41,398 bases of DNA from Candidatus Gastranaerophilales bacterium (GTDB taxonomy: Bacteria; Cyanobacteriota; Vampirovibrionia; Gastranaerophilales; Gastranaerophilaceae), in NCBI GenBank assembly GCA_947624645.1, contig CANQLG010000016.1, positions 1-41,398 on the forward strand, in the 5' to 3' direction. The notes below the pieces were generated by a model. That model was given only the letters and a program-made list of their open reading frames with translations. It was not told where the DNA came from and did no database searches. Shown one piece after another: positions 1 to 41,398 of the stretch. The first letter of the stretch is position 1. Each line of letters opens with the position of its first letter. Position numbers and translations under genes: made by a program.

Positions 1-717
1 GCTAAAGTTTTAAAACCTGCGGTATCAGGCTTATTAATGGAAAAAGAAATCAGATGTTTATCCGAGGCTCTTGATAACCCGACAAGACCGTTTACGGCTG
101 TTGTCGGCGGTGCTAAAGTTTCATCTAAAATCGGAGTTTTGGAAAATCTGTTGGATAAAGTAGATAATATGATAATCGGCGGAGGTATGGCATATACATT
201 TGTTAAGGCTAACGGCGGTAAAATAGGCAATTCTATTTGTGAAGATGACCAATTGGATGTTGCAAGAGCAATCGAAAATAAAGCAAAAGAAAAGGGCGTT
301 AAGCTCGTTATGGCAACAGATGTTTTAGTTACAAACGATTTTTCAGGCAACGGAGAAAATAAATTCGTTAAAATTAATGAAATTCCTGACGGATTTGAAG
401 GTGTTGATGCAGGTATGAACTCAAGAAAAGCTTTTGCTGATGTATTAAAATCATCAAAAACTATATTAATGAACGGGCCCGTAGGCGCTTTTGAAAACCC
501 GAAATTTGCAGAAGGTACAAAAGCTGTACTTCAAGCAATAGTAGAAGCAACCAAAAACGGTGCAACATCCGTTATCGGCGGCGGAGATAGCGTATCTGCC
601 GCTAAAAAATTCTGTAAAGCTGAAGATTTTACCCATGTATCAACAGGCGGCGGAGCTTCTTTAGAATTTATCGAGGGTAAGATTCTCCCCGGTGTTGCTG
701 CTTTAGATGATAAATAA
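1..717 (+). CDS. pgk: Phosphoglycerate kinase, C-terminal part (5' end outside the window)
   Basis: Glycolytic enzyme of the cytoplasm that transfers phosphate between 1,3-bisphosphoglycerate and ADP. The frame is open from base 1, so 238 residues are visible and roughly the first 150 to 160 of the usual 390 to 400 lie upstream; the ATG at 37 is internal. Family motifs seen: GGAKVSSKIGVL at the domain hinge, GGGMAYTF, NGPVGAFE, the nucleotide-binding loop VIGGGDSVSA and the C-terminal VSTGGGASLEFIEG. The stop is TAA at 715-717 and a strong terminator follows within 15 bases, so pgk ends its transcription unit. Identity is very secure. Confidence 0.97.
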   Translation, partial: AKVLKPAVSGLLMEKEIRCLSEALDNPTRPFTAVVGGAKVSSKIGVLENLLDKVDNMIIGGGMAYTFVKANGGKIGNSICEDDQLDVARAIENKAKEKGVKLVMATDVLVTNDFSGNGENKFVKINEIPDGFEGVDAGMNSRKAFADVLKSSKTILMNGPVGAFENPKFAEGTKAVLQAIVEATKNGATSVIGGGDSVSAAKKFCKAEDFTHVSTGGGASLEFIEGKILPGVAALDDK

Positions 718-731
718 TCATTAAAATAGAT

Positions 732-762
732 AAAAAACCTCCTTATTAAAGGGGGTTTTTTT
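732..762 (+). terminator. Rho-independent terminator of pgk
   Basis: A-run, CCTCC, an 8-base loop TTATTAAA, GGGGG and seven T. The stem is about 10 to 11 bp including one T-G pair and the A/T flanks. It starts 15 bases after the pgk stop. Confidence 0.9.
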
Positions 763-863
763 ATGCAAAAAATAAATAATACTTTTGGTATAAAAAAAAT
801 AGCCATGTGGTTAATTTACAAAATAAAAAAAATATATCAAAATACTCTGTGGAGTGCGTGTTG

Positions 864-905
<42 letters not shown>

Positions 906-987
906 CTCTTTACCATAATTATATGTAGTAGTTATTAGTCTATATAGTTAGTTTTATTATTTTAAAAACTACTTTAAGTTTAATATT

Positions 988-1317
988 ATGGATTATCAAA
1001 AACTTATTAATAATGGTATTAAACGTTTAAGAATTAATAAAGGATTAACCCAAGAAAAATTTGCAGAAATAATAAATTTATCAGTTCAAGGGTTAAGAAA
1101 TTTAGAGCAAAATAAATATCAGCCAACAGCTGATACAATTGATAATATTTGCGAAGTTTTTGGTGTAACACCTGTATCCTTACTGCTTCCCACACCCGAA
1201 TTTGATAAAAATCAACTTTTAAATATAATTAACCTAAAACTCCAAGATGCTTCAATTGAAGAAATTTCCAAAATTAACGACATCATAGATATTATCAAGA
1301 AAAAATATAAAAATTAA
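988..1317 (+). CDS. XRE/Cro-CI family helix-turn-helix regulator
   Basis: A 109-residue DNA-binding protein. Residues 5-66 form a complete HTH_3 fold: GIKRLRINKGLTQEKFAEI is helices 1-2, VQGLRNLEQNKYQPTADT holds the recognition helix and turn, and ICEVFGVTPVSLL closes the domain. The last 40 residues are helical and may serve for dimerisation. No convincing Shine-Dalgarno precedes the ATG. It lies between a TG microsatellite and a stranded typA tail, and it reads toward the autotransporter gene, so control of the adhesin is possible but not shown. Its stop codon coincides with the start of the direct repeat that bounds the adhesin cassette. Confidence 0.88.
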   Translation: MDYQKLINNGIKRLRINKGLTQEKFAEIINLSVQGLRNLEQNKYQPTADTIDNICEVFGVTPVSLLLPTPEFDKNQLLNIINLKLQDASIEEISKINDIIDIIKKKYKN

Positions 1318-1381
1318 TTAAATCTTACTCTTGTTAAATCAGCCTTACGAATACGTATGTTTTGAAGTGCAATCTTCAAAA
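1314..1381 (-). pseudogene. Stranded 3' fragment of typA
   Basis: Read on the minus strand this segment encodes a copy of the last 20 or so codons of TypA, ending in [13 protein letters not shown] and a stop (TAA here, TAG in the intact gene). The intact gene is 5.4 kb away at 6717-8510. The match is perfect over 1315-1365 against 6718-6768; up to 1381 it has five substitutions, all transitions, then similarity stops. The rest of the gene is absent, so it is a remnant of duplication or recombination. Confidence 0.85.
1315..1365. repeat. 51-bp perfect direct repeat, left copy
   Basis: Identical to 6718-6768 in the same orientation, offset 5403 bp. It starts exactly at the XRE stop codon; the partner starts in the last codons of the autotransporter. 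Recombination between the two would remove the autotransporter and leave the XRE gene next to an intact typA. Confidence 0.93.
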
Positions 1382-1432
1382 TGCTTTAAAATTTAGGATT
1401 AAAGATTAGTTAAAAGTTCCAATTCCGTATAA

Positions 1433-1455
1433 ATACATTAATTTTTTAAATGTAT
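1433..1455. promoter_or_regulatory. Operator-like dyad upstream of the autotransporter
   Basis: Perfect 7-bp arms ATACATT and AATGTAT separated by 9 bases, about 95 bp before the autotransporter start. It could bind a dimeric regulator such as the adjacent XRE protein; that link is inference. No clear promoter hexamers could be assigned between it and the gene. Confidence 0.4.
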
Positions 1456-1539
1456 ACTTTTGTAAACTTTTTTTAAAAACGACTAAAGTAAAAAATTTAA
1501 TGGTCGATATAAAAATTATACGTTTGTGTAATTTAACAT

Positions 1540-1552
1540 GAGGATAATTATG
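1540..1552 (+). promoter_or_regulatory. Ribosome binding site that fixes the autotransporter start at 1550
   Basis: GAGG at 1540-1543 is 6 bases before the ATG at 1550. An in-frame ATG at 1538 overlaps this site and has no Shine-Dalgarno of its own. The GAGGATA pattern recurs before genes at 10720 and 25058, which supports 1550. Confidence 0.75.
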
Positions 1553-4500
1553 AATAATATAATGAAATCCCCAAAAACCTCTCGGGGGGGGGTAAAACGA
1601 CCTAATAATTTATTATTGATTGCAGTCTTTGCAGGGTGCATATCTTTTGGTATTACATCTGCTAATGCTGAAGATTCTAAGATTGAATTTCCATCAGTAC
1701 CTAAAGAATTAAATCAGGGTACTTTAGATTATCTTCATGCTAATAATGTTAAAATGCCGGGGACTGAGGAAGTATACCCCGAAAGCTTTTATACGTTGAC
1801 GGAAATTGAAGTTCCTGACACGTCAAAAATTCCCGACGGAGTAGTAACAAAGTACGAAAAACAACAGATTATAAAATATTTTGACCCCGTAACAGGGCAG
1901 GAAGTTCTCGCAGATAAATTAATACCGGGGGTTAATTATAGACAAGTACATATTTTTGAACTTGTTCCGAAATACTATAAAATGAACTACAAAAATGTTG
2001 AATACGGCAAGGGTAATAGTACAAAATATTTTAAATGGGAAAAGGATGAAAAAGAGGATTATAAACTTCAATTAACAGATGAAAATAATGCTCAAATAAC
2101 CGTGCACTATGATGCAGACAAGAATACAAGAAAAGAAATTGATACCGATACTGACGAAATAAATCAAGAATTTGTAGATTTGTCTTGTGAAGACACAACC
2201 AACGATGCTTTGGGCGGGGCTATATACAACAAATCAACAATACAAAATATAAAAGGCGATTTTATCGGGAATTATACAAAAAGTGAAACACATAATGCGC
2301 TCGGCGGAGCAATAGATAATAATTGGAGCACAATAGGTGATATTACAGGTAATTTCATAGGAAATTATACAAAAAGTGAAACATCTAGTGCGCAAGGCGG
2401 CGCAATCGCTAATATTTTTGGCACAATAGGTAATATTAAAGGTAATTTCATAGGAAATTATACATATAGTGACGGAGAACCTTACTATAACGTTGAAGGT
2501 AAAGAATATAAATATATACTCGGCGGAGCTATTATAAATACCGGTGAGTATGCTAAAACAGGCGATATAGAAGGAATTTTTGCCTATAACTATGCCCGTT
2601 CAAAATATGGTTGGGTAAAAGGCGGTGCTATATCAAACGAAAGCGGTGCAACAATACAAAATATAAAAGGCGATTTTATCGGGAATTATATATATAGTGA
2701 AGACGCTAAGTCTGAAGGCGGCGCAATAGCTAGTGTTTTTGGCACAATAGGTAATATTACGGGTAATTTCATAAAAAATCATACATACTCTAAGAATATT
2801 GAGGCGTACGGCGGAGCTGTTATGAATTACAATTCTACAATAGGCGATATAGAAGGAAATTTTAAAAATAACTATGCCTATTCAGAATCCAGTCATGCAA
2901 GCGGTGGTGCAATTAAAAATGACGCATATGATAATGGCGGCAAATATTCAATAGGCGACATAAAGGGCGATTTTATCGAAAATTATGCGAAAGCAGGTAA
3001 AAATGCAAGCGGCGGCGCTGTTTTTAACGAAAACGATGCGGAAATAGGTAATATAACAGGTGATTTTATTAAAAATTATGCTGAATCAAAAGAGGAGTCA
3101 CATGGCGGCGCTATATATAATTACAAGGGTTCTTCAATCGGTGATATAACAGGTGATTTTATAGACAACTATTCTTATACCACGGGTGATACCTCTCATG
3201 GCGGTGTAATTGATAACCGTGACAGTATAATCGGTAAAATAACAGGTGATTTTATTGGGAACTACGCAAAAAGCACTAAGAATTCATTTGGCGGTGCAAT
3301 TTACAATTATAATACAGATGAAGATTTAGACTCTGAAATCGGTGATTTAACGGGTGATTTTAAGAAGAACTATGTAGAAGCTGGTGACAACGCTATTGGC
3401 GGCGCTATTTATAACCAAGGAGCGAAAATAGGTAATATTGAAGGTGATTTTTCTTCCAATTTCGCCAAAAGTGCATCAGGTCAAGGTCAAGGCGGCGCAA
3501 TAGCCAATACGGGCAAAATAGGAAATATTCACGGTGATTTTACGGATAACACAGCCACTACATACGGCGGCGCTATCTATAATGCAGGAACTATCGGTAA
3601 TAATGATGACAGGGGAATATACAACTCTAATTTCTACGATAATAATGCCGGAGAACATGGCGGTGCAATTTATACTACTACGAATATTAATATTATTGCA
3701 GATAATTTTGACTCTTTGTTTAGAGGAAACTATGTTAATACAGGTGAAAATAAAGATTTTGAAGCAATATATGTAGATGGTGCAGATGGTACAACCTTGA
3801 CATTAAATGCAAAAAATAACGGAACTATTCAGTTTGATGACAAAATAAACGGGACTAATAATTATAGCATTAAAATGCATGGTGATGATTCATCAAGAGT
3901 TATATTTAATAATATAGTGGGCAATGCCAATGCAACATTAAATGATGTAACTCTGCAAATCGGTTTAACGGATGAAAAAAATCTTCAATCTGATGTGTTT
4001 AATACATCAAATCTTGATGTTCAATCAGGATTTGTTGATACGGCAGATGTTAAATACGGAAATTATAGCATTAAACAATTAAAATCAAGTGATGAAGCTG
4101 AATACAGCCTTGACATTGCATTTGACGGAAATAATGGTCAAAGTGATACATTTTCGGTAGGCAGCGGCTCAACAGGTACAATCCAACTTTCTAATTTGGT
4201 TATTAACACTATTAACGGATTTAAAGAAAATGCGGAAGATGAAAAAGAATATTTCATCCAAATAATTAAACAAGCAGATAGAAACGACGATATTCAACTT
4301 TCTATTGACAAAATTCATCATATTACTCAAGCGGAAAATAATATGAACAGCAGAGATATTCTTGCAAAAGAATTTGCAATAGGAACAAAAGACACAACAA
4401 ACGACAGTATTCAAATAGCAGGCTGGAGAGATTCTTTGGCTGCTTGGGCTGAGCTTGATACTGAAGATGAAAAAGTATTTACCTTAAATGGTCATGATAA

Positions 4501-6724
4501 ACAGCTTTTAACCAGAGATGCTAAACTTGTCGGTAAAAATTTTACAATAGAAGGTAAAAACGGTAACGTACTCAATTTAAATGACAAAACACTTTTAGAT
4601 AATATTTCGGATGACCAAAATGTTACACTGTCTGATTTAAGATTATTAAATGCGGATAATATTCAAAATAAAGGCAGTATGACCCTTGATTCCGTTAAGT
4701 TAGAAAACACTTCTAAAATTACAAATAATAATGCATTGACAATTCAAGGTAAAACAAACATTAACGGTACTATTACTTCTGACATTAAAGATAAAGGAGC
4801 TCTTAATTTTAACAGTGCAGACACAAATATTACAGGTAAAGTAGAAAATCAAAATATTACCGGAACCGCTGACAGCACAATAAACCTATACAACAGAAAT
4901 GAGTTTAAAAATAACTCTTTAGACCTTACCGACACTACATTAAATGTATTTGACTTAGGTTCTGATGAATTGCATTTAACTAATTTAGCGGTTAATAACT
5001 CTACCGTAAATATTGACAGCGTTAATGTAGACCTTGCAAATGTAAAAATGGGCAGAATAATTTCCGATAATTATGGAAAAGTAGCTGCACCAAGTATAAA
5101 CATAAAAGATATGAAAGTCTTAAATGATGCAAAGAGCTTGGTTACCGATGTTCTATTTACGGATAGTACAGACTTAGCACAAGGAGTATTCTCTGATGTA
5201 ACAGAAGTAGAAGGTCCGGTATTTAAATATTTGGTATCATATTCTTCTTCTGCTGCCAAAACACGTTCTATAAATAGCGATAGCATAGATGGCGGAATAT
5301 TCAGATTTACCAGAGGAGATGTTAATCCGAATGTTATGGCAGGTTCTGTTGCACAATTAGCAGGCGGATATGCATCAATGATTCAATCTTTGGAATTTGC
5401 ATTTGAACATGCAGATACATTCTCGGCATTACCTCAACGTATAAGACAGGCTAAATCAGATTCAAATAAATATGCAATAAATGAAGCTGACACTAAACTT
5501 TTAGGTTATGCAAATGAATTTAATTCAAAAGGTTTATGGTTTAAACCGTATACATCATTTGAAAGTATACCGATAAAGAACGGCTATGACGTTGATACCG
5601 TTATCTACGGAAGCTACGTAGGCGGAGACAGTGAATTAGTTCACCTTAAAAACGGTTGGGATACTGTTACAAGTGCATATATCGGCTACACAGGCTCAAG
5701 TCAGGCATATCAGGGTAACCATACATATCAAAACGGCATAGTAGGCGGTGTAACTCAAACATTCTACAAAGATAACTTCTATACTGCAATTACGGCATCT
5801 GTTGGTTCATCCATAGGTGAAACATCAACGAAATATGGTGAAGAAGATTTTTCAATGCTGATGGCAGGTGCTGCATCTAAAACGGGCTATAACTTTGAAT
5901 TTAAAGACGGCAGATTTATTATTCAGCCGACATTGTTAATGGCATATACAATGATAAATACATTTGATTATACAAACGCAGCAGGTGTAAACATAAATGC
6001 TGAACCATTACACGCATTGCAAGTTCACCCTTATATTAAATTTGTACAGAATACCGAAAGCGGCTGGCAGCCATATTTATCGGCAGGTTTTGTATATAAT
6101 GTAATGGGTTCAACTCAGATAACGGCTGATGAGTTCACTCTCCCTTCTCTTTCTATTAAACCCTATGCCGAATACGGGCTTGGTATACAAAAATTATGGA
6201 ATGATAAATACACAGGATATCTGCAAGCAATGGTACGCAACGGAGGCAGAAACGGTGTAGCATTCACGGCAGGGTTCAGAATGGCTTTAGGCGATGAAGA
6301 AAAAATTGAAAAAGTTCAAAAAGATAATAATATTAAACCTGTCAATAATGAAATTAAAACGGTTAAGACAGAACCTAACAAGGCTGAAGTTAAAAAAGCT
6401 GACAATAAAGTAAAAGCTGAAAAAGTTCAAGAAGATAATAACCTTAAACCCGTCAATAATGAAATTAAAACGGTTAAGATAGAACCTAACAAGGCTGAAG
6501 TTAAAAAAGTTGACAATAAAGTAAAAACTGAAAAAGTTCAAAAGGTTAAGAAATCAGACAACAAAGTAAAAGTTGCAAAAACTGAGAAAAAGCATCCTTT
6601 ACTTAATAAAATATCAAATTTCTTTAGCGGAAATAACTCTGATGTTCAGCCCACAGGCGAGAAAAAGATTTTTAAACAATTAACTTATTATGAAAGACAA
6701 GCTGTCATTTCAAAAGCTAATTAA
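1550..6724 (+). CDS. Giant autotransporter adhesin with GGAI repeats and a post-barrel tail
   Basis: A 1724-residue outer-membrane autotransporter (type V secretion). Order: a 5' region carrying a G9 tract; signal peptide about residues 17-40 ([10 protein letters not shown] core, cleavage after SANA); a 180-residue N-terminal region; 16 units of about 30 residues with consensus GGAIYN...[14 protein letters not shown] (roughly residues 222-710), expected to form a beta-helix passenger; a long Asn/Asp-rich stalk; an autotransporter beta-barrel at about 1327-1581 (from [10 protein letters not shown] to FRMALGD). Unlike typical autotransporters the protein does not end at the last barrel strand: about 140 Lys/Asn-rich residues follow, with a 37-residue tandem repeat. 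The 3' end overlaps the convergent typA end by 8 bp. Likely surface adhesin; the ligand is unknown. Confidence 0.9.
1584..1592 (+). repeat. G9 homopolymer inside the autotransporter 5' coding region
   Basis: Nine consecutive G after TCTC, decoded here as Arg-Gly-Gly-Val at about codons 12-15, upstream of the signal peptide. With G9 the frame is open for 1724 codons. With G8 the codon after the tract becomes TAA; with G10 the frame meets TAA four codons later. This is the layout of a translational phase-variation switch, currently ON. Confidence 0.9.
2213..3673 (+). repeat. 16 degenerate GGAI coding repeats
   Basis: About 90-bp imperfect units, each opening with GGC-GGN-GC or a close variant (Gly-Gly-Ala) and containing an ATAGGTAATATTA-like core (IGNI) followed by GGTGATTTTAT (GDFI). 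Several units are near-identical over 30 bases or more (around 2245-2275 and 2655-2690; 2410-2465 and 2725-2775), so internal recombination could change repeat number without breaking the frame. Confidence 0.85.
6308..6543 (+). repeat. 111-bp tandem repeat in the autotransporter tail
   Basis: Two full units, 6308-6418 and 6419-6529, differ at only a few positions; a third unit is cut short after EKVQK. Each encodes 37 residues beginning EKVQ and containing NNEIKTVK and PNKAEVKK. Frame is preserved (37 codons), so copy number can vary without loss of the protein. Confidence 0.9.
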
Positions 6725-8510
6725 ATCTTACTCTTGTTAAATCAGCCTTACGAATACGTATGTTTTGAGGTGTGATTTCCAAAAGTTCATCATCAGAGAT
6801 ATATTCCATGCAATCTTCCAAAGACATTTTTCTGTGTGCTTGAAGTGTAACCATAACATCAGCGGTTGCACTTCTCATGTTTGTTAACTTTTTGGTTTTG
6901 CATACATTAATTTCAATATCCTGAGGGCGGTTATGCTCGCCTACTACCATACCCCTATAAACTTTGGTTTTAGGTGTTAAGAAAAATACGCCTCTATCCT
7001 CAAATTGAGCCAAAGCATAAGGGATAGCCTCGCCCTGTTCGTGAGATACAAGTGAACCGTTACGTTGTTTTGATATGTCGCCTGCATATGGTTTATAAGA
7101 ATCAAAAGTGTGATTCATAATACCTTCGCCTCTTGTCATACGTATAAATTCACCTCTAAAACCTATTAAGCCTCTTGCGGGGATTGAAAATGTAAGCATA
7201 GTTCTGCCTTTTGCATTTTGCATACGAAGCATTTCGCCTTTGCGGTTTGAAAGCTTTTCTATGCATGCTCCCGCACAGGTTTCGGGTACGTCTATTAAAA
7301 GATTTTCATAAGGCTCCATTAATTCGCCGTCTATTCGTTTGAATATAACTTCAGGCTTGGATACTTGAAACTCAAACCCCTCACGGCGCATGGTTTCAAT
7401 TAATATACTTAAATGAAGCTCGCCTCTGCCTGATACCTTAAAACTTTCCGTTGTGTCGGTATCTTCAACTCTAAGACTTACATTTTTTTCAAGTTCATCA
7501 TAAAGTCTTTTTCTAACCTGACGGCTGGTTACATATTTACCCTCTTGACCCGCAAAAGGACTGTCGTTTACGGAAAATATCATCTGCATTGTAGGTTCGT
7601 CTACTTTTATTAAAGGAAGTGCATCTGTGCAATCAACTTCCGTGATGGTTTCACCTATATGTATATCATCAAATCCCGTTATTGCAACAATATCACCTGC
7701 AAAAGCTTCTTGAGCTTCGGTTCTTCCCAGGTCTTCAAATACATATAACTTAGCTATTTTCCCACGCTCTACACTTCCGTCTGCTTTTATTAAATTTACC
7801 TGCTGTTGTGATTTTATAGTACCGTTTAATATTCTGCCTATTGCTATTCTCCCTACATAGTCATTATAATCGAGCGTTGTTGCTTGAAATTGAAGTGTTT
7901 TATTTTTATCACCCGTGGGGTGCTTTATTTTTTCAATTATGCAATCTAATAACGGTTCAAGTGTTTTGGAGTCATCCTCCATATTCTTTTTTGCAAACCC
8001 TGCTAAACCGTTTGCGTATACATAAGGAAAATCTATTAATTCTTCATTGTCGGTTAATTCCGTAAACAGGTCAAAAACTTTATCAACAGCACCGTCTGGG
8101 TCTGCACCTGTTTTATCTATTTTATTTATAACTACAATAATTTTTATACCGAGTTCAAGTGCCTTTGATAATACAAATCTCGTTTGAGGCATAGGGCCTT
8201 CTGCCGCATCGACAATTAAAAGCGCACCATCCACCATGCCTAAAACACGTTCTACTTCTCCGCCAAAATCTGCGTGCCCGGGAGTATCAACTATATTAAT
8301 TTTGTATCCTTTATACTTTACGGATACATTCTTTGAAAGTATTGTTATTCCTCTTTCACGCTCTAAATCGTTAGAATCAAGAACCCGCTCTTGTACCTGC
8401 TGGTTTTCTCTGAATACGCCTGTTTGCTTTAAAATACTGTCTACTAATGTTGTTTTACCGTGATCTACGTGCGCAATTATTGCCACGTTTCTTATTTTCG
8501 TGTTATCCAT
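6717..8510 (-). CDS. typA: Translational GTPase TypA/BipA
   Basis: A 597-residue ribosome-binding GTPase of the EF-G/LepA class, linked in other bacteria to 50S assembly and to growth under cold and stress. Visible motifs: G1 AHVDHGKT at 13-20, switch I RGIT at 53-56, G3 DTPGH at 75-79, G4 NKID at 129-132, then domain II, the EF-G-like domains and the TypA-specific C-terminal domain ending [13 protein letters not shown]. The length is normal. An AGGGA site lies about 9 bases upstream of the ATG. The gene is convergent with the autotransporter, overlapping its stop by 8 bp, and its last 17 codons are duplicated at 1314-1381. Confidence 0.96.
6718..6768. repeat. 51-bp perfect direct repeat, right copy
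   Basis: Identical to 1315-1365. This copy is the functional 3' end of typA on the minus strand and also covers the last two codons and stop of the autotransporter on the plus strand. Confidence 0.93.
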
Positions 8511-8612
8511 TATTAATGTTCCCTAAAATCGTCTTGTGTATATTTATATTCTATAATAAACATTTATATAAAACACATAAAAAATATTATTGCGTTTAAT
8601 GTATAATTTAAT

Positions 8613-8643
8613 TTGACTGACAGTTACTATCATAGGTTAAAAT
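8613..8643 (+). promoter_or_regulatory. Candidate leaderless promoter of larB
   Basis: TTGACT at 8613-8618 and TAAAAT at 8638-8643, 6 bases before the ATG at 8650, which would start the transcript at or next to the start codon. The spacer is long (19). A second possible -10, TATAAT at 8602-8607, would give a leader of about 36 bases but no good Shine-Dalgarno. Confidence 0.45.
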
Positions 8644-8649
8644 ATTTAT

Positions 8650-9333
8650 ATGAAAAATAGTGAAAAATATATTGAATTGGGTTTTGCTAAATTGGATTTG
8701 GAACGAACAAAAAGACGAGGTTATTCCGAAGCAATATTTTGCGAATGTAAAACTAATGAACAATTGTTAGAAATTTTTTCCGCTTTTAAAAAAAATAAAA
8801 CAAATGTGCTTGGTACCCGTGCAAGTGTTCAACAGTATGAGTTTTTGAAAAATAAATTGCCTGATATTCAATATAATGAAAGGGGACGTGTGTTAACACT
8901 CAGTTCTTATGAAGTTAAAAAAGTGGGTGAAATAGCTATTTGTACGGGAGGAACCGGAGATATACCCGTGGCGGAAGAAGCTGCCGCTACTGCCGAATTT
9001 TTCGGAAGCAACGTAAAACGTTATTATGATATCGGTATTTCAGGTATTCACAGATTGTTTGATAAAATAGACGAAATAAGAAAAGCCAATGTTATTATTG
9101 CAGTAGCAGGCATGGAGGGTGCTTTGGCTTCCATTATTACAGGCATGGCTGATTGTCATGTTATTGCTGTTCCCACATCCGTCGGATACGGAGCTTCTTT
9201 TAAAGGATTAAGTGCACTTTTGACTATGTTAAATTCTTGCGCTGAGGGGATGAGTGTTGTTAATATAGATAACGGATTTAATGCAGGTTATAGTGCTAAT
9301 CAAATAAACAGACAGATTGCGGGTAAAAAATAA
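8650..9333 (+). CDS. larB: LarB, nickel-pincer cofactor biosynthesis carboxylase
   Basis: In characterised systems LarB carboxylates and hydrolyses nicotinic acid adenine dinucleotide to make the pyridinium-dicarboxylate precursor of the nickel-pincer cofactor. This 227-residue protein has the family layout: a short N-terminal domain and an AIR-carboxylase (PurE)-like C-terminal domain from about residue 95 (CTGGTGDIPVAEEAA, YYDIGISGIHRL, VAGMEGALASIITGM, VPTSVGYGASFKG). It overlaps larC by one base (TAATG). No larE or larA is in the window. Confidence 0.92.
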   Translation: MKNSEKYIELGFAKLDLERTKRRGYSEAIFCECKTNEQLLEIFSAFKKNKTNVLGTRASVQQYEFLKNKLPDIQYNERGRVLTLSSYEVKKVGEIAICTGGTGDIPVAEEAAATAEFFGSNVKRYYDIGISGIHRLFDKIDEIRKANVIIAVAGMEGALASIITGMADCHVIAVPTSVGYGASFKGLSALLTMLNSCAEGMSVVNIDNGFNAGYSANQINRQIAGKK

Positions 9334-10070
9334 TGAAAATGTATTTTGAATGTAATTCGGGGATTTCAGGTGATATGTCGGTAGCTGCACTTATAGATGC
9401 GGGGGCTAACGTTCAAAAACTTGAAAATGTGCTTGAATCTCTAAAATTAGATAATGAATTTTCCTATAAGATTTCAAAAGTAACTGTGAACGCTATAAGA
9501 GCTGTGGATTTTGATGTTATACTTCCGGATTATAAAGAAAATGAACATCACCACCATCATCAACACAGAAATCTTGAAGATGTTTATAAAATTATTAACA
9601 AAGCAAAAATGACTGAAAATGCCAAAGCACTTGCCAAAAAAATATTTAAAATTACGGCTCAGGCAGAAGCTGAAGTCCACGGCATTGATATTTCGGAAAT
9701 TCATTTCCACGAAGTGGGTGCAATTGATTCTATTATAGATGTTATCAGTTTTGCAGTACTTTTTGATGATTTAAATCCCGAAGAAGTATATTTTTCACCA
9801 TTAACAGAGGGCACAGGAACCGTTGAATGTCAGCACGGAACTTTAAATGTTCCTGTTCCTGCCGTATGTGCCATTACTTCAAAATATTCCATTCCGTTAA
9901 AAATTTCAGATAATATTGGTGAAATGGTTACTCCGACAGGTGCATCGATATGTGCTGCTCTGTTTAAAAATAATAAACTTCCCGATGAAATGATTATTCA
10001 TAAAGTCGGCTACGGCGCAGGAAAACGTCATTATAAAAATCCTGTTTTAAGAGTTATTCTTTTTGACTAA
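9333..10070 (+). CDS. larC: LarC-type nickel insertion protein, short (LarC1-like) form
   Basis: LarC inserts nickel into the pincer cofactor using CTP. Evidence: opening CNSGISGDMS, a His-rich stretch (His72-76, His78), VHGIDISEIHFHEVGAIDSI, the ATP-grasp-free LarC1 core and an ending GYGAGKRHYKNPVLRVI. Full-length LarC is about 400 residues and, in some lactobacilli, is made as LarC1 plus LarC2 by ribosomal frameshifting. Here the protein stops at 245 residues, just where LarC1 ends, and the next gene is a different family, so the LarC2 part is absent at this locus. It is one base into larB and its stop lies 10 bases before the next ATG. Confidence 0.88.
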   Translation: MKMYFECNSGISGDMSVAALIDAGANVQKLENVLESLKLDNEFSYKISKVTVNAIRAVDFDVILPDYKENEHHHHHQHRNLEDVYKIINKAKMTENAKALAKKIFKITAQAEAEVHGIDISEIHFHEVGAIDSIIDVISFAVLFDDLNPEEVYFSPLTEGTGTVECQHGTLNVPVPAVCAITSKYSIPLKISDNIGEMVTPTGASICAALFKNNKLPDEMIIHKVGYGAGKRHYKNPVLRVILFD

Positions 10071-10080
10071 AGGTATATTT

Positions 10081-10656
10081 ATGTCCGATATATCAAATCT
10101 TGATAACTATTTAATATTTTTAAAATCAATAAGTGAAGATTTTGTTAAAATATTTGAATTTCAAAAAGAATATCTTCATTGTAAAAAAGGTTGTGCATTG
10201 TGTTGTAAACGAGGTGATTATCCTTTATCTCAAATAGAATTTGATTATTTAATGAAAGGTTATGAACTTGTTGATGAAAATACAAAAAATATAATAAAAA
10301 ACAATATAGAAAATATCAAAAATGGTGACAAAGATTCTTATATATGCCCGTTTTTAATAAATGATGTATGCAGCGTTTATGAATACAGACCCATAGTTTG
10401 CCGAACATTCGGAGTATTGACGGAGGATTCCAAAGGAAATCCGTCATTCCCTTTTTGTACCACTTTGGGACTGAATTTTTATCAAATATACGATAAAGAA
10501 AAAAAAGGATTATCTTCTAAATTGTATAAAGAAGGGAATTTTAAAAATTATCCCAAAATTTTTAGGCTGAGTAATAATGTAATAATGAATTTACCGCTTG
10601 CAAAAAAATTGAATATAAATTTTGGCGAAGCAAAAAAGATGGTTGATTTTTTTTAA
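10081..10656 (+). CDS. YkgJ-family cysteine-cluster protein
   Basis: A 191-residue soluble protein of the putative zinc- or iron-chelating YkgJ/UPF0153 family. Cys34, Cys38, Cys41 and Cys42 (HCKKGCALCC) pair with Cys89, Cys97, Cys107 and Cys126, including the typical EYRPIVCRTFG segment. The start is the ATG at 10081, preceded by AAAGG at 10069-10073 with a 7-base gap; an upstream in-frame TTG at 10063 inside larC is less likely. It is co-directional with larBC, which fits metal handling, but its own activity is unknown. Confidence 0.85.
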   Translation: MSDISNLDNYLIFLKSISEDFVKIFEFQKEYLHCKKGCALCCKRGDYPLSQIEFDYLMKGYELVDENTKNIIKNNIENIKNGDKDSYICPFLINDVCSVYEYRPIVCRTFGVLTEDSKGNPSFPFCTTLGLNFYQIYDKEKKGLSSKLYKEGNFKNYPKIFRLSNNVIMNLPLAKKLNINFGEAKKMVDFF

Positions 10657-10719
10657 AAATATTCGGAACTCATATTAAATTTTTGCGTCGAGTCTTTTAA
10701 TTAAGAGTGAGGATGTATT

Positions 10720-11661
10720 ATGAGTATTCAATATTTGGATGATTTCTGTTCCGAAGAAAATTATATTGGTACGGATGGAGAAAAAGAAGAAGATGATGAA
10801 ATATCAACATTCAATAATGTTGTATATAAAGATGATATTCTGCAAATGTATTTAAAGGATATCGGTAAAACAAAACTGCTTAAACGTGCGGAAGAAGAAG
10901 AGCTGGGGAAAATAATTCTGGAGGGGGATGAGCATAAAGCTTTAATAGCAAAAAAAAAGCTTATACAGGCTAATCTCAGACTTGTTGTCAGTATTGCAAA
11001 AAAATATACGGGACAGGGAGTTTTGTTTATGGATTTGGTACAGGAGGGCTCGTTAGGCTTGATAAAAGCGGCAAACAGGTTTGATTATTCCAAGGGATTT
11101 AAATTTTCGACTTATGCAACATGGTGGATACGCCAAACTATTGCCAGAGCTATTGCCAATAATTCAAAAGTAATAAGAGTACCTGTGCATATGATTGATA
11201 AAATACGGCTCGTTAAAAGAGCTGTTTATGAACTTAGCTATACATACGGACGAGAACCTACCGTTGAAGAAATTTCAAATAAAATTAAACTGCCTGTTAA
11301 ACAGATTAATATTGTTATGGATACCATTAAGCTTGAACCCGTAAGTCTGGATAGTCCCGTTGCGGATAACCTTTCTCTTGAAGATTATATCGCTGATGAT
11401 AACTATGCATCGCCTGAAAATAATACTTATAATGTTATGTTAAAAAAGTATATCGATATTGTTCTTAAAGAACTTAATCAAAAAGAGCGAAAAATTATTA
11501 CGGAAAGATTCGGTATAGACGGTTCTAAACCAAAAACTCTCGAGCAATTAGGCAAAGATATGGGATTTTCCAAAGAACGTATCAGACAAATTGAAGGTAT
11601 TGCGCTTCGTAAGCTTAAAGCGTGCGAGAGTATTAAACATTTAAAAGATTATTTGACTTAA
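10720..11661 (+). CDS. Sigma-70 factor of the RpoD/SigA type (group 1 or 2)
   Basis: A 313-residue RNA polymerase sigma factor. Region 1.2 ([17 protein letters not shown]), region 2 ([44 protein letters not shown]), region 3 and region 4.2 ([20 protein letters not shown]) are all intact, so it should recognise ordinary -35/-10 promoters. Region 1.1 is replaced by about 40 acidic residues. Cyanobacterial lineages carry several such group 2 factors; whether this is the primary one cannot be decided here. A GAGGATG site precedes the ATG. A degenerate kinase and an ABC ATPase follow on the same strand. Confidence 0.93.
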
Positions 11662-11687
11662 TAAATCTGTTAATTTTCTCTTTAATA

Positions 11688-11696
11688 TGCTAAAAT
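11688..11696 (+). promoter_or_regulatory. Extended -10 promoter for the gene at 11742
   Basis: TGC-TAAAAT (TGn plus a -10 hexamer), about 45 bases before the ATG. The -35 region is weak, as expected for an extended -10 promoter. Confidence 0.45.
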
Positions 11697-11741
11697 ATTT
11701 TTCGTGGAATATAAAAAATTTTTATTATAAGGGAATTTTGC

Positions 11742-12896
11742 ATGGATTTATTTAGTTTTTTACTTGGGAAGCAGTATCAAATATTGACGTATTTGCCTGA
11801 AGCTGTCCTTGTTATTGATGAAACTGGTAAAATACATTATGCAAATAAACGTGCTTTTAAACTTTTTGAAACTTCAAAACTTCGCGGTAAGAATATTAAT
11901 GATTATTTTATCATTAATTCCGATAATATTATCAACAACAAAGATGAAGAAATTAAGCAAATTCTTAAAATTGTATCGGAAGAGCAAAATACCAAAATTA
12001 CTGATGTTAAAGTTAGTGATGTTTCTTCTAAAAAGAAAAAAAGATATATACTTACTATTATTGATAATACGCAGGATCACTCGCTTCTTGACCAGTTAAT
12101 AACAGAACGTCAGGAGCATAAAATTTTAAATCATACAAAAAATGCATTATTATCAAAGATGTCTAATTATTTATGTTCTCCGCTTTATTCCGTTGTTGGG
12201 TTTTCGCAGGCCATGCTCGAAGGCTTAAGCGGTGAAATTAACGAAAAACAAACCAAATATCTTGAAATTATAAACGGTAATTCCTCTGAATTATTGGTAT
12301 TCATTCAAAAATTAATAGAATTATCTCAGATAGAATCTGATATATATAAATTTGATTTTCAAAATTTTGATTTAAACTCTTTACTCAGCGTTCTGATAAA
12401 TGAAGTTAATGTTAAATTACAAAATAAAGATATAAAAATATCGGTAAATGCTTCCGATACAGTTAAGCAAAATTGTTATTCTGATAAAAATGTATTTAAA
12501 ATAATTCTTTTAAATATTATTGAAAATGCAATAAACCTTATGGAAACAGGTGCAATAAATATAGTTATAGATAACCCTATGCCCGAATTTATTCTTGCAA
12601 AAGGTTTTGAAGTTGATGAAAATATTAATGAAAAATCTTATTTAATGTTTGAGATTGCTTGTAAAGGATTGGATACTTCCATATATACAAGTTCCGATAT
12701 AATTGACCCTTATATACAGGTTGAAAAAAATTCTAAAAAATATTTATTGCAAAGTTTATTATTAGGCAGTACAAAAAAGCTTGTTAATAAATTAAAAGGC
12801 GAAATGTGGATTAATAATCAATATGCAAATCAAGTTTCGTTTATATTTATACTCCCGATAGAAAAAGCTTTATTAGAGGAAAAAAATTCTAAATAA
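11742..12896 (+). CDS. PAS-domain histidine-kinase-like protein with degenerate catalytic motifs
   Basis: 384 residues: a PAS domain (about 10-115, AVLVIDETGKIHYANKRA), a HisKA-like helical hairpin (about 130-200) and an HATPase-like domain (about 205-375). The H-box reads LSKMSNYLCSPLYSVVGFS, so the phospho-accepting His of the SHELRTPL motif is Asn142. The N-box keeps NIIENAIN (258-264), but the G1 box (DxGxG) is KGLDTS near 308-313 and the G2 glycines (GxGLGL) are LLQSLLL near 335-341. It is therefore unlikely to autophosphorylate and may act as a sensor or scaffold. AGGGA precedes the ATG; the stop overlaps the next start by one base (TAATG), indicating translational coupling. Confidence 0.85.
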   Translation: MDLFSFLLGKQYQILTYLPEAVLVIDETGKIHYANKRAFKLFETSKLRGKNINDYFIINSDNIINNKDEEIKQILKIVSEEQNTKITDVKVSDVSSKKKKRYILTIIDNTQDHSLLDQLITERQEHKILNHTKNALLSKMSNYLCSPLYSVVGFSQAMLEGLSGEINEKQTKYLEIINGNSSELLVFIQKLIELSQIESDIYKFDFQNFDLNSLLSVLINEVNVKLQNKDIKISVNASDTVKQNCYSDKNVFKIILLNIIENAINLMETGAINIVIDNPMPEFILAKGFEVDENINEKSYLMFEIACKGLDTSIYTSSDIIDPYIQVEKNSKKYLLQSLLLGSTKKLVNKLKGEMWINNQYANQVSFIFILPIEKALLEEKNSK

Positions 12897-13954
12897 TGGC
12901 AAAAGTAGAATTAAAAAATATTGTCAAAATATATGATAAAAAGAAAATTATAGATAATGTCAGTTTGACGATAGAAGATAAAGAATTTTTGGTTCTGGTA
13001 GGTTCATCAGGATGCGGCAAATCTACTATTTTAAGAATGATAGCAGGATTGGAAGATATTACTGAGGGTGAAATATATATTGATTCCAAATGTGTAAATA
13101 ATATCCATCCAAAAGAACGGGATATTGCATTTGTATTCCAAAATTATGCATTGTATCCGCATATGAGTGTATATGAAAATATTGCATTTCCTCTTAAAAT
13201 GCGAAAATTGAAAAAAAATGAAATAGATTTAAAAGTAAAAGAAGCTGCGGAAATACTTGATTTAACGGAGCTTTTGACAAGAAAACCAAAACAGTTATCA
13301 GGCGGACAAAGACAAAGAGTTGCATTGGGCAGAGCCATTGTAAGAAACCCCAAGGTATTTTTGATGGATGAGCCGTTATCAAACCTTGATGCTAAGTTAA
13401 GAGTGCAAATGAGAGCAGAAATAAAAAAACTGCATCAAAAGCTTCAAACAACATTTATATATGTTACTCATGATCAGACAGAAGCTTTAACTATGGGTGA
13501 CAGGATTGCTGTTATTGATAATGGAGTTATTCAGCAGACAGGAACCCCTGATGAGGTGTTTAACAATCCCGTTAATAAGTTTGTTGCGGGATTTTTGGGT
13601 TCTCCGTCGATGAATTTTATTGAAACGGAAATTAAAGATAATAAAATTGCAATTAACGGCAATTCTTTTGAACTTAATGAGGAGCAAAAAAGAAAACTTT
13701 CAAATAAAAATAATGTTATAATCGGTATCAGACCTGAAAATTTCAATTGTGAAAATGCTAATTTTGAAATACCCGTTAAAGTAGAGATTTCTGAAATGCT
13801 GGGCAGCTCAAAATTGGTTTATTTTAGAGCTAATAATACTTCTTGCTGTGCAAATTTAGATAATTCGTTTAAAACCACAGAACAAACTCTGCTTAAAATC
13901 AATACTGACAAGCTTATGTTCTTTGATGTCGAAAACGGCAAAAGAATATTATAA
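12896..13954 (+). CDS. CUT1-type sugar ABC transporter ATPase (MalK/UgpC/MsmX-like)
   Basis: A 352-residue ATP-hydrolysing subunit for carbohydrate or glycerol-phosphate import. Walker A GSSGCGKST at 36-44, Q-loop FQNYALYPHMSV, signature LSGGQRQRVALGRA, Walker B VFLMDEPLSNLD, H-loop THDQTEA, and the C-terminal regulatory OB-fold domain (IGIRPENF onward). No permease or binding-protein gene is near, so it is probably a shared ATPase serving transporters encoded elsewhere, as MsmX does. It is coupled to the pseudo-kinase by a one-base overlap; a functional link is inference. Confidence 0.92.
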   Translation: MAKVELKNIVKIYDKKKIIDNVSLTIEDKEFLVLVGSSGCGKSTILRMIAGLEDITEGEIYIDSKCVNNIHPKERDIAFVFQNYALYPHMSVYENIAFPLKMRKLKKNEIDLKVKEAAEILDLTELLTRKPKQLSGGQRQRVALGRAIVRNPKVFLMDEPLSNLDAKLRVQMRAEIKKLHQKLQTTFIYVTHDQTEALTMGDRIAVIDNGVIQQTGTPDEVFNNPVNKFVAGFLGSPSMNFIETEIKDNKIAINGNSFELNEEQKRKLSNKNNVIIGIRPENFNCENANFEIPVKVEISEMLGSSKLVYFRANNTSCCANLDNSFKTTEQTLLKINTDKLMFFDVENGKRIL

Positions 13955-14131
13955 TTATTCTTTTACGATAATGAGATTATTGGCTATTTTCATTTTACAA
14001 GTGGGTAAAACAACATTTTGAAGTCCGTTAGCAATGCTTATAACGCTTCCTGCTTCAAGTGTAACATCTTCACCGTTGTATGTAAAAGTATAATCGGTTT
14101 TTCTGTCAGAGCGGATAGTAATTTGGCTCAT
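13955..14131 (-). CDS. Small protein of 58 residues downstream of recR
   Basis: Begins MSQITIRSDRKTDYTFTYNG and ends KMKIANNLIIVKE, predicted as an all-beta fold by its alternating pattern. A strong AAGGAG site lies 7 to 8 bases before the ATG, 11 bp after the recR stop, which makes translation likely. It is the last gene of the minus-strand cluster; its stop abuts the stop of the convergent ABC ATPase. I do not recognise the family. Confidence 0.7.
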   Translation of the reverse strand: MSQITIRSDRKTDYTFTYNGEDVTLEAGSVISIANGLQNVVLPTCKMKIANNLIIVKE

Positions 14132-14142
14132 ATTAAATCTCC

Positions 14143-14742
14143 TTAATCAATTAGTCTTCTTCCTTCAATTGCTTTAGCCAATGTAATTTCATCTGCAAAT
14201 TCAAGATCAGAACCTATTGGCAGACCGAAAGCAATTCTTGTAAGTTTTATGTTAAACGGTTTTAAAAGTTTAGTGATATACATACTTGTAGCTTCACCCT
14301 CAACTGAGGGGCTTAGGGCAAGAATAACTTCTTTAACTTTTTCATCGGTTACTCTGGTTAAAAGTTCTTTTATTCTGATATCTTCAACCCCAATTCCGTC
14401 TAAAGGCGACAAAGTTCCTTGTAAAACATGGTATAGTCCGTTATATTCACGAGTCTTTTCTATTGCTATCAAATCTTTAGTTTCTGCAACAACGCAAATA
14501 ACAGATTTATCCCGTTTGTCATCGGTACATATTTCGCAAGGATTTGCTGCTGACATATTAAAACATATATCACAATAATGAATTTGTTCTTTTGCATCAA
14601 CAAGTATTTGAGCAAATCTTTGCACTTCTCCCGATGGCATTTTTAAAAGATGAAACGCCATTCTTTGAGCGGATTTTGGTCCTATCCCGGGAAATTTTTG
14701 GAAAAATTCTATTAATTGTGCTAAAGGTTTTGTATATTCCAT
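14143..14742 (-). CDS. recR: Recombination mediator RecR
   Basis: 199 residues, the usual length. RecR acts with RecO (and RecF) to load RecA on SSB-coated single-stranded DNA at gaps. Order: helix-hairpin-helix FQKFPGIGPKSAQRMAFHLL (15-34), Cys4 zinc site C57, C60, C69, C72, Toprim domain from about 80 (VICVVAETKDLIAIE, LSPLDGIG, ILALSPSVEGEAT) and the closing IGSDLEFADEITLAKAIEGRR. The start overlaps the ybaB stop by one base, the classic ybaB-recR pairing. Confidence 0.97.
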   Translation of the reverse strand: MEYTKPLAQLIEFFQKFPGIGPKSAQRMAFHLLKMPSGEVQRFAQILVDAKEQIHYCDICFNMSAANPCEICTDDKRDKSVICVVAETKDLIAIEKTREYNGLYHVLQGTLSPLDGIGVEDIRIKELLTRVTDEKVKEVILALSPSVEGEATSMYITKLLKPFNIKLTRIAFGLPIGSDLEFADEITLAKAIEGRRLID

Positions 14743-15077
14743 TAGAACAGTCCGGGAATATTTATGCCGGCAGGTACTATACCTTTCATTTTATCCTGCA
14801 TTTTTTTTGTAGCATCTTGTGTTGCTTGGTTCATTGCTGTTGTAATTAAATCTTCAAGCATTTCAACGGTTTCATCATCTATTGAGTCGGGATTTTCAGC
14901 ATTTATAGCTTGTTTTGTTAATTTTATTGATTTAAATTTACCATGCCCATCACAAGTAACCGTAACGGCTCCGTTTCCTGATTGTGCGGTAATTTCTGCC
15001 TGAGCTAAATCTTTTTGAGCATCTTGCAGTCTTTTTTGTACTTGCTGAGCTTGTTTCATCATATTTGCTAAATTCAT
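14742..15077 (-). CDS. ybaB: YbaB/EbfC nucleoid-associated protein
   Basis: 111 residues, DNA-binding dimer that covers the nucleoid in other bacteria. Features: N-terminal helix MNLANMMKQAQQVQKRLQ, the beta core GAVTVTCDGHGKFKSIKL and C-terminal helix DLITTAMNQATQDATKKMQ. GGAG precedes the ATG with an 8-base gap. The stop is overlapped by the recR start. Confidence 0.95.
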   Translation of the reverse strand: MNLANMMKQAQQVQKRLQDAQKDLAQAEITAQSGNGAVTVTCDGHGKFKSIKLTKQAINAENPDSIDDETVEMLEDLITTAMNQATQDATKKMQDKMKGIVPAGINIPGLF

Positions 15078-15151
15078 TGTTTAAACTCCATATCCATAAC
15101 CTGTTGCAATTATTATAAGACAAGCACTTTTTATTAGCAAGTATTATATTA

Positions 15152-15313
15152 TTATTCCATTAATTCGGATAAACGCATTTCTTTTTTTCGTTTTTGCTTT
15201 ACGGGTCTTTTGGTTTGTTCTTGTATACAATCAAATCCGCATAATCCGATGGGAGTTTTATCCGTTGTTTCAAGCATTAAAATCTCTTTTACAAAATTTA
15301 CTATTTCGTTCAT
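15152..15313 (-). CDS. Small protein of 53 residues upstream of ybaB
   Basis: Starts MNEIVNFVKEILMLETTD, contains PIGLCGFDC and ends in a basic stretch (KRPVKQKRKKEMRLSE). An AAAGGA site lies 5 bases from the ATG. It is 74 bp upstream of ybaB in the same direction and may be the first or second gene of that cluster. Family not recognised; the two Cys and basic tail suggest nucleic-acid contact, which is speculation. Confidence 0.6.
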   Translation of the reverse strand: MNEIVNFVKEILMLETTDKTPIGLCGFDCIQEQTKRPVKQKRKKEMRLSELME

Positions 15314-15336
15314 ATATTCCTTTGCCTCTCACAAAT

Positions 15337-15381
15337 TTATTTCTCATGATTTATAACTACTTTATACTTATTAAAGTTCAT
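15337..15381 (-). CDS. 14-residue ORF with a consensus Shine-Dalgarno
   Basis: Encodes MNFNKYKVVINHEK. A perfect GGAGG (complement of 15388-15392) lies exactly 6 bases before the ATG, the best ribosome site in this neighbourhood, and nothing on the plus strand uses it. It precedes the 53-residue ORF by 23 bases and may be a leader peptide. Seen: site and ORF. Inference: translation and role. Confidence 0.4.
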   Translation of the reverse strand: MNFNKYKVVINHEK

Positions 15382-15397
15382 TTTTAACCTCCAATTG

Positions 15398-15406
15398 TGC
15401 TATATT
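15398..15406 (+). promoter_or_regulatory. Extended -10 of a leaderless gene
   Basis: TGC-TATATT ends 7 bases before the ATG at 15414, so transcription should begin at about the start codon. No Shine-Dalgarno is available on this strand. Confidence 0.5.
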
Positions 15407-15413
15407 TTTGTTT

Positions 15414-16127
15414 ATGGAAGATTTTCTTGAACAAAATCATGAAAAAAATATGAATATGTTAAATCTTGCGTTTAAATATTGTACGGAAGATTATACTCAT
15501 AATGAGTTAATTGATGAGCTTTATCGTGATGATGATTTAAAAAAGCAGTTTTGTTTAATTGAATTAAAAAAAATAGATTCTCAAAATGAAGCAGATGTAA
15601 TTGTTTCTAATCTGACAGGTAAATCGGGACCTGTAAGAGAAGCTGCTTCTTTTAAAATTTTAGAGCTGATTCAAAACCCTGAATATAAACAGTTTTTTCA
15701 ATCAAATAATATTATTGATACTTTTGTAAAAGCTGTTGTTGACATTAATCCGTCGGTTTCTCGCAATATGGTTCAGGTAATTAAATTTGTTGATAATTTT
15801 GACTATCTTTATGAAAAAATAATTGAGCAGATTAATCATACTTTGACTAAAATGGACGAAATTAAGCAAAATCGCTCATATACGGCAAATAAAAATAATT
15901 TTAATTTGTATTGGAACCTTGAAGCATTAATAAATATTTCAAATAAAATAAATGCAGATGAAAAGCTTTTAAATATACTTAGAATAACTGCCAAGTCAAA
16001 TGATTATACAATTAGAGAAAAAACGGCAAAAACAGCTAATAAACTTTCTGACAGATTTTGTACTTTTAATGCAATATTAGAAATTCTGCAAGATGACACT
16101 AATATATACGTTAAAAAATATTTATAA
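15414..16127 (+). CDS. Predicted helical-repeat (HEAT-like) protein, function unknown
   Basis: 237 residues, no signal peptide or membrane segment, alternating amphipathic helices throughout (for example LTGKSGPVREAASFKILELI and NPSVSRNMVQVIKFVDNF), resembling HEAT/ARM solenoids. The ATG at 15414 is preferred over an in-frame TTG at 15408 because a -10 box ends 7 bases upstream. It sits between the ybaB-recR cluster (divergent) and an ABC exporter that has its own promoter. I cannot assign a role; a scaffold protein is plausible. Confidence 0.65.
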   Translation: MEDFLEQNHEKNMNMLNLAFKYCTEDYTHNELIDELYRDDDLKKQFCLIELKKIDSQNEADVIVSNLTGKSGPVREAASFKILELIQNPEYKQFFQSNNIIDTFVKAVVDINPSVSRNMVQVIKFVDNFDYLYEKIIEQINHTLTKMDEIKQNRSYTANKNNFNLYWNLEALINISNKINADEKLLNILRITAKSNDYTIREKTAKTANKLSDRFCTFNAILEILQDDTNIYVKKYL

Positions 16128-16138
16128 TTTTATGATTA

Positions 16139-16147
16139 TGTTATAAT
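16139..16147 (+). promoter_or_regulatory. Extended -10 promoter of the ABC exporter
   Basis: A perfect TGT-TATAAT, 23 bases before the ATG at 16171; the leader carries GAGGG at 16158-16162 with an 8-base gap. Confidence 0.65.
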
Positions 16148-16170
16148 TACTGTTAATGAGGGTTTAATTT

Positions 16171-17994
16171 ATGTTTTTATTGAAATTTATAAAATTTTTG
16201 AAATATTTTGGCAAAGGATACGAATTCAAATTATTAAATATGCTTTTTATGGCATTTATGTCAAGCTTATTGGAATTTCTAAGTATAGTACTTGTCTTTC
16301 CGTTTATATTGATTTTGGTAAACCCTTTTAGAGTGGTAAATAACCCAATAGCCAGGATTATTCAACAATACTTTCATATAGACGGAATAAGACCTATGAT
16401 ATTGTTTATCGGCGGATTAATAGCCGGAATTATCATTATTAAAAATATTTACAGTATTTTAATTATATATTGGCAAAATAAAACCATGAGTGAATGGGGA
16501 CTTGAAATAAAAGAAAAAATGCTTACGCTGTTTTTATATGCGCCCTATGAGGCTGATTTACAGCGCGGTGATAACAGAATTATTGACCAAATTACTAAAA
16601 ATGTTGATGAAGTCATAAAATATTTTGTATTTAAAGTTATTTCATTTATTTCTAATACATTTGTAATAATATGTATTTTTGCAATTCTTATATTTTTGCT
16701 GCCGTTATACACTTTATTGGCAATCTTATTCTTTTCTGTCGCAGGCAGTTTGCAAAACGGATTTTTTACAAGATGGAGTTTGAGTCTTGGGGTTAAAAAA
16801 CTTAACCTTACTAATGGTTCTTATAACTCTGTTATTAATAGTTTAAGCTGTATTAAAGATATTAAAATTAACGGATGCCAAAAGTTTTTTTATAATTTTT
16901 ATGATGATATTTCTAAAAAAATGATTCCTTTTGATGAAAAAATAAACCTTATTCCGTTGATTCCCCAATATGTCATAGAAATAATATTTATATTTACAAT
17001 GATAATATTATGCTTGGGAATATTGACCATGTACGGTGAAAATCCATCAAATGTATTGATATCATTTGGTATAATAGCTATCGCCATATACCGTGTTGTT
17101 CCTCAAATATATAAAAATCAAATATATTTAAATTATATAAATTTAACATCCGCAAAGGTGGACAGTTTATTTAAAATATGTGATACATACAGCTTATATA
17201 ATTTTTCAAAAGAAAAAGATACAAAAGAAAGAATGGAATTTAGCTCTAATTTATTGATAAAAGACATGAGTTATTCATATGACAAAAAAGAAACAATACT
17301 AAAGAATATCAATCTTGAAATAAAGAAAGGTGAATTTATAGGAATTGTAGGATTCTCCGGTGCGGGTAAAACTACACTTGTAGATTGCATATTGGGTTTA
17401 TTGGATTATCAGGGAGAAATTTACGTAGATGATGTTCGTTTAAATACGGATAATATGCAAAAATTTAGAAATATAATAGGTTATGTACCTCAAAAAACAT
17501 GTACAATGGAAGGTGATATATATACAAATGTTGCTTGGGGGGTTGAAAGAAAAGATATAGATAAAGAAAAAGTTGATGAAGCACTAAAAACAGCACAATT
17601 GTACGATCAATTGAAACAAACCGAAAACGGATTGGATATAGAATTAAAGTTAGACGGTTCGGGATTATCCGGAGGTCAAATGCAAAGGATAGGTATTGCA
17701 AGGGCATTGTATCGTGAACCTGAAATTATTGTGCTTGATGAGGCAACAGCTAATCTTGATGTTAAAATTGAAAATAAATTGACTGAGATTTTAAATAATT
17801 TAAAAGGTGAAAAAACTATTATTGCAATTGCTCACAGACTTTCTACTCTTGTTAACTGCGACAGAATAGCATATATCAAAGAAGGTAGTTTAATTGATGT
17901 GGGTACTTTCCATGAACTTTGCAATAAATACAAAGACTTTGAAGAAATAGTTAAGCTTTCAAGAATTAAATTGGATGAAGAAAATAATAACTAA
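16171..17994 (+). CDS. ABC exporter, fused permease and ATPase (PglK/MsbA-like)
   Basis: 607 residues: a six-helix transmembrane domain (about 20-330, opening LLNMLFMAFMSSLLEFLSIV) followed by an ATPase domain from about 350. Walker A GFSGAGKTT near 393-401, signature LSGGQMQR near 498-505, Walker B IIVLDEATANLD near 517-528, H-loop AIAHRLS. The N-terminal pattern (SLLEFLSIVLVFPFI) is closest in feel to PglK-type lipid-linked oligosaccharide flippases, so export of a glycolipid or polysaccharide precursor is likely; the substrate is inference. It works as a homodimer in this family. Its last four bases overlap the convergent rqcP stop. Confidence 0.88.
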   Translation: MFLLKFIKFLKYFGKGYEFKLLNMLFMAFMSSLLEFLSIVLVFPFILILVNPFRVVNNPIARIIQQYFHIDGIRPMILFIGGLIAGIIIIKNIYSILIIYWQNKTMSEWGLEIKEKMLTLFLYAPYEADLQRGDNRIIDQITKNVDEVIKYFVFKVISFISNTFVIICIFAILIFLLPLYTLLAILFFSVAGSLQNGFFTRWSLSLGVKKLNLTNGSYNSVINSLSCIKDIKINGCQKFFYNFYDDISKKMIPFDEKINLIPLIPQYVIEIIFIFTMIILCLGILTMYGENPSNVLISFGIIAIAIYRVVPQIYKNQIYLNYINLTSAKVDSLFKICDTYSLYNFSKEKDTKERMEFSSNLLIKDMSYSYDKKETILKNINLEIKKGEFIGIVGFSGAGKTTLVDCILGLLDYQGEIYVDDVRLNTDNMQKFRNIIGYVPQKTCTMEGDIYTNVAWGVERKDIDKEKVDEALKTAQLYDQLKQTENGLDIELKLDGSGLSGGQMQRIGIARALYREPEIIVLDEATANLDVKIENKLTEILNNLKGEKTIIAIAHRLSTLVNCDRIAYIKEGSLIDVGTFHELCNKYKDFEEIVKLSRIKLDEENNN

Positions 17995-18236
17995 CTTATA
18001 ATTTCATATAATTCAGGTGCTTGCTGTATAGAAACATTGCCGGAGGGAATCTTTATAATCTTAACTTTTACTTCACAATCCGCTTGGATAATAGAAATAA
18101 TATCTCCTTCCTTTAATTGTTTTGCGGGTTTGGCAAGAATGCCGTTAACATATACCCTGCCCTGCTCAGAAACTTTATTTGCAACTGTTCTTCGTTTTAT
18201 TAATCTTGATACTTTTAAAAATTTATCTAATCTCAT
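17991..18236 (-). CDS. rqcP: S4-domain RNA-binding protein RqcP (YabO/Hsp15-like)
   Basis: 81 residues, nearly all an S4 domain: MRLDKFLKVSRLIKRRTVAN, then GRVYVNGILAKPAKQLKEGD. The opening is almost the same as Bacillus YabO, which is RqcP, a factor that holds P-site tRNA on stalled 50S subunits so that RqcH can add C-terminal alanine tails. No RqcH is in the window. The ATG is preceded by TATAAT with a 6-base gap and no Shine-Dalgarno, so the mRNA looks leaderless. The 3' end overlaps the ABC exporter by 4 bp. Confidence 0.85.
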   Translation of the reverse strand: MRLDKFLKVSRLIKRRTVANKVSEQGRVYVNGILAKPAKQLKEGDIISIIQADCEVKVKIIKIPSGNVSIQQAPELYEIIS

Positions 18237-18242
18237 ATTAAA

Positions 18243-18248
18243 ATTATA
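18243..18248 (-). promoter_or_regulatory. -10 box of leaderless rqcP
   Basis: TATAAT on the minus strand, exactly 6 bases before the ATG. It sits directly beyond the terminator hairpin of the upstream gene. Confidence 0.5.
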
Positions 18249-18252
18249 TAAT

Positions 18253-18282
18253 AAAAAGCCCCGTTAAATACGGGGCTTTTTT
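18253..18282 (-). terminator. Rho-independent terminator of the prepilin/S74 gene
   Basis: AAAAAGCCCCGT, loop TAAAT, ACGGGGCTTTTTT. It is nearly symmetric and could work both ways, but it lies immediately after the minus-strand gene at 18286 and gives that transcript a five-U tail. Confidence 0.92.
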
Positions 18283-18285
18283 ATT

Positions 18286-20574
18286 TTATTTTGAAGCTTT
18301 TTCGAGCTTAGATAGACGTTTTTCAAATTCAGCATTTTGCTGTTTAAGTATTTGATTTTGTTTTTCAAGTTCCGTAATACGTTTATCTAATCCTGTTATT
18401 TTTGCGGTTAAATCTTGAATTTGTGTACAAAGTTCTTTAATTGAATTAACCATAGCGTAGAAGATTTCATCCGTTGTTATTTTATAATATCCGTCTTTAT
18501 CTTTAAATACGGAATTTGGGAATATTTTAATTAACTGCTGCGCAATAACGCCTACATGCGGGGTTTTATCTTTATCTTTTTTATATGTAAAGTTTTTGAC
18601 TTCAAGTGCATTGATTTCTTTAAGTCCGGCTTTACTGTCGCCTGATATATTTTTCAAACGTGCATCTGATGGCGTCATTCTGTCCGACAAATTTTTGTAT
18701 ATAGCTGCCATACCGTCAACAATTGACTTTAAATCATCTTGCAGCTGACCATTTAGTTTAAGATTATATCCTATATTTCCTGAAATATTCTTTTTATTAA
18801 CAGCTGAAAAATACGCTTGCCCATTGCCAAAGTTAATACTATCAGTTCCAATAGTAAGCATAAATGCTTTTTTAGATTTATCTAAAGATAAGAGATAATC
18901 AGAGCCGGATGTATACTCAAATTTTGAGCTTAAATCAGCTAAGAAACTTCCTGTACTGTTTTTTAAACTAACATAATTATCGCTGATTTGAAAACTGGTA
19001 CTCTTTCCATCTTTACTTCTTTCATATAAAAAACCATTATTTTCATCAAGTTTTATAGTAGGCGGAGTACCCTTATTGCTCATTTTAATTTGACCATTAA
19101 GATCAAGCGAATAATCTTTTTTTGAAGTAGTCATACTTACAGTATAATCGGACTCTGCTTTAGCTGTTTTTTGCGGAAAAGTAAAATCAAGAAAATCATT
19201 AAACGATAAATTGACAAGTGCCTCGTCTTTGTTTTTATTACCTGCTTTAATTTTATTATAATCCATTGAGCCGATGACAGCATAATTTTTACCGTCTCTT
19301 GCTAAGCCTGTAAAACTTAAAGAAATACCCGAATTAGTATTTGCTATACCGGAATCACCTCTAAAATGCATATAAACTTCTCCGGTGTAACCTGTTTTTC
19401 CGTTACCATATCCATCAGGAGTTCCGCCATTTGATCTTGCATTTACTTGGAAAATATTAGTTCCTCCGGCATAAGGTCTAATTGAAAATTGTTTTGCATT
19501 AACGATAAGTTCTTTATCATTAGTACTCGTTTTTTGGGTATGACCTTCAATAAGCGGAACAGGAATATCACTGTCACCAATTGAACCGATATAAAGTTCG
19601 TAAGAATCTTTATAACCTTTTTTCCCCATATCAAAATCATTTATACCTGCTCTATTACCTATACAAATATTATAATCGCCGGATTGATGCAAACCGCAAG
19701 CTTCACTTCCTATTGCAATATTACCTTTGTTTGATTTATCAGCATTTAATGACTTTAAACTTTTATAACCGATTGAGATATTATCATCACCCTGCGTTAA
19801 GAATGACATTGCATCACTGCCAATTGCAATGTTTTTATTTCCCGTTTGTAAATGTAATAAAGCTTCAGTACCCAAAGCGGTATTATATGAATTGGGTCTG
19901 TTGTCTTTATTGCCTTGCGAATCTTTTGATTGGTTATCTAAACTGTATAATGATTTATAACCGACAGCAGTATTTCGTGAACCGCTTAAATTAAAAGAAA
20001 GAGTTTTATAACCTAAAGCAGTATTATATTCACCCTCGGTATCTCTTACTAATGAAAAATGCCCAATAGCAGTATTTGCTTCAGTTTCACGTTTACTTTG
20101 AAGTGATCCTATTCCAAATGCAATGTTGTTAGGATCCGCTACAATTCTTCCCGCATATTCTACTTTAGTAGAGTTATTATGCGCAATCGTGTATAAAGAT
20201 ATATGGGAATTTGAAAAATCAGATTCTAACAAATCCGGTATACGTTTTAATAAAACTAACTTATCGCCGTTTGTTGTAAATTGAATTTTACCAAGATCAA
20301 CTTTATCTGTAACATCACTGAAATTGTTAATTAAATCGGTTACGGCAGTATCTTTTAATGGCATTTTATCGTGTCCTATTATGGCACTTTGATTTTTTCC
20401 GTTACCGAAATATGCGTTGTTATTGCCATCACTGCTCCAACGCCAAATATACTCCCTGTTTGCGCCGGATCTTTTTGTTAATGTAGGTATTGCAGCAGAT
20501 AATACTAAGCTAATTATCAACAATGAAACTAATAATTCTGCAAGAGAAAACCCTTTTAATTTTTTATCCATCAT
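18286..20574 (-). CDS. Prepilin-type anchored protein with YadA-like head repeats and S74 intramolecular chaperone
   Basis: 762 residues. A class III/type IV prepilin signal comes first: basic leader, cleavage after Gly8 (KLKG/FSLAELL), Glu at +5 and a hydrophobic helix VSLLIISLVLSAAIPTL. Then residues 150-310 carry seven NTAxG repeats (NTALGYKTL, NTAVGYKSL, NTALGTEAL, NIAIGSDAM and relatives) as in trimeric YadA heads. A beta-rich middle follows. At 636 SDARLKNIS opens a Peptidase_S74/ICA domain (VKNFTYK, HVGVIAQQL, DEIFYAMVNSIKEL), ending in a coiled coil (705-760). S74 domains trimerise fibres and often self-cleave at the conserved Ser, present here. The start at 20574 overlaps the dciA stop (ATGA); the ATG at 20589 lies further inside dciA. 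Confidence 0.88.
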   Translation of the reverse strand: MMDKKLKGFSLAELLVSLLIISLVLSAAIPTLTKRSGANREYIWRWSSDGNNNAYFGNGKNQSAIIGHDKMPLKDTAVTDLINNFSDVTDKVDLGKIQFTTNGDKLVLLKRIPDLLESDFSNSHISLYTIAHNNSTKVEYAGRIVADPNNIAFGIGSLQSKRETEANTAIGHFSLVRDTEGEYNTALGYKTLSFNLSGSRNTAVGYKSLYSLDNQSKDSQGNKDNRPNSYNTALGTEALLHLQTGNKNIAIGSDAMSFLTQGDDNISIGYKSLKSLNADKSNKGNIAIGSEACGLHQSGDYNICIGNRAGINDFDMGKKGYKDSYELYIGSIGDSDIPVPLIEGHTQKTSTNDKELIVNAKQFSIRPYAGGTNIFQVNARSNGGTPDGYGNGKTGYTGEVYMHFRGDSGIANTNSGISLSFTGLARDGKNYAVIGSMDYNKIKAGNKNKDEALVNLSFNDFLDFTFPQKTAKAESDYTVSMTTSKKDYSLDLNGQIKMSNKGTPPTIKLDENNGFLYERSKDGKSTSFQISDNYVSLKNSTGSFLADLSSKFEYTSGSDYLLSLDKSKKAFMLTIGTDSINFGNGQAYFSAVNKKNISGNIGYNLKLNGQLQDDLKSIVDGMAAIYKNLSDRMTPSDARLKNISGDSKAGLKEINALEVKNFTYKKDKDKTPHVGVIAQQLIKIFPNSVFKDKDGYYKITTDEIFYAMVNSIKELCTQIQDLTAKITGLDKRITELEKQNQILKQQNAEFEKRLSKLEKASK

Positions 20575-20903
20575 TTTTCTTCTTTCCATCTTTTATAGTT
20601 GAACTTAATATCCTTTATAATTATTCCCAAATTTTGTACGTTTTTATTCATATATTTAAGTAAATTTTGCTTTTCTAAATATAATTCATTAGCTACAAAC
20701 GAATCAGAACATACTATTGTTAATATATTGTTCTCCGAGATATCAATAACTTTTGAAAAAGTTGATATTTTATCACCTGCAACTTGAGTCCAAAATTTCT
20801 TTATTTCACCTAAAATTTTTTCATCATTCTGATTATATTTGAAATCCAGTTCTTTGATGACGTCTTCAATAAGCTCAAAATTGGAATTGTTTAACTTTTT
20901 CAT
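20571..20903 (-). CDS. dciA: DUF721/DciA-family protein, probable replicative helicase loader
   Basis: 110 residues. DciA is the ancestral loader of the DnaB helicase in bacteria without DnaC or DnaI, cyanobacteria included. The DUF721 core is seen: FWTQVAGDKISTFSKVI, ILTIVCSDSFVANELYL and QNLLKYMNKNV. The N-terminal 30 residues are a helical stretch and the usual longer C-terminal extension is missing. The promoter is inside the 3' end of the upstream kinase gene and appears leaderless. The stop overlaps the prepilin/S74 start by 4 bases, so the two are co-translated, an odd pairing of replication and surface genes. Confidence 0.8.
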   Translation of the reverse strand: MKKLNNSNFELIEDVIKELDFKYNQNDEKILGEIKKFWTQVAGDKISTFSKVIDISENNILTIVCSDSFVANELYLEKQNLLKYMNKNVQNLGIIIKDIKFNYKRWKEEK

Positions 20904-20910
20904 ACTAATA

Positions 20911-20939
20911 ATTATATTATTTTTTTTAGATTAGCTCAA
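20911..20939 (-). promoter_or_regulatory. Promoter of dciA inside the kinase 3' end, leaderless
   Basis: On the minus strand TTGAGC (20939-20934), a 17-base spacer, then TATAAT (20916-20911), with 7 bases to the ATG. The -35 box overlaps the last codons of the upstream kinase gene. Expected start of transcription is at or next to the ATG. Confidence 0.65.
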
Positions 20940-21588
20940 GAATATTTTTAACGTGCGAGATAATTTTTTTATGGATATCTTTAGGACTTAAAGTACCGTC
21001 AATAGATATAAACCCATATTCTTTAATCATTTTATGATATTCTTCAAGGCATTTCCCTTGATAAATTTGAAAACTTTTATAAAAATCATTGCTTAAACCT
21101 ATGTCACGACCTGATTCCCAATAATCAAGCCCGGTTGTACCGATAATTCTTTTTAATAAAATTTCAACCGGTACATCAAGATAAAAAACCATATCAGGCT
21201 CTGGTGCATAATCATAAAGATTTTTCAGCCATTCAATATTATGCCCTCTGACCACATCTCTTGCATATGCAGTATATATATATCTGTCCAAAATTACGAC
21301 AAATCCTGCTTTTAATGCAGGAATAATAACCTGCTCTAATCTGTCAGCAAAATCTGCCGCATATAAAAGCGAAAATGTTGTTGCATTAAGTAAATTCCTG
21401 TCTTTTGCATCATTTATGGCATCTGCTATGAATTTTGATGTTTTCCATTCACTTACCATTACTCCGTATGATTGGTCTTCAATCCAACGTTTTAATTTTT
21501 CAATTTGAGTGGATTTGCCTGAACCATCGGTTCCTTCTATTACTATTAATAAGCCATCATAGCCGTTTTTTGATTTATATTTTGTCAT
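20926..21588 (-). CDS. Thymidylate-kinase-like P-loop kinase, copy A
   Basis: 220 residues. P-loop EGTDGSGKSTQIEKL near 18-32, a DRYIYTAYARD segment in place of the family's DR-Y/F-x-D-S, and a C-terminal lid region. The TREPGG loop that contacts dTMP in classical Tmk is replaced by SEWKTSKF. It shares about half its residues with the gene just upstream, from which it follows directly (TAAATG). Nucleoside monophosphate kinase activity is likely; whether dTMP is the substrate is uncertain. Confidence 0.78.
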   Translation of the reverse strand: MTKYKSKNGYDGLLIVIEGTDGSGKSTQIEKLKRWIEDQSYGVMVSEWKTSKFIADAINDAKDRNLLNATTFSLLYAADFADRLEQVIIPALKAGFVVILDRYIYTAYARDVVRGHNIEWLKNLYDYAPEPDMVFYLDVPVEILLKRIIGTTGLDYWESGRDIGLSNDFYKSFQIYQGKCLEEYHKMIKEYGFISIDGTLSPKDIHKKIISHVKNILELI

Positions 21589-22272
21589 TTACAGCTCTAT
21601 TCCCTTTTTCTTCAGTATTTTTTTTATTTCTTCTCTGAAGAACAATTGTTTTTTATGAATACTTTCTTCCGCATCAATTTCAACAAGCCCAAATTCATTT
21701 ATCATTTGTTTGTATTCGTCATTAACTCTTTTTTGGAAAATTTTATAACTTTCGTATGGGTCACTGCTTATCTTTAAATCCATGCCTGCTTCATAAAATT
21801 TAGGTGCCCGATTGGCACATATTCTTTCCAGCGAAACATCTTCAGATACCCTAAAATAAAGAGTCAAATCAGGTTTAACGGCAAATCCGTATACTTTTCG
21901 CACCCAATCTCTATCAACGCCCCTTGCTACATCACGTGCAAATGCAGTATAAACGTATCTGTCAGCCAAAACTATAAATCCTGCTTTTAGTGCGGGAATA
22001 ATGACCTGTTCTAATCTGTCAGCAAAATCAACGGCATGTAATAATGAAAATGTTCTGGGGCTCAATAAGTTTTTCTTTTTTGCCAATTTGGTAGTTTGCG
22101 AAATCAAATCAGATGAATTCCATTCCGTAAATATTACGTCTTGTTTGAGAGATTTTAGCCAGTCCCTAAGTATGGCAAGCTGTGTTGACTTGCCTGATCC
22201 GTCTATCCCTTCTACACATATAAGAGTACCTGCTAAATTATGAGGTTCATTTAATCTGGATTTGTACTTCAT
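21589..22272 (-). CDS. Thymidylate-kinase-like P-loop kinase, copy B
   Basis: 227 residues, paralogue of the next gene. P-loop EGIDGSGKSTQLAIL, ADFADRLEQ-type segment VDFADRLEQVIIPALKAGF identical in both copies, and DRYVYTAFARDVARG. TREPGG is replaced by TEWNSSDL. An AAGG site precedes the ATG. The two copies form a two-gene operon; one may have a different substrate or they may act as a heterodimer, both being inference. No classical tmk is seen in the window. Confidence 0.78.
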   Translation of the reverse strand: MKYKSRLNEPHNLAGTLICVEGIDGSGKSTQLAILRDWLKSLKQDVIFTEWNSSDLISQTTKLAKKKNLLSPRTFSLLHAVDFADRLEQVIIPALKAGFIVLADRYVYTAFARDVARGVDRDWVRKVYGFAVKPDLTLYFRVSEDVSLERICANRAPKFYEAGMDLKISSDPYESYKIFQKRVNDEYKQMINEFGLVEIDAEESIHKKQLFFREEIKKILKKKGIEL

Positions 22273-22295
22273 ATTGCCTTATTTACCCTTTTTAG

Positions 22296-22301
22296 ATTAT
22301 A
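22296..22301 (-). promoter_or_regulatory. -10 box for the tandem kinase operon
   Basis: TATAAT on the minus strand, 23 bases before the ATG at 22272. The -35 region is poor. Confidence 0.4.
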
Positions 22302-22366
22302 CTATCATATTTTATTATAACTTTAAATAATCCGAAAAGTGTATAAAATAAGGCATTCTTTTTTAT

Positions 22367-22385
22367 TTGTAACGTTATGTTACAA
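22367..22385. promoter_or_regulatory. Perfect 7-bp palindrome, operator-like
   Basis: TTGTAAC, 5 bases GTTAT, GTTACAA. A second dyad, GTGTA...TACAC, follows directly at 22386-22400. The two sit between the divergent kinase promoter and the short plus-strand unit and could control either. The pattern resembles dimeric repressor or CRP/FNR-type sites but matches no consensus I can name. Confidence 0.5.
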
Positions 22386-22449
22386 GTGTATTTTTTACAC
22401 GTTATATTTAAAAATATAGAGGGAATTTATAAGAATGTAGAGGATAAAT

Positions 22450-22500
22450 ATGCTTAAAAAGCTAAATAAGTGTTCTCCTTCCTCTGATTCCTCTCTCTGA
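22450..22500 (+). CDS. 16-residue Ser-rich ORF in a stand-alone transcript
   Basis: Encodes MLKKLNKCSPSSDSSL. GAGG at 22440-22443 lies 6 bases before the ATG, the same arrangement as the autotransporter gene. A minimal ATG-TAG pair (22435-22440) sits just upstream. A terminator follows 14 bases after the stop, with no protein gene between, so this is either a very small protein or a leader ORF in a small RNA. Confidence 0.4.
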   Translation: MLKKLNKCSPSSDSSL

Positions 22501-22514
22501 TATATAGTGAATTT

Positions 22515-22538
22515 AACCGATTTTTATCGGTTTTTTTC
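22515..22538 (+). terminator. Rho-independent terminator of the short plus-strand unit
   Basis: AACCGAT, loop TTTT, ATCGGTT, then a run of T. The T-run is on the plus-strand side, so it terminates a plus-strand transcript; it is poorly placed for the convergent tyrA. Confidence 0.8.
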
Positions 22539-22544
22539 TTTTTT

Positions 22545-23354
22545 TTAAAGTAAATTTTTTCCTTCTTTTGAGTACATAATCGACCGTGTATTTTTTATAT
22601 CGGCAAATATTTTTGAAACTTTAGTATTTTTTAAAAAATTTATTTCTTTTTGTAAAAGTATAAGTGCTTCGTTTATATTTGAAGCATTGAAATCATGCAT
22701 ATCTTTTGCCATATCAAGATTGGAAAGTGCAAGTCTTGTCATATCACGGAATCCTGATGAAGCAAGTTTAAGTGCCAGCGGATTATTTTGAGCGGTTTTA
22801 AATAAAGCTTGTGCTACTAATAATGGCATGTGACTTATTAACGCCACTGCTTTGTCATGGTCTTTTGCGTTTGTAATAACAGATTGTGCTCCTGTCTTTT
22901 TTATTATATTTTCTACTTTTTCAAGTTCCTTTTGCGTAATGTTTTCAGAAGGCGTAAGCACCCATTTTGCACCTTCAAAAAGCTCTTTAAAAGATGCTTC
23001 ATAGCCTGAGAATTCAGTTCCTGCCATAGGATGTGAGCCTATAAATTTATACGGACGTTTTTTTTGCATTACAAATTCTTTTACGCTCGCACAATCTAAA
23101 ACGATAGTATCTTCACTGATTACTGTTTCCAGTTTATCAAGTATTTCAAGAGTTTTGCTGATTGGTGATGCAACAAAAATTACATCACATCCTTTAATTA
23201 TACTGATATCATCTGAAACATTGCTGCACCAATGTCTTGCTTTTTCTATGGTTTCTTTATTTCTTGTAAACGCATATATATCAAATTCACTTCTGCTTAA
23301 ACATTTAAATAATGACCCGCCTATGAGTCCTAAAGATATTATTCCTATTTTCAT
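22545..23354 (-). CDS. tyrA: Prephenate/arogenate dehydrogenase
   Basis: 269 residues, cytoplasmic enzyme of tyrosine synthesis. Rossmann fold at the N-terminus (IISLGLIGGSLFKCL), VIFVASPISKTLEIL, VLDCASVKEF, the catalytic-region GSHPMAGTEFSGYE, then the all-helical dimerisation domain with HDKAVALISHMPLLVAQAL and SSGFRDMTRLA. The first Gly of the usual GxGxxG is Ser7. No ACT or chorismate mutase domain is attached. AGAGG precedes the ATG. It is a single gene here, convergent with the short plus-strand unit. Confidence 0.93.
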   Translation of the reverse strand: MKIGIISLGLIGGSLFKCLSRSEFDIYAFTRNKETIEKARHWCSNVSDDISIIKGCDVIFVASPISKTLEILDKLETVISEDTIVLDCASVKEFVMQKKRPYKFIGSHPMAGTEFSGYEASFKELFEGAKWVLTPSENITQKELEKVENIIKKTGAQSVITNAKDHDKAVALISHMPLLVAQALFKTAQNNPLALKLASSGFRDMTRLALSNLDMAKDMHDFNASNINEALILLQKEINFLKNTKVSKIFADIKNTRSIMYSKEGKNLL

Positions 23355-23489
23355 TTTGACCTCTAATTGAGATTATCATCAAAATGAAAATATTACAAAA
23401 TGTTAACAATTATACATAAATTTGCGTACTATACAACAATGTGTAATAATACAAGTAAATTAATAGTCTAACCATTCCTTTCTTGACTT

Positions 23490-23515
23490 ATGCGGCTTAG
23501 GTCGCATTTTATTTT
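23490..23515 (+). terminator. Terminator-like hairpin in the tyrA upstream region
   Basis: ATGCGGC, loop TTAG, GGTCGCAT (one G-T pair), then TTTTATTTT. It is oriented for a plus-strand transcript although no plus-strand gene lies in the 135 bases before it. The remainder of 23355-23565 is AT-rich with nothing else I can support. Confidence 0.35.
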
Positions 23516-23565
23516 GGAAAAAATACACCTTTTGAGTGCATTTTTATTTTTTATTTTTGAGTATA

Positions 23566-24732
23566 TTAAACAGTTGCTATAAAAGGATTACTACCTTCTA
23601 AATTTTGAATTGATTGAAGGGCAAGTTGTGCATCTTCCGATAATTTACCGTTTGCACTTTCTGCCATAAGTTTTTCTTTTGCCATATTTCTCAATTCCAT
23701 TTGAGCTTGCGCATTATTTGTATATTCTATAACTTGTTGGTTTTGTATTTCTTCTTTTGCTTTTTCTCTTTCGGTTTTTCCTGTAATCTTTTTAGTTAAT
23801 TTGCCCATTACAAATGAACCTAATGAACCGCAAACCATACCTGCAACAGCTCCTATTGCCGAACCTACTCCCGGGAATAATGCTGTTCCTATTGCTGTTC
23901 CCATTGCTGTTCCTATTTGCTCACCCGCTATAAATCCGAAAGTATCACCTGCAACTTTTACTGCAGATTTACCCAATTGTTTTATACCGCTTTTAAATCC
24001 TAATTCTTTAAATGTAGGAAAAACCTCTGTTGCACATTCCATTATACCGCTAAATATCAGCATAAATTTTGCGCCTGAGTGTTTCAGAAAATCTTTAACT
24101 TTAGCAAGTTTACCTGCACTTTTACCAACAGTTTCTACTGCTGATATAGCATTTGCCGCATTTTTTGCACCTTCTTGTGCTTGAATTATTTTATTTTCGA
24201 TTTTACTTAATTTTTCTGTTAATTTTTGACCTTTTTTGGTTGTTTTTCCAGCTTTTTCTATTGCGGCTGTAAGATTTGTAATTTTTTTTGAATTTTTTGC
24301 TGTAACTTTTGCTGCTGAACGTTCTAATTGATATGCATTTTTTGCATTATTTGTTGTTTTGAAAAAGCCCAATATTTTATCTAAAAAACTTCCATTTCCT
24401 GCTGATATATTTTGCAGTTTTTTTAAAGTCACTGCATCAATATTTCTCATATTATTGCTTATTAATTTTCCGGCACCCTTTGCGGCTTCTGTGGAAGCCT
24501 GTTTTGCTGTTATTTTGGCAATTTTTTTATTCCTTAATATATATTTTAAGAATGGTATACCTTCAAATATACCTGCAAAACCAAGTGTACTCTTTGCTGT
24601 GCTTACAAATGTATCGGGTATTTCTTTTAGTGATTCATTATTTAAATATTTAACGAGATTTTTTACATCTGCAGCTTGTGATGCTTGTTGTATCTGATTT
24701 ATAATATTTGTTGAACTTACTGTATTAACCAT
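23566..24732 (-). CDS. Uncharacterised protein with a glycine-zipper membrane segment
   Basis: 388 residues, no signal peptide. Residues 1-70 are mixed, 70-225 are Lys/Ala-rich helices likely to form coiled coils (KITNLTAAIEKAGKTTKKGQ), 225-260 hold a hydrophobic stretch (FMLIFSGIMECATEVF), and about 275-325 are a classic glycine zipper (GTAMGTAIGTALFPGVG, AIGAVAGMVCGSLGSFVMG) able to insert in membranes. A polar Gln/Asn-rich tail follows. Glycine zippers occur in membrane-anchored and in pore-forming proteins. Single gene, divergent from a secreted protein; AAGAAAAG lies before the ATG. Family not recognised. Confidence 0.7.
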   Translation of the reverse strand: MVNTVSSTNIINQIQQASQAADVKNLVKYLNNESLKEIPDTFVSTAKSTLGFAGIFEGIPFLKYILRNKKIAKITAKQASTEAAKGAGKLISNNMRNIDAVTLKKLQNISAGNGSFLDKILGFFKTTNNAKNAYQLERSAAKVTAKNSKKITNLTAAIEKAGKTTKKGQKLTEKLSKIENKIIQAQEGAKNAANAISAVETVGKSAGKLAKVKDFLKHSGAKFMLIFSGIMECATEVFPTFKELGFKSGIKQLGKSAVKVAGDTFGFIAGEQIGTAMGTAIGTALFPGVGSAIGAVAGMVCGSLGSFVMGKLTKKITGKTEREKAKEEIQNQQVIEYTNNAQAQMELRNMAKEKLMAESANGKLSEDAQLALQSIQNLEGSNPFIATV

Positions 24733-25057
24733 CTTTTCTTGCTCATATATATTTACACATGTATATAAAGTATTTTTTTGATTGCAAATTTACTTTTTAA
24801 AATACTTATTGTAAACTTTTTTAAATTGGCAATTATATTAAATTATTTTAAAAAAAATTTATATTTTACCTCTCTCAGTTAAAATTAACAATTGCGCAGA
24901 TTAAAGTTTATACGAAGATATTTTTACACATTAAGTAAAAAATCATTAAAATGGTGTATTGCCTTTTTGTGCTTGTACGTTTAAGATTTTTATAAATGTG
25001 GTAAGTATAAACTATATTGGTAGTCTTAGTTATTTTTAAAATTTATAGCGAGGATAT
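24733..25057. other. Divergent intergenic region
   Basis: 325 bp of AT-rich DNA between two divergent genes. One plus-strand promoter candidate is TTGTAA (24809-24814), 17 bases, ATTATA (24832-24837). The stretch ATACTTATTGTAAACTTTTT at 24802 recurs, with two small differences, upstream of the autotransporter at about 1453, and may be a shared regulatory motif. No ORF or RNA gene is supported. Confidence 0.35.
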
Positions 25058-25552
25058 ATGAAGAAGTTTTGTTTGTTACTTGTATTATTTACTTTTTTAA
25101 CATCTGTGCCTTCTTTTGGTATGAAATTAATTGTTAATGATGATAACAACAGAAGAGTACCGTCAAGATGCTCAGGACCTGTTGAAGAGTATTCGGCTGA
25201 TGATAATAATCAATATGAATACAATGTTAATTATAATTATCAACCTGTCAATAACTACAATAGTGCTTATTGGTCAGACAGATATGAGTTTTATTATAAG
25301 CCTTTATTGTCCCGAGATATGAGAACAGAACTTGTGGGTACTACTTGGTATTATCCTAAATATGTTGCACGTTATAATCCGTCCACTCCGGCAACATATT
25401 CGGAAACGACTGTTGTTAAAAAACCTGATACAGTAGTTAAAGACCAAGATCAATTAAATAAACGATTTATTAGAGAAGCAGCAGATTATTATACCAGAGA
25501 TACTTTAAGTGAAAATCCCGAAAAATTATATCCGGCAGGGTTTGATATATAG
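25058..25552 (+). CDS. Small secreted Tyr/Asn-rich protein, function unknown
   Basis: 164 residues with a clear Sec signal peptide (MKKFCLLLVLFTFLTSVPSFG, cleaved near residue 21). The mature part is polar and rich in Tyr and Asn (YEYNVNYNYQPVNNYNSAYW), with a conserved-looking core TTWYYPKYVARYNP and no Cys pair beyond Cys38. A GAGGATAT site precedes the ATG. Probably periplasmic or surface-associated. I do not recognise a domain. A 570-bp repeat-bearing region follows. Confidence 0.75.
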   Translation: MKKFCLLLVLFTFLTSVPSFGMKLIVNDDNNRRVPSRCSGPVEEYSADDNNQYEYNVNYNYQPVNNYNSAYWSDRYEFYYKPLLSRDMRTELVGTTWYYPKYVARYNPSTPATYSETTVVKKPDTVVKDQDQLNKRFIREAADYYTRDTLSENPEKLYPAGFDI

Positions 25553-25628
25553 TTTTATGTGTTTTTAAACTTGTTTGGGCTCGTTGAGTAAAATCATCGG
25601 GCCTGTTTTATATAAATTTAATATGTTT

Positions 25629-25685
25629 TTCACATTTGTCCTCAACGCTTCGGGTTCACTCCGTTTCACCCTACGCAAAATCCGC
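25629..25685. repeat. 57-bp direct repeat, copy 1
   Basis: Matches 25741-25797 with two mismatches (25638, 25663). Contains AACGCTTCGGGTTCACTCC and ACCCTACGCAAAATCCGC. An inverted repeat, GCAAAATCC (25675-25683) and GGATTTTGC (25692-25700), spans its right edge. Confidence 0.9.
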
Positions 25686-25740
25686 TGTCTTGGATTTTGC
25701 TGCATTTCGGACAAGATGTTCACATCGGCTTTGCCTCGTG

Positions 25741-25797
25741 TTCACATTTATCCTCAACGCTTCGGGTTCACTCCATTTCACCCTACGCAAAATCCGC
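25741..25797. repeat. 57-bp direct repeat, copy 2
   Basis: Second copy, 112 bp downstream of the first, ending directly at the A10 tract. The arrangement of two repeats around a short unique core suggests an interspersed element. Confidence 0.9.
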
Positions 25798-25826
25798 AAA
25801 AAAAAAAGGAACTTTTTACGGTTCCT
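25798..25826 (-). terminator. Hairpin with T10 tail on the minus strand
   Basis: On the minus strand AGGAAC, 8-base loop, GTTCCT, then ten T. It is a good terminator for a transcript coming from about 25830-26120, where no minus-strand protein gene is seen. Confidence 0.5.
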
Positions 25827-25906
25827 CCGAAATCTTTTTCAATTTCCTCGTGTGTTAGTAAAGGTAGTAAGTAAGGTAAGTATGAATATTTATAGCTTTA
25901 TTTTTT

Positions 25907-25935
25907 ATCTTAATATCTTAATATCTTAATATCTT
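25907..25935. repeat. ATCTTAAT tandem repeat (3.6 units)
   Basis: Three perfect 8-bp units and a partial fourth, in non-coding DNA upstream of the sensor kinase. Confidence 0.85.
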
Positions 25936-26122
25936 GTGTCTATTATCTACATATATAAAGTATATAAATTCTAAATAATTGCTAATTCCTTTTAAAATGT
26001 TACAAAAATTAATAATATCTTTTAAATTGCCGTAAATCATTCTTATCTATTTAATTAAGAATTGTATATAAGTTAATCTCTTTATAATTTACTGTTAAAA
26101 TATTGCTGGGAATGTATTTATA

Positions 26123-28207
26123 ATGGCACAAATTCTTTTAATTACCGATAATAACTTAACTATAAAGGAAACGGAAAAGCTTCTGGTTCAAAATTCTCAT
26201 GAGCTTATTACCGCACAAAAAGAAGATGAAATTTTAAATATTATTGAATCAAAATCTCCTAAAATTATTTTGTTTGATTGTGATTCTTCCGAAATTGATA
26301 TTATTTCATTACTGAGAAAACTTAAACTTTCGCTTCAGACTAAAGATATTTGTTCTATTATTTTGTTACCGGAAAGTAATATTAATTATGATATTTTAAA
26401 ATATGCGAATTCATATATTACAAGACCTTTTAACGAAAATTTATTTTTGGCGGAGTTAAATTCCAATATTCGACTTAGTGAAACCTTTAGAGTTTTATCG
26501 AAAAACAATAATGATTTAGCTAAAAGTCTTTATCAATTAAATGTTCTTTATACTACAAGTACTCAGCTTGCAGGGTCTTTGGACAAAACTAATTTAATTG
26601 AAATAATGACTGACGGTTTAGAACAAAGTTTATCTTTGTCTTTATGTTATGCACTTATTTTAAATGAAGTAAATGATATTAAGTTAATTATAAAATCACT
26701 GTTTCCGATTTCGCATAAGCTGGAAAATGCTATAAAATTGAGAGCTTTACTAAATTATAAAAATCTTTTTTCTATTAATCCGTCTATTAATGATATTGAG
26801 GTAATTAAATATAATAAAGATAAATATGGCGAATATGATTTAAATTTATTTGAATATGATAATCTGTTTGCACCGATAAATATTAATAATAAATTTTATG
26901 GAATAATAGAGGTTTTTAGGCAGGAAGACTTTGCCCCCGAAGATACAAAATGCTTTACAACTTTAGTAAAACAAGTATCGCTTCCCTTAGAGAGTGCTAT
27001 CTTATATGAAGAAATTAAAGATACTAATATAAAACTGGAAAAACTCGAACGTTTAAAATCGGAATTTATTTCAATAGTATCTCATGAATTGAGAACGCCT
27101 TTGACCTCAATAAACAGTGCTCTTGATATTATTTTAAAAGGCACGACGGGTGAAGTTAATGAAGCTATGGAAAAATTTTTGAATCTTGCAAAAAGAAATG
27201 TTACCAGACTATCTGCGATTATTTACGATTTGCTTGATTTATCCAAAATTGAAGCGGGTAAAATGGAATTCAGGTTTGAAAAAACAAATATTAATTTGAC
27301 TGTTGAACTTGTTAAAAATGCTCTTGAAAGCTGGGCAAAAGAGCAAAATATTTCAATAAAGCTTAATTTGGATTCTAATCTTGACCTTGTTTATATTGAT
27401 ACTCAAAGAATGGAGCAAGTTTTAACTAATTTAATATCTAATGCCATTAAATTTACTAAAGATAACGGGCAAATAGAAGTTACAACTTCCAAAATACAAA
27501 AAGACGATATTATAAATAATTCATTTTTTGAAATTTTGCCAAAGAAGCTAAGTGAACAATATGTCCAAATTGCCGTAAAGGATAACGGTATAGGTATTGC
27601 TAAAGAAAATTGGACTAAGGTTTTTGAACAGTTTAAGCAGATAGAGAACTCTATAAGCAGAAAAGTAGGCGGTTCGGGTTTAGGGCTGCCCATTGCAAAA
27701 CGTTTAATGGATGCTCATAAAGGATTTATTTGGCTTGACAGTAAAGTAAATGAGGGTTCTACATTTTATCTTGCATTACCCGTCATGAGTGAAGAAGAGA
27801 TTTTTTATCATTCACTTGAACAGGATATTCAAAAAGCTAAACAAGAGCATATAAATATTGCGCTGATTTCACTTTGTGAAAATGTTATTGAGGGTAAATC
27901 ATTAACAGATAAAATTTTAAATGAAGATGTTATAAGAAAAACTTCAGTATATAAGGAATATTCTTATATAAATAACGGAAAGAAATTCTATTATGTATAT
28001 ACTGTTGATATGGATTCATTTGTTTTTGATTTTGAGGTTAGGAAACTTCAGACTTTTATAAAAACAAATTACACTGACTATAAAGAATGTGATATATTAT
28101 ATTCAGCCCTGTTGTACCCGCAGGATGCTCAGGATATTGAACAAATAACGGAAAAATTAAATAATTTTAAAAAAGGTGATATAGATGAAAAAAGTACTGA
28201 TAGTTGA
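26123..28207 (+). CDS. Soluble sensor histidine kinase (receiver-like, GAF, HisKA, HATPase)
   Basis: 694 residues, no membrane segment. Residues 1-115 resemble a receiver domain with Asp52 at the acceptor position, but the conserved Thr and Lys are changed (ILLPES; TRPF instead of TKPF), so it is probably a pseudo-receiver. A GAF-like domain covers about 140-295. The H-box IVSHELRTPLTSI places the phospho-His at 321; N-box NLISNAIKF, G1 DNGIGI (488-492 region) and G2 GGSGLGLPIAKRL (517 onward) are intact, so the kinase is active-looking. After about 555 there is an extra 140-residue domain of unknown type, possibly a degenerate GGDEF-like fold. Its 3' end overlaps the response regulator by 23 bp. 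Confidence 0.92.
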   Translation: MAQILLITDNNLTIKETEKLLVQNSHELITAQKEDEILNIIESKSPKIILFDCDSSEIDIISLLRKLKLSLQTKDICSIILLPESNINYDILKYANSYITRPFNENLFLAELNSNIRLSETFRVLSKNNNDLAKSLYQLNVLYTTSTQLAGSLDKTNLIEIMTDGLEQSLSLSLCYALILNEVNDIKLIIKSLFPISHKLENAIKLRALLNYKNLFSINPSINDIEVIKYNKDKYGEYDLNLFEYDNLFAPININNKFYGIIEVFRQEDFAPEDTKCFTTLVKQVSLPLESAILYEEIKDTNIKLEKLERLKSEFISIVSHELRTPLTSINSALDIILKGTTGEVNEAMEKFLNLAKRNVTRLSAIIYDLLDLSKIEAGKMEFRFEKTNINLTVELVKNALESWAKEQNISIKLNLDSNLDLVYIDTQRMEQVLTNLISNAIKFTKDNGQIEVTTSKIQKDDIINNSFFEILPKKLSEQYVQIAVKDNGIGIAKENWTKVFEQFKQIENSISRKVGGSGLGLPIAKRLMDAHKGFIWLDSKVNEGSTFYLALPVMSEEEIFYHSLEQDIQKAKQEHINIALISLCENVIEGKSLTDKILNEDVIRKTSVYKEYSYINNGKKFYYVYTVDMDSFVFDFEVRKLQTFIKTNYTDYKECDILYSALLYPQDAQDIEQITEKLNNFKKGDIDEKSTDS

Positions 28208-28547
28208 TGATGAAGCTGATATAATTGAAATATTACAATATGTACTTGAAACACAAGGGTATGAATGTATTACTGCATTTGATGGTGAAGAAGGACTCAA
28301 ACTCGCAAGGGAAGCTAATCCTGATTTGATAATACTTGATGTTATGATGCCTAAAATTAACGGTTACAAGATTTCAAGACTGTTAAAATTTGATGCAAAA
28401 TATAAGGATATTCCGATAATAATGATAACAGCCCGTTCACAGAATGAAGATAAAGCGATAGGCGAAGAAACAGGTGCTGATGAATATATAACAAAGCCTT
28501 TTCAGGTTGATGAAGTAGTTGAAAAAGTTAAAAGTTATTTGGGATAG
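28185..28547 (+). CDS. Single-domain response regulator (CheY-like)
   Basis: 120 residues, receiver domain only. Acidic pair DDE at 8-10, phospho-acceptor Asp52 in LIILDVMMP, Thr82 (MITAR) and Lys104 (TKPF) are all present, so it should be phosphorylated, most likely by the kinase whose gene it overlaps. It has no output domain; it must act by protein contact. The PilB-like protein encoded 5 bp downstream is the obvious partner candidate, which is inference. Confidence 0.94.
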   Translation: MKKVLIVDDEADIIEILQYVLETQGYECITAFDGEEGLKLAREANPDLIILDVMMPKINGYKISRLLKFDAKYKDIPIIMITARSQNEDKAIGEETGADEYITKPFQVDEVVEKVKSYLG

Positions 28548-28552
28548 TAATA

Positions 28553-29935
28553 ATGGAATTTGTTACTAATAAAACGCTCGAAAAATTAAAATATGACCTT
28601 GTCCGTGACGGGCTTATTACTTATGAAGATATAGAAAAAGCGGCAGAAATTGCTCAGGCTCAAAATGTTAATATAGGTCAAATACTTATAAAATCTAATC
28701 TTATATCGGAAGAAAATTTATTAAAATTTTTGGAAACAAAGCTTCATATTCCGTATGTTGATTTAAAAGATTATACTTTAGATACAAGATGCTTATCATA
28801 CATCAATTTTAACGATGCAAGAAAGTATAAAATTATTCCTTTATTTAAAATAGAGAACGTACTTACAGTTGCGATGGCTGATCCTTTGGATTTATTTGCC
28901 ATTGATAAAATTGTTGAAAAAACGGGATGTGATATAGAGCCTGTTGTATCTGCCGAATATCTTGTGATAAAAAAGATAGAAGAATACTATAAGACGGATA
29001 GCTTTGTCGGACAAATAAATTTAGATGATAATGTTTCCAAATTCGATTGGCAGGAAGAATTGCAAAATGATTTATTATCTGATGAACATACACAGATATT
29101 AATTCGGGCAATATTAAAGCAGGCGATATTGGCGAATGTGCATGAAATGTTTTTTGAGCATGTTCCAAACGGTTTAAGCGTGAATTTCAGACAAGGTGCC
29201 GAAATAATAAATACGGGTCAAATACCTTCGGTATTGGTAGTTCCTTTTATATCCAAACTGAAAACGCTTTCAGCTTTAGACGCTAACGTATGTGAGCTTC
29301 CGCAGCTCGGCAAGCTTATATTTAAAGTAGATGACATCACTCTTACCGCAAGTATTTCCGCATTTCCGACAATTAACGGAGAAAGAATTTCTTTAAAAAT
29401 ATACAAACCGCCAAAAAGTCTTAAAGAAATCGGTTTTTCTGATTCACAAATTGATATTATAAATTCACAAATTGATTCTGCCGGAATTATTTTGGTATGC
29501 GGTGCTTCTTTGGCGGGTAAAACTCATATTATTTATTCCATTCTGTCTGAAATTTCCGGAAAAAATAAAAATATTATGACTCTTGAATCAATTGCCAAAT
29601 ATAATCTTGAAAATGTTAATCAATGTGAGCTTAATGAAAATATCGGATTTAACATGGAAAAAGCTATGAGGTTTATTGAATTTCAGTCACCTGATATAAT
29701 TTATTTTGAGGGAATAACAAGTAAATCCGCACTTGATTATTTTAGCTCTTTGGTATTTAAAAATAAGGTATTAATAACCGAATTTCTTGCGGATAATATG
29801 GCTGATTTAAATAAAAAATTATCTTATACCGATTTTGATATGTTTAAGCCTTTAATTTCGTGTATAATTTTTGTCCATAACCAATCCAGAATAGAAGTAT
29901 TGGATAAAAATGATTTAAAAAAATTCATAAATTAA
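28553..29935 (+). CDS. PilB/GspE-like protein with MshEN domain and degraded ATPase motifs
   Basis: 460 residues. The N-terminal 20-150 is an MshEN (GspE N-terminal) domain (GQILIKSNLISEENLLKFL, IPYVDL), known in other proteins to bind c-di-GMP. The rest follows the PilB/GspE ATPase: the N2 domain (VHEMFFEHVPNGLSVNFRQG for the SDIHIEP region), DITLTASISAFPTINGERIS, and the P-loop region GIILVCGASLAGKTH at 311-325. The final P-loop Ser/Thr is His325, the Walker B segment is SPDIIYFEGITS instead of DPDIIMVGEIRD, the His box is gone (VLITEFLADN) and the tetracysteine zinc site is absent. Probably a non-hydrolysing regulator or assembly partner of a pilus or secretion ATPase. Follows the response regulator by 5 bp. 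Confidence 0.82.
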   Translation: MEFVTNKTLEKLKYDLVRDGLITYEDIEKAAEIAQAQNVNIGQILIKSNLISEENLLKFLETKLHIPYVDLKDYTLDTRCLSYINFNDARKYKIIPLFKIENVLTVAMADPLDLFAIDKIVEKTGCDIEPVVSAEYLVIKKIEEYYKTDSFVGQINLDDNVSKFDWQEELQNDLLSDEHTQILIRAILKQAILANVHEMFFEHVPNGLSVNFRQGAEIINTGQIPSVLVVPFISKLKTLSALDANVCELPQLGKLIFKVDDITLTASISAFPTINGERISLKIYKPPKSLKEIGFSDSQIDIINSQIDSAGIILVCGASLAGKTHIIYSILSEISGKNKNIMTLESIAKYNLENVNQCELNENIGFNMEKAMRFIEFQSPDIIYFEGITSKSALDYFSSLVFKNKVLITEFLADNMADLNKKLSYTDFDMFKPLISCIIFVHNQSRIEVLDKNDLKKFIN

Positions 29936-30018
29936 TATTGTAAATTTATTGTAACACCTCTGACTTTTAATACGGAAAAAATTTTTGTCGGGTTTTAATG
30001 CAATTAGAATCTTAAGGA

Positions 30019-30024
30019 TATAAT
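30019..30024 (+). promoter_or_regulatory. -10 box of the leaderless helicase gene
   Basis: TATAAT followed by 6 bases (GACCGT) and the ATG at 30031. An AAGGA at 30014-30018 would lie upstream of the predicted transcript start and so cannot serve as ribosome site. Confidence 0.5.
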
Positions 30025-30030
30025 GACCGT

Positions 30031-33006
30031 ATGCGAGTAAACAGAGTAAATAATGTAAGTTTTATTACAAGACCTATAAAAATCCACAATAGTAAAAATA
30101 TAAGTGATTCAAATAAAAAAAGTATTGTAAATTCCTTAATGAGTGTTCCCGTTTATTATGGAAAGGATATTGTATCCTTCGGCAAAGAATTTAAAGAAAC
30201 GATAGAAGAGAAATATTTTCATTTACCGCAAGGGTGCAGTCCCGATGAATTTCAAATTGAGGCGGGAAAAGAAATAAGCTTAAATAAAAATGTAATTGTG
30301 GAAGCACCGACAGGTACAGGAAAAACCGCCATAGCTCATTATGCAGTTTCTAAAAATATGAGTGAGGGTAAAACCACATTTTACACAACACCGTTAAAAG
30401 CATTAAGTAACCAAAAATTAAATGAATTCAGAGCCGTATATGGTGATGAAAATGTAGGAATATTAACAGGTGACAGACGTGAAAATGTAAATGCCCCGAT
30501 TATAATAATGACTACGGAAGTATATAGAAATATGGCATTATCTGATGCTTACGGTGAGCATTCTGATTTGATGGATAATTTGGGCTCCGTAATATTTGAC
30601 GAATGCCATTATATGGGAGATTATTCAAGAGGTTCGGCTTGGGAAGAATCAATAATTTATACGCCCGAAAATGTTCAAATATTGGCGTTAAGTGCGACTA
30701 TCGGTAATGCAAATCAGATTCAATCCTGGATAAAACAAATATCCGATAAGCCTGTAAGTTTAGTATCAATACCATCTTCAAAAAGGCATGTACCTCTGGA
30801 ATTTGATATTATTGAAACTAATGCTTATAAAACTGAAGCTAAAAAAATACAAAAAGCTAATAAAAATAAAGGTACCATTGAAGTTGAAACGGATGGACGA
30901 ATTGCACCCAAGCCGGCTTTAAGTGATTTTAAATATGCTGTTAATTTTCTGATGCAAAAAGGTCAGCTACCTGCAATTTTCTTTATATTCAGCAAGAAAT
31001 TTTCAAAAGAATTATTGGATTATTTGGAGGTTGAAGGTCCTGTATTAACGACAAAAGAAGAGCAAAAAGAAATAGAAAAAATTATACATAATTATAAAAG
31101 TCAAAAATATATTGGCAACAACCTTAATATTAATGTATTAAAAAAAGGATATGCAATACACAATGCAGGGATTATTCCCGCCCAGAAAGAATTAATTGAA
31201 GAATTGTTCCAAAAAAAGCTTATAAAGACGGTATTGGCAACAGAAACACTTGCGGCAGGAATAAACATGCCTGCAAAGACGGTAGTAATGTCAAGTGCAT
31301 ATAAACCATCAGATATTGAAGAAGAAGATGACAGTCCGTTAAGAGTATTAACACCGAATGAATTTAAACAGATGTCAGGCAGAGCAGGCAGACGAGGAAT
31401 TGATACAAAAGGATATGTATATACAATGCCGACAAATATGGCAACGGAACAGGAATTTTTGATGCTTGAGGTTTTGGAAGCAAATCCGCTTGAAAGCAGA
31501 TATATTCCCGATTATTCTTTTTTAACGGAATATTATAAATATAATCCAGATGAACAGGGCTTAAGCGATATTTATTCAAAAACTTTTTATTCATACAGTG
31601 AAGATGAACAAGAATTGCGAAAAAAGGTTGAACAATTACTTCAACTTAGCTCAAATAAAACAGAGGTATTAAAAGAGAGAGAGTTTATAATATCAGATGA
31701 AAGCGGAATCAAATTAACTCCAAAAGGAGAAATGGCATCAAATGTGAGAGGTTATGATGCATTAACTTTAACGGAAGCAGTATCAGACGGTATATTTAAA
31801 GATGTAACACCGGAGGTATTGGCTATGACGGCAGGAGCAATTGCAAATCCTCCCGCACCAAAAGAACCTGAAATTACTCCCGAAACAGACTTATCTTATG
31901 TTTTTGGCACAATCAATAAAAGCGTTGATATCCTGAAAAAAGATTTAATAACTTCAATTAACAGAAAATTATCATATTTCGGAAAAAATATTGATGATTT
32001 TGCTTCATTACAGGATTTATTGACTTATGTAAAAGCACTGGAAGTGCCTCAAGGACATTCGGTTTTTGAAGTAAAAGAGAAATTGGACGCTTTAGCTGAT
32101 AAAAAGGCTAAAATATATAAAATACAATCAACTTCAGGTAAGTTAACTCCGCAAGAACTTGTTACAGCGTTAAAACGAGGAGAAACAATTTCTACAAAAA
32201 TATTGCAAGAAAGTCTTGAGGAAGTTGAAGCATATAAAAAAAGAATAAATTCTTCTGATATAGATAATCAAATAAATAAAATTCAAAACGCATTGGATGA
32301 ACTTAATGCCGCAAGTAAAAGTAAAAAAGCCCAAAGCAGGCTGGAGACAAAACGGGAAGAATTATATAGAGATTTAGAACGTGCCAATGCAATGAAATAT
32401 CTGGATGAAAATCTATATAGAGCAATTAATGATAATTTCAATTTTATAAAACAAAATCCTCCCTCACAAATAAAATCGGAATATATAAAACAAAGTGAAT
32501 TGTATGCAAGATTAACATCAATACAAAAATTATTGGGACAAATTCAAGGTATAACAGATATAGAAAATTATAATTTGTATAGAGATATACAAATTGATAA
32601 TGATAAAAATTCACAAACAGCTCAACGTTGTTTTAACGAATTAACAGATAAAGAATTACAAATATATTCAGTTGAAGCTCGGCACGGAATCAATCGTATG
32701 CCTAAAAAATACGGACAATTGGCATCTAAAGTTTTATATATGTGGACATATTTAAATAAAATAAACAGTTCAACAAGAACAAACTGGAAACTGCTTTTAA
32801 AATCAATTCCCGATGAAGTTGCCGATGAGGGTACAATATACAGACAAATAATGCAGACGGCAGATTTATTAAGCCAAATAAATGATATAGCAAAAACAGG
32901 GTTAAAATTTGCTGACACACCTGAGCAAAAAGATTATTACTCACATTTAAGCAAAACAGCTCAAGAAGCAAGAAACTTGATTATAAAAGATCCCGTTACC
33001 GTTTAA
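30031..33006 (+). CDS. Ski2-like DExH-box RNA helicase
   Basis: 991 residues. Helicase core: P-loop APTGTGKTA (92-100), Ia TTPLKALSNQKL, DECH box at 190-193, SAT at 221-223, motif VI QMSGRAGRRGID, winged helix and a ratchet-like helical region, as in the Ski2/Mtr4 (HelY) class that remodels structured RNA. The C-terminal half is long, helical and charged. The first 55 residues precede the core and have no counterpart I know. The gene has its own promoter and its stop is overlapped by 11 bp by the convergent membrane-protein gene. Confidence 0.88.
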   Translation: MRVNRVNNVSFITRPIKIHNSKNISDSNKKSIVNSLMSVPVYYGKDIVSFGKEFKETIEEKYFHLPQGCSPDEFQIEAGKEISLNKNVIVEAPTGTGKTAIAHYAVSKNMSEGKTTFYTTPLKALSNQKLNEFRAVYGDENVGILTGDRRENVNAPIIIMTTEVYRNMALSDAYGEHSDLMDNLGSVIFDECHYMGDYSRGSAWEESIIYTPENVQILALSATIGNANQIQSWIKQISDKPVSLVSIPSSKRHVPLEFDIIETNAYKTEAKKIQKANKNKGTIEVETDGRIAPKPALSDFKYAVNFLMQKGQLPAIFFIFSKKFSKELLDYLEVEGPVLTTKEEQKEIEKIIHNYKSQKYIGNNLNINVLKKGYAIHNAGIIPAQKELIEELFQKKLIKTVLATETLAAGINMPAKTVVMSSAYKPSDIEEEDDSPLRVLTPNEFKQMSGRAGRRGIDTKGYVYTMPTNMATEQEFLMLEVLEANPLESRYIPDYSFLTEYYKYNPDEQGLSDIYSKTFYSYSEDEQELRKKVEQLLQLSSNKTEVLKEREFIISDESGIKLTPKGEMASNVRGYDALTLTEAVSDGIFKDVTPEVLAMTAGAIANPPAPKEPEITPETDLSYVFGTINKSVDILKKDLITSINRKLSYFGKNIDDFASLQDLLTYVKALEVPQGHSVFEVKEKLDALADKKAKIYKIQSTSGKLTPQELVTALKRGETISTKILQESLEEVEAYKKRINSSDIDNQINKIQNALDELNAASKSKKAQSRLETKREELYRDLERANAMKYLDENLYRAINDNFNFIKQNPPSQIKSEYIKQSELYARLTSIQKLLGQIQGITDIENYNLYRDIQIDNDKNSQTAQRCFNELTDKELQIYSVEARHGINRMPKKYGQLASKVLYMWTYLNKINSSTRTNWKLLLKSIPDEVADEGTIYRQIMQTADLLSQINDIAKTGLKFADTPEQKDYYSHLSKTAQEARNLIIKDPVTV

Positions 33007-34075
33007 TAGTTTCCTTATCATGCTTATTATTGAAAAATTTATCGGTTTTATCAGCAAAATACGCAGAGAAAACGGGTAAAATTCCATAATAAATCCCCGC
33101 AAATATTAAAGTTGGTCTTATAATATTAATACCGTTAATATATTTAGACAGTTTGGGATTGTTTTTGTTAGCTTGTACAAATTTTTCAACAAAGCCTTTT
33201 GTATTCTTTTTAACTAAAGTATCAACGGAACAACCCAAAAGAATTGATAAACCCGTTGATATAATATTATTATAGATAAGCGGTTTTTTTCTTTCGGGTT
33301 GAATTTTTTTACTTTTTTGTGTTCTTCGGACAAAAGAAGCAGTTAAAAGAATATCGGTTGCAACTGACATGTTTCTTGCTATATTGTCGGTTTTGGCACT
33401 ATGTTTATTTATCAGATTTTGAACTGTTTTAATATCGAGTAATTTGCCTAAGGCTTTTGCCGTGTTATTGGTGAGATTACCTTTAAAAGAAGGAGAATTA
33501 TTTCGTTCAAAAAATGGCGAAAAAACATTATTTGTTGGTGCAATAGGTGCCATATATTGATATTTATTTTTGTTGGGTTCTTTTTTTTGTTTAAAAAACA
33601 GATTCATAAAAAAAGGCATTAATGCAATGGTAAGAGCGGATTTTGGTATGGCAGTTATTAATCCCGACGATAATTTTAAGAATTGAGAAGCAAATTTATA
33701 ATTTTGCGAATTGATTAATTTATCGGAAGCACCTTTAAGATTGTTTATTGTATCGGGATTTAAAAATTGCTGCGGATTTTTATCTATTTTTTTTACGGCA
33801 TTCTCGATAGGCAGCGCAACGGCTTCTACCATAGCAAATTTTACAAGTCCTGAAGTAAACGCATTAACAGCTAAATGTTTTTTGTTTTCTTTATCGGTTT
33901 TTGGAGTTAATGCAATGGCAAGCGGTCTTATGCCCGAAGCTAATAAAAGAGTAGTTCCTGCAATAAAACTGGTGCTATGGTCAGAAACAAACTCCAGCCC
34001 TTTAAGAAGCGTTTTATTGGTTAATATGCTTTTAAATTTAGGTGTATATTCAGTTCCCGTCGGTCTTATTTTCAT
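32996..34075 (-). CDS. Uncharacterised membrane-associated protein
   Basis: 359 residues from the ATG at 34075, which has AGG six bases upstream; the in-frame ATG at 34108 lacks a site. Several hydrophobic segments are visible: TSFIAGTTLLLASGIRPLAI, VKFAMVEAVALPIE, LITAIPKSALTIALMPFFMN, NIISTGLSILLGC and TLIFAGIYYGILPVF. Linkers are basic and Asn-rich, and a short SFKG motif occurs mid-protein. No catalytic motif or family recognised. It is divergent from pnuC and convergent with the helicase. Confidence 0.65.
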   Translation of the reverse strand: MKIRPTGTEYTPKFKSILTNKTLLKGLEFVSDHSTSFIAGTTLLLASGIRPLAIALTPKTDKENKKHLAVNAFTSGLVKFAMVEAVALPIENAVKKIDKNPQQFLNPDTINNLKGASDKLINSQNYKFASQFLKLSSGLITAIPKSALTIALMPFFMNLFFKQKKEPNKNKYQYMAPIAPTNNVFSPFFERNNSPSFKGNLTNNTAKALGKLLDIKTVQNLINKHSAKTDNIARNMSVATDILLTASFVRRTQKSKKIQPERKKPLIYNNIISTGLSILLGCSVDTLVKKNTKGFVEKFVQANKNNPKLSKYINGINIIRPTLIFAGIYYGILPVFSAYFADKTDKFFNNKHDKETIKR

Positions 34076-34151
34076 AATTTGCCTATGATAATAGAAGACT
34101 ACAAACAAAATTAAAATTAAATATTATTTCAAAATTATTAACATTTTATTT

Positions 34152-34157
34152 TATAAT
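34152..34157 (+). promoter_or_regulatory. -10 box of leaderless pnuC
   Basis: TATAAT, 6 bases (TTAGTA), then the ATG at 34164. No Shine-Dalgarno is present. Confidence 0.5.
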
Positions 34158-34163
34158 TTAGTA

Positions 34164-34859
34164 ATGAATTTGACGGAATTTATAAAAGGCGAATTGAAAA
34201 GTTTCGGAAAAATTGAACGAGTGGTTTTTCCCTGTATAGTTATTTTCATAATTATAATATCAATAATAATGCGGGATAATAAGATAGCGCTTATATCGGC
34301 GATATGCGGAATAAGTTATACCATATTGGCTGGGAAAGGTAAAATATCCTGTTATTTTATAGGAATAACAGGTACTATATGTTATTCTTATTTGGCATAT
34401 AAGAACGGATTTTACGGTAACCTAGCATTATATTCTTTATATTATCTGCCTATGGAGATAATAGGTATATTCAAATGGAAGAAACATTTAAATAAGGATA
34501 CTCAAGAAATAAGTAAAACCAAACTGTCAAAAAAACAGGCGGTTGTATATTATACGGTAACTATTGTGATAATGCTAATTACAAGCTTTGTTTTGAATAT
34601 AACAGGTGATAAATCCCCGATAATGGATTCTTTTTGTACGGTATTTTCAATATTAGGACAGTTATTAACCGTCAAGAGGTGTATAGAACAATGGTATATA
34701 TGGCTTATCGTAAATATAGTATCTGCGATAATGTGGATAATAGCATATATAAACGGTTCAAATTGTATGGCAACTGTAATAATGTGGTTGATATATGTTG
34801 TTTTGGCTGTTTATTTCTTAAGCAAATGGAAAAAAGAACTTAAACAAACGGCTATATAA
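34164..34859 (+). CDS. pnuC: PnuC-family vitamin transporter (nicotinamide riboside type)
   Basis: 231 residues with about seven transmembrane helices. Family marks are the paired aromatic segments: LYYLPMEIIGIFKWKKH in the middle and EQWYIWLIVNIVSAIMWI near the end, where Trp and Asn line the substrate site of PnuC. PnuC proteins facilitate diffusion of nicotinamide riboside or of a related B vitamin, trapped by a cytoplasmic kinase; the kinase gene is not adjacent. The exact vitamin cannot be told from sequence. Single gene with a leaderless promoter; no riboswitch is possible without a leader. Confidence 0.87.
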   Translation: MNLTEFIKGELKSFGKIERVVFPCIVIFIIIISIIMRDNKIALISAICGISYTILAGKGKISCYFIGITGTICYSYLAYKNGFYGNLALYSLYYLPMEIIGIFKWKKHLNKDTQEISKTKLSKKQAVVYYTVTIVIMLITSFVLNITGDKSPIMDSFCTVFSILGQLLTVKRCIEQWYIWLIVNIVSAIMWIIAYINGSNCMATVIMWLIYVVLAVYFLSKWKKELKQTAI

Positions 34860-34983
34860 ATTTAATATATAAAAATAAAGTATAAATAATGAAAAACAGT
34901 TTCTAAAAGAATTTCGGGTAAAGTCAAGAAATTTACATAAAAATAAAGAAATATTAAGAAAAAAATAAAAAATAAAAAATTAC

Positions 34984-35013
34984 TTGTTGACGCGCAAATA
35001 TGTTTAATATAAA
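34984..35013 (+). promoter_or_regulatory. Probable promoter of the S10 ribosomal operon
   Basis: TTGTTG (34984-34989) or TTGACG (34987-34992) with TATAAA at 35008-35013. It would give a leader of about 115 bases. The leader holds a 15-bp repeat, GATGTAATTTGCAAA at 35036-35050 and GATGTAATTTACAAA at 35082-35096 (one mismatch). The upstream 34860-34980 is A-rich, UP-element-like, with no gene. Confidence 0.55.
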
Positions 35014-35136
35014 TTTAGATATGCTGAGATGGGCAGATGTAATTTGCAAACGAGCATGAATCAAGATAGAAATGGTTTAAGGATGTAATTTACAAAAAGC
35101 CGAAAAGCAGAAGTCAAAAGACAAAAGGAAGTAGAA

Positions 35137-35454
35137 ATGAACGAAAGCAAGCAACAAAGAATCAGAGTTTGTTTGAAAGCATACGATCATAAATTAATCG
35201 ACTTATCTGCAAGTAAAATTGTAGAGGTAGTAAAGAGAACAGATGCGAGAGTAGCAGGACCTGTTCCTCTTCCGACGAAAAGAAGATTATATTGTGTACT
35301 CCGTTCGCCACACGTAGACAAAAAGTCAAGAGAACATTTTGAAATGAGAATACACAAAAGAATCATAGATATTTATGATCCGACGGCACAGACAACGGAA
35401 GAACTGACAAGAATGGACTTGCCTGCCGGAGTAGATATCGAGGTAAAACTGTAA
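35137..35454 (+). CDS. rpsJ: 30S ribosomal protein S10
   Basis: 105 residues, first gene of the S10 cluster; part of the 30S head and, in other bacteria, also NusE in antitermination. Motifs: [47 protein letters not shown] and the ending [11 protein letters not shown]. An AAAGGAAG site precedes the ATG. A 106-bp gap with a potential stem-loop separates it from rplC, the longest gap in the cluster. Confidence 0.98.
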
Positions 35455-35507
35455 TAGGTTTTACGGACACATACAATTTAATAGAGGAACTCCTTATATA
35501 AATTGAA

Positions 35508-35545
35508 TGTGATCTACGAGGCAAGCAGAAAACGTAGCGCTCACA
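35508..35545 (+). promoter_or_regulatory. Stem-loop in the rpsJ-rplC gap
   Basis: TGTGA pairs with TCACA (35508-35512, 35541-35545) and CTACG with CGTAG (35514-35518, 35533-35537), giving 10 bp with a small internal loop and a 14-base apical loop. It ends 15 bases before the rplC ATG and just before its AAAGG site, a position suited to translational control. Confidence 0.5.
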
Positions 35546-35560
35546 AAAGAAAGGTGAAAT

Positions 35561-36199
35561 ATGACACTGGGAGTAATAGGAAAAAAACTTGGGATGACAC
35601 AAGTATTTGACGAACAAGGACTTGCAATTCCCGTAACAGTAATAAAAGTAGACCCGTTAACAGTAACACAAGTAAAGACTGTTGACTCAGATGGTTACAA
35701 TGCGATACAAGTAGGCGTAGAACCTAAAAAAGAAAAGCATTTAACCAAATCACAAATTGGTCACTTAAAGAAAAACGGACTTGAAAATTTCGGACATTTA
35801 CAGGAATTCAGACTTGATAATCCCGAAAATTATACGGTAGGTCAAAAGATAGATTTATCCGTATTAACTGAAGGAACAAAGGTAGATGTAACAGGAACAT
35901 CAATCGGTAAAGGATTCCAAGGTACGGTAAAGAGATGGAATTTTAGCAGAGGTCCGATGGCTCATGGTTCAAAGAATCATAGAGAACCCGGTTCAATCGG
36001 AGCAGGTACAACCCCCGGCCGAGTAATCAAAGGTAAGAGAATGGCAGGGAACATGGGGAACGAAAGAGTAACCATAACAAAACTGACAGTAGTAAGAGTA
36101 GACAGTGAAAATAACTTATTGTTAGTAAAAGGCTCTGTACCGGGACCCGAGGGCAAACTGGTAACAGTAGTACCATCAAGAGTTAAATGGAACGGATAA
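35561..36199 (+). CDS. rplC: 50S ribosomal protein L3
   Basis: 212 residues, an early-assembly protein near the peptidyl-transferase centre. Start GVIGKKLGMTQVFDEQG, central loop GKGFQGTVKRWNFSRGPMAHGS, then GSIGAGTTPGRVIKGKRMAG reaching the catalytic centre. AAAGG is 6 to 7 bases before the ATG. Length is normal. Confidence 0.98.
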   Translation: MTLGVIGKKLGMTQVFDEQGLAIPVTVIKVDPLTVTQVKTVDSDGYNAIQVGVEPKKEKHLTKSQIGHLKKNGLENFGHLQEFRLDNPENYTVGQKIDLSVLTEGTKVDVTGTSIGKGFQGTVKRWNFSRGPMAHGSKNHREPGSIGAGTTPGRVIKGKRMAGNMGNERVTITKLTVVRVDSENNLLLVKGSVPGPEGKLVTVVPSRVKWNG

Positions 36200-36238
36200 A
36201 ATCCTAAAACCAAAACCAAAAAATAAGGAAAAAGAAAA

Positions 36239-36874
36239 ATGACAAAAGAAGTTTCAATATTAAGTACAAACGGAAAGCAAGTCGGACAAATTGCTCTTGA
36301 TGACAAAGTATTCGGAGTAGAGCCGAATTTGCACGTAATGCATATGGCATTAAGAAGACAATTAAATAACGCAAGAGGCGGAAATGCATGCGCTAAAACA
36401 AGAGCTGAAGTATCAGGCGGCGGAAGAAAGCCATGGAAGCAAAAGGGAACAGGCAGAGCCAGAGCAGGTTCAATCAGAAGTCCGTTGTTTGCAGGCGGCG
36501 GTGTAATATTCGGACCAAAACCGAGAAGTTATGAATTTTCAATGCCTCAAAAAGCAAGAAGACTTGCAATAAAATCAGCATTATCGGCAAGATTGGAAAA
36601 CACAATATTAGTAAAAGATTTTTCCGAAATCAAAGAAGCAAAAACTAAATTGGTAGCACAATCATTAAAAGCGATAAAAGCGGAAGGTAAAATTTTAATC
36701 GTAGCCAATACACAAGCGGCAGAAAACGGTCAATTAGAGTTGGCAGCAAGAAATTTACCGAATGTAAAAATCATATTACCGTCAAATCTAAATGTAAAAG
36801 ACTTACTTGAAGCAGATACATTAGTAATGACAGAAGCGGCAATAATAGAAATAACTGAGAGGTTATCGAAATAA
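36239..36874 (+). CDS. rplD: 50S ribosomal protein L4
   Basis: 211 residues. The exit-tunnel loop is seen as GGGRKPWKQKGTGRARAGS and SPLFAGGGVIFGPKPR. In enterobacteria L4 also represses its own operon through the leader; whether it does so here is unknown. AAGGAAAAAG precedes the ATG. The stop overlaps the rplW start by one base. Confidence 0.98.
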   Translation: MTKEVSILSTNGKQVGQIALDDKVFGVEPNLHVMHMALRRQLNNARGGNACAKTRAEVSGGGRKPWKQKGTGRARAGSIRSPLFAGGGVIFGPKPRSYEFSMPQKARRLAIKSALSARLENTILVKDFSEIKEAKTKLVAQSLKAIKAEGKILIVANTQAAENGQLELAARNLPNVKIILPSNLNVKDLLEADTLVMTEAAIIEITERLSK

Positions 36875-37182
36875 TGAGTACAGCAAAACAAAATAAAGAA
36901 AGATTATACGACATAATAAAAAGACCTATAATCACAGAAAAATCAATGGTAACAGCATCATTAAACCAATATACTTTTGAAGTATTAAAGGATGCAACAA
37001 AAGTAGAGATTGCACAGGCTGTTGAATTAGCTTTTCCGAACAGAAAAGTAAAGAAAGTAAGAACGGTATACATGCCGTCACACGCAAAGAGAGTAGGGTA
37101 TTCGGTTGGAAGAACGCAATCAAGCAAGAAAGCGATAGTAACAATCGAAGGTGATCCTATTGAAGAATTAGCAGGAGTATAG
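36874..37182 (+). CDS. rplW: 50S ribosomal protein L23
   Basis: 102 residues, lines the nascent-chain exit and docks trigger factor and SRP. Motifs: [32 protein letters not shown] and the long loop [20 protein letters not shown]. Translationally coupled to rplD (TAATG). Four bases separate it from rplB. Confidence 0.98.
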
Positions 37183-37186
37183 ACCG

Positions 37187-38014
37187 ATGGGTACAAGAAA
37201 AATTAATCCGACATCTCCGGGACAAAGAGGAATGATAAAGAGTGATTATTCGGAAATAACAACATCAACTCCCGAAAAATCATTATTACAACCGATAAGA
37301 AAGACAGCCGGCAGAAACAACACAGGCAGAATAACATGCAGACACAAAGGCGGCGGTCATAAGCAAGCATATAGAGTTATAGATTTCAAACGTGAAAAAT
37401 TCGGAATCGAAGGAACCGTAACAACAATAGAATACGATCCGAACAGAAACGTAAGAATATCATTAGTAGTTTATGCAGACGGTGAAAAAAGATACATACT
37501 TACACCGCAAGATTTAAAAGTAGGTGATAAGATTGTATCAGGGCCAAATGCAGAGATACAGACAGGTAATACACTTCCGTTAGAGTTGATTCCGTTAGGT
37601 ACGGTAGTACATAACATAGAATTAATTCCGGGTCGCGGAGCAAAAATGGTAAGAACGGCAGGAGCCGGTGCTCAGTTAATGGCAAAAGACGGAAATTATG
37701 TAACAATAAAGATGCCGAGCTCAGAGATGAGAATGGTAAGAAAAGAATGTTTAGCGACAATAGGCGTTTTAGGCAATGCGGAATTTAAGAACTTAAAAAT
37801 CGGCAAAGCAGGACGTACAAGACACCTCGGAATAAGACCTACGGTAAGAGGTGTAACAATGAACCCATGCGATCACCCACACGGTGGTGGTGAAGGTAAG
37901 ACCGGACCCGGAGGAAATCCGAAGACTCCGTGGGGTAAACCTGCATTAGGTCGAAAGACAAGAAAAGTAAAGAAAACAACTGACAAATTAATAGTCAGAA
38001 GCAGAAAACGCTAA
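37187..38014 (+). CDS. rplB: 50S ribosomal protein L2
   Basis: 275 residues, needed for subunit joining and peptidyl-transferase structure. Motifs: [27 protein letters not shown], and the conserved [19 protein letters not shown] with the key His near the centre. Its AGGAG site lies inside the last codons of rplW. Of its 20 Ile codons, 14 are ATA, 4 ATT and 2 ATC, a clear bias for a highly expressed gene. Confidence 0.98.
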
Positions 38015-38029
38015 TAAAGGAGATAATTA

Positions 38030-38320
38030 ATGACACGTTCACTAAAAAAAGGTGTATATGTACACGATTCTTTAAAAGCAAAGATAGATAAATTAAATGC
38101 AAATAAAGAGAAAAAAGTAATAAAGACATGGTCAAGAGCGTCTATGATAACACCGGAGAATCCGGATATGGTAGGACACACAATAGCGGTATATAACGGC
38201 AAGACTCACGTACCTGTTTATATATCAGAACCCATGGTAGGACACAGACTAGGTGAATTTGCACCTACAAGGATGTTCAGAGGCCACTCAGGGCAAGATA
38301 AAACAGCGAAAAGGAGCTAA
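38030..38320 (+). CDS. rpsS: 30S ribosomal protein S19
   Basis: 96 residues, 30S head protein that contacts the A-site finger and S13. [35 protein letters not shown], and [20 protein letters not shown] are diagnostic. AAAGGAG precedes the ATG. Two bases separate its stop from rplV. Confidence 0.98.
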
Positions 38321-38322
38321 TA

Positions 38323-38661
38323 ATGGAAGCTAAGGCAAAACAGACAGATATAACGATGCCGGCAAGAAAATTACGCAGAGTAATAAATCTTGTAAGAGGC
38401 AAATCAGCATCAGAAGCACTAAGTATGTTGAAATTTATGCCATATTTTGCAGCACGTGTAGTAGAAAAAAATATAACGGCAGCAGTGGCAAATGCAACGG
38501 AAAAATTTGGTGCAACAGCGGAATCATTAAAAGTTTCCGAAATATATGCTGATGAATCAAGAACATTAAAGAGAGCAAAACCGAGAGCACAAGGAAGAAT
38601 GTACGCAAGAGTTAAACGTACATCTCACTTAACGGTTAAAGTAACAAAAGAAGCAAAGTAA
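38323..38661 (+). CDS. rplV: 50S ribosomal protein L22
   Basis: 112 residues, with a beta-hairpin into the exit tunnel. Motifs: PARKLRRVINLVRGKSASEA, NATEKFGA and the tunnel hairpin RAKPRAQGRMYARVKRTSH. AAAAGGAG lies inside the end of rpsS. Confidence 0.98.
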   Translation: MEAKAKQTDITMPARKLRRVINLVRGKSASEALSMLKFMPYFAARVVEKNITAAVANATEKFGATAESLKVSEIYADESRTLKRAKPRAQGRMYARVKRTSHLTVKVTKEAK

Positions 38662-38673
38662 GAAGGTAAAGAT

Positions 38674-39447
38674 ATGGGACAAAAGACACATCCGACCGGA
38701 TTTAGAGTAGGAATAATACAACCTTGGTTCAGCACATGGTTTGCAAAAAAGGATTATCCTGAATTTGTAGCCGAAGATGCAAGAATAAGGAAATTTGTTA
38801 AAAAGAAGTTATATGCAGCAGGCATATCAAGAATATTGATAGCAAGAAAAGCTCAAAATGTTACGGTAACTGTTGTAACTGCTAAACCCGGTGTAGTAGT
38901 CGGCAGAGGCGGACAAGGTATTGATGAATTAAGAGCAGCTGTTGCAAAGTTAATAAATAAAACAGTAACAATAGACGTAGTTGAAGTAGCAAGAGTTGAT
39001 ATAGATTCACAACTGGTTGCTGAATCAATAGCACTTCAATTGGAAAAACGTATAGCATTCAGAAGAGCAATGAAGCAGGCAATGCAAAGAGCAATGCGCG
39101 GCGGTGCTCAAGGAATAAAAGTTATGGTATCAGGCAGATTAGGCGGAGCCGAAATAGCAAGAAGCGAATGGGCAAAAGAGGGTAGAATCCCACTTCAAAC
39201 CTTAAGAGCAAATGTAGATTACGGTTTTGCGGAAGCAGACACCATAATGGGTAAAATCGGTGTTAAGGTTTGGATATTTAAAGGCAACTTAATGCCAGGA
39301 GAAATGGCAGACCAAAATATAAAAGCTAAAAAAGCAGGTGCCAACAATTTTGAAGAAAAACCTGTCGGCGCAAGAAGAAAAAAGAAAGCATCATCAGCTC
39401 AAGCTCAAGAAGTGAAAGCTGAAGAGGCTGTTGAAGATAATAATTAA
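38674..39447 (+). CDS. rpsC: 30S ribosomal protein S3
   Basis: 257 residues, mRNA-entry protein with helicase role together with S4 and S5. N-terminal [19 protein letters not shown] domain with [14 protein letters not shown], and C-terminal [20 protein letters not shown]. The last 40 residues are a charged low-complexity tail ([16 protein letters not shown]), longer than in many species. AAGGTAA precedes the ATG. Confidence 0.98.
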
Positions 39448-39478
39448 GTAAACAATGAATTAGGAGCTGAGAACAATC

Positions 39479-39892
39479 ATGTTAATGCCCAAGAAAACTA
39501 AATATCGTAAGATGATGAAAGGCAGAATGAAAGGTCATGAAACCAGAGGAACCAAATTGGAATTAGGTTCATACGGGCTTCAGGCACAAGATCCTGCTTG
39601 GATAACATCAAGACAAATAGAAGCGGCAAGACGTGCAATGACACGTGAAATAAAAAGAGGCGGTAATGTTTGGATAAAAATATTCCCCGATAAGCCTATA
39701 ACTGCAAAACCTGCTGAAACTCGTATGGGTAAAGGTAAAGGTAACCCTGAATATTGGGTAGCGGTAGTAAAGCCGGGCAGAATATTATTTGAAATAGAAT
39801 ATCCGGAAAAAGAAGTAGCTATTCGCGCACTTGAATTGGCTGCACAAAAGTTACCGATTAAAGTAAAAATTGTTGAGAAAACAGGTGAGTAA
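39479..39892 (+). CDS. rplP: 50S ribosomal protein L16
   Basis: 137 residues, binds near the A site of 23S r[22 protein letters not shown] is the standard beginning, so the ATG at 39479 is kept although a second ATG lies two codons in; [19 protein letters not shown] follows in the core. AGGAG is 13 bases upstream, a rather long gap. Confidence 0.97.
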
Positions 39893-39894
39893 CT

Positions 39895-40107
39895 ATGAAA
39901 ATAGAAGAAATACGTGAAAAATCCGTACAAGAACTTAATGAAATGGTTGTAGACTGTAAAAAACAATTGTTTGATTTAAGATTTAAAAAGTACACAAATA
40001 AATTTGAAAATGCTACTGATTTAGGAAAAGCAAATTCTCAAATGAAAGAGCTGAGAAAAACAATAGCAAGAGTAAAAACAGTAATAAAACAAAAAGAAAC
40101 AGTATAA
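39895..40107 (+). CDS. rpmC: 50S ribosomal protein L29
   Basis: 70 residues, two-helix hairpin by the tunnel exit. Motifs: [24 protein letters not shown] and [15 protein letters not shown]. It starts two bases after the rplP stop; the ribosome site GGTGAG is inside rplP. Confidence 0.97.
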
Positions 40108-40124
40108 GGTAAGAGGTCAACAAA

Positions 40125-40370
40125 ATGCCTAAGAAAGAAAAACAAGGTGTTGTAGTAAGTAACAAAATGGAAAAAACAGCAGTAGTAAAAGTTGCTTCAT
40201 ATAACCAACATCCAAAATATAAGAAAATTATCGAATCAACAAAGAATTACAAAGCACATGATGAATTAAATCAATGTTCAGAAGGTGATATTGTAAGAAT
40301 AGTTGAATCAAAACCGATTTCAGGCGGCAAAAGATGGGTTGTTTCCGAAATCGTTGAAAAAGTAAAATAA
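40125..40370 (+). CDS. rpsQ: 30S ribosomal protein S17
   Basis: 81 residues, OB-fold assembly protein of the 30S body. Motifs: [61 protein letters not shown] lies before the ATG with a 6-base gap. Confidence 0.97.
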
Positions 40371-40393
40371 GTAATTTCAAAGGATGAAATAAG

Positions 40394-40762
40394 ATGATAC
40401 AGCAAGAAACAAGATTACAAGTAGCAGATAATACAGGTGCAAAAGAATTGTTATGTATCCGAGTAATGGGAAGTTCCAATAAAAAATATGCTCATGTCGG
40501 GGATGTAATAATAGCTGCCGTAAAAGATGCTACACCGAATATGGCTGTAAAGAAATCTGAAGTTGTAAGAGCGGTTGTTGTAAGAACAAAAGAAGACATC
40601 AAACGTGCAGACGGCAGTGTAATCAGATTTGACGAAAATGCAGCCGTAATAATAAATAAAGATGGTAACCCGAGAGGTACTCGTGTATTCGGACCGGTAG
40701 CCAGAGAGCTGAGAGATAAAAACTTTATGAAGATTATATCTTTAGCTCCGGAAGTAATTTAG
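40394..40762 (+). CDS. rplN: 50S ribosomal protein L14
   Basis: 122 residues, the universal length; bridges to 16S rRNA. Motifs: [70 protein letters not shown] precedes the ATG. Confidence 0.98.
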
Positions 40763-40772
40763 GAGACGGAAA

Positions 40773-41111
40773 ATGAGAAATAAGAAAACAGTAGAAAAGC
40801 ACCCGATACACGTTAAAAGCGGAGATAAAGTTGTAATAACTTCGGGAAAAGATAAAGGTAAAGTAAGTTCCGTAAAAAAAGTTATAACAGCTGAAAACAA
40901 AGTTATCGTTGAAGGTGCAAATATAGTAACAAAAGCACAAAAAGCACAAGGCGGAAATCAAGGCGGTTTAGTAAAGATTGAAGCAGCAATGGATTCATCA
41001 AAGGTTATGCTTTATTGCCCCGCTTGTGAAAAAGCAACAAGAATCAAGTATGATGTTGTTGACAATAAAAAAGTTCGCATTTGTAAAAAATGCGGTGAAA
41101 AATTAGACTGA
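40773..41111 (+). CDS. rplX: 50S ribosomal protein L24
   Basis: 112 residues, assembly-initiator protein. KOW motif HVKSGDKVVITSGKDKGKVS, then VEGANIVTKAQK, and a C-terminal CPAC...CKKC pair that resembles a zinc ribbon, seen in many L24 proteins. AGGAG precedes the ATG. A perfect hairpin lies between this gene and rplE. Confidence 0.97.
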   Translation: MRNKKTVEKHPIHVKSGDKVVITSGKDKGKVSSVKKVITAENKVIVEGANIVTKAQKAQGGNQGGLVKIEAAMDSSKVMLYCPACEKATRIKYDVVDNKKVRICKKCGEKLD

Positions 41112-41122
41112 TTTTAGTATGG

Positions 41123-41141
41123 GCACTCCGAGAGGGAGTGC
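41123..41141 (+). promoter_or_regulatory. Hairpin between rplX and rplE
   Basis: GCACTCC, loop GAGAG, GGAGTGC: a perfect 7-bp GC-rich stem with no T-run, so not a terminator. It lies 21 bases before the rplE ATG, ahead of its AAAGGA site. Confidence 0.6.
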
Positions 41142-41162
41142 ATTCTACGAAAGGATAAGGAA

Positions 41163-41398
41163 ATGACAGTAGTAACAAAAAACCTTAAAGACAAATACAA
41201 TGAAGAAGTAAAAAAAGTTCTTCAAGAAGAATTTAAGTATGAAAATGTACACCAAATCCCAAAATTAAGCAAAATAGTTTTAAATATGGGCGTAGGTGAA
41301 GCATGTCATAACTCAAAACTCGCTGAAGCAATCGTAAATCAATTAACAAAGATTGCAGGTCAAAAAGCATTATCAACCAAAGCAAAAAAATCAATAGC
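41163..41398 (+). CDS. rplE: 50S ribosomal protein L5, N-terminal part (runs off the window)
   Basis: 78 complete codons are visible, beginning MTVVTKNLKDKYNEEV; L5 is usually about 180 residues. Diagnostic: IPKLSKIVLNMGVGEA and LTKIAGQKALSTKAKKSIA. L5 binds 5S rRNA in the central protuberance. AAGGATAAGG precedes the ATG. It begins the spc part of the cluster. Confidence 0.97.
   Translation, partial: MTVVTKNLKDKYNEEVKKVLQEEFKYENVHQIPKLSKIVLNMGVGEACHNSKLAEAIVNQLTKIAGQKALSTKAKKSI

Follow-up and report, generated by a model that had tools for sequence, protein, structure and literature searches.

In the cases that have been studied, S74 domains trimerize and cut before a serine with the aid of a lysine (PMC8326128, PMC10769870). 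The dyad has been proven in MyRF (S587/K592), in endoNF (S911/K916) and, for S782, in the Bdellovibrio protein Bd3182 (PMC8326128, PMC10769870). Bdellovibrio bears such domains on its MAT fibres, which are cell-encoded and have a constant N-terminal part and a variable body; 13 members carry a C-terminal S74 domain with SDxxxK and proven self-cleavage (PMC10769870). Large minor pilins, for their part, can be trimeric and located at the pilus tip, as is the case for CofB and TcpB (PMC5207764, PMC9565799).

The only publication we found that joins an S74 or tail-fibre domain with a pilin is a survey of modular pilins, in which the pair IPR012902-IPR030392 (prepilin and S74) appears among the architectures and is read as a peptidase (Raynaud et al. 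2021, PMC8179133). The text of the survey gives no organism for this pair and does not mention Gastranaerophilales. It is a database listing and does not interpret the pair as a trimeric fibre, nor does it describe head repeats, fixation across a lineage or a paralogue repertoire; these points, the last in the form of paralogues with constant ends and a variable middle, are what the present analysis adds to a pair already listed. The fusion joins self-cleaving trimeric fibres of the phage type with type IV filaments, two display systems that have mostly been studied apart.

Anatomy of the window protein

The window, meaning the whole stretch of 41,398 nucleotides that we analyzed, contains an uninterrupted frame on the minus strand that runs from 20589 to 18286 and encodes 767 amino acids. 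One chain carries a class III prepilin signal, nine NTAxG repeats, a Peptidase_S74 domain with a Ser-Lys dyad, and a coiled coil (Table 1). Residues are numbered from the upstream ATG (20589). Translation more likely starts at the ATG at 20574, given its ATGA overlap with the dciA stop, the purine-rich GGAAAGAAG upstream of it, and the leader that it would open. A structure model of the full-length protein is confident only in the N-terminal helix, the repeats and the S74 domain, with low confidence elsewhere.

Table 1. Features of the prepilin-S74 gene and its two neighbours in the window.
Feature	Residues	Position	Strand	Remarks
Prepilin / NTAxG-repeat / S74 gene		18286..20574	-	Stop codon included; upstream ATG at 20589
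Class III leader MMDKKLKG		20551..20574	-	Predicted cleavage after Gly (residue 13; Gly8 from ATG at 20574)
Hydrophobic pilin helix	14-38	20476..20550	-	N_methyl match; model helix; relatives aligned; Glu at mature position 5
NTAxG head-like repeats	155-323	19621..20127	-	Nine motifs; PHROG matches; confident beta-solenoid in model
Variable middle	346-610	18760..19554	-	Low pLDDT; divergent part among paralogues
Peptidase_S74	641-706	18472..18669	-	Ser641 codon 18667-18669; Lys646 codon 18652-18654
C-terminal coiled coil	707-767	18289..18471	-	60-residue helix in model; heptad pattern
dciA, upstream neighbour		20571..20903	-	ATGA stop/start overlap; conserved synteny
S4-domain gene, downstream neighbour		17991..18236	-	Conserved synteny

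Like the modular pilins of the survey (PMC8179133), the protein combines a prepilin signal with a large module at its C-terminal end. Its N terminus has the class III layout, with a leader that ends in Gly before a hydrophobic stretch of about 20 residues with Glu at +5; the sequence that follows MMDKKLKG is FSLAELL, and N_methyl (PF07963) matches residues 9-34 with 25.4 bits against a Pfam cut-off of 21.2. Glu5 and a GF(S/T)LAE core are conserved throughout the S74 ORFs that carry the signal. The predicted helix stops about 25 residues past the cleavage site, the stretch beyond lacks a confident model, and no pilin beta-sheet domain was recognizable after the helix, where model confidence is low. 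The ordinary prepilins of the same genome continue into a longer amphipathic stretch, which makes this an unusual pilin. The earlier note had gone further in setting it apart from standard minor pilins; since modular pilins are known and the prepilin-S74 pair has been listed (PMC8179133), the protein is less unprecedented than that note implied. CofB and TcpB are large minor pilins that likewise keep Glu5, and they form homotrimers through C-terminal beta-rich domains, but they possess a pilin domain and tips of the H-type-lectin-like kind, and lack both an S74 chaperone and self-trimming.

The short helix and the lack of a recognizable pilin beta-sheet domain make incorporation into a filament uncertain. 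The helix might be a mere membrane anchor processed by prepilin peptidase, with the S74-processed trimeric fibre staying in the inner membrane or exiting alone, never borne on a filament. That the genes are scattered, mostly among housekeeping genes and outside pilus operons, would also fit an anchor. We nevertheless consider this unlikely, because the Glu5 and GF(S/T)LAE core is kept and Glu5 has a docking function in pilins (TcpB Glu5, PMC5207764), and because in one family a fourth prepilin gene, this one lacking S74, comes after three S74 pilin genes.

At the other end of the protein, the Peptidase_S74 profile matches residues 641-694 with 49.6 bits (Pfam cut-off 22), and the predicted catalytic dyad, Ser641 and Lys646, has the SDxxxK form found in 109/109 S74 domains of the order. 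A model of the S74 module, built from an alignment that included phage relatives, reached a pLDDT of 95.7. Its best structural match is the MyRF ICA (7dc3; Z 8.5, rmsd 2.6 over 109 residues), and further matches are the endosialidase chaperone 3gw6 (6.7), 3gud (5.8) and the T5 tail fibre 4uw8 (5.5); all four belong to one domain family. The heptad pattern of the coiled coil was equalled by none of 5000 shuffles. Phage S74 tail fibres and the MyRF ICA have the fold, the Ser-Lys dyad and the helical coil at the C terminus in common with the window protein, but they lack a pilin signal and have a virion or nuclear function. The Bdellovibrio MAT fibres likewise have S74 with SDxxxK at the C-terminal end; they begin, however, with an ordinary signal peptide, followed by a conserved beta-rich MAT domain, and in place of that signal peptide the window protein has a class III prepilin signal. 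A proline precedes the scissile bond; we considered whether it bars cutting and rejected this, since such a proline is shared by 6 of the 109 domains of the order, the window's included, and by 9 of 95 viral domains.

The survey's reading of the domain in IPR012902-IPR030392 as a predicted peptidase hints that it might act on other proteins (PMC8179133). Such a role is highly improbable, given that characterized S74 domains cut themselves, within the trimer (PMC8326128, PMC10769870), and that the domain here lies C-terminal to a fibre and is accompanied by a coiled coil of the self-processing kind. In modular pilins, S74 is suggested to be a folding and maturation device rather than a peptidase on other proteins.

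Nine N[TI][ASC]xG motifs lie within residues 155-307, mostly 17 residues apart, whereas 20,000 shuffled sequences of the protein averaged 0.03 motifs, with no more than 2 in any. The repeats match the phage virion and tailspike families phrog_6002 (8e-25) and phrog_4636 (3e-22), and some phages also pair NTAxG repeats with S74. VIA-align with the full model returned many unrelated beta-helix enzymes over the repeats, matches that show a solenoid arrangement in the model and no more. The earlier description of the repeats as YadA-like needs one correction: Pfam YadA_head (PF05658) has no match in the window protein even at E<=1; it is in paralogues of relatives that the family matches strongly (5e-28, 4e-36), and several relatives combine N_methyl, YadA_head and S74 in a single chain. 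YadA-type autotransporters have a C-terminal anchor barrel, whereas the window protein ends in S74 and a coiled coil, and no membrane anchor family in Pfam matched its C terminus. Pfam also returned no lectin family for the protein, whose residues 346-610 have no confident model.

Taken together, these results bear out the anatomy that the earlier note had proposed, namely an ORF at 18286-20574, a prepilin signal predicted to be cut behind Gly8, repeats of a head-like type, and an S74 domain with a predicted catalytic Ser, here joined by its Lys; the architecture is conserved across the order. That note had also called for a count of similar fusions: there is one in this genome, and relatives have up to a dozen S74 domains.

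Distribution and genomic setting

The nearest named relatives belong to Candidatus Gastranaerophilales, a non-photosynthetic group that is sister to the photosynthetic Cyanobacteria (see also PMC5877343). The loci compared here came mostly from S74-family searches in the phylum and class, which are blind to the N terminus, and in a minority of cases from a search with the full-length protein in the family. S74 was present in 156/382 genomes of the class sample. The order contributed 112 S74 ORFs, 8 of them cut by a contig edge and 104 with their 5' region. A class III signal is in frame in 101 of these 104, and in another frame just upstream in the remaining 3. By comparison, the signal was found in 0/14 S74 ORFs outside the order (11 from other Cyanobacteria and 3 from other families of the class) and in 0/92 viral S74 ORFs. 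Judged by this distribution, the prepilin-S74 fusion is an old, kept feature of the order Gastranaerophilales.

The three loci with the signal in another frame (L117, L136, L193) look like frameshifted copies. In these split genes, phase variation, decay and sequencing error are indistinguishable.

In the window, dciA and the S4-domain gene flank the gene, with two thymidylate kinase genes beyond dciA. In close relatives dciA is likewise the neighbour at nine further loci, and in a second genus at two (L170 and L171); the S4 gene recurs in 6 of the nine close-relative loci and in both L170 and L171. Since the encoded protein is similar to phage tail fibres in its middle and C-terminal parts, the gene might be a prophage tail-fibre gene or an assembly chimera. 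We regard this as having almost no chance of being correct, and as ruled out by the housekeeping neighbours with their conserved synteny and by the distribution across order and viruses. No phage genes were found among the neighbours tested around the window gene. Phage records match the repeats and S74 only, none covering 80% of the protein; no close full-length relatives occurred in viral contigs, and plasmid records gave two weak matches.

The adjacent thymidylate kinase genes (window 20926-21588 and 21589-22272) are both conserved in relatives, at 86-96% identity, which indicates that this duplication is old and kept. Elsewhere in the window, a 1728-amino-acid ORF (1538-6724) has no Pfam match at E<=0.001.

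Paralogue repertoire and proposed working

The genome encodes both a prepilin peptidase and an assembly machine: T2SSC-like, secretin, T2SSE and T2SSF genes lie in a row, and one prepilin peptidase is encoded elsewhere. One secretin was found in 20/20 tested genomes with S74 pilins, and one detectable prepilin peptidase in 19/20, so that a single machine appears to serve these proteins. The T2SSC-like gene in the secretin operon would suit a periplasmic T2SS pseudopilin that aids substrate export, its fibre part binding the substrate or the secretin. We consider such a pump component improbable, because up to a dozen copies occur, varying among themselves and carrying head-type repeats; such a repertoire resembles surface adhesins and not a conserved pump part.

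Genomes with several copies show how this repertoire is built. According to both protein identities and DNA profile, their paralogues have near-constant ends and a variable middle; eight scattered paralogues in one genome (G340) have mean identities of 96% in the prepilin helix, 34% in the middle and 94% in S74. Such a pattern is expected of fibres that share an anchor and a chaperone but differ in their binding parts, and is in keeping with a repertoire of binding specificities.

Overall, a trimeric fibre borne on a pilus tip or pseudopilus, as first proposed in the earlier note, is the best reading of these data. The window protein is probably a modular minor pilin that bears a phage-type trimeric fibre; from the studied S74 domains and the trimeric tip minor pilins, we infer that it forms a trimer, trims itself at Ser641 and is displayed. 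In this proposed series of steps, the hydrophobic helix would lie in the inner membrane with the remainder in the periplasm, and three chains would assemble via the coiled coil and the S74 domain. The folded S74 domain would cut before Ser641 and then leave, and the prepilin peptidase would take off MMDKKLKG. The cell's single secretin/GspE/GspF machine could then export the trimer on the tip of a pilus or pseudopilus, and the variable middle would serve there as an adhesin.

For the order as a whole, the analysis suggests that varied three-stranded adhesive fibres are displayed via a pilus or secretion machine. A broader and more tentative possibility is that the order has recruited its T4P/T2SS machine to display a repertoire of phage-like trimeric fibres that mature themselves, the prepilin and S74 ends staying constant and the adhesive middles being interchangeable; the products of the triplets described below might form hetero-trimers. 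If the minor-pilin reading is right, it would offer a simple way for a pilus to bear long trimeric adhesins, and would explain many different surface binders in uncultured gut Gastranaerophilales.

Adjacent triplets of prepilin-S74 genes occur in several lineages (L156, L157, L158, L285 and L107), and hetero-trimers from such triplets are conceivable. One of the triplets is the set with the additional S74-less prepilin gene mentioned above. A different arrangement is seen in one genus (L098-L101, L104, L112, L145, L195), in which two tandem prepilin-S74 genes and one opposed gene are clustered; in both loci of this genus that were inspected, a conserved gene lies between the clustered prepilin-S74 genes. 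Several contigs start in or just before S74 (G192:C4, G192:C10, G188:C16, G053:C1 and similar ends), as would be expected of an assembly interrupted at near-identical S74 copies.
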